NCBI RefSeq assembly: GCF_016097555.1
Contig: NC_054706.1
Span: 79,066,353 to 79,130,352 of the forward strand
Direction: 5' to 3'
Origin: Gigantopelta aegis
Taxonomy: Eukaryota > Mollusca > Gastropoda > Neomphalida > Peltospiridae
DNA: 64,000 nt
The position numbers were made by a program, and so were the translations under genes. The notes below the pieces were generated by a model. The model was not told the origin of the DNA and did no database searches. It was given only the letters and a program-made list of their open reading frames with translations. The stretch's first letter is position 1. Each line of letters starts with the position of its first letter. Below, piece after piece: positions 1-64,000 of this stretch.

Positions 1-57
1 GCCTATATCACAGGCAGTTCAAAAATATGTATAAAAACAACCAAAACAAAGGAATCC

Positions 58-130
58 AATCAATCAAATAATTTATTTCCATATATGCATCATACAGAAA
101 TGTACATAAACATAAACTAGTAGTGCTAAT
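58..130 (-). mobile_element. displaced 3' end of LINE copy 2
   Basis: These 73 bases match 131-203 almost exactly and look like a simple tandem repeat. They are better read as the 3' terminus of copy 2, cut off from its body at 5109 by insertion of copy 1. Both termini end in GATT-type short repeats on the minus strand, as CR1/L2 elements often do. Confidence 0.7.
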
Positions 131-353
131 AATCAATCAAATCATTTATTTCCATATATGCATCATACAGAAATGTACATAAACATAAACTAGTAGTGCT
201 AATAATGATACTACCATCATGAACATGTTATAATGTTACATAAAACTCTAAAATGAATTGCCTTTATGCATGAATATAAAATAACATACAGATATAAATG
301 CATACATGAAAGAGAATAAAAGTATAGTTATGTGGTTTTGTTTTTAATTTGTT

Positions 354-3300
354 CTAGACTGTGGTAGGGGGTCTAGAGAGTTCTGTCCTTCTGTGATTTA
401 ACATTTCATAGCACGTCTGACCTATTATTACGGATATATTCCCTGGGCAGTCTAAGAGAAAAAACGATTTCTCTTTGTTGGTTAGATGTTGAAAGTCTGG
501 GCAGAGTTGTTGTATTTTATTGTATAGGATATTTCGTATGTGGGAGTTTGTGGGACATGTTGTCAAAAAATGTATTTCGTCTTCTACTTCTTGGTTACAC
601 AGTCTGCAAAGTCTGTCTTTTCTGTCAGTGTTCCTATATCGTCCAGTTTCAATTTCAAGTCGGTGAGCGCATATTCTTAGTTTTGTAAGTGCCTGCCTAA
701 AGTTTACATTTTTAATTTGGTTTAGATATTCGGCTAATTTATATTCATCTTTAATATGTTTGAATATTTGGAGTTTTTCAGATTTTTCTAGTTTTATTGT
801 AAAGTATTCTTTGAAATTGTTGTTAAGGGTTTCAGTTATGGCTTTTGCATTTCTTTTCATGCAGTTTTTGTTATTTTTTAGTTTAAGTGGGTCGATATTG
901 TTAATTTCAAACATACATTTGCAATATGCATGCCAGCCTATGTTGTGTTGTGACTGTAGTTCTTTACTGCATTGTATTGCGTCATAGAGAATTGTTCTCG
1001 ACATTTCTATGCGTTCTAGGTATGCCCAGTATTTATATATATATTGGTGTGTATGTTATTAATCAGTGGATATCTCCCAAGTTCGCTTTTGCATGCAATA
1101 TTGGTGCTATTCTTTCCGACTTGGAGGTTTAACTTACAAAATTTTGTGTGTATTTTTTCATATGGCTCGTTTTCTAATGTGTCCAAAAATGTGTGTTGGT
1201 TGTGCTTTTTTAATCTGCCGTAGAGTTCGCTGCCCCATACCTCACAGTTATATAGCAGGATCGGTTTAATAAGAGAGTCAAAAAGCTTATTATAAATATA
1301 TGGAGGAGGGTTTGTCCCTCCGAAAGTCATATGTAATTTAAAAAGGGCCTTTGAGCCCTTCTTGCTTAGTTCTAGTTTTGTTTGTGTGAAGTTTCCGACA
1401 GAGTTTATGTTGCATCCTAAGTATGTGTAGTTGTTTGTTTGAACTATTTCATCTTGTTCCAGGTATAATTTCAGATTAGTGGGGCTTTTTCCTTTTTGTA
1501 TTATCATAGAATTTGATTTTTCTGGGTTAATATTAAGGTGCCATGATTTGCAAAAGTTACTAAGCGTGTTGAGGCATTCTTGTAGACCGTTGGCGGTTTC
1601 AGATATAAGGACTAGATCGTCGGCCCATAGCAAATGTGATATTGTTTGTTTCTGGAGCGTTACTGGTGTACATATATTTGTTGGAAAGGTAAGGTCATCT
1701 ATATATATGTTAAACATAGTAGGACTTAAACTATCCCCCTGTTTTACTCCAATGTTAGAAGGGAAGTGGTCTGATACCCCATTTGAAAATTTTACTGCCA
1801 CTTCTGTCTTATTGTACATGGACTTGATAATGTTATAAAACTTTCCGCCAAGACCAAGCCGTAGTGTTTTGAGAAGGAGTCCTTCTCTCCACACCGTGTC
1901 AAAGGCTTTTTGGAAATCTATAAAGCATACGTATAGTTTCTTGTGTTGCTTTTCTACATATTTATTTATAATAGTTTTTAAAATGAAAATGTTATCAGTT
2001 GTTCTTCTGTCTTTTCTGAAACCTGATTGATTATCTGATAGCAGTTTTTTCTCTTCTAAATGACTGGTTAGACGGTTGTTGAGAATGGTAGAAAACAGTT
2101 TACCTAGGCAACTTGTTATAGTTATTCCTCTATAATTTTTGGGGTCCATTGGGTTTCCCTTTTTATGTATCGGCGTTATATATCCGTTAGTCCAGCTGGA
2201 TGGAAATGTCCCCTGTGTTATATACTGCATTAAACAGTTTGGCTAATGGGGAGCTTATTATGTCATGGCCAAATTTAATCATTTCATTGGAGATGGTATC
2301 AGGGCCACATGCTTTGTTAAGTTTTAGTGTCTTTATGGCTATTGTTATTTCTTTTGTTGTGATGTGACTATCTAGGCATGTCTCATGTTTTTTATTTTCC
2401 AGTGTTTTGAGTTCTTTAAGCAATTCTTGTGAGTTACTGTTTGAGTATGAATTAAGGTCGCTATTGAGTTCCTTAAAATGATTGGTTAAATTATTAACCA
2501 TTTCATCAGGTAGCTCAGCACTGTTAGATGCGTGTTTATTGGTCATTTTATTTATTATGTTCCAGTATTCTTTTGGGTTGTTTTCATTTAGATCTTCTAA
2601 TTTTGTATATAGTTCCTCTTTTAGTGTTCTTTCAAGTTTTTTATTGCTTCTATGTAGTTTTTTCTTTGTTTTCATTAATGTGTTACGTAGTGTTGTATTA
2701 TGTGGATTTATTTTCAATTTTCTTGCCAAGCTCCGGAATTGTGACTGGAGTGCACTTATATTTGTTGTTGTTTTTTGTTTTTTCCTTTTGTGTTTTGTGG
2801 TTTTGTGTGTGTGATGTATGGGTGATACTTTAGATGCTGCCAACAGCAGGATATTGTTCAGTGTTTCAACACTATTATTAATATTGTCAGCAGAGATGTT
2901 GGAATTCATAAAGTTTTGTATTTTTTCCAATGATTTTAACGAAAGGAGCTGTTGTTGATAGGCTGTTTTATTTTCTGTGTTGATTCTGTGTTTTGAATTC
3001 AGTTGTTGTAGTTTAGGTGGCTGTACTTTATTGTGAGATACTTTGCCTTTAATGATCACTGATATGGGGGAGTGAATGGAATTTGGGGTGATATTTTTAA
3101 CGTTTAGGCTGATGATATCGGACAGATAATTACTCTGACAGATGATATAGTCTACTGCACTTGTGCCTTGGGTATTGAAACAGGTTAATTTTCCTAAATA
3201 GTCGCCAGGAGTTCTTCCATTAAGTATTCGCATACCGGTCGTTATGCAAAAGTCTGTTAGTTTTCTGCCATGTGTGTTAATGGTTGTGTCCTGTGATTTT

Positions 3301-3911
3301 CGGTTGCGTGTGATATAGTCTGGTATATAGTCTGTTGGTAAGGGTATGAAGTCATTTGTGTCATGTGGTATGTAATCATTTAGTATGGTAGTTTTGTCTG
3401 CTGTTCTGCCATTTGTGTCTCCCATTATGAGAACAGACCCTTTTATGCTATATTCAGCTACCTCAGCTTCTAAAGTGGAATACTGATCTTGGAAGTAAGG
3501 CGAGTCTGATGGTCGAATGTAAAATGAACATAATAAGGTGTCTTTGTCCCTCCCCAGTACCTGTCCAGAGATTCTCAACCAAAGTGTGTAATCGTTGTTG
3601 TTATTGATTTCAGTTATATGTTGGTGAAGCTCGTTTTTATATAGGATAAGCAGACCTCCAGACCCTCTACCACATGAACGCTTCGAGTTTTTCTGACAAT
3701 GTTTTATTTTAGAGGTATACCCTTCTATCGTGGTTGTAACACTACCTATGTCTATTTTGTGTGTGTTTGTGTGGGTCTCCTGTAGACATATAATATCATG
3801 TGTGGAAAGTTGTTCCATTACTAGTGGGCAATTTAATTTGTGTTTTAAGCCATCAATGTTCCATGACAATATTGATAGCAATTTAGCTGGGTTTACTGAT
3901 GTGCCTTTCAT
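354..3911 (-). pseudogene. LINE ORF2: APE endonuclease and reverse transcriptase, two frameshifts
   Basis: The protein starts at 3911. The endonuclease shows SWNIDGL, LQETH, MGDTNGR and VDYIIC, then a final S-I-H-S-P block where most relatives have S-D-H. The reverse transcriptase follows with FRKDRRTTDN, IDFQKAFDTVW (motif A), GVKQGDSLSP (motif B) and LLWADDLVLI (motif C, ADD). The C-terminus has a C-x2-C-x8-H-x4-C knuckle (CRLCN...HFLTTC). Two shifts break it: an extra base in a C run near 2210-2213, and an extra TA in a TA run near 1035-1045. Copy 2 lacks that extra TA and reads straight through. The frames are 2187-3911, 1016-2230 and 354-1004. The element is probably unable to move by itself in its present form. 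Confidence 0.9.
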
Positions 3912-4164
3912 AATATGGGGAGAAAGAGCTATGTTTGCAAGGTAGACGAGAGAAAATCCAACATAGATGAAGTCACCCTAAACTTGTAGGTTTGTATGGT
4001 GATGTGAGTGAACAGAATGAGTTGAGTTGATTTGTTACATGTTTAGTTATTGTTATTAGTTAATATAATTATATCGTTATAGTAAGATCAGTAGATGTAT
4101 AAACATATATGGGTAGTACAAGTATAATAAAAGTCATTTTCATTTAAAATACTACAAATAATAC

Positions 4165-4240
4165 TATATATATATACATGTCCACACCTGCACACACACA
4201 CCCACACACTCACACACACACACACGCACACACCACATAC
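4165..4240. repeat. TA/CA microsatellite in the LINE inter-ORF spacer
   Basis: Short runs of TA and then CA lie between the ORF1 fragment and ORF2 of LINE copy 1. No coding signal is visible in the spacer 3946-4552. Confidence 0.8.
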
Positions 4241-4552
4241 ACATACACCCACTCATTCACACATATAAAAGTACAGTGATGCATACACAATGTTTCTATA
4301 GCACCAATATGCATGGGTTAGTCTCATTAGTCATATAATATAGTTAAATAGCACATGAATAATAACATCAGATATGATGTACATACCTGTTTGGCACAAA
4401 AACCTGTATGGGTGTTATCCTGATACAAATGGCTGGAAGTATACTAGTCAAAATGGTTAAGTAAATATTGCATAGTAAAGGGTACAATATTAATACATAT
4501 TCAAGCATGGTTAGTTGTTAACTGGATATGACACAGAATCTTCTTCTAGAGA

Positions 4553-5107
4553 TTAAACAAGAGATTCTAGTGCCTTGAAGTAATTGGAGAGTGGTATGTT
4601 GAAGTCTGAGTTACGCCTAGGGTGGGGTCCTTGTGCTTGATTTCTGTTGGTCGTATTGTTGTTGATTGTATATGATTGTCCTTCGTGTACAGATTGTTTC
4701 CAAATTGGTCGTGTGTATTGTAGCTGGGGTTTTCTATAATAGTTTCTTCTCCAATCATCTTCTTGGTCTTTGTAGTGTCGTGTAGGTGGCAAGTATGAAG
4801 GTGAATGTGATGTGGAGGGTGAGTATACAAGGCCAAATTTTGGGAAGAGAATATGTTTGTACACTGATATCACCCTGCTGATACCCAATGAGTTCAGATG
4901 TTGAGGGTCACCTTGAATGAAGTTGTTTTTGTTTGTACTCACTGTAAGCATGCTTGCATATGTGACTGAGCTGTGTGTGCATAGTGTGTGAAAATGATCG
5001 TCGAGGCTCCGTTTTTTCGATTCAGGGATGTTCTGGTGAAATGTTACGCTGATGTATCCTTGTGTATTTTTCAAGTTTTTCATTGAGCTTATGAGTTCTT
5101 CAAATTC
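4553..5107 (-). pseudogene. LINE ORF1 fragment with SGNH-esterase-like end
   Basis: The open frame continues to 5137, but its first ten codons come from the 3' UTR of the other LINE copy. The real ORF1 part starts near codon 11 and lacks its N-terminus. The pattern GDPQHLNSLG (Asp and His at codons 77 and 80 of the open frame) matches the D-x-x-H block that ends SGNH/GDSL hydrolases, which some CR1/L2 ORF1 proteins carry. A basic, polar tail rich in Asn, Arg and Tyr follows and may bind RNA. The catalytic Ser block is absent because of the 5' truncation, so this fragment cannot be a working esterase. The family call is inference from one motif and its position before ORF2. Confidence 0.6.
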
Positions 5108-5108
5108 C

Positions 5109-6300
5109 TTTAATAATGATGCTACCATCATGAACATGTTATAATGTTACATAAAACTCTAAAATGAATTGCCTTTATGCATGAATATAAAATAACATAC
5201 AGATATAAATGCATACATGAAAGAGAATAAAAGTATAGTTATGTGGTTTTGTTTTTAGTTTGTTCTAGACTGTGGTAGGGGGTCTAGAGAGTTCTGTCCT
5301 TCTGTGATTTAACATTTCATAGCACGACTGACCTATTATTACGGATATATTCCCTGGGCAGTCTAAGAGAAAAAACGATTTCTCTTTGTTGGTTAGATGT
5401 TGAAAGTCTGGGCAGAGTTGTTGTATTTTATTGTATAGGATATTTCGTATGTGGGAGTTTGTGGGACATGTTGTTAAAAAAATTATTTCGTCTTCTACTT
5501 CTTGGTTACACAGTCTGCATAGTCTGTCTTTTCTGTCAGTGTTCCTATATCGTCCAGTTTCAATTTCAAGTCGGTGAGCGCATATTCTTAGTTTTGTAAG
5601 TGCCTGCCTAAAGTTTACATTTTTAATTTGGTTTAGATATTCGGCTAATTTATATTCATCTTTAATATGTTTGAATATTTGGAGTTTTTCAGATTTTTCT
5701 AGTTTTATTGTAAAGTATTCTTTGAAATTGTTGTTAAGGGTTTCAGTTATGGCTTTTGCATTTCTTTTCATGCAGTTTTTGTTATTTTTTAGTTTAAGTG
5801 GGTCGATATTGTTAATTTCAAACATACATTTGCAATATGCATGCCAGCCTATGTTGTGTTGTGACTGTAGTTCTTTACTGCATTGTATTGCGTCATAGAG
5901 AATTGTTCTCGACATTTCTATGCGTTCTAGGTATGCCCAGTATTTATATATATTGGTGTGTATGTTATTAATCAGTGGATATCTCCCAAGTTCGCTTTTG
6001 CATGCAATATTGGTGCTATTCTTTCCGACTTGGAGGTTTAACTTACAAAATTTTGTGTGTATTTTTTCATATGGCTCGTTTTCTAATGTGTCCAAGAATG
6101 TGTGTTGGTTGTGTTTTTTTAATCTGCCGTAGAGTTCGCTGCCCCATACCTCACAGTTATATAGCAGGATCGGTTTAATAAGAGAGTCAAAAAGCTTATT
6201 ATAAATATATGGAGGAGGGTTTGTCCCTCCGAAAGTCATATGTAATTTAAAAAGGGCCTTTGAGCCCTTCTTGCTTAGTTCTAGTTTTGTTTGTGTGAAG
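5109..6300 (-). mobile_element. LINE copy 2, 5'-truncated, split by copy 1
   Basis: This segment is nearly identical to 198-1391 of copy 1 and stops abruptly at 6300, where homology ends in the reverse transcriptase C-terminal region. This is normal LINE 5' truncation. Its 3' end is displaced to 58-130, on the far side of copy 1. The host element was therefore a copy of about 1.27 kb before it was interrupted. Confidence 0.85.
5265..6239 (-). pseudogene. LINE copy 2 ORF2 C-terminal part
   Basis: An open frame of 324 codons covers the region from just after the reverse transcriptase catalytic core (TFGGTNPPPYIYNKL) to the C-terminus. It keeps the frame where copy 1 is shifted. The zinc-knuckle histidine is changed to isoleucine (EDEIIFL instead of EDEIHFL). 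There is no endonuclease or catalytic RT motif, so it is a dead fragment. Confidence 0.85.
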
Positions 6301-6827
6301 AATCACTGGTAACAATTTATTAGCCTACACAACGCAATTTACTATTGTAATTAAGACCACCAATTAACATTTTATTTAACAACACTGATAGACCGACCCG
6401 GCCGTGCCCCTCCCCCCCCCCCCCCTCCCCCGGACGAGTTCCATGTGGCGCTACTCGTCGGGGTGTCGTGCGTGCCCGCCCTGTAATTCATTATTTTAAT
6501 AATTCAATCTCAGAAAGGGAAGGGGGGGAGGGGTAGTGGACCATCTAGGCTTTCCGGGTGAGTGCGTATCGTCTGAACGAGTTCCTAGTGGCGCTGCTCA
6601 CCCGGGGGCCACAACGGGCCTGTTCCCCAATTTACTAATATAATTAAGACCACCAATTGACCTTGTATTTGAAAAGACCGATAGACCGATCTTTGATACC
6701 GTCATGATCAACACACATCCTTATTTTGAAGGACGCATCAAGTCTCTCCTGCATTTCTCGACACTTGTGTAGATGAAATACATTTTTAAAGTATTATATC
6801 TAAAGCTGTCTTGACTTTTTTCAAGGG
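6301..6827. other. gene-free stretch with a diverged internal duplication
   Basis: No gene is seen. Two related blocks occur: 6338-6400 and 6635-6700 share a TAATTAAGACCACCAATT core and a run of GATAGACCGA. A GC-rich piece with a GAGTTCC..GTGGCGCT pattern occurs at about 6435-6460 and again at 6577-6600. A C run lies at 6413-6425. This looks like an old duplicated interspersed repeat of unknown family. Confidence 0.5.
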
Positions 6828-6968
6828 CCGTTATGACTTTTTAACTTTGGCCGTTTTGACTTTTGTTAAGGGCCGTTTTGACTTTTTCACTTTGGCCGTT
6901 TTGACTTTTTTCGGGCCGTTTTGACCAATTATTGTTAAGGCCGTTTAGTACTGGGGCCGTTATGACTA
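6828..6968. repeat. minisatellite with GGCCGTTTTGACTTTTT unit
   Basis: About seven diverged copies of a 17-bp motif, some separated by a short AACTTT or TTAAG spacer. The motif appears nowhere else in the window. No function is visible. Confidence 0.8.
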
Positions 6969-7785
6969 CGATCCGGACAATGTAGGCATTATTAGACCTA
7001 AAAAAAAGTCCACATTCCAAAAACATGGGATATCAGATCTTATTATATTTTGTTTTATATGTGCGTGCGTGCGTGTGCGCACGTAAGTACGTGTGCGTGT
7101 ATGAATGTTTTTGTTTTGAGCATATATACGTACGAAGAGAGGATCGGTCTTGCGAAATATTCCGATCGATATCTCGGAACGGTTATGCATAAAAATAAAC
7201 ACCATCGCTGCATGTGGAATCGACACCAAATTACAAGACACAATAATTGCTCTTTGGCTACGAAAAGGTATGCTTTTTGGTTACGAAACGGCATGCTTCA
7301 GTGATGCACAGCACATAATTGCTCATTTAATGCTTATAAAAGATACTGAGTGATTATTACAACAAATGTTTTGCTAAATGTTACAATATGTTTGTAATAT
7401 AACATTATAATTGTGTATTTAAAAATATATTAATGTTAGGTGTAATGTATGACATTAATAAATTGGTTACGAACTGGTATGCTAGTGGTTACGAAACGGT
7501 ATGGTACGAAAGGGTTTGGGTACGAAACGTCTAGAAACCCTTGCCTAGTACTGTATTCAGTACTATTAAATCTGGTGTTTGCTGGGCACAGTTGAACCGC
7601 CTAGTCTTACTTGTGAAATTTGTTTTAATGATATATTAGTTTTGTGAGGTAGCGATATTTGGAGGGGCACAATCTCTAATGTGGCTGGTACAGACTTTAG
7701 TGGGGAGGGGGCCATTTTTATCTTTATAGAGTAGAACCAACAAAAAAAGACACGTATATTTTCGTCTTCAGGCGGCCTATTCCTA
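6969..7785. other. gene-free stretch with dispersed GGTTACGAAACGGTATG motifs
   Basis: No supported gene. The motif GGTTACGAAACGGTATG and variants occur at 7253-7300 and again at 7463-7530, separated by AT-rich DNA. Open frames here are short, overlap on both strands and show no domain. Confidence 0.5.
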
Positions 7786-7789
7786 AGCG

Positions 7790-8012
7790 CTTGGTGTATT
7801 GTCCTTCATTCCCTGTTTTGGTTCCAGATATCCCTTTGTTTTTTATCATGTCTGTGGGAAAGTGCATATATAAAAGATCCCTTGCTACTAATGGAAACGT
7901 GTAACGGGTTTCCTCTCTAGACTACAGATATATATTACAATTACTAAATGTTCAACAAATGATGATTAATAAATTATTGTGCTCTAGTGGTGTCGTTAAA
8001 GAAACAAACTTT
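7790..8012 (+). mobile_element. SINE family A, degraded
   Basis: Family A is a tRNA-derived SINE that recurs in this window. A complete copy has a tRNA-like head, then a body with ATAAAAGATCCCTTGCTRCT, and ends TGGTGTCGTTAAACAAAAC. Here the head is unrecognisable, but the body (from 7869) and the tail (7985-8012) are clear. Confidence 0.8.
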
Positions 8013-8109
8013 TAACTCTGTTTTGTACAAATATATTATTTTGCACAAGGCAAGTGTGTAATGTCTGAATCCTTATCTAATATCAACACTCAGCCACTGT
8101 ACCAAGTCA

Positions 8110-8169
8110 TTAATGATACTCTCCCCCCCCCCCCCCCCCCGTCTCTCTGTCTCTGTCTGTCTCTCTCTG

Positions 8170-8243
<74 letters not shown>
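8110..8243. repeat. poly-C followed by TCTG/TC microsatellite
   Basis: A run of C, then CTCTGT repeats, then a pure CT tract and a short TTTC tract. Length is likely to vary between individuals and to be unreliable in an assembly. Confidence 0.9.
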
Positions 8244-8252
<9 letters not shown>

Positions 8253-9008
8253 GTTCCAACAGTTCCACTAACGGTATTAATGAGCCATATACGAATGTAG
8301 TTGAGATTAGTACGTTAATAATTGACCCTGACCTTCACTAGCGACTCGACTGGTGTACTGATTATGTCTGTTGTTAGCGCAATACGAAAGAAATATTTGT
8401 TGGTTAAAGATTAGCAGAAGAAAACTAAAAATTCCTGTGTTAGAACATTTTATATAGTTCAAACTGGTTCAGAACACAAGGTAAATACTAGAATTTGGGA
8501 AGAACTTTCGTTTGGCGCCGTCACTAACCCTAATCCTAACTATTTATGATAAGTATTTATAATGTTCTTTATATGTGACAGTGCCAAAGGAAAGTCCTAT
8601 CCTTAAGACTTAACCACACTTACTACATCCTAAAGGGTAGTCCATGAAGTGGGGGCAGCTGGCTTTTGTAAATGTATGTGTGATGACAGTATCAGTAACT
8701 GGGTCTGTGTGATAGCTTTAGGCTTGTGTTCTGTTAGTGCAATTCCTCTTGTGATTTCTCATGCACACATCCATCCACAGAAATGTGCATTTTTCCATTT
8801 GCATACCTGCATTTTCGCAAATGCATTCCTTGTATTATTGGATTTATTATTGTTAATAAAGTACTCATTAGGTACTAAGAACCAATGCCCTCCATGTCCC
8901 TTTTCCCAGACGTTTTCTTCTATGTGTTGGTAACTTGGTTATTATTACTATTTTATTTCTGTGATCCCTATGTATAATGGTAACAGATGTCAACTACTAC
9001 TGTTTAGG

Positions 9009-9882
9009 ATGCCGGTCTGTCAAGACGGGGAGGAAGATATCTCCACCATGGTTCGGTCGCTAAGTGAATACCTGGAGCTGGACAAGAGAGCAAGTGCGGC
9101 CAAGGATTACGCTCTCGATCATCCAGTCATAACAGTGTTCTGGATTGTCACCACGGCGATGTGTGGAATTCCGATCATCTGTTTTTTCACATTTGTGTTT
9201 GCTACTATCTTGTTCTCTGTGGCCGGGTTTGTCCTAATAGAAGGTAAGTTGTGGGGTTTTTTTTCTTTTTTAACTTAAATGTACACTTCCAGTAGTTTTA
9301 CAGTCGGTGACAAATTTTGTGCTAGTGTTTTTATACAGAGGACTCCGACAAACGATGTCAGAAAAATAGAATACGGTACACAGGCCTCTACAGAACTACA
9401 TGTGACATGTCCATTCACCTTAACTGGTACACACACACTCCACCTAGTAATACAATGACATGTAAATCATAAAATGTGTGACACCCTTTACCTTTTATAC
9501 ATGGATAACTTTTGTATGGTCCATGAGACCAATAAAACAAATTTCATTATATTGTTCAGAAATGTGGTTTTGCATTTTGAAGATCCTCATAATTTTTGCA
9601 CCCATAATGATGCAGTTATTATTTATTAGATGTTCGGCATAATTTAATGTTTATAGCAACTAGTTAAAACTATTTAATTATTATACTGCATTATTTCCAG
9701 GTACCATAGTGACAATTGCAGCACTGTTGCTAGGTGCAGCTCTGTTGATTGCTGGCTTGCTCTCCCTGGGCTTCAGTCTGACAATCGTCATGGCATTCCT
9801 TGCCATACAGTACAGCCAGAAACTACTGGAGCAAGTCAACAGTAGAGTGAAGAGTCACAAACAACTGGCAACCAGTGAGTGA
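9009..9882 (+). CDS. LDAF1: promethin / lipid droplet assembly factor 1-like protein (two coding exons)
   Basis: Exons 9009-9243 and 9701-9882 join in phase 1 across a GT..AG intron (donor GTAAGT, acceptor TTTCCAG) to give 138 residues. A TTTAG acceptor directly before the ATG suggests a 5' noncoding exon upstream. Residues 1-36 are polar. A conserved DHP (37-39) precedes two long hydrophobic segments (about 41-77 and 80-115) with IEG between them, and a basic tail follows. This matches the promethin family, in which a D-S-H-P start, four short hydrophobic helices and an L-E-G turn are typical. The human protein is 161 residues. Promethins sit in the ER, bind seipin and mark sites where lipid droplets form. 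The identity is from family memory, not a search. A GTGAGT at 9875 could be an alternative donor just before the stop. Confidence 0.8.
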
Positions 9883-11017
9883 ACGAGTCGGTGTTCTCTA
9901 AGATTGGTTAGTACGTCAAGAGTTACCAGCCACCAGTAATACGAACAGGAAGACAAGAGCTCACCATGTCATTAGTCAAGTTACAAAAGTCTGTCTTTAG
10001 AATGATTATGGTCTATTTTAACAAGTCAACAATCATAAGACAAAATTGTGGTTCCTATGGAGCTTGCATAAAATCAAGAATAATTTAATTGAGAAAATGT
10101 GTTAATATTTAAAAACATTTGGTAATAATGAAGCCACGAAATAGATCTTGTTATAATAATTAATATTTTTATGAAGTTATAAAAATGGCAAAAGTTGTTG
10201 CTCCGTTGTTAATGTTTGTATATTTTTTATTGCGGTGTGGTGATTATTTTGTGGATATCCAACACATCGATAAGTGTACTAAAGAGTTGTGGATCTGTCA
10301 TTGATAATTGTATAAAAACACACTATTTGTAAAACAATACAGGGGTAACAATTGAAAGACAGATTTCCATTGGTCTTTGGAACTGATGACATGTATAAAA
10401 GTTATTAAGTCTCCAGAAAAATTACACTTCCTACAACTTGAGATGTTTGCATGCCAGGCATAATTGATTCAGCATTATCAAAGGGCTTTGTTATATTTTG
10501 GTCTGTAAGTTAACCATGTGTTGATGTCAGCACATTAAAAATAATATCTTTGGTTTCATCACTTGTTTAAAGGACAAAGCACAAAACATTGTATTGCTTG
10601 ACGTTTTGTTATTTAGCATTAATAACGTGTAATCCCTGTGAGTGTGCAAAATGTGTGTTTTTGTGTATTTTTAATATTGCACAATACAATGCAAATATGC
10701 ATATACAGGGTGATTGAAAAATTGCACATTCATTTGACTAGCACTCCAAGTGCTTTGGAAAGAAATACCTATCAAAATATATTTGTTGTTGGTAATGAAG
10801 GAGAGGCAATAATTTGGCAAAAGAATGTGTTCATTGAAATATTCCCTAGTCATAACTTTTATCATCAGACAGATGCATTTTGATGCACATCATGGCAAAT
10901 AGAATTTTTAAAAATAATAATGACACCTATATAAAAAATAGTTTTTTCACAACTATCTCTGAGTCAGTAGAATTTGCAGCTATCAAAATAAACAGTCTGA
11001 TATACAGTATTAAATGT
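9883..11017 (+). other. probable 3' UTR or flank of the LDAF1-like gene
   Basis: AT-rich sequence without a convincing ORF or repeat. It probably contains the 3' UTR, but the end of the transcript cannot be fixed: AATAAA occurs near 11243 and again at 12740, both beyond this stretch. Confidence 0.4.
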
Positions 11018-11098
11018 GATGCAGCTGTTTGATATATTACATGTAATTCCGCTGTTTGATATATTAAATGTAATGCCGCTGTTTGATATATTACATAT

Positions 11099-11447
11099 TA
11101 GTGATTGCCCTAGAAATTTGGCAAGGCATGGTAGACCAAACACTTTTGGGGCATTTTCACCATTTTCAGGGCACTTGTTTTTCATTAAAAATACACAAAA
11201 ATTAATTGAAATAAACATTAATGTAATTTATGTGCTTGCTTTAATAAATGAATGGCAAAAGATATAAAAGGCATATTTTATTAATTAATAATACCTTTTT
11301 ATGTGTTTTATAAAGACAATTTTAGAATTAATTACTGAAAAATGCTTGTTTAATCTCAGGGCAGCATGGTGCTGATTAAGGCAAGATGGTGCTAGATTAT
11401 TGAGGCTTGGTGCTGCACCATGCTAAAACAAGCTAGGGAAAACACTA
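11099..11447. mobile_element. short inverted-repeat element (MITE-like) in the 27-bp array
   Basis: Ends are TAGTGATTGCCCTAG and CTAGGGAAAACACTA, an imperfect inverted repeat. The flanks share ACATAT. The interior has no ORF. It could be a non-autonomous hAT-type element; the class is uncertain. Confidence 0.5.
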
Positions 11448-11504
11448 CATATGATGCAGCTGTTTGATATATTAAATGTGATGCAGCTGTTTGATATATT
11501 AAAT

Positions 11505-11725
11505 CAGTGTTTCTGCCAGAAAGAAATATTTGGGTATAACACTATGGAATTGAATGCAGCCACAGTCAACAGGTGGTATGGGGGAGCCTCCCCCAGAAAG
11601 AAAATGGGCTATGTTTAGGGTTAGGGTTAAGAAAATTATACAGTAATTATGAGTCATTAATTTTGTCAAAAGGTGAACTTAAAAAAGTAAAATTGCTAAA
11701 ACGTTTGCGTATGGCAGAAACCCTG
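11505..11725. mobile_element. short inverted-repeat element (CAGTG/CCCTG ends) in the 27-bp array
   Basis: Begins CAGTGTTTCTGCCA and ends TGGCAGAAACCCTG, a near-perfect inverted repeat of about 14 bp. Termini of CAG..CTG type are usual for hAT-derived MITEs. No 8-bp target duplication is clear. Confidence 0.55.
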
Positions 11726-12257
11726 CAAATATGATGCAGCTGTTTGATATATTAAATGTGATGCAGTTGATTGATGTATTAAATGTGATGCAGCTGTTTG
11801 ATGTATTAAATGTGATGCAGCTGAAACATGCTTTAGACTGTCCACATTTTGTCAGTGTTACTAATTATCTTAATTTTGAGATGATTTTGATACAAATTCT
11901 TGGCAAGATTTCTATTGTTTCAAATTTAGAGATTTAAGCTGTCATTTGTCAACTATTGATTGATTTTGGAAAATGTATACATGTCAAGACTAAATTGTCA
12001 AGAACTTAAATTAAGAATTAACCTGTTTAATGGACCTTTATTTTATTGCATTTGTTTTGTCAAAACAACTTAAATTAAGATTATATTTGCAAGCTCAATA
12101 TGCCAAATAATGATATTTTTTTGCCAGCATAATTGTTTGGGGTTTTTGACAGCTTAACTCAACAAATTGTAATAATAGATACCAAGCTCTCAGTGATTTA
12201 TTTTGTTTTAGGTTTTAGTAATGGTATATGTTGGTACATCATAATGTACAGAATTTG

Positions 12258-12451
12258 CAGGGCCATAACTAGTGGGGGAGTTGCCTCTTGCTTAGAACAG
12301 AAAATATAAAAATATTCACTTTTAGTTTAGAATTGTCTGTTTTCCTTTTTGGAGACCATTTGTTATAGTGCCCCTATTTGTTTGTTGTAGTTGGTTGGGA
12401 TTTTGTTTTCTTTATATGTGACCCGTGTTTTTAAGGCTAGTTATGGCACTG
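12258..12451. mobile_element. 194-bp inverted-repeat element (hAT-like MITE)
   Basis: Starts CAGGGCCATAACTAG and ends CTAGTTATGGCACTG. The 15-bp termini are inverted copies with one mismatch. There is no ORF. ATTTG lies on both sides and may be a remnant of the target duplication. Confidence 0.6.
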
Positions 12452-12739
12452 ATTTGTAATTGGTTTCAATGTTTACCAATGTACCACACTGATGGTGTTG
12501 TCGAAAAGAATTAAGAGTGGATTTGGTATCCACTACTTCTATCCAGTGTATCATGTTTAATATCATTGTTAAGTTTATTTCTTTTGTGTTAGTTATTAGC
12601 TATGTTAACTAATTTGCTGCAAATAGTGGAATCATATATTTTTGGGTGAACTTGAAATAGTTGTTGGTTGTAGTTGACAGCAGATATTGTCAGATTTGTA
12701 AATGAAAGATAAATACTGCGTATGTTTTATCTATTAAAT

Positions 12740-12745
12740 AATAAA
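12740..12745 (+). promoter_or_regulatory. candidate polyadenylation signal AATAAA
   Basis: The hexamer lies in an AT-rich stretch downstream of the LDAF1-like gene and just before the SINE array. An earlier AATAAA lies near 11243, so use of this one is only a possibility. Confidence 0.25.
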
Positions 12746-12800
12746 TTACATGCAGCAAGAGAATGTTTGTCATTTTCTTATACATGTAGTTATATCACCA

Positions 12801-13220
12801 GCCTCGGTGTTGTCTTTGTTAAATCATCGGACACAAGGCTGGTAGGTACAGGGTTTGCAGCCCAGTACCGGCCTCGGTGGTGTCGTGGTTAAGTCATCGG
12901 ACACAAGGCTGGTAGGTACAGGGTTTGCAGCCCAGTACCGGCCTCGGTGCTGTCTTGGTTAAGTCATCGGACACAAGGCTGGTAGGTACAGGGTTTGCAG
13001 CCCAGCACCGGCCTCGGTGGTGTCGTGGTTAAGTCATCGGACACAAGGCTGGTAGGTACAGGGTTTGCAGCCCAGTACCGGCCTCGGTGGTGTCTTGGTT
13101 AAGTCATCGGACACAAGGCTGGTAGGTACAGGGTTTGCAGCCCAGTACCGGCCTCGGTGGTGTCGTGGTTAAGTCATCGGACACAAGGCTGGTAGGTACA
13201 GGGTTCACAGCCCAGTACCG
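12801..13220 (+). repeat. six tandem 70-bp copies of the SINE family C tRNA-like head
   Basis: Units start at 12801, 12871, 12941, 13011, 13081 and 13151. Each carries a box-A-like GTGGTGTCGTGGTTAAGTCA and a box-B-like GGTTTGCAGCCC. Only the last unit leads into a SINE body (13221 onward). The head itself has therefore been amplified, giving six possible RNA polymerase III promoters in a row. Confidence 0.9.
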
Positions 13221-13420
13221 GCTCCAACCCAGAGCAAGTTTTAATAACTCGCTTGGTATGTAAGACCACCACACACTTCTCTCTCACTAACCAACTAACA
13301 ACTGTCCCTCTCACCTGGACAACAGCCCAGTTAGCTGAGGTGTGTGCCCAGGACAGCATGCTTGAACCTCAATTGGATATAAGCATGAAAATAAGTTGAA
13401 ATTAAATTAAAATTTAGTCC
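13151..13420 (+). mobile_element. SINE family C (tRNA-derived), complete last unit
   Basis: Family C has the tRNA-like head, then a body with TTCTCTCTCACTAAC, then GTGTGCCCAGGACAGC and a tail TTGAACCTTAATTGGATATAA with an AAAT-rich end. This copy has all parts. Confidence 0.85.
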
Positions 13421-14090
13421 TAACATTATATTCATAGCTAAAATGTACTGGTATTGCATATTAGATACTAACGTTAATTTTTTTATTATTATTTAAAGTT
13501 TTTTATTTTCATTTTTAGTCACATTTTCACACAGTATATATATTTTTATACATACATACACTTATTAAAATTAGTTAATATAAAATAAAACAATAAACCT
13601 CTTGCCAACACGTCATTGAACCTCACTCAGTACTACACTCAAAATGTCTTCTACTTATGCATGATACTAATATTAATATTCTCTGTAACCGATAGGATGC
13701 TATTTACAGAATATATCATTATTCTCATTTTACAGCTGTATAATATTTATATTTATAAAATATACATTTACACAAATGCATGTCTTCTGAGTTATTATTT
13801 CAGTAAAGTAATAGCTGTCCATGAAACATGCAAACCATGACATCCAAACATTAATCTTGGGTGAAGGCATGTATATGTTGATTAAGAATTCAAATTGTTT
13901 TCAATGTTTATTAGGTCTGAAGGACAGTTCATGATGACCACTATTCCAGTGTTGTTATTAATACTGTACACAAACCATCCTCTAGTAGAGAATGGTCTGT
14001 ATGGAACACAGTCACAGTTCAGTCAAACCCGTTTTAAGCAGTCACCCAGAAGAGCAGGAAAATATTTGTTCTAAGTCAGATGGCTGGATA
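13421..14090. other. gene-free AT-rich stretch
   Basis: I see no gene, array or recognisable element here, only AT-rich DNA with short TATATA runs. Confidence 0.5.
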
Positions 14091-14095
14091 ATAAA

Positions 14096-14330
14096 AAAAA
14101 GAAAGTTTGTTTGTTTTGTTTAATTATACCACTAGAGCACATTGCTTTATTTATTAGATGTCAAACATTTGGTAATTCCGATATATTGGAAAGGAAATCC
14201 GCTGTTTCCATTAGTACCCAGGGATCTTTTATATGCACCCTCCCATAGACAGGATAGCACATACCACAGCCTTTTATATACCAGTCGTATAGCTCGGGGA
14301 TCGATCCTAAACAGACAGTGCATGAGGTGA
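14096..14330 (-). mobile_element. SINE family A
   Basis: The tail (complement, at 14115-14140), the body with GATCTTTTATATGCACC at 14223 and part of the tRNA-like head with GGGGATCGATCC are all visible. The head runs straight into a 78-bp tandem array. Confidence 0.85.
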
Positions 14331-14640
14331 GCTCTTTACTACTGGGCTGTGTGCCTACCCCTGGATAAAACCAAGACTAGGAGATGATTCGACAGAATAG
14401 TACGGTAGCTCTTTACCACTGGGCTGTGTGCCTACCTCTGGATAAAACCAAGACTAGGAGATGATTTGACAGAATAGTAAGGTGAGCTCTTTACCACTGG
14501 GCTGTGTGCCTACCCCTGGATAAAACCAAGACTAGGAGATGATTTGACAGAATAGTAAGGTGAGCTCTTTACCACTGGGCTGTGTGCCTACCCCTGGATA
14601 AAACCAAGACTAGGAGATGATTCGACAGAATAGTGAGCTG
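14327..14640. repeat. four 78-bp units seeded from a SINE head
   Basis: Units start near 14331, 14408, 14486 and 14564. Each begins with the complement of the SINE box-A region (GCTCTTTACCACTGGGCT) and continues with about 50 bp of flanking DNA (CCTGGATAAAACCAAGACTA). The array lies at the 5' end of the family A SINE. Confidence 0.9.
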
Positions 14641-14855
14641 GTCTTATGTGTTGAACAGTATAAACTGTTCCAGCAGACATATTTTCATCTGTGATAATAT
14701 TTTGTTATTATGATTACACAAACATTCTTATGTTACAAATTATTCAAATCTTTTTCTTTTCTTCCAAATATAAGGTATTTTGTGAATAAATTTTTGTGAA
14801 AAATATATTTTGTTTGTCTTGCCTTGGAACCTGGTTGGTGTGTCATGTCAATAGA

Positions 14856-15199
14856 AAGAAAGAAATGTTTTATTTAACGACGCACTCAACACATTTTATT
14901 TATGGTTATATGGTTAAGGACCATACAGATTTTGAGAGGAAACCTGCTGTCGCCACTACATGGACTACTCTTTCTGATTAGCATCAAGGGATCTTTTATT
15001 TGCGCTTCCCACAAACCATGGCCTTTGTTGAACCAGTTATGGATCACTGGTCGGTGCAAGTGGTTTGCACCTACCCATTGAGCCTTGCAGAGCACTCGCT
15101 CAGGGTTTGAAGTCGGTATCTGGATTAAAAATCCCATGCCTCGACTGGGATCCGAACCCAGTACCTACCAGCCTAACCACGACGCCACTGAGGCCGGTT
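14856..15199 (-). mobile_element. SINE family D (composite head)
   Basis: Family D joins a family-C-like head (ACCGGCCTCGGTGGCGTCG) to the body and the tail of family B (ending GCGTCGTTAAATAAAACATT). This copy on the minus strand is almost complete, from the tail at 14856 to the head at 15199. Confidence 0.85.
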
Positions 15200-15860
15200 G
15201 TTTTGTCAATAGATCTATATGTAAAATGTATCTTAGCTGCAAATTGAGAACTAATTATGGGTGCCATCTTGCAATTAGGACTATTCCACAACTGATTAAA
15301 TGGGATGGTTGGGAGGCACTTCTTTTGTTTGCTTACCAGTCGTAAAATAACATTTTATTCATAGTGTGAAAAAGCATGGAATACTAATCTTGGTGTGTCC
15401 CGTCATAAGAGGTTCATTCTGGTATGGTTCTCAGCATTAATAAAGCACATCAGTGGACAATCTAATGCAGTTAGAACTATTCTCAGAGTTCCACCAATTA
15501 ACAAAATTTGAACAAAAGCCCAATTATTTGTTATATTTAGTAGTTTTGGGAATTGGTTGCAATTTCATAATCAATCATCGGTTGTAATCAGTTAGCACCA
15601 ATCGATTGACTTTCGATTAGAATGTATAGGAACTTGGAGAGGATTGGACAAATTCGGAACTATGCATCTATTTAAAAAAAATATACAAGTATATATATAA
15701 AATGTCTCCAGTAGTAATTTTTACTTCTAAATGTTACATTTCCCAAACAGATATCTTTTACATGAGATGTGAATTTTGTTGCAGGTTTGTAGAATATTTT
15801 GGGGAACAATCCTTTTATTCTTTATGGCAAATGCGAAAATAAATAAATGTCAATGAAAAA

Positions 15861-16180
15861 AAAAAAGATGTTTTATTTAACAATGCACTCAACACATTTT
15901 ATTTACGGTTATCAGGCATCTGACATGGTTAAGGACCACACAGATATTGAGAGAGGAAACATGCTGTTGCCAGTTCATGGGCTATTCTTTTCGATTAGCA
16001 GCAAGGGATCTTTTATATGCACCATCCCAGACAGGGTAGTACATACCACGGCCTTTGATATACCACTCATGGTGCACTGGCTGGAACGAGAAATAACTCT
16101 ATTGGCCCACCAACAGGGATCAATCCCTGACCGACCGTGCATCGAGCGAGCGCTGTACCAATGGGCTACGTCCCGCCCCA
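15861..16180 (-). mobile_element. SINE family B, full length
   Basis: Runs from the tail (complement, ATGTTTTATTTAACAATGCA) to the tRNA-like head, which reads GGGGCGGGACGTAGCCCA on the minus strand. Box A and a box-B-like GGGATTGATCCC can be seen. Confidence 0.85.
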
Positions 16181-16812
16181 AATTTCAATGAACACACAGA
16201 TTTACCAGTACATAGGGGCATAGTCTTAAAAGGTTAGAAATCAAGAAACGTACACAATAATAGCCTACAAATACTGGATTTGATGAATACAAATTCTGAC
16301 AATGAGCAAGGAAATATTTACTTTCAAAATCGATCATCACATCGCTAGAGCCACAACCGATCAATCTTCAATTATAGTCGATCATCGGAACACCACTAAC
16401 ATTTAGAGCCCTGCATAAAGTGTGTAAAACCCTGCTTTTGCATGTGCATATGTATATAACATCTGCTTGTGAATACAGCTTGCAGGTTGGAAACTGTCCG
16501 AATCACGTCGTAATGAAATTGTGTGTTCCGTTTGGGATTCCATAATTGTCAAATGATGACGACTAACATCTCGAGCAAACTATACTCACTGACCTAGATC
16601 TCCCAGCCCATCTTTTTAAAGAGCAAGCGACTAGAAAAGTGTTCCTTACCCCGTAGTTGTGTTCTTAAGGTCCATGGCACACCTCGGCCATCAGAGGGTT
16701 AGTTGTTCATGGTTAGTGAGAGAGAAGTCTGTATAGTGGCCTTACACATACCCATAACAGTCATTAAACACTCTGTACCTACGAGCCTCATGTCTGATGG
16801 CTTAACCACAAG

Positions 16813-17450
16813 ACCAGAGGATCGATTGATTTGTCACTTTACATTTCAGAACCACAAGACCACAGAGGATCAATTGATGTGTCACTTTACATTTCAGAAC
16901 CACAAGACCACAGAGGATCAATTGATGTGTCGCTTTACATTTCAGAACCAGAAGACCACAGAGGATCGATTGATGTGTCACTTTACATTTGAGGACCACA
17001 ATACCACAGGATCGATTGATGTGTCACTTTACATTTGAGGACCACGATACCACAGGATCGATTGATGTTTCAGTTTACATTTCAGGACCACAAGGCCACA
17101 GAGGATCGATTGATGTGTCACTTTACATTTGAGGACCACAATACCACAGAGGATCGATTGATGTTTCAGTTTACATTTGAGGACCACAAGGCCACAGAGG
17201 ATCGATTGATGTGTTACTTTACATTTGAGGACCACAATACCACAGAGGATCGATTGATGTTTCAGTTTACATTTCAGGACCACAAGGCCACAGAGGATCG
17301 ATTGATGTGTCACTTTACATTTCAGGACCACAGAGGATTGATTGATGTGTCACTTTACATTTCAGGACCACAGAGGATTGATTGATGTGTCATTTTACAT
17401 TTCTGGACCACAAGACCACAGAGGATCGATTGATGTGTCACTTTACATTT
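16813..17450. repeat. about 13 units of a 48-54 bp minisatellite
   Basis: The core is GAGGATCGATTGATGTGTCA followed by CTTTACATTTCAGGACCACA. Units differ by short insertions, and some alternate between TGTGTCACTT and TGTTTCAGTT. Frames stay open on both strands through the repeat, but this is a by-product of a stop-free unit. Confidence 0.9.
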
Positions 17451-18190
17451 CATGCTACGTTTTCAATCACATAAGAGTCATTTGAAGCACATATGAAACT
17501 AACCATGGGCCAGCGGGTAAGGTAGGGTCCAAGGAAATGTCAATTTGTCGTCACTTCTCTGTGGCTACATTTTACTGAATCAAATACAAAAAACAACTGA
17601 GAAATAGTTTGTCATACATTAATTTTATCAACTGTCACTGGCATGTTTGCGAGTTTGGACAAGGACATACATTTTGTCCATTACAACATAAACAACAATG
17701 CATATATTACAAATATTTGACACCTGTACAGTATGTTATATAAAAAACAAATCAGTTTAATTGCCGTTTCTGAATGTGTAGCACTGAGTGAGTTTTCAAC
17801 TGTTACAGGGTGCTTTAACTGCATGGTTAAAATATATTGTCTACATGCCAAAACTTTTGTTTTTCTTAGCTAAACAAACTGCAACAAAGAAATGCTCAGT
17901 AAATAAGATAATTCAAAAATTTGCTACATGTACTTACTGAATTGTTTATAGCACTCGAGTGACTGTCATCATTAATTTCTTATACAAAACACAGAAGCAC
18001 ATAAAAGATAATACATTTATAATGACTACAAAAGCCTTGAGACAGTCTAATATAAATAAGTTCTCCATTCTCTATGTCAAGGGGTTGGATGAGAGGGGCC
18101 CACATGATTGTTTTTAAAGGTAAAATATCAGTTACAAGTGCCATATTTGGCTAGTGGGTTTTTCCATTTATTTGTGATAAATAACTACAA
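17451..18190. other. gene-free stretch
   Basis: AT-rich DNA without a supported ORF or repeat that I recognise. Confidence 0.45.
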
Positions 18191-18191
18191 T

Positions 18192-18393
18192 TTTAGTTTG
18201 TTTTGTTTAACAACACAACAAGAGCACATTGATTTATTAATCATTGGCTATTGGAAATAGTCTTAGAGAGGAAACCTGCTACATTTTTTCATTTAGTAGA
18301 AAAGGATCTTTTATATGCACCATCCAACACAGGATAACACATACCACATCCTTTGATATACCAGTTGTGGTGCACTGGTTGGAATGAGAAATA
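18192..18393 (-). mobile_element. SINE family A, head missing
   Basis: The tail and body are present up to GGTTGGAATGAGAAATAG. The tRNA-like head is absent, so the copy is 5'-truncated. Confidence 0.85.
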
Positions 18394-18785
18394 GAAAACT
18401 ACAAATTAATTGAACCCACACATAATCTTTGTATAAATAACAAACTTGTCAAAAACATGAGCCTAACATAAAAATATGAAGTTTCTGACTAAATGAATGC
18501 ACTCAATTCCATCGGTCATTCATTAAGATTCTTAAATAAAAAAAATTCTCAACTAGTAAATAAAAATGTTTGCTTCAAATCTTTTATGGGTATATAGTTG
18601 AAATCTTTAATAAGTCATTTTTGGGGAAACAGCCATTAGTAACCTTTAAGCATGTGAACAAAATGATAATACTAAATAGTAACATGGTTTGTAAAATCAA
18701 ACTTGAGATGAACACAAAAACAAAACAGAAAACTGCGTGGAGGGGGGGATACTAGGCCTTATTGTTCATAAACTTGGGGCACTAG

Positions 18786-19019
18786 ACTTCTTTATACAGC
18801 AGAAGTTTTAAAACAATTCTTACTAGTATTAAATCTTTATACAGCAGAAGTTTTAAAACAATTCTTACTAGTATTAAATCTTTATACAGCAGAAGTTTTA
18901 AAACAATTCTTACTAGTATTAAATCTTTATACAGCAGAAGTTTTAAAACAATTCTTACTAGTATTAAATCTTTATACAGCAGAAGTTTTAAAACAATTCT
19001 TACTAGTATTAAATCTTTA
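18786..19019. repeat. five 45-bp tandem units
   Basis: The unit begins CTTTATACAGCAGAAGTTTT, and copies are almost identical, which points to recent expansion. Confidence 0.9.
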
Positions 19020-19044
19020 AGCACCATTAATTGTAAACACTTAC

Positions 19045-19415
19045 AGGGACATACCCTAGTTTTTAAACACTAACGCATATGTCGGACTATTATAAAAGTT
19101 TTTGGTAACTTAAATCATACTTTACTTAGATTTTATTGTTTATATTATCAATTTCCGTACATTCGAAGTGGTTTTGGTCATCCTGGTGTTTTTATTATCA
19201 CAAAATGAATTTCTCGTATTTTTAAAAACGCACGTGCGTTTGAGAAGTAACAGTTATGGAGTCGAGTTTTAGTCTATTTTTAGAGGGTATTTCACCATTT
19301 CAAAGTCACAGACTCATGTTTTACTCAATTGTAACTTTATCCAAATGTGTTACAGGTTTGTAGATTAACTAAACTTAGTGTTAATTTTCACAGGTTGAAA
19401 CTAGGGTATGTCCCT
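19045..19415. mobile_element. MITE with GGGACATACCCTAG termini
   Basis: The left end AGGGACATACCCTAGTTT and right end AAACTAGGGTATGTCCCT are inverted copies. The flanks are TTAC and TTAA, which suggests a TTAA target site. There is no ORF in 371 bp. Relatives occur at 43485-43795 and 60653-61474, so this is a family. Confidence 0.75.
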
Positions 19416-19955
19416 TTAATATGAGCAGAGAATGACTCAACTCTCCTATAAACTTTGATCGGCAGTCTAGACCTTTCTGTTGAAATTCCTGCACATTCGT
19501 CTGTTTATAACACACTTGCATAAAATTACATTTTTTGTACAAGATTTTTGATGCATTTGTATCATACTTTCAATCATCTTCCGATTTTTTCACCAGAATT
19601 CTCAAACTTTCAAACCACCCATTATCAACAGGTAGGACTATATTGAAAGTTGATCAGTTGGGAAAAAGAAGACATTTTCATTCTAGTTCAACTAACTGGT
19701 ACAAAGGTGCTAGAAAGCCATGCTAGCTGCAGTACATATGACAATTATGCTAAAGAAAAAAAAAATTGCTGCAAGAGAGAATACTGGCAATGAAAGACCA
19801 GTAAATGTGACGAAGCATAATCAGTTTCCATATGCAAAACAAATGTGTTACTAAATTAACATTGGTGGGGCTTTTACTTTTGATTATTTTACTGGAGTTT
19901 TATAAAGTAACTAAGGTACATTGGCCAAACGTTGATTTTCCGAAACTGTTGATAA

Positions 19956-20635
19956 GAATTCACCGAGAAACTGACTGCTGAAAGTCAGTGTCGTTGACTA
20001 GTCCCCAGTGGGCTGTCTGGTCAATGTGATGTTATCTGAAGAATTCACCGAGAAACTGACTGCTGAAAGTCAGTGTCGTTGACTAGTCCCCAGTGGGCTG
20101 TCTGGTCAATGTGATGTTATCTGAAGAATTCACCGAGAAACTGACTGCTGAAAGTCAGTGTCGTTGACTAGTCCCCAGTGGGCTGTCTGGTCAATGTGAT
20201 GTTATCTGAAGAATTCACCGAGAAACTGACTGCTAAAGTCAGTGTCGTTGACTAGTCCCCAGTGGGCTGTCTGGTCAATGTGATGTTATCTGAAGAATTC
20301 ACCGAGAAACTGACTGCTGAAAGTCAGTGTCGTTGACTAGTCCCCAGTGGGCTGTCTGGTCAATGTGATGTTATCTGAAGAATTCACCGAGAAACTGACT
20401 GCTGAAAGTCAGTGTCGTTGACTAGTCCCCAGTGGGCTGTCTGGTCAATGTGATGTTATCTGAAGAATTCACAGAGAAACTGACTGCTGAAAGTCAGTGT
20501 CGTTGACTAGTCCCCAGTGGGCTGTCTGGTCAATGTGATGTTATCTGAAGAATTCACCGAGAAACTGACTGCTGAAAGTCAGTGTCGTTGACTAGTTCCC
20601 AGTGGGCTGTCTGGTCAATGTGATGTTATCTGAAG
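19956..20635. repeat. eight 85-bp tandem units with an internal hairpin
   Basis: Units start GAATTCACCGAGAAACTGAC. Each contains CTGACT and AGTCAG six bases apart, able to pair, and then TTGACTAGTCCCCAGTGGGC. Copies are nearly identical. Confidence 0.9.
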
Positions 20636-20675
20636 AATTGCTATATGTACCAGCAACTTGATTTTTCACACACAG

Positions 20676-20757
20676 CTCTCATGACACTTTGATTTTCTTT
20701 GTGTGAACACTTTGATTTTCTTTGTGTGAACACTTTGATTTTCTTTGTGAACACTTT
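20676..20757. repeat. three 23-bp units
   Basis: The unit is ACTTTGATTTTCTTTGTGTG plus a few bases. The third copy is shortened. Confidence 0.85.
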
Positions 20758-21463
20758 ATTGCATCAAAAGGATCCTATTTCAACTAAGTCAAAATACAAA
20801 ATAAATAAATTGCACTGCAATTAGTAAGGTACCACATTGTTGATATAGTAATTAACAGACTCGTAATACATGTATTATTATACATATTAAGTACTACTAG
20901 TAAGTGCAAAACAGATATGTCTTAATTGCATATGCTTGATTCCATCCTTCACTTTAACTAAAGTTAACATAATGATAATAGTGAAATTTTAAATAAAGCT
21001 TTATATATTTTTTTAAAGGTATACTGGTACAATATTCACAAATTACTGTTTTTTTATTTTATTTATGTCAATTTTTTCAAAATGATAAACAAAATAAATG
21101 TATACAAATATAATAGAACGATGTACAAACATACTTAAATCAACAGTTTAATACATTTCATCAACATGGATACATTCATTCATACAATATCCTACAAAAA
21201 TAGGTTTACAAAAAATATACAGGCATAATCACAAATGGATCCAAAAAGCAGCCATTTTGTAACAACAATCTATGCTTGTTCTCAGATACTGTTCCCCCAT
21301 GAATGCCCATGAAATGTACAAGTGGACAAAGAATTTGATTTTAAAACTTGAGTATTGTAATTTGTCCATATTGTACAAGTCATGTATGAAATGTCATAAA
21401 ACTCACTACTATATATATCAGCAAACTAATAGGTACAGAAATTTAGAATTTGCTTAATATTTA

Positions 21464-21495
<32 letters not shown>

Positions 21496-21827
21496 TAACA
21501 ATAATTATAATAATAATAACAATAATAATAATAATAATAATAAATCCTAAACAAAGAGTGTCTAAAAACCCTCTTAACCAATTCATACCATTTGGGGAAA
21601 GAGGGGGGGGGGGGGGGGGGGTATGAAATTATCTCGCTATTATTGTTGTAGGAGTGTTGAAACAAGTTTATTAAAAAAATGTGCTAGAAGTAATACCCTG
21701 AATGTATACGTTGTTGTATAATCGTAGTAGCTACTTCTGCTGCTAAGTTATTCTTTGAACACAAAGAGGGTGAACATTTTAAAATTAAGCCAAGAAAATG
21801 TTCAGCACAGAAACTTAATATTAGTGT

Positions 21828-21861
<34 letters not shown>

Positions 21862-22854
21862 AAATTAAGGAAAGGAGTACAACTATTTTTAATTTATTAA
21901 AGAGCCACAGTAAAGGCACATTTTTATTAGATGCATGCAAGGAAATAGTCTTTATATTATTATATCACATAGTTAATTTTAAAAAATGCGACCCATTTTC
22001 TAATAGTAAATTTAATGAAAAATACAAAACAAATAATCATGCATGAGTGAATAGTGGAGACAGAAGTACAGCAATGTTAAACATATTATTTTTTTATCCC
22101 TTTGGCTGAAATTTCTATATTTCCATAAAATACACTACAACTGTTTTTAACTCTCTGTAATAGGTCATCCATTTCTGTCATGACCCCAATAAATCGATTC
22201 AAAAACAACTATGTCTTGTGATAACTGACTCACAACTTCAATTTTTAAATTAACGAGGTAAACACCATGACATCATACATGGAAACTTAAAGCGGTCAAA
22301 TCAGCTGACCATTAAAATTTCCAACAGAAGCACCATATTTATCAAATTAAGAATTTTGTAATGTAGTAGCTAACAGAAATTTTATGATGTAAAAACATCA
22401 ACACCAAAATCAAGAACAAAAATGTAACTTTATGTCCAGTTTATTTGGTCTACTGTTATCAAAAGTCATTTCCCGTAACAAACTCTTGTGCAGTCAATGC
22501 ATGCAAGGTTTCCATAAATATCAAACAGCTTGGAGAAAAGTTAGCAGAATCATAAAGATCCAGAAACAATAACCAATGATTAACATAGGAGAGAAATGTT
22601 TTAAAATAAAACTACAGAAGAAATTGCATCCACTGTACATGTATATGGTGAGATAACAGCCGAATTTATAGAACTTGTTCTTAGACGCAAGGTTTTTTTA
22701 GAAGCATTGTAAATGTGTGTTGTTACACACTTGTAAAACATAAATAGGCTTTGTATATTTGGTCCAGTCTGTTTAAAAACTAAATTTAAACCGACACCTT
22801 GCTAAATAAACAATACCGGGTAGTACAGTTAAGCCTGCTCTAGTGGGCACAAGT
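20758..22854. other. gene-free stretch with simple repeats
   Basis: No gene is seen. It holds an AAT microsatellite (21466-21545), a G run (21602-21620) and a long A run (about 21833-21860). It may include part of the 3' flank of WDR45B, which reads toward it from the minus strand. Confidence 0.6.
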
Positions 22855-23546
22855 ATTAACCAGCCACCTGTGTTAAGAGGCCACATTTGTACTCTCCCAA
22901 GTCATCTAATGCAGTACAAACTGACCTGTATTAACCAGCCACCTGTGTTAAGAGGCCACATTTTTTCTCTCCCAAGTCATCTAATGCAGTACAAACTGAC
23001 CTGTATTAACCAGCCACCTGTGTTAAGAGGCCACATTTTTTCTCTCCCAAGTCATCTAATGCAGTACAAACTGACCTGTATTAACCAGCCACCTGTGTTA
23101 AGAGGCCACATTTTTTCTCTCCCAAGTCATCTAATGCAGTACAAACTGACCTGTATTAACCAGCCACCTGTGTTAAGAGGCCACATTTTTTCTCTCCCAA
23201 GTCATCTAATGCAGTACAAACTGACCTGTATTAACCAGCCACCTGTGTTAAGAGGCCACATTTTTTCTCTCCCAAGTCATCAAATGCAGTACAAACTGAC
23301 CTGTATTAACCAGCCAACTGTGTTAAGAGGCCACATTTTTACTCTCCCAAGTCATCTAATGCAGTACAAACTGACCTGTATTAACCAGCCACCTGTGTTA
23401 AGAGGCCACATTTTTACTCTCCCAAGTCATCTAATGCAGTACAAACTGACCTGTAGTAACCAGCCACCTGTGTTAAGAGGCCACATTTTTACTCTCCCAA
23501 GTCATCTAATGCAGTACAAACTGACCTGTATTAACCAGCCACCTTT
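22855..23546. repeat. about nine 75-bp tandem units
   Basis: The unit contains AACCAGCCACCTGTGTTAAG and CAAGTCATCTAATGCAGTAC. Since 75 is a multiple of three and one frame lacks stops, the array forms a 260-codon open frame of 25-residue repeats. I do not call it a gene: there is no start context, promoter or splice support, and conservation equals that of the DNA repeat. Confidence 0.9.
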
Positions 23547-24222
23547 CCTAATTAAGCAAAGTTTCGATACTCCCTTTGGTGTCTTCTTAACACTGTGTTT
23601 GACTGTGTATAACCGGTATAGCTAACTGAAAACAATGTTCGTATTAGTACTATACTTTAAACAGATAAAATATCCTACTGAAATTCATGTGAAGTAAAGC
23701 ACAGTATCGTCTAACACTACGGTCAAACTGCTTCAAGTTAACTGCATATATTTAGAGGCTCCTCACACAACAACTGTATAATGCTCCTGTATAATGCTAC
23801 TGCACAAGCTGAGCTATGACATTATTTAACACATGATTGTACCAACAAATATCTACAATGCATACAGTTTAATTTGCCAGACAAGCTGAAAATTTCATAA
23901 CAATATTTTGTAACACATTTTCCCTGAAAATGCTTACAAAACTGCACCAGTTTCTAAAAATATTAACTTAACATGTCTGAGTTTATTCTGTTGATACAAT
24001 ATTTGCGCACACAGAACTCATTGGCAATATGCACATAAAAGTATTGTTGTTGTCGACAGTTGAAGAAAAACGATTGATGCATATGTTCTTTAAACTGTTA
24101 CACATTTGACTTCCAACCACTTAACTTCCTCCAGCAAACAAAGAACTGCAGTCGCTGTAAAAAGACTCGTCGGATGTACGACAGGAAGGTACCCGTCTAC
24201 TGCGTGAGTCTATCACAGATTA
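23547..24222 (-). other. probable WDR45B 3' UTR and flank
   Basis: The sequence follows the WDR45B stop on the minus strand. A TTTATT at 23992-23997 gives AATAAA on the minus strand about 225 nt after the stop, a plausible poly(A) signal. Confidence 0.45.
23992..23997 (-). promoter_or_regulatory. candidate poly(A) signal of WDR45B
   Basis: AATAAA on the minus strand, the nearest one found downstream of the stop codon. Position only; no transcript evidence. Confidence 0.4.
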
Positions 24223-27200
24223 TCATGAGCGGTCGTCTGTCATCTCCAAGAACTGAGCATACACATCTCTCGTACACTCGCCCTTTGAGTTGAACAGGAA
24301 TTTGTAGTAGCTACCATCAGCACAGATAACTGAAAACAAAAGCAATCATATTATTCTGTTAAGAAATCAATTACAGACTTATTTTTGCATTCAGCATCAG
24401 ATGTATTCCAAGCCAATAAATATGAGTTATACATCAAACTGAAAACACTATTATTGCATTCAATACCCTATTTATATATATACACACACATACACACATA
24501 TACATCCATCCATACATACATATATATATATATGTCATTTTACAGAAAGCATCACTTTTCAAAACACTAATTCCAGATCAAACAATTAAAATATATATAG
24601 TTTTATTGTTAACTTTTGAAAACTAGAAGAACAAAAAAACATAAAATCATTTATTACCCATATGGTAAAAAATATCTTCATACATATCAAAGTAATACGT
24701 CCCACTAGAACGCCAAGTGGGACGTAACACTTCATCGATTGGCGCACTACAGCCTTACAGGATCATTAACCAAACGAGTTCAGTGATATAAATTAAGATC
24801 GATTATGGGTAATAAATAGGATATTAAACTCACTACCATTTCGTATCATGTTTATGTCCCTCGTGAAATAATTTTCATTGTCAATTGCTAAAGCTCGTGA
24901 CAACTGAAAAGTATTTCACTCGAGACATAAACATGATACGAATTGAAAGCTTGTTTAATATCCTATAAATTTGGCCACGCATCACTGTAATCAGCCCTGC
25001 ACGTGCAGACACCTCTTACTCCATAAACATGTCACTGAACATGTGGTATAATTCAGTAGTGTGATCCAACTGGTTTATAGTGATCAACAGCACATGGATG
25101 TGTTATTTAGGTGTTCAGATACTAAAATTTAGTGTAGAAAAGTGAATTGTGAACAAAGTGGAATCTTGTCCAAACTGGCGACATTTCACAGTACCGAATG
25201 TTCTAAATTTTAAACTGTGACTCTCTAAACACAGGATCCTGTAGGTCATCTGCATGATCCGGTTTAAACAGGTTTCACTGTATTTGTGTGCCTTTATTTC
25301 TTTCATCAGTATGTATCCTCCAGCAAGTGCTGAACTATAGTAACATGTACTGTTTACCTGCATCATGTAGCACTAGAGTTTAATAAGTGGATGTCTCTCT
25401 CACAAATCACGCTCACACTACAATACTGACTTCCATCACTCATGATTTAAAATCAGAATATTTAAAAATAACACTGACCAATCACAGCGTTCGGTTCTGT
25501 TCCAAAGGCACAAACACACTGGGCTCCACCGGGAACTTGGAACTTGGAAAAACTCCAGTTGGAGCTGAAGTATTTTGGAAGGAAACCAGCAGACGCAAGG
25601 CTAGAAGAAATCAAATTGAGAAAGCACTAATAAAGAAGAGCACCAGTAAATGTAATAAACAAAAAGAAAACTGGTTGGGATGTTTTTGAACCAATCACAT
25701 GGGGAAGTGGGAGGCAACATACTGGTTACTCTGTGTGTGTGGCAGGTCTTCTGTAATATTGGTTACACAGGGAACATTTTGTTTTCACAATCTTCATTAG
25801 CAATATTTCTGGTCAACTTAAAACTGATTAGCAACTACTGTTTAATGTTTTAAAATTCTGTAGCAATCTCTGTAACTTGTGTAGTGAATCGTGACGTGAT
25901 ACTGAATAAAAGTTCCCTGTTATATGCATACTTGGTTCAATTAAGTTATTTGTATTTGTGGATTGGATTCAATCTGACAGGTTTCGACCAATGCAGGGCT
26001 AGTTCTGGTCAACAGAAAATTTCACCATATTATCTTTTAAACTTCCAAATCTTATAGATACCTAGATATTTTGTAATAAAAAATCGTTTATTTCATGAAA
26101 TTATTTTGCCAATTGAAAATAAAATTTGCCAATTGTTTTCAAAATTCACAACTGGCGAATTTGGCAAGTGCCAGAGCTAGCCTTGCAATGGTTTACAGAC
26201 ATCATCCTAATACAGACTTCAACACAGCCCGAGTACTCTCAATGGTGTTGTTAAACAAAACAAACACAAAGTTCATCCTAATACAGACTTCAACACAGCC
26301 CGAGTACTCTCAATGGTGTTGTTAAACAAAACAAACACAAAGTTCATCCTAATACAGACTTCAACACAGCCCGAGTACTCTCAATGGTGTTGTTAAACAA
26401 AACAAACACAAAGTTCATCCTAATACAGACTTCAACACAGCCCGAGTACTCTCAATGGTGTTGTTAAACAAACACAAACACAAAGTTCATCCTAATACAG
26501 ACTTCAACACAGCCCGAGTACTCTCAATGGTGTTGTTAAACAAAACAAACACAAAGTTCATCCTAATACAGACTTCAACACAGCCCGAGTACTCTCAATG
26601 GTGTTGTTAAACAAACACAAAGTTCATCCTAATACAGATTTCAACACAGCCCGAGTACTCTCAATGGTGTTGTTAAACAAAACAAACACAAAGTTCATCC
26701 TAATACAGACTTCAACACAGCCCTAGTACTCTCAATGGTGTTGTTAAACAAAACAAACACAAAGTTCATCCTAATACAGACTTCAACACAGCCCAAGTAC
26801 TCTCAATGGTGTTGTTAAACAAAACAAACACAAAGTTCATCCTAATACAGACTTCAACACAGCCCGAGTACTCTCAATGGTGTTGTTAAACAAAACAAAC
26901 ACAAAGTTCATCCTAATACAGACTTCAACACAGCCCGAGTACTCTCAATGGTGTTGTTAAACAAAACAAACACAAAGTTCATCCTAATACAGACTTCAAC
27001 ACAGCCCGAGTACTCTCAATGGTGTTGTTAAACAAAACAAACACAAAGTTCATCCTAATACAGACTTCAACACAGCCCGAGTACTCTCAATGGTGTTGTT
27101 AAACAAACACAAACACAAAGTTCATCCTAATACAGACTTCAACACAGCCCGAGTACTCTCAATGGTGTTGTTAAACAAAACAAACACAAAGTTCATCCTA

Positions 27201-30200
27201 ATACAGACTTCAACACAGCCCGAGTACTCTCAATGGTGTTGTTAAACAAACACAAAGTTCATCCTAATACAGATTTCAACACAGCCCGAGTACTCTCAAT
27301 GGTGTTGTTAAACAAAACAAACACAAAGTTCATCCTAATACAGACTTCAACACAGCCCTAGTACTCTCAATGGTGTTGTTAAACAAAACAAACACAAAGT
27401 TCATCCTAATACAGACTTCAACACAGCCCAAGTACTCTCAATGGTGTTGTTAAACAAAACAAACACAAAGTTCATCCTAATACAGACTTCAACACAGCCC
27501 GAGTACTCTCAATGGTGTTGTTAAACAAACACAAACACAAAGTTCATCCTAATACAGACTTCAACACAGCCCGAGTACTCTCAATGGTGTTGTTAAACAA
27601 ACACAAACACAAAGTTCATCCTAATACAGACTTCAACACAGCCCGAGTACTCTCAATGGTGTTGTTAAACAAAACAAACACAAAGTTCATCCTAATACAG
27701 ACTTCAACACAGCCCGAGTACTCTCAATGGTGTTGTTAAACAAAACAAACACAAAGTTCATCCTAATACAGACTTCAACACAGCCCGAGTACTCTCAATG
27801 GTGTTGTTAAACAAACACAAACGCAAAGTTCATCCTAATAACAAAACAAACACAAAGTTCATCCTAATACAGACTTCAACACAGCCCAAGTACTCTCAAT
27901 GGTGTTGTTAAACAAAACAAACACAAAGTTCATCCTAATACAGACTTCAACACAGCCCGAGTACTCTCAATGGTGTTGTTAAACAAACACAAACACAAAG
28001 TTCATCCTAATAACAAAACAAACACAAAGTTCATCCTAATACAGACTTCAACACAGCCCGAGTACTCTCAATGGTGTTGTTAAACAAACACAAACACAAA
28101 CTTCATCCTAATAACAAAACAAACACAAAGTTCATCCTAATACAGACTTCAACACAGCCCAAGTACTCTCAATGGTGTTGTTAAACAAAACAAACACAAA
28201 GTTCATCCTAATAACAAAACAAACACAAAGTTCATCCTAATACAGACTTCAACACAGCCCGAGTACTCTCAATGGTGTTGTTAAACAAACACAAACACAA
28301 AGTTCATCCTAATAACAAAACAAACACAAAGTTCATCCTAATACAGACTTCAACACAGCCCAAGTACTCTCAATGGTGTTGTTAAACAAAACAAACACAA
28401 AGTTCATCCTAATACAGACTTCAACACAGCCCGAGTACTCTCAATGGTGTTGTTAAACAAACACAAACACAAAGTTCATCCTAATACAGACTTCAACACA
28501 GCCCAAGTATTGAAAACATGCTATTTCTACCTACTGCCAAGTAGATAAACCTTCCAGCTATACTATAATAAAATCCTATGTTTGACATTAAATACCTTTA
28601 CATTGATAATTTTTGAGTTTGCTGATAACATATATTTTACATATTATATCACAAATAAACACACTACAGGAAGAACCCCGACAACATCTCCTGTAAAACA
28701 TGTTTTGGATCTCCTGGAATTTAAACAAAAAACATTAAAACATTAATAAAAATGTTTAAAAAACCCAAATTATCTCCTTTTAGAATGTGAATTTATATCA
28801 ACATACTATTATCTTAAATGGTTCCCCATAATCTAAGTGAAGGGAGCAATTAATTATTCCCCTAAATGTTTATCCTCATCTGCTGCCACATACCACCCAC
28901 TCCTTCTTTTTGGAAAACCGATAACGCCACACTCACCTAGACTGTTTGTTTTTCTTTGGATCTTCTGTTGAGAAAATGTGAACAGTTCCATGATCACTTG
29001 ACACACATATCAAAGACGAATCCGTGTTGAAATTGATGCTGTCAATAAAAAAACAAAATAAAACCATGTGATTGAAAAAACAAAAACAAACAATGTTTAC
29101 CAAAGATGACCGCCAGGCTAAGTGATGTAGTGGCTAAGCTGCCATTTTAATGTTGAGTAACACTATTAAAAACTCCATGCAATGCAATACAATTTCTATG
29201 TCAGAATATATTCAACCCCATGTGATTTTTTAACGGTTCAAGGGTTGGCTACAAGACCACTATGCCAACTTCTCTCTCAACAACCCCTAACCCCCATCAC
29301 CCCCGTCCTGTACAAACACCCAAGATAGCTGCAATATGTGCCCAGGATAGAGTGCTTGAACCTTAATTGGATATAAGTGAGAAAATATAATGAAGTGAAT
29401 GAAATATATGTCAAAGAGACTGAAAACAATTGTAATTATGTCAAAAGTTTTCCTAAAAAAACTGAAACTTTCCATTGGAATTTGTTCGATTTAAGATGGA
29501 GTCAAAACAAAATACTGGTTTATCATTTAAAAAATGTGTGACCTACCAGTAGATGTTAGCACTGTGGGTTCCTCTCCGTAGCTCATGTAACCGAACTCCT
29601 GAACTTGTGTCAAACACACGAATCAGTGTTCCCTGAAAATGTACACTATTAAGTGAGAGAAGTGTTCTACACAACACACTGTAAAGAATTCCCAGTAAGT
29701 ATTCAGAAGGTGACAACCTTGTAACTAGAGGGTGGGAAGATCGGACCAAGGACTGATATCTAGCACATCTCAATAATATTACCAGCACATTCATTTTTCA
29801 TCTCTGACTAAACCCTGTTTGGAAAAACCATCCATGTGGTCATGTTTGTACAGTGAAAAAAAAAGGAAGAAGTTTGTTTTGTTTAACGACACCACTAGAC
29901 TACATTGATTTATTAATCGTCGGTTATTATATGTCAAACATATGGTCATTTTGACACAGTCATAGAGGAAACCTGCTATACTTTTCCATTAGTAACAAGG
30001 AATCTTTATATGCACAATCCCACAGACAGGATAGCACATACCATGGACTATGATATACCAGTCGTGGTACACTGGCTGGAACAAGAAATAGCTCAATGGG
30101 ACAACTGACGGGGATCAATACTTGACCAACCGCACATCACTGGGCTTCATCGTGACACTTGTCTGTAGGGCCCAAATAATGGCTTTACGACTATCAACAT

Positions 30201-33200
30201 GTCCTGTATGGGAGATCAATACTTGACCAACCACACATCACTGGGCTTCATCCTGACACTTGTCTGTAGGGCCCAAATAATGGCTTTACGACTATCAACA
30301 TGTCCTGTATGGGAGATCAATACTTGACCAACCGCACATCACTGGGCTTCATCCTGACACTTGTCTGTAGGGCCCAAATAATGGCTTTACGACTATCAAC
30401 ATGTCCTGTATGGGGGATCAATACTTGACCAACCGCACATCACTGGGCTTCATCGTGACACTTGTCTGTAGGGCCCAAATAATGGCTTTACGACTATCAA
30501 CATGTCCTGTATGGGGGATCAATACTTGACCAACTGCACATCACTGGGCTTCATCCTGACACTTGTCTGTAGGGCCCAAATAATGGCTTTACGACTATCA
30601 ACATGTCCTGTATGGGGGATCAATACTTGACCAACCGCACATCACTGGGCTTCATCGTGACACTTGTCTGTAGGGCCCAAATAATGGCTTTACGACTATC
30701 AACATGTCCTGTATGGGGGATCAATACTTGACCAACCGCACATCACTGGGCTTCATCCTGACACTTGTCTGTAGGGCCCAAATAATGGCTTTACGACTAT
30801 CAACATGTCCTGTATGGGGGATCAATACTTGACCAACCGCACATCACTGGGCTTCATCCTGACACTTGTCTGTAGGGCCCAAATAATGGCTTTACGACTA
30901 TCAACATGTCCTGTATGGTGGATCAATACTGGACCAACCGCACATCACTGGGCTTCATCCTGACACTTGTCTGTAGGGCCCAAATAATGGCTTTACGACT
31001 ATCAACATGTCCTGTATGGTGGATCAATACTTGACCAACCGCACATCACTGGGCTTCATCCCGACACTTGTCTGTAGGGCCCAAATAATGGCTTTACATC
31101 AACATGTCCTGTATGGGGGATCAATACTTGACCAACCGCACATCACTGGTCTTCATCCTGACACTTGTCTGTAGGGCCCAAATAATGGCTTTACGACTAT
31201 CAACATGTCCTGTATGGGAGATCAATACTTGACCAACCGCACATCACTGGGCTTCATCCTGACACTTGTCTGTAGGGCCCAAATAATGGCTTTACGACTA
31301 TCAACATGTCCTGTATGGGGGATCAATACTTGACCAACCGCACATCACTGGGCTTCATCGTGACACTTGTCTGTAGGGCCCAAATAATGGCTTTACGACT
31401 ATCAACATGTCCTGTATGGGGGATCAATACTTGACCAACTGCACATCACTGGGCTTCATCCTGACACTTGTCTGTAGGGCCCAAATAATGGCTTTACGAC
31501 TATCAACATGTCCTGTATGGGGGATCAATACTTGACCAACCGCACATCACTGGGCTTCATCGTGACACTTGTCTGTAGGGCCCAAATAATGGCTTTACGA
31601 CTATCAACATGTCCTGTATGGGGGATCAATACTTGACCAACCGCACATCACTGGGCTTCATCCTGACACTTGTCTGTAGGGCCCAAATAATGGCTTTACG
31701 ACTATCAACATGTCCTGTATGGGGGATCAATACTTGACCAACCGCACATCACTGGGCTTCATCCTGACACTTGTCTGTAGGGCCCAAATAATGGCTTTAC
31801 GACTATCAACATGTCCTGTATGGTGGATCAATACTGGACCAACCGCACATCACTGGGCTTCATCCTGACACTTGTCTGTAGGGCCCAAATAATGGCTTTA
31901 CGACTATCAACATGTCCTGTATGGTGGATCAATACTTGACCAACCGCACATCACTGGGCTTCATCCCGACACTTGTCTGTAGGGCCCAAATAATGGCTTT
32001 ACATCAACATGTCCTGTATGGGGGATCAATACTTGACCAACCGCACATCACTGGTCTTCATCCTGACACTTGTCTGTAGGGCCCAAATAATGGCTTTACG
32101 ACTATCAACATGTCCTGTATGGGGGATCAATACTTGACCAACCGCACATCACTGGGCTTCATCGTGACACTTGTCTGTAGGGCCCAAATAATGGCTTTAC
32201 GACTATCAACATATCCTGTATGGGGGATCAATACTTGACCAACCGCACATCACTGGGCTTCATCCTGACACTTGTCTGTAGGGCCCAAATAATGGCTTTA
32301 CGACTATCAACATGTCCTGTATGGGGGATCAATACTCCATGTAATCTTCCTACCATTTAGCTAGACACTGCTTTAAATCAACAATACAGACCCACATCTT
32401 TTTAACACACACACACACACAGAAGACAAGTAGAAACATTTTGAAGAGCAAACCTTCTCGGAGGCAGTTGCAAGTCGCGTTCCTTGAGTATTCATGGCCA
32501 TGCAGCCGAGACTGGCCTCGTGTGCAGCCATGTCGAGAGGAGACTTCTCGGTATCGGCAAGGTCCACTATCTGGACGTGTCCAACCTTGCGGCCGGGAAA
32601 TGATAACAGTGAGTTGTTGCTGTTTGGACACATTACACATAATCCTGGAAAACAAGAGTGTCAAAACTATATACATGTAGTATTAGTAACATTGGAAAGC
32701 AATATTCATGTGTAGTAGTAGTATTATTATACAAAGTTTGTTTTGTTTAATGATACAGTCATCAAAGGAAACCCACTACATTTTTCCTAATGTAGCAAGG
32801 GATCATTTATATGCACTTTCCCACAGACAGGAAAGCACATAACACAGTCTTTGACCAGTTGTGGTGCACTGGTTGGAACGAAAAAAACAAATCACTTGAA
32901 TGGATCCACCGAGGTGGTTCGATCTTGTGATGTAAGCATCTCAATAAGTATTCAACTGACTGAGCTAAATCGCCCCCCCCCCCCCTTATTATTACACATG
33001 TACATGTCGTATCAATGTATTATTAATCTTGGGTCATAATACAAATAAACTGAAAAACAGCACTGTAAAAATCATAAAGTGACATGGTATGTTCATTTAA
33101 AAAAAAAAGTTCTATGGGTATTGTAAAGATGTGTTGTATATCAGTGAAGCACAAAATAAATTGTGATAAAGTTGGGTTTTTTTTAATGAAATTGGACGTG

Positions 33201-36200
33201 GTTACCTAGCAACATGAAAATAATATCAAATTATGATGATCAAAATGCTAACTATAAACATGATACTTAGGTCAGGTCATAGAACTTAACGTGCACATTC
33301 ATAGCAAGCTGTTGTAGTGCACGCCTGTTATAGGCGCTGGTGTCGACCCATGCCAGCTTCTCCGTCCAGGACAGGAAAGGGTTTGGGTTGGGAGGGACCA
33401 CCCGTGCTGGCAAGTGCAAGAGAGTACCAGCAGCCTGACCAGGGTTGGTAATGGGCGGGGGCATTTGTGGCGCTACTGAATTTCAAATATCAAGTAGGAT
33501 TAAGTCTAAAATAGAAAGATTATGCAGTTTTCATAAGGTAATTGGCACATGAGAAAGTGCTACTTGAATTAATTAATGGTTGTTAAATTGCAGTACTGAT
33601 ATATAAATTATTATGTGTATGACCAGCCTCTTTAGGATTACTGCAAAAATGTAAAACACATACTACACACAGTTACTGATACAATATAGCACAGATATAT
33701 AAACAAATTGCTGCATGTATGACAATACCTTTAGGATTACTGCCTGTCTCAAACACATGGAGTTGCTGTGGATTCTGTGTGAATGTATAAACCTTAATCA
33801 TTGTGTCTAACACAACCACAATCCTGAAATAGTAAACATCAGATCTTAACAACACAAATAAAACTATTACATAACTATGAAGCTACTAAATTTGTTAATT
33901 GTGTACAGCATAACCACAATCCTAAAATAAGAAACATCAAGCTTTACCCCCCCCCAAAAAAAAAAATCAGGGGGGGGAGAGGTTCCTAAAATTATGGATT
34001 TTTAATTTTTTAATTTTGGAGAGGGGGTATTTTATTCCCCAGAGCTATATACATTAATAATATTCGATTTGGTGTCCGGAGATGAAATCTATAGTTCCGT
34101 CTGGTTGGACTGGCAGGGAACCAATAACTGGTTTATTCAGTTATCTAACAGCACTTACCTATCTCGCCGTAACCGGACACTTCTGACATCACTGGAGAAC
34201 TCCAGTTCTATGACGTTCTTCTTCTTCAGGTCGTCCCACACCATCACTGGAAACACAAATAAAAACAGTCTGTTATAGAGATGATGGTCACTATATATCA
34301 CATCTCATCCTGAAATTGGCCACTGGCAATGTCAGAGGCCCAATCCGGTATAGGCGTGCCTGAATCTATTTTTGGATATGGATGCGTAAAAAGAATTCCC
34401 ATACTATATATCACATATCACCTTTTTATGAAACAAAAATAAAACACAATTCCACTTAACAAACTGAAACCAGATAATGTTTTAGTAAATCTTCTAAATT
34501 TTGAAGAAAAAATCCTGTAAGGTTAGATTTTATAACTATCCTGAAACCATTAGGTATTTAAAATTAGTCCAGGGAAGAAGATACATGCCAAATCTGACAT
34601 TAAAAAAACAAACAAAATCTGACAACTGTACAGAAAAGACAAACAAATCCCTCAAATTGACAGTAGCTCAGGTGATTTGTAAAACGTATACATATGAGTG
34701 GGGCCTTTTAACCATCAGTCAACTAGTACTTTTTAATGTTATAGAAAAATATACCCAATTTTTTTAATTAAAAGAGTTCTTTTCAGTACCTATTAGAACA
34801 AGCACAAACCCTGACAGAAAAGAACAAAGTTTAGTTTTTTTTATCAGAAAAGAAAAAAATAAGTTCTGTTGTTAGTTTATTACTTACCTTTATTTGGAGG
34901 ATATTTGGGGTTCTTGCCGCCACCTACAAGAGCAAGATAATTGCAGCGGAACAACATTTCAATGTGTGCAATTCCTCCATCTGTGAAATCTGTCATTTAA
35001 AAAGAAAATGTTTTTATTGTGTATTGATAAAAGTAAATATAAACTAAAATAGAGATGTAATTTCATACAATAACATTTCAATAACATGACCAATCTGTAC
35101 TATAAATACATATAGGAAGAAATAACATTTAGTTAGTTAATTTGTTAGTTATTTAACTTGTTTGAAAAATTGTAATTTGGTAAATCTTTCAACAATGAGC
35201 TAACAGAAACGACCCAGACCAAATTTATTGAAGGTATTTATCTCTTAGTAGTAAAACTTCCCTAAATGATTTTGTATATTTAATAATTTATGATAAATGC
35301 ACAGGTCTAACCATGTCCATATGTTGTCTATATTTAAGATTTACACACATCTAAAATAAGCACAGATTGATCCTTTCATAAATCCGGTCCACCGCAAAGT
35401 TCTGTTTATTTATAATAAAACAAAATAAATAAATTTAAATTATTTGTAACTTTGGAAAAAATGCCAGTCTCAAAAATGTTTATATATATATATATATATA
35501 ATTACGGTACCACAGGAAACATTTTGTTTCAGAGATCACTACACAATTTTAAAACATTAAACAGTAGTTGCGAATCAATTTTTAATTTACCAGAAATATC
35601 ACTAATCAAGTTTTGAAAACAATATGTTCCCAGTACCACAACTAAAGACAGAACATATACGAATTTTGCTTTGCTATTGATCAGTCAGTAAATCTTAATT
35701 TTTTTACTTTTTAGTGAGATCCCAATATACATATAACATATAACAATAAATTTGTAACTGGTAGTGAAAAACTATTATATATTACATTACCTGTATGCAG
35801 CGCATGTAAAACATATAAATATGTTGGTCAGTTGCCAACACACCACGATTTTTGCTCACCCATTTTATTAATTAATCCAAAACAAATTATTCACAATTAA
35901 AAAAGATACCTTGTCTTTCTTTTTCTTTAAGAGGATCAGCATTATAAACTCTAAATCCTGTTTCCATTCCACAAGCAAAGCAGCCTGCAAAATAAATTGT
36001 TTAAAAATAGTTACATTTGTTAAGGAATACTCTGAAATGGTGCAACTAGGAAAAAGGCTATTTTTTTTGTTTGTATGGAAAGTAAACTAGTAAGACCCAA
36101 CAGAGATGTCAGTTTTTATGTATTTTTCAACTTCTTTTATAACTAAAATTGACAACCCATTTTTTGTCTGTCCAACTAGATGATATATACTTCTCTCCTA

Positions 36201-37118
36201 TAACCACCCATGGAGTGCTACACACCTCAGTGACCTGTCACTTAACTGTAGAGTTTGCAACATGGACTTAATTTGGCCACTTAAGTGTGCTTAGTGGTAA
36301 CATCTAACACTACTAAAGAGGCATTTGTAATATCTATAATTCTCACATATGTACCATTAACAATCATTGTATGTACTTTGAGCAGTAGAGAAGGCCTATT
36401 ATTTAGCAGACGGTGAACAGGAATTCAAGTACCGGTGCAAATAACTGCACACAGATTACACCTGTGAGGTTATTAAAGACATGAGAATTGGTCATGTTCT
36501 TTTATATTCAAATGCTGCACATAACTGATGATGACAGAGATAGGGTTTATCTGTAGGCAACAGGTGGCAATTCACTGTGGTCAGTTGATATGATTAACAT
36601 AGCAGCAGAGAGTGATGCCAATTGTTGCAGGACTTGGAAGTTGAACCATCTGTCTTCAGATTGAGAGTTTATGTCCTTCATATTGGACTTTACATATCAT
36701 TTCCTACAAGGCTGTCAAACAGGAACATGCAGCATAAATATTAAATGTGAAAATACTTTCATAATAATGATAATTATGCCTCCTCTGGACAAAGAGACCA
36801 TTAACTTACACAAATTAAAGCCAGCTGTGTACTAGTGCAATATATACATGTTAACATTTAAAAATTTGATTACTTAACAATTTGTCATAAAGAAAGTGAC
36901 TTAAGTCTTAACTGACAATGATAATAATAAAAGAAAAATTATAAAGTGTTTTTACATTGTTTAATTTTAGGGGGAGGGTCCACATTGACCAAACTACTCT
37001 CGCGTCAAACATGCTAATTGCACACACTAAAACATTCAGTAAGAGAAATACCTTGGTCCTGGTTCCACCCTGCGTACAATAGGCCATTTCCATAACCATG
37101 GGAGGAAGCTAAATTCAT
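24223..37118 (-). CDS. WDR45B: WD repeat domain phosphoinositide-interacting protein 3 (WIPI3), complete, ten exons
   Basis: Exons in order: 37118-37052, 35984-35910, 34989-34888, 34246-34159, 33823-33729, 32644-32454, 29632-29547, 29038-28937, 25600-25479, 24329-24223. All junctions are GT..AG and all phases agree. The sum is 1035 nt, or 344 residues, the same as human WIPI3, and similarity runs throughout ([51 protein letters not shown]). It is a PROPPIN, a seven-bladed propeller that binds PI3P and PI(3,5)P2 on forming autophagosomes. The lipid-binding L-R-R-G motif is at about residues 224-227. The protein looks intact. Intron 8 holds a 2.3-kb 71-bp array and intron 6 a 2.2-kb 101-bp array. 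The gene is divergent from ECHS1 with 252 bp between the ATGs. The start is chosen by match to the family N-terminus. Confidence 0.97.
24470..24535. repeat. TA/CATA microsatellite in WDR45B intron 9
   Basis: Alternating TATA, CACACATA and CATC runs between exons 9 and 10. Confidence 0.8.
26215..28507. repeat. about 32 units of a 71-bp satellite in WDR45B intron 8, seeded from a SINE tail
   Basis: The unit includes AATGGTGTTGTTAAACAAAA, closely resembling the SINE family A tail AGTGGTGTCGTTAAACAAAA, followed by GTTCATCCTAATACAGACTT. Variants (CAGATTTCAAC, GCCCTAGTA, GCCCAAGTA) recur in the same order 635 bp apart, so a block of about nine units was itself duplicated. The 3' part (after 27830) has truncated units. 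Confidence 0.9.
29228..29400 (+). mobile_element. SINE family C fragment in WDR45B intron 7
   Basis: The body (ACTTCTCTCTCAACAACC) and tail (GCTTGAACCTTAATTGGATA) are present. The head is diverged or missing. Confidence 0.7.
29867..30150 (-). mobile_element. SINE family A in WDR45B intron 6
   Basis: The copy runs from the tail (AAGTTTGTTTTGTTTAACGA on the plus strand) through the body to the tRNA-like head (GGGGATCAATACTTGACCAA). The head is the first unit of the 101-bp array that follows. Confidence 0.85.
30111..32337. repeat. about 22 units of a 101-bp satellite seeded from a SINE head
   Basis: Each unit is the complement of the SINE head (GATCAATACTTGACCAACCG, CATCACTGGGCTTCAT) plus about 60 bp of other DNA (CTGTAGGGCCCAAATAATGG). 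A 4-bp deletion variant occurs at 31091 and again at 31996. Their spacing of 905 bp equals nine units minus four bases, so a nine-unit block was duplicated. Confidence 0.92.
32733..32985 (-). mobile_element. SINE family A, diverged, in WDR45B intron 5
   Basis: The tail, body and a weak head are seen, ending at a C run (32973-32985). Confidence 0.75.
33267..33475 (-). other. candidate alternative terminal exon in WDR45B intron 5
   Basis: On the minus strand, a good acceptor (AAATTCAG) at 33476-33483 opens a GC-rich frame of 69 codons in AT-rich intron DNA. It ends with TAA at 33269-33267. Read from exon 5 (which ends in phase 1), the frame joins without a stop. The product part ([35 protein letters not shown]) is not part of any WIPI protein, and I do not recognise it. 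It might be a lineage-specific 3' exon giving a truncated WIPI3 of about 211 residues, a poison exon, or a fragment of another gene. Confidence 0.4.
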
Positions 37119-37370
37119 GTTTTGTAAATAAAATCACAAAACACATCAACAACAATTTCTTCCAACTCGAATACTCTCCATCCCGGAAGTAGAAGTGTCA
37201 TAGGTTATAATGATCTTGCTTTTGCAAAAATAAATAATTAAAATCCATAAGGAATATTTAACTATTATTTTAGTACTTTAAATTGTTGAATACTTTATTT
37301 TTAATCACAATTGCTTTAAAACCATATAAAAGTGACATGCGGAGTTTGAGGTTATTTTGAAGAAACAAAC
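37119..37370. promoter_or_regulatory. bidirectional promoter region between WDR45B and ECHS1
   Basis: The start codons of the two genes face away from each other, 252 bp apart. The only clear element is CCGGAAGT at 37183-37190, a consensus ETS/GABP (NRF-2) site, common in head-to-head promoters of mitochondrial genes. No TATA box stands out in a consistent place, although CATATAAAAG lies at 37322-37331 upstream of ECHS1. Confidence 0.7.
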
Positions 37371-40300
37371 ATGGCAGCTACCAGCAGTAGAATGTTTCGA
37401 AGTTTTTGCACAAAACTTCTTACACAGCAAACAAGAACATGCTTAATGTCAATGTCTGTTGTACAGACGCGACTTATGTCTAGTGGTGTGTGCATTGTTT
37501 CTATTTATTTTGCATGTCATATGCTTAGGAACTGTAGCAATGCTGTTTCAGCTGGGGGAGGTCCATTTTATCTGGGCATATATTGTATTTTCTATTTGAT
37601 GTACAGTTAATTTATTTTTGTGCTCCAATTTATTTTTGCCAACACGTTGTTTTGGGGACACACACGGTATAATATCCGCCTGGTCCCCCCTTTATTATAT
37701 TAGGGTTAGGCTTAGGGAAGGAGGGACTGGGCAGATATTTTTCCGGGCGATCAATCCAGCAACTTATCTGACTTTGAGCAAACTCTCTGTAAGTTTGGAA
37801 AAATATCCGCCCGGTCCCCCCTTCCCCTAACCCTAACCCTAACCCTAACCCTAACCCCAACCCCAACCCCAACCCCAACCCCAACCCCAACCCCAACCCC
37901 AACCCCAACCCCAACCCCAACCCTAGTCCTAACCCCAGCCATAACCCTAACCCTAACCCTCAACCCTAACTAAAAATAATAATGGAGGGGACCGGGCGGA
38001 TATTATACCGTAAGTTTAACTGAGATACATTACAGTATATCAGTTAGAAAAACTCTACTTGTACCTGTGCTTTTGCAGAATGGGGCCAAGTTACATAAAT
38101 TAATGGGGATGTTCAGCAGTTGTGTAGTACTAGTGTACATATTAATATGTATGGTAAAAGTTAGCCCTCCCCTTATTGATAATGATATTTAGGGGAAGGC
38201 AAGAGGAAACAACCAACACTACATGTTAAAACCTGACGCCCCTATAACCTGCACTACTTTCTTGTGATGATGTATAGCAAAGTGTGTATCTTCATGTAGC
38301 GTTGGTACTGTTGACAACATGTAAGTTTAATGTCATGACTGGACTCGAGAATAATCAAACTTAAGCTCTGTGGCATCAGATTTAGTTGTCGAGGATTGCT
38401 TTAGCATTATGTACACAAAGTTTCCTCTAGCCTTCCCAAACATATCAGTATCGATAAAGGGGAGGGCTGGAGGTGACTCGAGCTAGGTAGAAGTAAGTTT
38501 GTTTTGTTTAACAGCATCACTAGAGCACATTGATAAATTAATCATCAGCTGTTGGATGTAAAATATTTGTTAAATGGATGTTTGTACTAACTTACAGGAG
38601 GATATGAATACCTTATTGTTGATACAAAAGGCGAGAAGAAGAACGTCGGGTATATTCAGCTGAACCGACCAAAGGCCTTGAATGCTCTGTGCGATGCATT
38701 GATGGTGGAAGTGACGAGAGCTCTCGATGAGTTTGAGAAAGATAAAACCATTGGCTGTATTGTGCTCACCGGCACTGAGAAAGCATTCGCAGGTCAGTTT
38801 ATTATCTATACATAATGTTAGTGATGGATATTCTATTAAAAATGGAGCTGTATTTCTGTTAATGCTCAGTGAAGTAATGGCTGAGTCAGGGCTAGTTGAG
38901 GGCAGGTGGTGTAGCAACGTGATATTGGACAAAATGGTTCCCACAAAATAAGTTTTATAAGAGGCAAGCTGTGTTAGGGACAGTCCTGAGTTTACAACCA
39001 TTGTAAAATGTTTCCTACCAATAGAGCCTTTTCAATGACGTAACATACAAATTAAATACATTTTCTTGTTTAAAATATAAGTGTCTGTATTTAAAAGGTT
39101 GCTTGTAGTAGCCCAAACTGGATTTTACCTCCCAATAATTTTGTATGTACCAAAAAATATATATAACAAATTAAAGTAAAAACTGAATGCTAGTGCTACA
39201 GATCTTAGTATACGACCGCAAACACATTCGATATACAGATACTGGTATTCTAAACAAGAAAAGGAGTGGGACATAGCTCAGTGATATAGCACTCTACTGG
39301 TGCGCGATCAATCCATTGGGCTATTTCTCGTTCCAGCCAGTGCTCCACAACTGGTGTAATAAAGGCCATTGTATGTACTACCCTGTCTGTGGGATGGCAC
39401 ATATAAAAGATCCCTTGCTGCTAATCGAAAAGAGTAGCCCAAGAAGTGGCAACAGCAGGTTTCCTCTCTCAATATCTGTGTGGTCCTTAACCATACGTCT
39501 GACACCATATAACTGAAAATAAAACATTTCCTTCATTCTAAACAAGAAAATATATTTAGTATGAAATTGTAGTTGCCAACAAGGCTCTGTTATCGCAAAC
39601 ATCTTACAATGGCTGCAAACTCAGGATAGTCCCGTAAAGATATACTTGTCTAAACAGTTTGTAATGTATATAGCATTAATACCAATAGTGATATAGAAAC
39701 TGTTATCATTTAGTTACTGTTACCGGAAGTGCTATTATAACAATGCCTGGAAGTGTATCCTAGGGATATGGCATGGCCAAGCAGACGACTAGTCTATGTT
39801 CTCAGTATGAATAAAAGCCACTATCATTTATGAAATGAGTTTGTTGAGCCAGAACGTTATTCAGTTGATATTGGCAAATTGTTTTTTTAATTATTACATC
39901 TGTTTCTGGTAATTAGTAAGTATCTGAAATGACAACAATTCTTCAGTTAGCCATTGGGTCCAAAGTCCAATTCAAACTGGTATTGATCTTTATTCTGTCA
40001 CATTATACCAGGAACTGATTAACAGTTGATGATTTAATTTATTTTATTTTTTACAACTAATTGATATTTTCTGTTAAGCCAGTTTTCAGCTATAGTATAG
40101 TATTTTCTTGAAAACGATTAAAATGTGGTTAATTTAAGGAGTATTTTATTAGCAAAGACTAAATTTATATTGAAGCAACTAAAATTAGCAATGTGTTTCT
40201 TTGGCAGTGTACATGGTGAGCACTGTGTATCCACAGAATTTTGTTGATAAAACATTTTTATGTAAAGTGAAAATGAGGGGTTAGAATTCTTATAATAGGG

Positions 40301-43300
40301 GTGGCATGTAGTCCAGTGGTAAAGCGCTCACCTGATATGCAGTCAGTCTGGGATCGATCCCCGTTGGTGGACCCACTGGGCTATTTCTCGTTCCAGCCAG
40401 TGTACCATTACTGGTATATCAAAGGCTGTGGTATGTGCTATCCTGTCTGGAATGGTGCATATAAAAGATCTCTTGCTACTAATGGAAAAATGTAACAGGT
40501 TTTCTAATACTATATATCAAAATGACCAAATATTTGATATCCAATAGCTGATGATTAATAAATCAATGTGCTCTAGTGGTGTCGTTAAACAAAATATACC
40601 TAGATAAACTTATTTCTGTTTCATTTAATGTATTATTTTTACAAATGAAAATTAATGTAAGGTTTCGGTTTACTCAGGTTTTCCTTGTTCTTCCAGCTGG
40701 GGCAGATATTAAAGAGATGCAGAACCAGACTTTCGCTCGGGTTTTTGGGGGAAACTTTCTAAATCACTGGACAAGGCTGGCAGACTGCAGAAAGCCTGTT
40801 ATTGCTGCTGTCAATGGTTTCGCTGTATGTAATACATGTGAACAGTGTCGTGTTCAAACGTAATCCATTAATCAGCTTGCAGAGCCATGATGCCCTTTTA
40901 CAAACGGCCGCAGGGAACAGAAAGTAATCTTTTTGGTGCAATCACTTTACTAATAATCAAAGATGATAGGTTTCCAGATTTTTCGTCTATTCAGTATTTT
41001 TAATTTTTTCCGATGTTTGTCCAAAATTCTCAAAATTCTCCATCCAAAACTTACGACATGTGCAGGCCTCACGATTTGGCCAGTCTTTATACCAGAACAC
41101 CAATGTTGATTTTTATTTTATTGTCCAGGTTTTTTTTCCTTTTCAAAACCAACTTCCATCTCTGAATAGTGGTATTCACATGACCTGTATTGCACTGCAC
41201 TGAAGGTGTCCACTGTTCGTGTCATTTCAGTTGGTGCTGACATTGAAGAAATGAGACACAAATCATTCAGAGATCTTCTTATCACTGATTTCCCTTCTGC
41301 TCTGTCCGTCGTGGCCTATGCCAAGAAACCTGTTATAGCCGCCGTCAATGGATATGCTGTATGTAGCTATACGATGGTCATTGACTGATGTCACATTTAA
41401 TACTTAACATTCTCTCCATTCGTGGAGATTAGTGTATATGTCAATGGATATGCTGTATGTAGCTATACGATGGTCACTGACTGACGCCCACATTTAATAC
41501 TTAGCATTCTCTCCATTCGTGGAGATTAGTGTATATCTGACGTTCAAGGACAAGTTGTCAATTTGTCTCAACTTTTATAATGTTCAAGTACTAAAGCAGG
41601 GCTTGAAGACCTCACAAAGTTTAGAGGTGAGATTAGAAGAATTAGTTATATGCAAGTGTATGGGATATTAAAAGTTTTGCCTGAGGTGGTAGAAACTTCA
41701 TCCCATGGAAAAGATTTCCCAAGGCCCCAGGTCAGCATTTCATAAACCAAACAAACCCCATCTCCCTTCTGCAGGGTTGGAAACAAACGTGGGACACTTG
41801 AGCTGTTCCCTGTGTTGTATGACAGAAACCGATTTTACTTTTCCAGCCGCAGAAATGGCATTAAGCTTTGCTTTTAGGTCTAAATTACCTTATCCCTGTT
41901 TAGCACCATTTCTCGTACACCAAGTCCTATATTAATAAAAAATCTAGTTTCAATCAGTTCTTTTTAATAAATTATTTAATTTTTATTAAAATTATTTTTA
42001 TTACTTAATTTTTAGACCCCAGACCAGATTATGGTAGATGATATATTAAAACATTTAAGTTTACAGAATTCTTTATTACAGTTATGTTGTTAAAATGAAT
42101 TGATTTATTTATGACCTAATTAAGGATATGCTGGAATTTTTGTGTCGCCACAATGAAGGAATTAATTTATGTTTAATGAATGCAGTGGTCATTTGTCCTG
42201 AAGTTTTGCCTCTTTTTTTTTTCTTCTTGTTTTTTTGAAGATATTGGCATGCAAGTTTATTAATGGATTACGTTTGCTCTGTAGACTCGAGGTAGACGGA
42301 GACCTAGTGTTTTAAGTTTTAACTAATACCCAGTATTTTATTCCAGTGGGAGATGACATTAAAGAAATGCATCCACGATGTTTTCATGACGTTTTTCAAA
42401 CTAATTTCCCGTGTGGTTTGGATAGTATATCACACTGTAGAAAACCGGCAATTGCTGCTGTAAATGGATATTGTGTGCGTTCTTATTTCTTTCAAAAATA
42501 TTCCATTAGAAATGTAAAAACTTGAAGTGTGCACTTCTTAAAAAGAAATCACCAGCATGTACCAGGTGTTTGTATTGCTAGGCTTCTACAAAGGTAGTCA
42601 CACAAAAATTATATTATTGAATTTGTGTTTGGTATGTTAAAAATTGATGCAAATTGAAATTAAAAATAACTATTTGATTATTTGGTAATCATCAATCATG
42701 GCACACAGTATTATACTTATTGCTCAAAGCTTTTTAACATTTTGTTTTTGTTGTGATTTTTCATAAATATACCAGATTATTTCTACACAATCACTGTGAA
42801 CACTGAATATTTAAAATAGTGGTTTATAGGGGTGATTGTTTGTTGGACCATAAGTTAAACAATAATTATGAATGAAAAATTGTGCATTTTCGTTTCAGTT
42901 AGGTGGAGGGTGTGAACTCGCTATGATGTGTGATATTATATATGCTGGAGAAAAGGCCAAATTCGGACAACCAGAAATACAGCTGGGAACCATTCCAGGT
43001 TAGATTCACTTGTTACTAGTCCCTTTCCAGTCCAATCAGAGGAGACTATAGGTTTTGTGTCTGTTGATCTGTCAGTCTGTCAGTCATTTCCAAATATGGT
43101 TTTCTGGACTTTGTTTTCGTAGTGCCTCAAAATAATGAGCTGAAAATTTATGTATATTTTTATCGTGTAGAGTTGCAAATCAAGTTTTTTTTAAACTTTC
43201 ATGGGGATTTGAATATTTGTAACAGAGTTATGACCCTTGAATGTAGGAGATTAGTTTGCCCAGTAGGAGACGTATTGTTTCAGCAATATATGGAGAATGC

Positions 43301-46300
43301 TTATTTTTGCACATACAGTTCTGCCTGTGTGATATCATTTTACTTTTCATTAGTCTGATTTAATGGAGAATGTTCTTATTCCACAACTGGGTTACATTGG
43401 GATTGAAAGAAAAAACATTACTGAGGTAATTTAGAACAGCACATGAAACAAATTCTAGGTTTTTGTCCCCATTCATTATAGGAATAAAGGCCACCCTCGT
43501 ATGTTTGAACCCGTGTAAATTAACACTAAGTTTAGTTAATCTACAAACCTGTAACACATTTGGATAAAGTTACAAGTGAATGAAACATGAATCTGTGACT
43601 TTGAAATGGTGAAATGCCCTCTAAAAATAGACTAAAACTCTACTCCATAGCTGATAATTCTCCGACACACGTGCGTTTTTAAAAATATGACAAATGCATT
43701 TTCTGATATTAAAAACACCAGGATGACTTAAAACATTTCAAATGTACGGAAATTGATAATCTAACCCATAAAATGTAAGTACAAAATATAACCACAAAAA
43801 AGCCCCTTTGAACAGAGACAAAGTTAAGATTGTTTGTATCACAGTGTCGTGCAATATGTCACAGAAGTAGGCCATTAGTTAACTGAATATTAAATCGGTA
43901 ATCAGAGTTTACATTGTCAGCCTTGAAGACATTTATTTTCACTATTTCATAAAGTGTATTGTGGTTACGTATTTGTTTGATTATTAATTTGTCAGTGTAC
44001 TAAGGTTAGTTGATACGAAAAAAAGAGAGAAAAAAGTTTTATTTAACGACACACTCAACACATTTTATTTAGGGTTATATGGCGTCAGACATATGGTTAA
44101 GGACCACACAGATTTTGAGAGGAAACCTGCTGTCGCCACTACATGGGCTACTCTTTCCGAATAGCAGCAAGGGATCTTTTATTTGCGCTTCCCACAGGCA
44201 GGATAGCACAAACCATGGCCTTTGTTGAACCAGTTATGGATCACTGGTCAGTACAAGTGGTTTACACCTACCCATTGAGCCTTGCGTAGCACTCACTCAG
44301 GGTTTGGAGTCGGTATCTGGATTAAAAATCCCATGCCTCGACTGGGATCCGAACCCATTACCTACCAGCCTAACCACGACGCCACCGAGGCCGGTCAGTT
44401 GATACGAAGAACAATTGTTTTAACAACTTGGACTTTTTCTAGTTAATTATTTTCAGATACTAATAATGAGTTTTTTCAAATGCTTTTTAAAATACTTTGT
44501 AGTACATGTACCTGTGATAAATGTGAACTGTATGATATATTTTGTTGTATTTGTCAGGTGCTGGGGGAACTCAACGACTCATTCGATCCATTGGAAAGTC
44601 AAAAGCAATGGAGATGGTGTTAACTGGAAACATGATAACAGCCCAGGAGGCTGAAAAAGCAGGTTTGTATTTATAATAAAAAAACATACATACATACATA
44701 CACGTGCGCGCACACACACACACACACATGTATATACTCCATCACAGATGAAGATATAAAATTGGTTATATTCCATCCAAGTGTTTGGTTTCATTTCATG
44801 TTAATTTGCTCATTTGTATTTACATTTTACATTACAATGTATTATGCACTCCAAATATTTTCTTTCCATACTAATCAGATCTCTCACCATAAGCATACGA
44901 GACGGGGGCGGAGGGGGCAACTGCCCCCTTGTGCTGGAGCAAAACCTCAAATTCGGACAAAAATACAGATATTCGGGCAAAATATGCTAAGTGCAGTAAG
45001 TAAGAGGTTAGGAATAGGGATAAATGTAGTGAGAGGTTAGGAATTGGGATAAATGCAGTGAAAGGTTAGGAATAGGGATAAATGCAGTGAAAGGTTAGGA
45101 ATAGGGATAAATGTAGTAAGTGAGAGGTTAGGGATAAATGCAGTGAGAGGTTAGGATTAGGCATAAATGCAGTGAGAGGTTAGGAATAGGGATAAATGCA
45201 GTGAGGTTAGGAATAGGGATAAATGCAATGAGAGGTTAGGAATAGGGATAAATGGAGTAAGTGAGAGGTTAGAAATAGGGATAAATGCAGTGAGAGGTTA
45301 GGGATAAATGCAGTGAGAGGTTAGAAATAGGGATAAATGCAGTGAGTGATAGGTTAAGAATAGGGATAAATGCAGTAAGTGATAGGTTAGGAATAGGGAT
45401 GCATGCAGTGAGAGGTTAGGATTAGGGATAAATGTAGTGAGAGGTTAGGAATAGGGATAAATGTAGTGAGAGGTTAGGAATAGGGATAAATGCAGTAAGT
45501 GATAGGTTAGGAATAGGGATGCATGCAGTGAGAGGTTAGGATTAGGGATGCATGCAGTGAGAGGTTAGGAATAGGAATAAATGCAGTAAGTGATAGGTTA
45601 GGAATAGGGATGCATGCAGTGAGAGGTTAGGATTAGGGATAAATGTAGTGAGAGGTTAGGAATAGGGATAAATGCAGTAAGTGATAGGTTAGGAATAGGG
45701 ATAAATGCAGTGAGAGGTTAGGAATAGGAATAACTGAAGTGAGAGGTTAGGAATAAATGAAGTGAGAGGTTAGGAATAGGGATAAATGCAGTAAGTGATA
45801 GGTTAGGAATAGGGATAAATGCAGTGAGAGATTAGGAATAGGGATAAATGCAGTAAGTGATAGGTTAGGAATAGGAATAAATGCAGTAAGTGATAGGTTA
45901 GGAATAGGGATAAATGCAGTGAGAGATTAGGAATAGGGATACATGCAGTAAGTGAGAGGTCAGGTTAAGTATTAATGAAAAGAAACGGTGATCAAAGCCT
46001 TCTATTAATTGATGATTTGCAGGTCTGGTGAGCAAAGTGTTTGAGCCTGCCAGTCTGGTGGACGAGGCGGTGAAGACGGCAGAGAAGATCGCCAGTTACT
46101 CTAAGCTAGTCGTGTCCATGTGTAAAGAAGCTGTCAATGCAGGTAAACAGTCAGACAATTTAGGTCCCGATTAATCTTGTATTAACTGGTGGAGGGGTGG
46201 GATATAGCTCAGTTGGCAAAGTGCTCACCCGAGGTGCTTGGTTGTACGGTTGAACCTTCTCGGTGGATCCATTCTCGGATATATCTTTTTACCCCAACTA

Positions 46301-47109
46301 GTTCTCCACGACTGGTATATCAAAGATCATGGTATGTGCTGTCTATTGGAAGGTGTTTATAAAAGATCCCTTGTTACTAATGGGAAAATGTAGCAGGTTT
46401 GCTCAGAAGACAAGAGTTAAAAGTTACCAAAAGTTTGATATGCAATAGCCGATGATTAGAAAATAAACACAAAGTTTTTCACTGATTTAATGCTTTATTT
46501 AAAAGTTTTTTGTTGTTTTTCCTTCTTTTCAGCAAATGAGATGACTTTGAGAGAAGGACTGCACTTTGAGAAAAGAATATTTCATAGTTCGTTTGCAACT
46601 GTAAGTTAGAGTTGTTTTTACATAACCACATTAAGATTCCTTGGGTTGGTTCTTTTGTGAGGCAAGGTGTCTTTCTGAAGTTTGTAAAGTGAAGATTAAT
46701 CAGTAATCTGCTTTTAACTACCATATGCACATCCATCTTAAAGTGTATCAAATACCTGCATTGTAACTTGAAAGAGATTTAATGTTCTTATTACTAGCCA
46801 CAGTGGTGTAGTGGTTACACCATCAGACATAACTAAAGCTGGTAGGTACTGGGTTCGCAGCCCATTCAGAATGACTTTAACAGATGAGTGGACGGGTGCA
46901 ATGACATTATTCTTCTCTCACTAACATTCTGTCCTGGACACACAGTTCAGATATCTCAGGTATGTGCACAGGACAGCGTGCTTGAACCTTAATTGAATAA
47001 ATGCTGTTATTTAAAATTAATTGTTATCCTATTTTATTTTCAGGAGGATCGTAAAGAGGGCATGTCCGCATTTATAGAAAAACGTCCGCCAAATTTTAAA
47101 GATGAATAA
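37371..47109 (+). CDS. ECHS1: enoyl-CoA hydratase, short chain, mitochondrial, with three alternative exon 3 copies
   Basis: Exons: 37371-37485, 38598-38792, one of three exon 3 copies (40697-40824 in the canonical form), 42899-42998, 44558-44662, 46023-46142, 46533-46600, 47044-47109. The canonical form is 897 nt, 298 residues (human 290). Residues 1-38 are rich in Arg, Ser and Thr and lack acids, as expected of a mitochondrial presequence. The crotonase fold shows [19 protein letters not shown] with the oxyanion-hole alanine (Ala106), GGGCE with Glu152 and QPE with Glu172. These equal rat Ala98, Glu144 and Glu164 with a constant offset of eight. The enzyme hydrates short-chain 2-enoyl-CoA in beta-oxidation and methacrylyl-CoA in valine breakdown. 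Intron 1 holds an element with telomere-like repeats; intron 5 holds a 29-bp array. Confidence 0.97.
37664..38011. mobile_element. inverted-repeat element with telomere-like core in ECHS1 intron 1
   Basis: The left end ACGGTATAATATCCGCCTGG and right end CCGGGCGGATATTATACCGT form an inverted repeat of over 30 bp with few mismatches. A second, inner inverted pair (TTAGGGTTAGG..GATATTTTTCC, 37701-37744, and GGAAAAATATCCGCCCGG, from 37798) lies inside. No ORF is seen. It looks like a foldback or MITE-type element that carries CCCTAA repeats. Confidence 0.7.
37823..37965. repeat. telomere-like array: CCCTAA then CCCCAA units
   Basis: About four CCCTAA units (the animal telomere repeat) are followed by about a dozen CCCCAA variants, then CCCTAA-type units again. 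It lies inside the inverted-repeat element, far from any gene end. Confidence 0.92.
38491..38577 (-). mobile_element. SINE family A tail fragment
   Basis: Only the 3' part (AAGTTTGTTTTGTTTAACAG to the TTGGATGT region) is present, ending just before the ECHS1 exon 2 acceptor. Confidence 0.8.
39266..39530 (+). mobile_element. SINE family B in ECHS1 intron 2
   Basis: The tRNA-like head (GTGGGACATAGCTCAGTGAT), body and short family B tail (AAATAAAACATTTCC) are recognised. The tail lacks the TGTGTTGAGTGCGTCG part. Confidence 0.85.
40298..40598 (+). mobile_element. SINE family A, full length, in ECHS1 intron 2
   Basis: This copy gives the family structure: box A in GTAGTCCAGTGGTAAAGCGC, box B in GGGATCGATCCCC, body with CATATAAAAGATCTCTTGCT, and tail CTAGTGGTGTCGTTAAACAA. 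It ends about 100 bp before exon 3a. Confidence 0.9.
40697..40824 (+). CDS. ECHS1: ECHS1 exon 3a (canonical)
   Basis: 128 nt, acceptor TTCCAG, donor GTATGT. Codes for 43 residues starting AGADIKEM and ending [11 protein letters not shown]. This is the copy closest to vertebrate ECHS1 ([15 protein letters not shown] versus FLNHW), so it probably makes the standard enzyme. Confidence 0.92.
41231..41358 (+). CDS. ECHS1: ECHS1 exon 3b (alternative)
   Basis: 128 nt, acceptor ATTTCAG, donor GTATGT, same phases as 3a. Codes for 43 residues starting VGADIEEM and ending [11 protein letters not shown]. It is 19/43 identical to 3a. The lysine of GADIKEM is glutamate. The middle ([17 protein letters not shown]) differs almost fully from 3a. 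Its 3' end and donor are duplicated 96 bp downstream. Confidence 0.88.
41344..41536 (+). repeat. 96-bp tandem duplication over the exon 3b donor
   Basis: The sequence from GTCAATGGATATGCTG (41344) is repeated at 41440 with few changes. The copy includes the last 15 nt of exon 3b and its GTATGT donor. Confidence 0.9.
42347..42474 (+). CDS. ECHS1: ECHS1 exon 3c (alternative)
   Basis: 128 nt, acceptor TTCCAG, donor GTGCGT (weaker than in 3a and 3b), same phases. Codes for 43 residues starting VGDDIKEM and ending [11 protein letters not shown]. It is 21/43 identical to both 3a and 3b. The oxyanion-hole alanine is aspartate, and the residue just before GGG becomes Cys-Leu rather than Ala-Leu across the exon 4 junction. 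The frame is fully open. Confidence 0.85.
43485..43795 (-). mobile_element. diverged copy of the GGGACATACCCTAG MITE family in ECHS1 intron 4
   Basis: It matches the complement of 19045-19415 over most of its length (for example ATTAACACTAAGTTTAGTTA and AAAACACCAGGATGAC). The left terminus is diverged and the right end is lost. Confidence 0.75.
44025..44396 (-). mobile_element. SINE family D in ECHS1 intron 4
   Basis: Nearly complete, from the tail (GTTTTATTTAACGACACACT) to the head (CCACCGAGGCCGGT). The flanks share GTTGATACGA (about 44009-44018 and 44398-44407), a likely target duplication. Confidence 0.88.
44900..45965. repeat. about 32 units of a 29-bp minisatellite in ECHS1 intron 5
   Basis: The core unit is GTTAGGAATAGGGATAAATG followed by CAGTGAGAG, with longer variants that add TAAGTGA and shorter ones that lack GAATAGG. 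It begins near 44990. Confidence 0.9.
46190..46468 (+). mobile_element. SINE family A, diverged, in ECHS1 intron 6
   Basis: A head with ATATAGCTCAGTTGGCAAAG, a body with TATAAAAGATCCCTTGTTAC and part of the tail (CAATAGCCGATGATTAG) can be seen. Confidence 0.8.
46794..47005 (+). mobile_element. SINE family C in ECHS1 intron 7
   Basis: The head (CAGTGGTGTAGTGGTTACAC, GGGTTCGCAGCCC), body and tail (GCTTGAACCTTAATTGAATA) are present. It ends about 35 bp before the acceptor of the last exon. Confidence 0.85.
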
Positions 47110-47528
47110 CACATGACATTCTCATATAACAACAAACCTCGACATTGATGTAAAGATGTACTGGAGTGATTGTTATGTGTGTTATAGTGACAGATTATTT
47201 CTCAAGTAACAAGAAACCTTGACATTGATGTAAAGATGTTTTAGAGTGATTGTGATGTGTGTAATAGCGATAGATTATTTCTCAAGAATTCTCACAGACC
47301 TTGTGTTGCTGCTTCTGGTGGCAAAGTTGCTAGCAACTTGTGGCAGTTGTCAATTTAAGATGAGTTTTCACGGTATAAATGTTTATATAGTCTAAAAAAC
47401 ATTGTGTAAGTCTTGCTTCTTCTTTGTTTTTTTGCTATCTGGATCTATACATTTGGTTTTGAATTTATCTTAGATTCTTTCGGACTATTAAAGCTACTTA
47501 GCCAAGCATCGTATTTAAAGACATGCGT

Positions 47529-47534
47529 AATAAA
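47529..47534 (+). promoter_or_regulatory. candidate poly(A) signal of ECHS1
   Basis: AATAAA 420 nt after the stop codon, giving a 3' UTR of ordinary length. No transcript evidence. Confidence 0.45.
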
Positions 47535-48545
47535 TCACTTGCGTGTATGATGGTGTCCATTTTTTTTAGCATTTTGGTCCATGTACCATTTCTGTGGTCA
47601 ATTTTTGTTCTTGCAAACTAAGTGCTATCTCAGTCTACAACTTCAATATATGAACCAAGGAAGATCAATGATGTCCTGCTTATATTTATTACAAAATGTG
47701 ACGAGCAATACATTCTACTGCAAATTGTGTTATCCTTGAACTGTTGGAAGTTATACGACAAACAAGAAATGGCTGCTATGAATGCTGAATGTGCTTAGAA
47801 CATTGTATTTAGTGACAGCATTATTTTAAGATGATTGAGTGTGTTATAAAAATAGATGAAATGTTAGCTTTTCAAGTGACTGCTAAATATTTATACAAGA
47901 GTGCATCAGTTAATGCCAGAGTATCAAATAAATGTATATACGTGTCTATCTTTGTGGAGAGGGTTTTGTGTGGTTGCTTTGTAACCAGTGTTACAACCAG
48001 CAGAGATCAGGGTGGGGTGAAACAGATGAGGTTACATTTCTAAATCCACAATCATTAACAAATAGTCTTTTCAATATTTAATTTTCTTTATTATGACCAG
48101 TGACAAAAATGCAAGTGATCTGATGATGATGTGTCCATCACATGTAAGCCACTTCATGATCAAGAGAGTTTGTTCCAAGGGTTTGATTGAATATTGTTTA
48201 GTAGTAAATGCTCATTCTACACTATTTTAAATTGGCTTTTGTGTCATTTTGCAAGACTGGTAATTAAGAGAGGGGTCATGAAATCAGAATAGCAGGGCAT
48301 TTTTGTTATGATTTAATGCTCAAAACAATATTACATTTATTCATAAAGGTAAATGCAGCAAGTTATAACAGTTGTTTTTTCTAAATATAGAATGCCACAT
48401 TCGTGTGTTATTGAGGAAAACTGTTGAAAGATTAATGTTGAAATGTCTACACAAAATCACCTGAATGTTCAATTGTCTCTGTTCTTTCAGTGTCTTATTG
48501 TGAAAATACCTGTGCAGGTTTAGATTCGTCTAGCCACTGTAACCA
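47535..48545. other. gene-free flank
   Basis: AT-rich sequence after ECHS1 without a supported gene or recognised repeat. A further AATAAA lies near 47928. Confidence 0.45.
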
Positions 48546-48551
48546 ATCTTG

Positions 48552-49730
48552 GGAATGGCAGTCCTACAGGCGAAGTGGGAATCTTAAATAGTCTTGGGAA
48601 TGGCAGTCCTACAGGCGAAGTGGGAATCGTGAATAGTCTTGGGAATGGCAGTCCTACAGCGAAGTGGGAATCGTGAATAGTCTTGGGAATGGCAGTCCTA
48701 CAGCGAAGTGGGAATCGTGAATAGTCTTGGGAATGGCAGTCCTACAGGCGAAGTGGGAATCGTGAATAGTCTTGGGAATGGCAGTCCTACAGCGAAGTGA
48801 GAATCGTGAATAGTCTTGGGAGTGGCAGTCCTACAGCGAAGTGGGAATCGTGAATAGTTTTGGGAGTGGCAGTCCTACAGCGAAGTGAGAATCGTGAAGT
48901 CTTGGGAGTGGCAGCTCTACAGACAAAGTGGGAATCGTGAATAGTGTTTGGGAATGGCAGTCCTATAGGCGAAGTGGGAATCGTGAATAATCTTGGGAGT
49001 GGCAGTCCTACAGGCAAAGTGGGAATCGTGAATAGTCCTGGAAATGGCAGTCCTACAGGCGAAGTGGGAATCGTGAATAGTCTTGGGAGTGGCAGTCCTA
49101 TAGGCGAAGTGGGAATCGTGAATAATCTTGGGAATGGCAGTCCTACAGGCGAAGTGGGAATCGTGAATAGTCTTGGAAATGGCAGTCCTACAGGCGAAGT
49201 GGGAATCGTGAATAGTCTTGGGAGTGGCAGTCCTATAGGCGAAGTGGGAATCGTGAATAATCTTGGGAATGGCAGTCCTATAGGCGAAGTGGGAATCATG
49301 AATAGTGTTTGGGAGTGGCAGTCCTACAGGCGAAGTGGGAATCGTGAATAGTCTTGGGAGTGGCAGTCCTACAGGCGAAGTGGGAATCGTGAATAGTCTT
49401 GGGAATGGCAGTCCTACAGCGAAGTGGGAATCTTGAATAATCTTGGGAGTGGCAGTCCTACAGGTGAAGTGAGAATCGTGAATAGTCTTGGGAGTGGCAG
49501 TCCTATAGGCGAAGTGAGAATCGTGAATAGTCTTGGGAGTGGCAGTCCTACAGGCGAAGTGGGAATCTTGATTAGTCCTGGCAAGTGGCAGTCCTACAGG
49601 CGAAGTGGTAATCTTGATTAGTCCTGGCAAGTGGCAGTCCTACAAGCGAAGTGGGAATCTTGAATAGTCCTAGCAAGTGGAAATCTTGAATAGTCCTGGC
49701 AAGTGGGAATCTTGAATAGTCCTGGTGATG
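48552..49730. repeat. about 26 units of a 45-bp minisatellite
   Basis: The unit is CTTGGGAATGGCAGTCCTAC followed by AGGCGAAGTGGGAATCGTG and AATAGT. Some units lack one base (44 bp). Because 45 is divisible by three, open frames arise on both strands; these are not genes. The last units (after 49640) are shortened. Confidence 0.92.
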
Positions 49731-49934
49731 AAACACATGGCTGTGACCTATGGGAGCAGTTATACTGTCTTTTGAGTCTGCCTCGTGTAGTTACGATTTT
49801 GAAAATATTGACAATTTTGTCTGTCAGAATAAAGGGCGAAGGGAGTAAACAAGTTAAATTACCGATTTGAAGGTAAGCGTAGACCACTAACTAGATAGGG
49901 TTAAAGTTAGTCTAGTATTCGACGACTCGTTCTA

Positions 49935-50278
49935 CAGGCTGGTTTCGGATCCCAGTCGAGGCATGGGATTTTTAATCCAAATACCGACTCCAAACCCTGA
50001 GTGAGTGCTCCGTAAGGTTCAATGGGTAGGTGTAACCACTTGCACCGACCAGTGATCCATAACTGGTTCAACAAAGGCCATGGTTTGTGCTATCCTGCCT
50101 GTGGGAAGCGCAAATAAAAGATCCCTTGCTGCTAATCGGAAAGAGTAGCCCATGTAGTGGCGACAGCGGGTTTCCTCTCAAAAATGTGTGTAGTCTTTAA
50201 CCATGTCTGACGCTATATAATTGTAAATAAAATGTGTTGAGTGCGTCGTTAAATAAAACATTTCTTTCTTTCTTTTAT
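49935..50278 (+). mobile_element. SINE family D
   Basis: Begins within the head (ACAGGCTGGTTTCGGATCCC), lacks the first 40 or so bases, and has the full body and the tail GTGCGTCGTTAAATAAAACA with TTTC repeats. Confidence 0.88.
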
Positions 50279-51061
50279 GCGAGAATACGACAAGAGTACA
50301 AGTACACACTGTGTAATCTATTGTCCATTTTCGCCAACCAAGCGGTTGCCAAAACTGAATTAGTCCCTATATACTAGTCGCAAATAGTTACGGGACACAT
50401 GGACAAAGCGTTCAAGAGGGGTTGCCCATTCGCTGTGCCAGTGGTATGGAAATGTTCTTGCAGTGGCGAAATGGCTCACTTGTAGGCATCTCACTACTGG
50501 TTTTATTAATATGCCATCATTCAGACATGGCAGGGCTCCACCACAGTCCAGAATGCTCACTTTACATTTTTGGTGGCATGGTTATCCGAAACCAGATTAC
50601 AAAGAAATTTATACCCTCCCAACCCTAATCAAATATCAAAAGTGTTGACATACAAAAGGAAAATCACGCACACAATGTTGTTTTCAGGCAGGTGCCCTGC
50701 TTAGTCGGAAAAAAACTAGTTTTAAAAAGTCGAACAATCTTGGTTTTTTAATGCATTTGCCATACGCTTTCTACCGGCTACCATACAAGATGCAAGTAAA
50801 CGGTTCATGAACATGCAATCTGAAATGCTTTATTCAAGTATATACCTACTTTTTATTACCTATCACAACCCCTGATTATTATTATTTTTTTTTTTTTTTT
50901 GGGGGGGGGGGGGGGGGGTAAACATTCGATAGTCCCCCGTAATTTGTTATGACTAGTGTTATAGATATTACACCATATACCTTTTCTTTGATCCTTTTCG
51001 AGTTTACTTACAACAATAAACTTACCTTTTGGTAACTAGCACAAACGCTACTGAAAGAAAG

Positions 51062-51112
51062 CCGACACCCCTATCCGAAGCAGGTTGACTGTGTTTCGGA
51101 TAGGGGCGTCGG
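51062..51112. other. strong hairpin: 18-bp stem, 15-nt loop
   Basis: CCGACACCCCTATCCGAA pairs with TTCGGATAGGGGCGTCGG with a single mismatch. The stem is GC-rich in an AT-rich region. It could be a remnant of a transposon end or a transcribed stem-loop. Confidence 0.7.
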
Positions 51113-51611
51113 GTTTCGTCATCAGATCGGTGTATGTACTTTAAGAAACTGCATTTTAGACGCAGTACTGTGGTCGTCAAAATTGACAGTTTTAATACTC
51201 TAGCGCATTCGGACGTATTTTCTAAAATCTATAACATAGACTTAATATGCAAGGCCTTTTTAACAATTTCCGATCGTTTTGGTCGGTTCTCCTCTAGTTT
51301 AAACTTGCACTTTTTGCGCTCAGGTCCAGTCGACTATCATACACGCATCGTGTTAAATATGATGTATAAAAATACGACCCCAATGGAAGCAGCCATCTTT
51401 GTGACTCACCACATTAGTGGCTATATAGGCCTACAATGTGGTCCTGTATGTAGCCTCGACTAATGAGGCTGGCCATCTACACAGCGGTTGTATTTTGGGA
51501 GGAAAGCCCAGTGTGAGACCACACTCCATCTAACTTTCTTGTAGGCCCTACAGGCGTCAGAACAGGGCCTGTGTCTTCAACGATTTAAAGTAGCCAGTAA
51601 TATATTATTAA

Positions 51612-51772
51612 CACGGGCGTAGGAAGATGCCAAAAGGTGTCTGTGGGGGGGGGGGGGGGGGTCACAAATACATGTAGGGTATGTATGTATAAATATATTT
51701 TTTTAAAACATCGCTGCTGCTACAAAGTTGGGGAGCATATGCCCCTCCCACCTTCCACTTCCTACGCCAGTG
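51612..51772. mobile_element. 161-bp inverted-repeat element (hAT-like MITE)
   Basis: Starts CACGGGCGTAGGAAG and ends CTTCCTACGCCAGTG, inverted with one mismatch. A G run lies inside. No ORF. Confidence 0.6.
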
Positions 51773-52731
51773 ATTAATTGGCCTTCCAACAGTAGGCCTA
51801 CAGGTTTGAATGTATTATCACCAACACCGCTTCTAGATATATATGTTCTGTACCAGGGGTGGATGCATATTTGTTTTCTAGGGAGACAATGTAACGTTTA
51901 AAAGGGCTGGCGCGGATTCAGGCGAGTGTCCAAGACCACCATCCTTCCCCAATTTGTTGTCAAACAATATATATTACAGAATACCCAAACAATGCAAACA
52001 TATCCAGTCCACTGCGCCTGAGGACACCTACAATATATATTCCAGGGGCGTAGGTTAGGGGGGTTCGGGAGGTTGGACGAACCTGAAGCAAATGGTCCGC
52101 TTTCATAACTAAAACATACAGGTTTATACATATGGAGTTTCTGGTGGTGCAAAAACAAAACAGAAAAAGGTCCACTTGGTTCATATTCGAACCCCCCCCC
52201 CCCCCCCCCCCCCAGGTCCAGATCACGCTATGCCCTGTATTCAGTTGGTATGCGCAACGTAGCCTGTAAAAAGAGCCCCTATTAAAGTATTCAAAAGTAC
52301 ACTAGCATGCCAATCTGATTAAAATTAGCTCTACTAATAGTAATTAACCTGTGGAGCTAATTTTAATTAGATTGACTAACATGTATTATCTATATATACA
52401 AACCTTCCCAGAAACATTAAACTGACCACGATTTTACGTTCCTCACTGAAAACAAAAAGTGAACTGAATGATAACACTGAATTTTTCGGGGATGGGGGAC
52501 TTCGAATTTCGGGGAGGCAGCCCCAGCGCCCTCATCCTAGATCCGCGCCAGTATATAGTATATTATAATTGTAGTGCATCAATATAAACCTCGACATTGA
52601 TAAACTTGTAATAATTCGTTGATTCGGTAGAGGAGTTTTGAATGTTTTTATTTTGTAAGAATTGTGTGCCCGATTGCAAAATGATTTTCGCTGAATGACG
52701 TACAGGTAACGAAGAGTATTATGACGTCACG

Positions 52732-52739
52732 ACGTACAA
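52732..52739. promoter_or_regulatory. CRE-like site TGACGTCA
   Basis: A perfect CREB/ATF palindrome 75 bp upstream of the ATG at 52814, in a CpG-richer patch. It is probably part of the core promoter of the downstream gene. Confidence 0.5.
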
Positions 52740-52813
52740 TTAACGGTCGTTATTGGGACTGTTATGCATCACAAAAATATGGTTTAGCTAATGATTAGTA
52801 CCGAGTTGTCATA

Positions 52814-55800
52814 ATGCAAGAAATTTCAGAAAAACATGAGGTTGTAGCGGCAGAAGGTGATGAAAGTGGAAACTCAACGGAAGAGAAAGCAGGACCCGGT
52901 TCAGCCCGTGCAACACAGTCCGATTCTGGAAATGATGTCCAAAGTACGTGCAGTTCATGAATTTGGTGTTAACTACTTTACACCCAACCTTCGCACTATT
53001 TTATTTCTAATATTTATTTTCTAGTTTATTTTAATTTTGTCAATACCCCCCACTTTCTGGGATTTCTCGTTTGTAGTTTAACGTGAGAAACAAAAAGCAA
53101 AAGGAAAAAGGAAAAAACAGAAAGAAATCCTCTCAGCAAAAACAGTAAACAAACACAAATAATCAAACCAAAAAATTAAATAAGTATAAAATAAATAAAT
53201 ACAAGTACATGAACTTAATATAATTATTAACGCTAGTCCACTTCAAGATAAAATGATACATGTTAGATTCGTGAAAAATAATTCACGTTAGATTCGTGAA
53301 AAATAATTCACGAACGCCATAGTTGATGGGGTTTTTTTATGGCTCTACACTTCTGACAATATTTGCTTTTACCTAAATATTAATATCACTAGTAATAAGG
53401 CTTAAATTACTATGTATTTGTTGATTCAGATGTTTGTTCATGTAATTAATGTATATTTATGTTACTGTTACTGCAGATAAATGTATATTATATTGTTATT
53501 TTTGCTCTGCCCACATTCGGGTGTTATGCAAATAAATTATTCTTATTCTTATCCAATAATTACAGGATTACAATAGACTCCAATTATTTTTCCCCACAGG
53601 ATTTTTGATGATAGATCATGGTGAAGATATTATCAAACAGCTGAATGATGTTAGCCGGGAATACAAGCGCCAGGTATTTCTCATTTAGCCTAAACATTCA
53701 AGGACATATATTTTGATCCAATACAAAATGTCAGCAAATTATTTCAAAAGAAAGTTCTTAAAGACCTCATTGCAAGTTTTAACCTACAATTTGGGATATA
53801 GGCCTTCTAACGATGTGAAATGCATGTATTAAATTAGCTTATCAGAAGTCAGCAATACCCCAGGATGTAGCCCAATTGAAAAGCACTCATCTGATGTGCA
53901 GTCAGTCTGGGGTCAATCCCAGTCAGTGGGCCAACTGGGCTCTTTCTTGTTCCAGCCCATGCACCATAACTGGTATATCAAAGGTCATGGTATGTGCTAT
54001 CCTGTCTGTGGGCAAATGGAAAAAAATGTAGTGGGTTTTCGCTCTAAAACTGTAAACATTACCAAATGCTTGACATCCAATAGCCAATGATAAATAAATA
54101 AAGGTGCTCTTGTGGTGTCATTAAACAAAACAAACTTTTTCTCACTGTTTGCAAACGACCGATAAAATATTTCTTACAAATAATTTCATTTTCTCTTTAT
54201 TACCATTAAAAATACATGTAATGTATGTACCCTACTTCAAGGTTTATTTTACAGTAAAAATATATTTTGCATAAAAAAAAAAAGGATGGCAATGACAACG
54301 GTTTTAAAAATAAAACAAGATTTTCCTTAATAGCCTACAATGCTTATACAGTATGCATAAAAGCTACAATAAAAAATATCAAATTCAGGCATCACTAAAG
54401 TAATAAAGCCTGTTTATATTAATTAATTGTTTTGTTTTTTTAATTGAAAATCAATGCTCAAGATTTATATGTAGATCAAGAATATGAAAGTTAAAGTTTG
54501 TTTTGTTAAACACTACTCGAGCATTGATTTATTAATAATTGGATGTTAAACATTTGGTAATTTCTACATATGGTAGCAGACCAGTTATTTGTCAAATCTA
54601 CAGCTGAAATTTATGCATACCAGCCCATGGCATTCTAAATGTCCACCTATGGTTTAAAAAAAAAGAAAAAAAAAGTTATTTTTAGTTTCAAGGAAATTAC
54701 AAAAAGGGTCATAATTATAAAGAGGACTTATTTTAAATATTTTTAGTTAAATATTTGTGTTACTTTCATTATAATGTGTCCAAACTGCATTATTTTGGGT
54801 GTATTTTTGTCAATGTTCACACTCGAGCTGGAATTGGCGGATATCACACATATATTTATGGAAACTTTGCTCATCAAACCTTACAAAAACCCTCATTTGA
54901 ATAAAGGTTTAGCTATTAAATTTGTCACAAGGAAAACCCTGTGTATGAATACCAAGCCTCATTACAGCTAAACCGTTTGCACTGCTGGTGACAAACCAAT
55001 AGTCATTTAAAAAAAATAACTCCTTGGCTATCACTAAGCTTAAGAATTTTCTTCCTATTCCAAATAATTAGCCTTCAAACATGGATCTGTGAAAAACCAA
55101 CAAGCAAACTCTTTGCGCACCCGGGTACACAATGGAGCTAACTGTATAATGCTACCTATAGTCTTAGAGAGGAAACCCGCTACATTTTTTCCATTAGTAG
55201 CAAGTGATCTTTTATATATGCATTATCCCACAGACAGGATAGGACATACCATGGCCTTTGATATACCAGTCGTGGTGCACTGGCTGTAATGAGATACAAT
55301 ATGAAAGAGAAAGAAGCCCAGTTGCGCGAGACTACAAAATATACGCAAGAGTTGGGTTGTCTCATACCTATAACCCCTCCCAACCTCCACCTTCACATGC
55401 ACAATGAATCAGGGGTGGGAATTGGTGAACTGTAAAAAAAAAAAAATCTTGAGAGGTCCTGGAAATTCTTGAAATCCTAGGTTACAATCTGTGCCATCGG
55501 ACACATTTTGGAGGAAAAGACAATTACAATGCGAGGAAACGCAATGTTCCATGAGAGGAAAACCGCGGATCCAAGAATTCCCACCCCTAAAGTATGTAAA
55601 TGTATAATTGTATGTATTGCATGGATCACTGATCTGAAGTGAAATGTATCATCATCGTTGTTTCAGGTGGGTGAGTTGGCCCAGGAAGTGGATCTGTTGT
55701 GGCATGTGCTGCGCACGTTCATGATGATGTTCGGACCCCTGCTGGTGGGCGTGGTCGTCCTGATCATGGCTAAATGCACGCTACCCAAGGGAGGCCATCA

Positions 55801-58800
55801 GCTGATCGATTTAAACGTGCGTCGTTATAATAGAAAGAAAGAAATGTTTTATTTAACGACGCACTCAACACATTTTATTTACGGTTATATTGCGTCAGAC
55901 ATATGGTTACAGACCACACAGATTTTGAGAGGAAACCCGCTGTCGCCACTACATGGGTTACTCTTCCGATTAGCAGCAAGGGATCTTTTATTTACGCTTC
56001 CCACAGGCAGGATAGCACAAACCATGGCCTTTGTTGAACCAGTTATGGATCACTGGTCGGTGCAAGTGGTTTACACCTACCTATTGAGCCTTGCGGAGCA
56101 CTCACTCAGGGTTTGGAGTCAGTATCTGGATTAAAAATCCCATGCCTCGATTGGGATCCGAACCCAGTACTTACCAGCCTGTAGACCAATGGCCTAACCA
56201 CGACGCCACCGAGGCCGGTTCATTATAATAGAAGCATTTTCACAGTCATTCCTGAGTTTGCTGCAAGTTTTAAGATGTAATCAACTGACAGACTTTTTAA
56301 CGATTGTAATTATATATCAAATATATTTTTCTGCATAAAATATTAGTGGCTGTATATTAAATGTGTTTCTGATCGTTCTAATATTTGTACTAGGTTAAAT
56401 GTAATTTTATTTCCTAAAATAAGTTTTTTCGTATGTACAAAAATATTTGAAGACAAAATCTAGTTTGAGCTTCTTACAAATAATAAGACGATCAGAAAAA
56501 CATTAAATATACAGACACTGATATTCTAAACAAGAAAATATATTTAATATGCAAGTTTAATCGTAGAAATATTTTATTAGTTGGAAGCATCTTACAATGC
56601 AGCAAACTCAGGAATGTCCTTTAAGATCACATTTCATAGGCCCATTCCAGCTTCAGAGTTGGGGTTGGGGGGCAGGGAGTATTCCCCCTCCCCAAACTCT
56701 GAAGCTGGAGAGGTCAATGTATCCCTCCCCCGTTAAATGGCGATCTAAATATGGATTTGAAAGAACATTTTTCTCCTTTTTTTTTTAAACTCCAGGGCCC
56801 GTGCTTATAAAACTTAGTCTAGACTTTAACGTAATGCTATTTGAATGGCGTTGCCATGATGTTAAAGTCTGAATTTGATTAAAGTCTAGACTTTAAGGTT
56901 TATAAGCATGGGGCCAGATAGTTCACAAGAATGTAATTCATAATTCGTGAACCGACGCCTATGTATTTAACGCCAATTTCCGAATTGTTGGTCACATTTG
57001 TATTCAAGCATTTTTTGGTTGATAGGTTCCAGTCCACTTTGTTAATGAAAGATTCTTGAAGCACTTGGGTCAAAGTGTTCGATACTACACCCCATCCCCC
57101 CAGCCCCAAATTTGTACCAACATTTAATATTTTTGTGACAAGGCCTTTTTCAGAATAACACACGACTCGCCCACCCTCCTCTCATTGAAAGAATTTGTGC
57201 ATCTTTAACATTTGTCAGGGACATAACCTTGTGGATTAAGGGGTTCAAATGACCTTCCACCCCCACTTTACATTTTACACACCCTACCCCCATTCACAAA
57301 TGAAATGTTTCAACAGTTGACATTTTAGTATGTTTGAATGATCAAGATGAAATTTTAGTTATCATGTTATGGCAATGTTTCAACCAATGTGGAAATGTTT
57401 TGGATGTGGTATAAACATTTAAACGTCTGGAGATTTTAACATCAATGCATTGCCAAACCAACCGAATAATGAATGTTTTGTCACCAGTTTTCAAGTGCGA
57501 CGTAATTTCCATTCCAAAAAGACACTGCATCAAATATTCTTATAGTCATTTAAATATTGAGTAATGGCTGTATAGTTTACAAAAACTAAGCTCATTAAGG
57601 TCTCACTACACAGATCACTTCCAGGTGAGAGTTCATTCATGACGGTCCACTATAGTTCCTAATTGTGTTATGGTTCACATATACTAAAACGCAAAAGAAA
57701 CGCAGGTCCTGAAAATGCGAAAGAATTGCACTTTGTAAAGCAGTATCTTTGGTGGAATTGAACCTCAACTGTGTTAAAGGACATGGCACACACCCACACC
57801 GCAGTCCCACCTGCGTGTCAATTTCATTACCTGTGTGACGTCACGAATTCTCAAAACACGTTGTTTGCACGTGCTGGATCATCCGTATCATGAATCCAGT
57901 GCAAACACACTCATTGAAATGCTTATAAAGCCTACACACCTGGATTTAATCGCATAAATTCAATTTGAGTAGTGACAGACAACAGAATCACATTTTAAAA
58001 ATGCCGCGACTGACGCAACTCCAGCGAGGGATGGCCATCGGGATGTTGCAAGCCGGACAGACCCGTACTGCTGTAGCCAGACAATTGGGATGTCATGTTT
58101 CGACAATCGCACGCCTTTCTCAACGTCACCAAATCACTGGATCTGTGAACGATCGACCACGCACCGGCCGCCCGATGGTGACAACCGCAGCCCTAGACCG
58201 GTACATCCGGGTGACCCACCTTAGGAATCGGATGCTGCCAGCAGCTAACACCGCTCACCAGGTGCGTGGTCCACGTGGTCCAGTGTCCGCCGTCCTTATG
58301 TGGGACCAATATTGACCCCTCGGCACCGCCAACAACGTCAACAGTGGGCGCAACAACATCAAAGATGGCGACGTGGCCAGTGGCAACAAGTTCTGTTTAC
58401 TGATGAGAGCCGTTACAATGTTTCCAACGCTGATGGCCGAATCCGAGTATGGCGACGTCGACATGAACGTTACTCCGACTGCTGCGTTCTGCAGGCCGAC
58501 CGATGGGGCGGGGGTAGTGTGATGGTGTGGGGTGGGTTCTCATTCAACCACAGAACACAACTTCATGTGTTAAGACAACGCATTAATGCCGCCGTGTACC
58601 AAAATGACGTCATCAACAATCACGTCGTTCCCTTCTTTGCCGCTCACCCACGTGTGCGCTTGCTGCAGCAAGACAATGCCAGGCCGCACACTGCCAGGGC
58701 AACACAGGCGTTGCTGGCTCAGCACAACATCCCAACGTTGCCGTGGCCAGCCTTATCACCGGACATGGCGCCTATCGAACACGTCTGGGATGAAATCGGA

Positions 58801-60075
58801 CGTCGCCTTCAGGCTCGCGGACAACCTCAGAATATGCAGGCGCTGGAGGCAGCATTGGTCCATGAATGGAACTCACTCCCTCAGGCATTCTTTCAACGGC
58901 TTGTCAACTCAATGAGGAGACGTTGCACTGCCTGTTTGAATGCCCAGGGTGGTCACACGCGATACTGACTTTGACAATGCTACAGGTCGTCTCTTTCACA
59001 TTTTTAACATGGACCCCCACCCTACTTTATGACATGAAACAATAGCCAAAAAGGAATTCAATCAAAAATTTCCAACACCAATGTGTGCCGAATTGGTGTA
59101 GCTCCAAATTAAATGTTGAAATCTTCATTTCGTTTTGTTTTTTTAATATTTTATATCCAATTTAATGAGAACCTGCGTTTCTTTTGCGTTTTAGTATATT
59201 CATTTCTAGGAAATGGTGAAGAATTAAAACAATATGTATGTTTAATGGTAAGCCTTCTGGCTGTATTTTGCCCATGTTATTTTGTAATATTGTGCATCAA
59301 CCTTTTGGGACATGGGTATATAGCGCAAGTGACAGCCGGAGTGAATCGGTTAATGAACCACCTTTTCGGACCGGTACTACAGCCAGATGCGGTCATATAG
59401 CAAAAAACTGAGACGGAAATGTTCTCAATTTTGGAGTGAAAATAAATGCTTATATAATGTATGTTCGCAATGGTGTATGTTGTTAGTGCCAACGAGAACC
59501 TGTTCTATGGGCAATCTTCGCTTGAAGTTGGGCAGTTTAACATGGGTTTCAATGGCAGATGACATCTGTGTAGTGAGACCTAAGCTTGAGATTATATGAT
59601 AATGAGATTATTACCTTTGTGTGTTTCAAGATCATCAGTATCATATATTAGAAATAAAAATAATGTATTATGCTTGCAGAATACAATTTTTATTCCTAAT
59701 ATATGATATTAACAATACTGAAACACACTGTGATAATAACCTATTATTTTCTTTCTTTTTTTTTAATTTTAGAATATCGTGACATCACTTTTCGTTGGAA
59801 TGTTCACCGTCCTGGTCAGCATCCGATACCGCCCATTCCACTCGGCCATCGAGAAGTACCTCACCTTCAGGAAGTCGAAGCGCGCTGCCAGCAGTGATGT
59901 GGACACCACAGCTCCACAGACTGAGGCGCGAACCTCGGACAGCGAAGCATCCACGGTCCAGGCCACCGAGGAGAAGGAGGAAAGCAAAAACACCACGCCA
60001 ACCTCACAGGAGGTCGGGAAACCCAAGTCAGAGTCCGAGTATTTCGATATGCTGCCAGATCCAAATACTCTTTAG
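52814..60075 (+). CDS. uncharacterised protein with two membrane segments, four exons
   Basis: Exons 52814-52943, 53600-53673, 55667-55816 and 59773-60075 join in consistent phase (GT..AG at all junctions) to 218 residues. I do not recognise the family. Residues 1-43 are acidic and polar. Residues 44-84 look helical and charged (IKQLNDVSREYKRQVGELAQ), perhaps a coiled coil. The hydrophobic segments are about 86-106 and 120-136, with a short loop (CTLPKGGHQLIDLN) between them. The C-terminal 75 residues are rich in Ser, Thr, Glu and Lys with no obvious fold, ending YFDMLPDPNTL. A hairpin in the membrane with both tails in the cytosol is a reasonable inference. Exon 4 is GC-rich and codon-like throughout. 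Intron 2 and intron 3 carry SINEs, and intron 3 also holds a Tc1 element. Confidence 0.75.
53858..54137 (+). mobile_element. SINE family A
   Basis: Head (GATGTAGCCCAATTGAAAAG, GGGGTCAATCCC), partial body and complete tail (TTGTGGTGTCATTAAACAAA). The ATAAAAGATCCC part is deleted. Confidence 0.85.
54492..54575 (-). mobile_element. SINE family A tail fragment
   Basis: Only the 3' part is seen (AAAGTTTGTTTTGTTAAACA to AACATTTGGTAATTTC). A separate piece of body lies at 55157-55296. Confidence 0.7.
55157..55296 (-). mobile_element. SINE family A body fragment
   Basis: AGTCTTAGAGAGGAAACCCG to GTGGTGCACTGGCTG. It may be the other half of the fragment at 54492-54575, separated by later insertion or rearrangement. 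Confidence 0.75.
55411..55588. mobile_element. 178-bp inverted-repeat element
   Basis: Starts AGGGGTGGGAATT and ends AATTCCCACCCCT, an exact 13-bp inverted repeat. There is no ORF. A MITE of unknown superfamily. Confidence 0.55.
55836..56222 (-). mobile_element. SINE family D, complete, with target duplication
   Basis: TTATAATAGAA stands at 55825-55835 and again at 56223-56233, an 11-bp target-site duplication around a full SINE from tail to head (CACCGAGGCCGGTTCA). The insertion begins only 9 bp after the exon 3 donor of the two-membrane-segment gene. Confidence 0.92.
56647..56708. other. long hairpin with G/C-rich stem
   Basis: CCAGCTTCAGAGTT pairs with AACTCTGAAGCTGG, and the following GGGG..GGGG run pairs with CCCCCTCCCC. 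The loop is about 10-15 nt. It is probably a transposon relic. Confidence 0.6.
56793..56917. mobile_element. 125-bp palindromic MITE
   Basis: The left arm CAGGGCCCGTGCTTATAAAA...AGTCTAGACTTTAA and the right arm TTAAAGTCTAGACTTTAAGG...ATAAGCATGGGGCCAG are inverted copies of about 40 bp. CAG..CAG-type ends and the short size suggest a hAT-related MITE. Confidence 0.65.
57684..59194 (+). mobile_element. Tc1-type DNA transposon, 1511 bp, with TA target duplication
   Basis: CTAAAACGCAAAAGAAACGC at the left end and GCGTTTCTTTTGCGTTTTAG at the right end are exact inverted copies, continuing a few bases inwards. TA lies on both sides. Size, target and internal transposase are those of Tc1/mariner. 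It lies in intron 3 of the two-membrane-segment gene, in the same orientation. The intact ends suggest recent insertion. Confidence 0.95.
58001..58968 (+). pseudogene. Tc1 transposase (DD34E) with internal deletion and frameshift
   Basis: The frame opens MPRLTQLQRGMAIGML with two helix-turn-helix domains and a GRP-type linker (PRTGRPMVTT). The DDE core has LFTDESRYNV, QQDNARPHTA and SPDMAPIEHVWDE. There are 34 residues between the second Asp and the Glu. Near 58275-58310 the frame changes and some 20 residues usually found before the RRPYVGPIL block are missing, so a deletion broke the gene. The two open parts are 58001-58315 and 58300-58968. It ends GGHTRY, as in many Tc1 proteins. It is unlikely to be active, although its termini could still be moved by a related enzyme. 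Confidence 0.92.
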
Positions 60076-60211
60076 GTCGGACATCAGTAAACTGGTCAAA
60101 GTTCTAAACTTGTCTGTTTCTTTTATAGATTTGTTGGGATTTCCCCACACACCCCCGTGTCTTTACCGTTTGAATATCTGTGGGTGGGTGTGGGTTTAAA
60201 GTACATGTATT

Positions 60212-60217
60212 AATAAA
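60212..60217 (+). promoter_or_regulatory. candidate poly(A) signal
   Basis: AATAAA 137 nt after the stop of the two-membrane-segment gene. Confidence 0.5.
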
Positions 60218-60344
60218 AAGATTACATTTTCAAGTACATATACATCAGAATGAAAATGTGTTGTTTTTAAACTAACATTACTTTAATTAATAACCAAGCT
60301 TTATGAGAGTGTTAGACAGTATTGGCCCAACAAATTTTTGTATC

Positions 60345-60555
60345 TCCTAAATTGAAGGGCCATAACTCTTAACAAAAATGGTAAAATTGCCATTAAAGTC
60401 AAACTTGATCTGCAACAGTACATGATAAAACTATACATAAAATTTCAGCTCAATACCGCGAGGCACTGTAAAACAAAACATCCAGAAAACAAGACAGACG
60501 GACGGATGGAGATGAAACCTATAGTCCCCTCCTGTTGAACCAGTTGGGGACTATT
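60345..60555 (+). mobile_element. interspersed repeat of a type common in mollusc genomes
   Basis: The order GGGCCATAACTCTTAACAA, AAACTTGATCTGCAACAGTA, AAATTTCAGCTCAATACC and GACAGACGGACGGATGGA fits a widespread bivalve and gastropod repeat that I know by pattern. No ORF or clear ends here. Confidence 0.5.
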
Positions 60556-60652
60556 AACCAAATGTACTGTAGCCACATGTGGTGCTCGGGGAGGAGGTGG
60601 AGGACGAAAACAGTATTTATAGATGTCCTTTCTGGACTAATTTACAATTTAA

Positions 60653-61474
60653 AGTGACAGACCCTAGTTTTTAAACACCACAGCATATTTTCCAACATTG
60701 GAGCCGTTTTGGGGATTGAAATTGGACACTACTTAGATCTTATTACATACCTATTCAGTCTTACTATAGTGATAAAGACATTTTGAAACCATGTGATATA
60801 TTTATTTTGTATCGCACATAATAATTATATGTGCAATATGGACTGGAACTTTTAAATGGGGAATTCCCTTTTTCTTTTTTCTGCAGTTAGCACCTGGTAG
60901 TTACGTCATATATGATTAACAAATGACATCACATCGTATTTGAAACGTCACACAAGGTTGCCGCAGAGTATGATTGTTAACGTTAAATGAATCCATGAAA
61001 GGAGTTTTTATCATAGATTTAACAAAGTGTTGTTATGACGTTAAATTAAAAACAGTTTTTATAAAATATAAAAGATGGTATGTAATAAATACAGAACTTC
61101 ACATGCGTAGTTTTCGCTTCTTTTTATTGCTACGCGGTCTCGTGGTATATATTCTTGCGCAAAATAAACTTGTGCAATAAATAGGAAGCGAAAACAACAC
61201 ATGTGAAGTTCTGTATATGTATTGTTTTGATTATCCATTTTTCTACATCTGAACTTCCAAAGTGTTTTTCGTCATCCTGGTGTTTTTCATATTTTTAAAC
61301 ACACACACCTCTGAGAAGTAAAGGTTATGGAGCCGAGTTCATAGTCAATTTTCTAAGGGTATTAATTCTCTCTGTTTCAACGTCATAGACTTGTTTCATT
61401 CTATTTTAACTTTATCCACATGTTTTTAGATTAATTGGATCCAATTTCACGTATTAAAACTAGGATGTGCGACT
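60653..61474. mobile_element. large member of the GGGACATACCCTAG MITE family, interrupted
   Basis: The left end AGTGACAGACCCTAGTTTTT and right end AAAACTAGGATGTGCGACT are diverged inverted termini. The right half shares GTCATCCTGGTGTTTTT and TTATGGAGYCGAGTT with 19045-19415. A separate palindromic element is nested at 61092-61213. Confidence 0.65.
61092..61213. mobile_element. 122-bp MITE nested in the previous element, TA target
   Basis: CAGAACTTCACATGCGTAG and the right end CACATGTGAAGTTCTG are inverted copies, with GTTTTCGCTTC and GAAGCGAAAAC also paired. TA stands on both sides. Confidence 0.75.
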
Positions 61475-61596
61475 CTAAGATACAATGTCACACTAACTTA
61501 TATAAGAACTAACTGTGATAACATTCATGAAGAAACTAAGATACAATGTCACACTAACTTATATAAGAACTAACTGTGATAACATTCATGAAGAAA
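61475..61596. repeat. two 61-bp tandem units
   Basis: CTAAGATACAATGTCACACT begins each unit (61475 and 61536). The copies are practically identical. Confidence 0.9.
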
Positions 61597-62110
61597 CTAA
61601 ATGTCAATCTCAATTGTTATGTAAATATGTAGGTAATTAATTGTGAACTAACTAGTAATCTTAGAGACACAACAGAGTATATAAATAATTAAATCTCAAT
61701 AGCAGTTTATCCAAGTGTATTGCATTTATTTTCATTGTTCCAGTATAAATCTGGATGTCGCAGGGAGGTAATTATTTCAGCACATCAACATTATCTCAAT
61801 GCTGATAATATCATCTTACGTCTGATTATACTGAGCCGAATTTACAAAGCCTGTTTTAGACTTACATGCGTACATACATTTACAATAGAAAAAACCTGCC
61901 ATTGATACGGCCCCTGTCCTATGGCAATCATATTGCAGACTGCCATTCAGTTAGAGACCTGCCATTGATACAACTCGTGCATCACACTGACTAGAATCAC
62001 ATCACCGCACTTCTGCATATTCATGAACAATTTAATGTAAAACAAACAATTGGGTTCCAAAATGTATATGGATATCACAAAAAGATACAAAGATGCTTAA
62101 ACTAAAAAAT
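61597..62110. other. gene-free stretch
   Basis: No gene or recognisable element. Two short phrases recur (GCCATTGATAC, 61899 and 61954). Confidence 0.45.
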
Positions 62111-62555
62111 GTGATCTTTGAAGACACTGTTCAATTAGATCTGTACAGCTGTGTTCACGCTTACACAACTAAACTATGTGATCTTTGAAGACACTGTTCA
62201 ATTAGATCTGTACAGCTGTGTTCACGCTTACACAACTAAACTATGTGATCTTTGAAGACACTGTTCAATTAGATCTGTACAGCTGTGTTCACGCTTACAC
62301 AACTAAACCATGCTTACACAATTAGATCTGTACAGCTGTGTTCACGCTTACACAACCATGTGATCTTTGAAGACACTGTTCAATTAGATCTGTACAGCTG
62401 TGTTCACGCTTACACAACTAAACCATGTGATCTTTGAAGACACTGTTCAATTAGATCTGTACAGCTGTGTTCACGCTTACACAACTAAACCATGTGATCT
62501 TTCAAGACCCTGTTCAATTAGATCTGTACAGCTGTGTTCACACTTACACAAGTTA
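62111..62555. repeat. about six 67-bp tandem units
   Basis: The unit has GTGATCTTTGAAGACACTGT, CAATTAGATCTGTACAGCTG and TTCACGCTTACACAACTAAA. One unit near 62310 is shortened. Confidence 0.9.
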
Positions 62556-63098
62556 AACTGGTTTAACTACACTGGTTTAGCTAAAACACTTTTGGTTGGA
62601 TTGGTTGAGCGTTCACACATATAACAGCTATGCCAGTGGCGGAAGTGTAGTTATCCACAAGACACCAACTAACAATTGACTACGAGTCTGTTAGCATGTA
62701 GCTAACACGCTCGCTGCTTATTCTGGCTGCAACATCACAGTCACTTCCGCCTTATTCAAGTTTAACTAAAACAGTTTGTTTTCACACTTTAAATGGTTTT
62801 AGTTATATTACTTTAAAGGAAACATGTCACGTAAACCATATTTGGCACCAACCATGTACAATTAATTATAAATTGAATCACCTAAAAAAATTTTTTATAA
62901 AAAATTAATTACTTAAAATATCTCCATAAAAGAACCCCATATACGAGCTCTTAGCGGAAATTGCCGATCTTTAATGAGCAGGGCAATCACGAGGTCCGTG
63001 ACGTCAGAGACGCGTCGCTTGATCTGAAGCCTTACACTTAAAAGCATTAGTCCGTACCACTCATAAAGAATCTAAGACTTGCACAGCTTACCAAAACA
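62556..63098. other. repeat-rich stretch before the small ORF
   Basis: Contains phrases built on GTTTAACTACACTGGTTTAG and AGTTTAACTAAAACAG, in style like the 67-bp array and possibly one older element. The part 62960-63098 is CpG-richer with TGACGTCA at 62999-63006, 93 bp upstream of the ORF, and may be a promoter. Confidence 0.4.
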
Positions 63099-63281
63099 AT
63101 GAGTGTTCGTTCGCAAAACGTTTTGCCGTATCAATATGAGCTGTTAGTAAATGAAGAAAGACACACATTTACTTACAACAGTGATACTGAAGAAAAAACG
63201 GATAGCGAGTCGGAGGGTGGAGAAACTGATGGTGCCAGACCAGACCGGTCGACCAATTTACAGCCCGGAGCCCGAAAGTAA
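63099..63281 (+). CDS. small ORF, possible first exon of a multicopy gene
   Basis: The frame gives 60 residues: a start MSVRSQNVLPYQYELLVNE followed by an acidic Ser/Glu/Asp stretch (SDTEEKTDSESEGGETD). A P-Y-x-(F/Y)-E start followed by an acidic run reminds me of the N-terminus of mollusc proteins annotated as P2X7-like, but the cysteine-rich domain that would prove this is absent before the stop. An upstream TGACGTCA and a good start context (AAAACAATGAG) favour transcription. It could instead be part of a transposon. The true 3' extent is unknown. Confidence 0.35.
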   Translation: MSVRSQNVLPYQYELLVNEERHTFTYNSDTEEKTDSESEGGETDGARPDRSTNLQPGARK

Positions 63282-64000
63282 CCCGGAGACAAAACCAAAA
63301 CTCGGATGCTAATGCCGAGGTGTATACTGTTCATATTTAGCATAAAGATACACCTCGATATGATGTATTTAAATATGTAAAAAATATAAATGTAGGACAA
63401 ACATTTTTGGGTTTGTTTTTTTATAGAAAATATCGCATTTTTTATGTTCGGGCTGTACATAATGAAATCTGTATGCACAGTGTAAACAAACGCTCTAATT
63501 TACGACAAGGCGCTTCACTTTCATTAACCTGGCTTGTAAAACAACATAAATGACTTGAGAGTATAATCAACTTTTAAACTAAATATATTTCTATTTGCAT
63601 CAATAGAACGAAATGGGATTATAGTATTTTTCTCTCATAAAAAAAAGTAGCATATTATTAGGCCTATTGGTAGGGTGCGTTAGAGTAAAAACGACCACTC
63701 ACGATACCCAAGTGATAATTTTCTTTTCTTTGGTACTACGTAATTGGTCAGTTTTGTAGTTTTAGATGGGAAAGTCTACTTAATCAAGGGTTTTACAGCA
63801 TTATTTACAGTAATGAAGCAGGAAGCAGGGCGGCTGATAATGTACATTAACATTGTACTATAGTCGCGACAGGTTACGCCACAATACCCTGTGATCTTAA
63901 AAAAACTGGCACGTATTTTGTACGCATGTCTAGACCGTGGTAATCACTTACCTGGTCGATACCCTGCAATATACACCTGCCAATCAGGAATCACATGTGC
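63282..64000. other. no gene recognised to the end of the window
   Basis: A short inverted repeat (CCGAGGTGTATACTG and AAGATACACCTCG, 63316-63358) lies just after the small ORF. The rest is AT-rich without supported features. Confidence 0.4.

What the first reader, a model, noticed from the sequence alone, without database searches (positions are those of the whole stretch)
40697..42474. Three tandem, mutually exclusive exon 3 copies in ECHS1
Seen: three open exons of exactly 128 nt, each with AG acceptor and GT donor and the same entry and exit phases, lie between ECHS1 exon 2 and exon 4. All encode the GxDIxEM..KPxIAAVNG block. 128 is 2 modulo 3: using one copy keeps the frame into exon 4; using none, two or three breaks it. 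This is the signature of a mutually exclusive cassette. Established: mutually exclusive tandem exons occur in channels, Dscam and muscle genes. I know of no such cassette in ECHS1, whose vertebrate versions have one such exon. Inference: this animal makes three short-chain enoyl-CoA hydratase isoforms with different acyl-pocket segments. Protein identity between copies is only 44-49%, so they are old or fast-changing, yet none has a stop.
Basis: partly seen in the sequence, partly recalled or inferred. Interest (0 to 1): 0.93.

Follow-up and report, generated by a model that had tools for sequence, protein, structure and literature searches.

The report
Three-way exon cassette in snail ECHS1
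A deep-sea vent snail's gene for a fat-burning mitochondrial enzyme carries three interchangeable versions of the exon that lines its active site, and one alternative version recurs across five major snail lineages, so the enzyme is probably switched by splicing.

Summary
The window is from the vent snail Gigantopelta aegis. ECHS1 (eight exon positions, 37371-47109) has three 128-nt copies of exon 3, each open, with AG/GT sites and equal phases; only single use keeps the frame.

The main new evidence is comparative. The second copy (b type) occurs in gene models of nine gastropod species; six looked-up lineages cover five subclasses. In five of six species with separate a and b proteins, the two are identical outside exon 3, so one gene makes both. 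The b type has its own signature: Trp120 absent in 11 of 11 b rows, present in 158 of 158 a rows; Pro117 in 11 of 11 against 0 of 158; Lys101 in 0 of 11 against 156 of 158. In the literature Trp120 shapes the acyl pocket and Lys101 binds the CoA phosphate. The third copy has one likely relative, in Biomphalaria.

I read this as a genuine, ancient mutually exclusive cassette that remodels the substrate site. A 27-nt non-repeat complementary pair that would loop out 3b may regulate it. No transcripts could be examined, so exclusive use is inferred. COQ2 in this genome carries the e/a exon pair linked to anaerobic rhodoquinone.

The parts
37371..37485 (+). ECHS1 exon 1 (start codon, mitochondrial presequence region)
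38598..38792 (+). ECHS1 exon 2; leaves in phase 1
40697..40824 (+). exon 3a, canonical (a-type) copy; keeps Lys101 and Trp120 equivalents
40855..40881 (+). complementary arm X, 30 nt downstream of the 3a donor; 25 of 27 bases complementary to arm Y
41231..41358 (+). exon 3b, gastropod-wide alternative copy (b type)
   Evidence: NCBI protein P0001 is the 3b isoform
41440..41536 (+). second copy of a ~96-nt tandem duplication (first copy 41344-41439) that repeats the end of 3b and its donor; use of the second donor would add an in-frame stop
42250..42276 (+). complementary arm Y, 70 nt upstream of exon 3c
42347..42474 (+). exon 3c, third copy (Ala98 to Asp, Lys101 kept, Trp120 to Leu); weakest donor of the gene in a simple score
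42899..42998 (+). exon 4, constant; encodes LGGGCE, with the Gly141 and Glu144 equivalents (catalytic roles recalled)
44558..44662 (+). exon 5
46023..46142 (+). exon 6
46533..46600 (+). exon 7
47044..47109 (+). exon 8 with stop codon

Best explanation
ECHS1 of Gigantopelta aegis contains a real mutually exclusive exon cassette. A shared stretch (exons 1-2 and 4-8) carries the presequence, most of the fold and the catalytic glutamates. One of three 43-residue versions of the segment right after it (residues 96-138, rat numbering) is spliced in. That segment holds the oxyanion-hole residue Ala98, the CoA-phosphate contact Lys101 and the pocket residues 117-120. The a version is the ordinary animal enzyme. 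The b version, shared by gastropods of five subclasses, replaces Lys101, puts Pro at 117 and removes Trp120, which should loosen the acyl pocket and change how CoA is held; it also removes the Lys101 acetylation site reported in human ECHS1. The c version keeps Lys101 but has Asp at 98 and no Trp120. Exclusivity is enforced at least by frame: zero, two or three copies give premature stops far upstream of the last junction, hence expected nonsense-mediated decay. All three donors are weak, and a long intronic RNA duplex may loop out 3b. Shown here: anatomy, frames, residue signatures, recurrence across snails, single-gene origin of a and b in five other species. Inferred: exclusive use in transcripts, decay, altered substrate handling, the role of the duplex.
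For: Anatomy, phases and stops. Only these three places in the window match the exon-3 HMM. The 3b isoform is a public G. aegis protein, 100% identical (P0001), and is the only Gigantopelta row in the two 120-row lists. b-type segments in nine species; five subclasses from six lineages looked up. In Haliotis, Pomacea, Littorina, Physella and Patella the a and b proteins have 0 differences over 99-102 N-terminal and 152 C-terminal residues (5 of 6 pairs); Haliotis and Physella entries are named isoform X1/X2. Signature counts (158 a, 11 b, 2 c rows; the 11 b rows are nine species): Trp120 158/0/0, Pro117 0/11/2, Lys101 156/0/2. Tree of 32 segments: a one group 96/90, b one group 84/84. b segments agree better with each other (mean 57.5%) than with a of the same species (49.7%). 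Differences among 3a, 3b, 3c concentrate at third codon positions (P 0.020, 0.005, 0.045) with dN 0.42-0.48 and dS too saturated to compute. Trp120 excludes a twisted acyl group that MFE1, with Leu there, admits (PMC5715344, one passage); Lys101 binds the enoyl-CoA phosphate and its acetylation inactivates human ECHS1 (PMC5587591, passages).
Against: No RNA reads were available. All b-type rows come from ncbi/uniref/nr entries; none of the lgn, jgi or ena rows in the two lists is b type. Two annotated proteins (Patella P0004, Biomphalaria P0007) contain two or three copies in a row, and Plakobranchus P0026 fuses part of a with b; I take these as gene-model errors but cannot prove it. Human K101Q nearly abolishes activity, so b might be a poor enzyme. 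c has one likely counterpart, with only 49% identity, a long branch, a different exon order (a-c-b) and KF instead of KP. The c-segment database search returned no candidate. Third-position P values are modest and the test does not separate old from recent selection.
Confidence: 0.8

Rival explanations
1. The extra exons chiefly tune ECHS1 output: skipping or double inclusion yields frameshifted, decayed mRNA, so the cassette is a dimmer rather than a source of distinct enzymes.
For: All five wrong combinations give stops 376-625 nt before the last junction. Arms X and Y would bring the 3a donor near the 3c acceptor, favouring an unproductive 3a-3c join. The duplicated 3b donor would add a stop.
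Against: A dimmer needs no conserved coding sequence, yet b segments keep an open frame and a shared signature across nine species, and b forms are annotated as full-length proteins.
Confidence: 0.1
2. b and c forms are made but are weak or inactive subunits that modulate the ECHS1 hexamer or escape acetylation control, rather than enzymes with a new substrate.
For: b lacks Lys101 in 11 of 11 rows, and removing that charge in human ECHS1 virtually abolished activity. c has Asp at the oxyanion-hole position.
Against: The catalytic exon 4 is shared and intact in every isoform. b has Lys at position 106 (rat) in 8 of 11 rows, a possible substitute contact (a rows vary there, 24 of 158 Lys). Bradybaena has a b-type protein encoded apart from its a-type gene, which suggests a stand-alone role.
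Confidence: 0.15
3. 3b and 3c are dead relics of exon duplication that still look open by chance.
For: 3c has the lowest donor score in the gene and few relatives; no transcripts seen here.
Against: Conserved signature in nine species, identical flanks in five species' a/b pairs, exact length, phases and splice sites in all three. For 3b this is very unlikely; for 3c it is weaker.
Confidence: 0.04

Closest known systems
COQ-2 exons 6a/6e (C. elegans, parasitic helminths, annelids, molluscs; PMC7434440, passages read)
   Same: Mitochondrial metabolic enzyme; tandem exons of length 2 modulo 3 (134 nt in C. elegans); swap remodels the enzyme core; the a form is pan-eukaryotic, the e form restricted to some phyla including molluscs. 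The pair is present in this genome (L030 about 2617-2747 and 8412-8545).
   Different: Unrelated enzyme; two copies, not three; there the substrate switch was tested genetically and RNA-seq supports exclusive use.
Alternative oxidase exon 10A/10B in the oyster Crassostrea virginica (PMC5589949, abstract read)
   Same: Duplicated exon in a mollusc mitochondrial enzyme; one form conserved, the other with changes around functional sites; the variant form rises under air exposure.
   Different: 3'-terminal exon pair in another gene; described in an oyster, not a gastropod-wide internal cassette.
RNA-structure-controlled mutually exclusive exons (docking site and selectors, bidirectional pairing; PMC6071210, abstract and Discussion read)
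   Same: Long-range intronic complementarity among tandem exons of equal length; looping out of an exon.
   Different: I found one strong pair only, not one docking site with several competing selectors, and no cross-species conservation could be tested.
Rat/human ECHS1 and peroxisomal MFE1 hydratase domain
   Same: The three isoforms align over the mature enzyme to solved ECHS1 (a 390.9 bits, c 369.2 bits to 9rgq_A). b and c lose Trp120; Leu is at that position in MFE1.
   Different: I found no report of a spliced exon-3 choice in either.

Membership tests
Mutually exclusive exon cassette | Tandem homologous exons between the same constant exons | tested here: met
Mutually exclusive exon cassette | Equal length and phases; only single inclusion keeps the frame | tested here: met
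Mutually exclusive exon cassette | Both forms exist as products of one gene | tested here: met
   a and b proteins identical outside exon 3 in 5 of 6 species pairs; gene models, not reads; for G. aegis itself only the b form was seen as a protein record
Mutually exclusive exon cassette | One and only one copy in mature transcripts | not testable with these tools
   no RNA reads available
Docking-site/selector regulated cassette | One docking site pairing with several competing selectors | tested here: not met
   one strong pair X:Y (-34.3 kcal/mol); the next partners of X and Y are -19.4 and -18.2, within the background best of -25.9 for 60 random 27-mers
ECHS1 (short-chain enoyl-CoA hydratase) | Full-length similarity to solved ECHS1 with the catalytic exon intact | tested here: met
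   isoforms a and c aligned; b is named enoyl-CoA hydratase; catalytic residue roles recalled
ECHS1 (short-chain enoyl-CoA hydratase) | Hydratase activity of each isoform | not testable with these tools
   needs enzyme assay

The most novel reading that the evidence does not exclude
Gastropod ECHS1 is a splice-switched enzyme whose b (and c) form works in low-oxygen mitochondrial metabolism, for example on branched or bulky enoyl-CoAs or in the reducing direction of beta-oxidation, and is switched together with COQ2e (rhodoquinone) as one splicing programme for anaerobiosis; in G. aegis a 27-bp intronic RNA duplex gates the b exon.
Probability: 0.12. Interest if true: 0.9.

Novelty: new member of a known kind. 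Interest (0 to 1): 0.72.

Why it matters
Mutually exclusive exons are best known from channels, Dscam and muscle genes. Here one swaps the substrate-site segment of a core beta-oxidation and valine-breakdown enzyme, is old enough to be shared by five gastropod subclasses, and changes Lys101, an acetylation site with reported nutrient control in human ECHS1, and Trp120, which shapes the acyl pocket. With COQ2 and oyster AOX it would be a third mollusc mitochondrial enzyme altered by a duplicated exon, making the idea of a splicing-driven mitochondrial switch in molluscs directly testable with existing RNA-seq and proteomics.

Tried and rejected
Transposon origin of the X/Y arms: rejected, since with up to 3 mismatches the 27-mer occurs only at these two places in 1.149 Gb. 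Strength of pairing alone as proof of function: rejected. X:Y scores 55 against at most 44 in 30 resampled sequences, but 7 of 21 segments of 4.1 kb (15 from the window, 6 from L029-L031) hold a pair of 55 or more with arms over 300 nt apart. Of three such or similar pairs checked, two are repeat families (583 and 1391 places) and one, in the COQ2 intron, is not repetitive, so non-repeat pairs are not unique to ECHS1.

The stronger pair in intron 2 (38977-39013/39597-39633, score 62) was rejected as a repeat: 41 matches including itself for its first 175 nt, with only 40 of 2300 candidates scored.

A second ECHS1 gene in this genome: none found; other matches to the c isoform outside the locus are at most 55% identical (other crotonases).

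Region search with the c segment gave no candidate. COQ2 was first sought at a wrong place (L029) before L026/L030. Dating by dS failed (saturated). Splice-site scores used a recalled human-like matrix. Whether the a/b/c split predates molluscs cannot be told from 43 columns. Absence of b in bivalves, chitons and other phyla is only absence from two capped 120-row lists (165 distinct proteins).

Full report
What was checked. I rebuilt the whole gene: eight exon positions, 298 residues with any single copy. None, two or three copies give stops 376-625 nt before the last junction. An HMM of exon 3 from other proteins hits only these three places among 2110 open stretches of the window.

Whose gene. 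The 3b isoform is 100% identical to an NCBI protein of Gigantopelta aegis (P0001), a vent snail of subclass Neomphalina. It is the only Gigantopelta row in the two 120-row lists, with one member sequence, so the public model seems to use 3b and not the canonical 3a. A whole-genome search found no second ECHS1; matches elsewhere are at most 55% identical.

The copies are old and shared. The two lists give 165 distinct proteins; 164 yield 169 exon-3 segments, and one (P0068) gives none. b-type segments occur in nine gastropods: Gigantopelta, Haliotis cracherodii, Patella caerulea, Pomacea, Littorina, Physella, Biomphalaria glabrata, Plakobranchus and Bradybaena. Six lineages were looked up and cover five subclasses. 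An a-type segment is present in all nine, in Plakobranchus only as part of a fused model. Where separate a and b proteins exist in a species, five of six pairs (Haliotis, Pomacea, Littorina, Physella, Patella) are identical outside exon 3, the mark of one gene with alternative exons. The sixth, Bradybaena, has a and b on different contigs with 31 of 152 C-terminal differences: separate genes there, perhaps duplication followed by division of the exons (inference).

Signature. With Gigantopelta a and c added, 171 rows were counted: 158 a, 11 b (nine species, three rows from Biomphalaria), 2 c. Position 96: Ala in 158 a; Val in 9 of 11 b (the Leu and Ser exceptions are in fused models) and 2 of 2 c. 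Lys101: 156 of 158 a, 0 of 11 b, 2 of 2 c. Pro117: 0, 11 and 2. Trp120: 158, 0 and 0. Position 98: Ala in a and b, Asp in both c rows. Rat numbering follows from the alignment to solved ECHS1 (offset 8). In a tree of 32 segments a is one group (96/90), b one group (84/84) and c is split off (90/78), on 43 columns only and with a very long Biomphalaria c branch. Differences among the three G. aegis copies are enriched at third codon positions (P 0.020, 0.005, 0.045).

What it should do. In a passage of PMC5715344 the bulky Trp120 of the monofunctional hydratase prevents a twisted acyl position that MFE1, with Leu there, allows. In passages of PMC5587591 Lys101 of human ECHS1 contacts the enoyl-CoA phosphate, K101Q virtually abolishes activity, and acetylation of Lys101 under nutrients inactivates the enzyme. 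The b exon changes both sites; c changes Trp120 and the oxyanion-hole residue (role of Ala98 recalled). So the swap should alter acyl choice and CoA binding, and b cannot be controlled through Lys101. A reduced-activity reading is not excluded. b rows carry Lys at 106 in 8 of 11, a possible replacement contact.

How splicing may be controlled. In a simple score with a recalled matrix the three copies have the lowest donors of the gene (-0.84, -0.84, -2.14 against 1.79 to 4.62). A 27-nt arm 30 nt after 3a pairs with one 70 nt before 3c (25 of 27 bases, -34.3 kcal/mol, -47.0 with flanks) and would put 3b in a 1368-nt loop. Both arms are found nowhere else in the genome at up to 3 mismatches, and flanking sequence does not match beyond the arms. 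Against over-reading: 7 of 21 comparable segments hold pairs as strong, mostly where repeats lie, and one of three checked control pairs is non-repetitive too. No second partner competes, so a docking/selector system is not shown.

Setting. COQ2 in this genome (partial match to TIGR01474, 6.3e-72, below its curated cut-off as the query was partial) has two tandem exons with the Phe-to-Leu and Ala-to-Ser differences described for the a and e forms in rhodoquinone-making animals (that these are the same two positions is my reading). An oyster AOX exon duplication responds to air exposure (PMC5589949, abstract). A joint anaerobic splicing programme is the bold reading; nothing here tests it. The G. 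aegis paper mentions fluctuating vent oxygen (passages).

Literature. Searches for mutually exclusive exons with ECHS1, enoyl-CoA hydratase, molluscs, snails or abalone listed no paper on this cassette; only open-licence PMC papers are held, and I saw listings only for most.

Noticed in passing
L030 (G000:C3) about 2617-2747 and 8412-8545: COQ2 of G. aegis has tandem e-like and a-like exons (about 131 and 134 nt), suggesting rhodoquinone capability in a vent snail.
   Followed up: partly
window 41344-41536: Tandem duplication of about 96 nt (about 98% alike in the aligned parts) repeats the end of exon 3b and its donor; the second donor at 41455 would extend 3b into a stop.
   Followed up: partly
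window 38977-39633: Repeat with long inverted ends in intron 2 (at least 40 other matches in the genome), with other repeated sequence inside it.
   Followed up: partly
Bradybaena similaris P0127 and P0145: a-type and b-type ECHS1 are separate genes on different contigs in this land snail, possibly exon division after gene or genome duplication.
   Followed up: partly
Biomphalaria glabrata P0007; Patella caerulea P0004: Gene models translate three (a, c-like, b) or two (a, b) exon-3 copies in a row; in Patella the 15-residue link may mean a very short a-b spacing, which could itself block double splicing.
   Followed up: no
G000:C6:42729340-42730680 (L010): COX1-like frame with 6 TGA codons inside a 103-Mb contig: a nuclear copy of mitochondrial DNA or a misplaced mitochondrial piece.
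   Followed up: no
window 37836-37960 and about 44990-45970: Runs of CCCTAA/CCCCAA-like units in intron 1 and a long array of AGGTTAGGAATAGGGATAAATGCAGTGAG-like units in intron 5.
   Followed up: no
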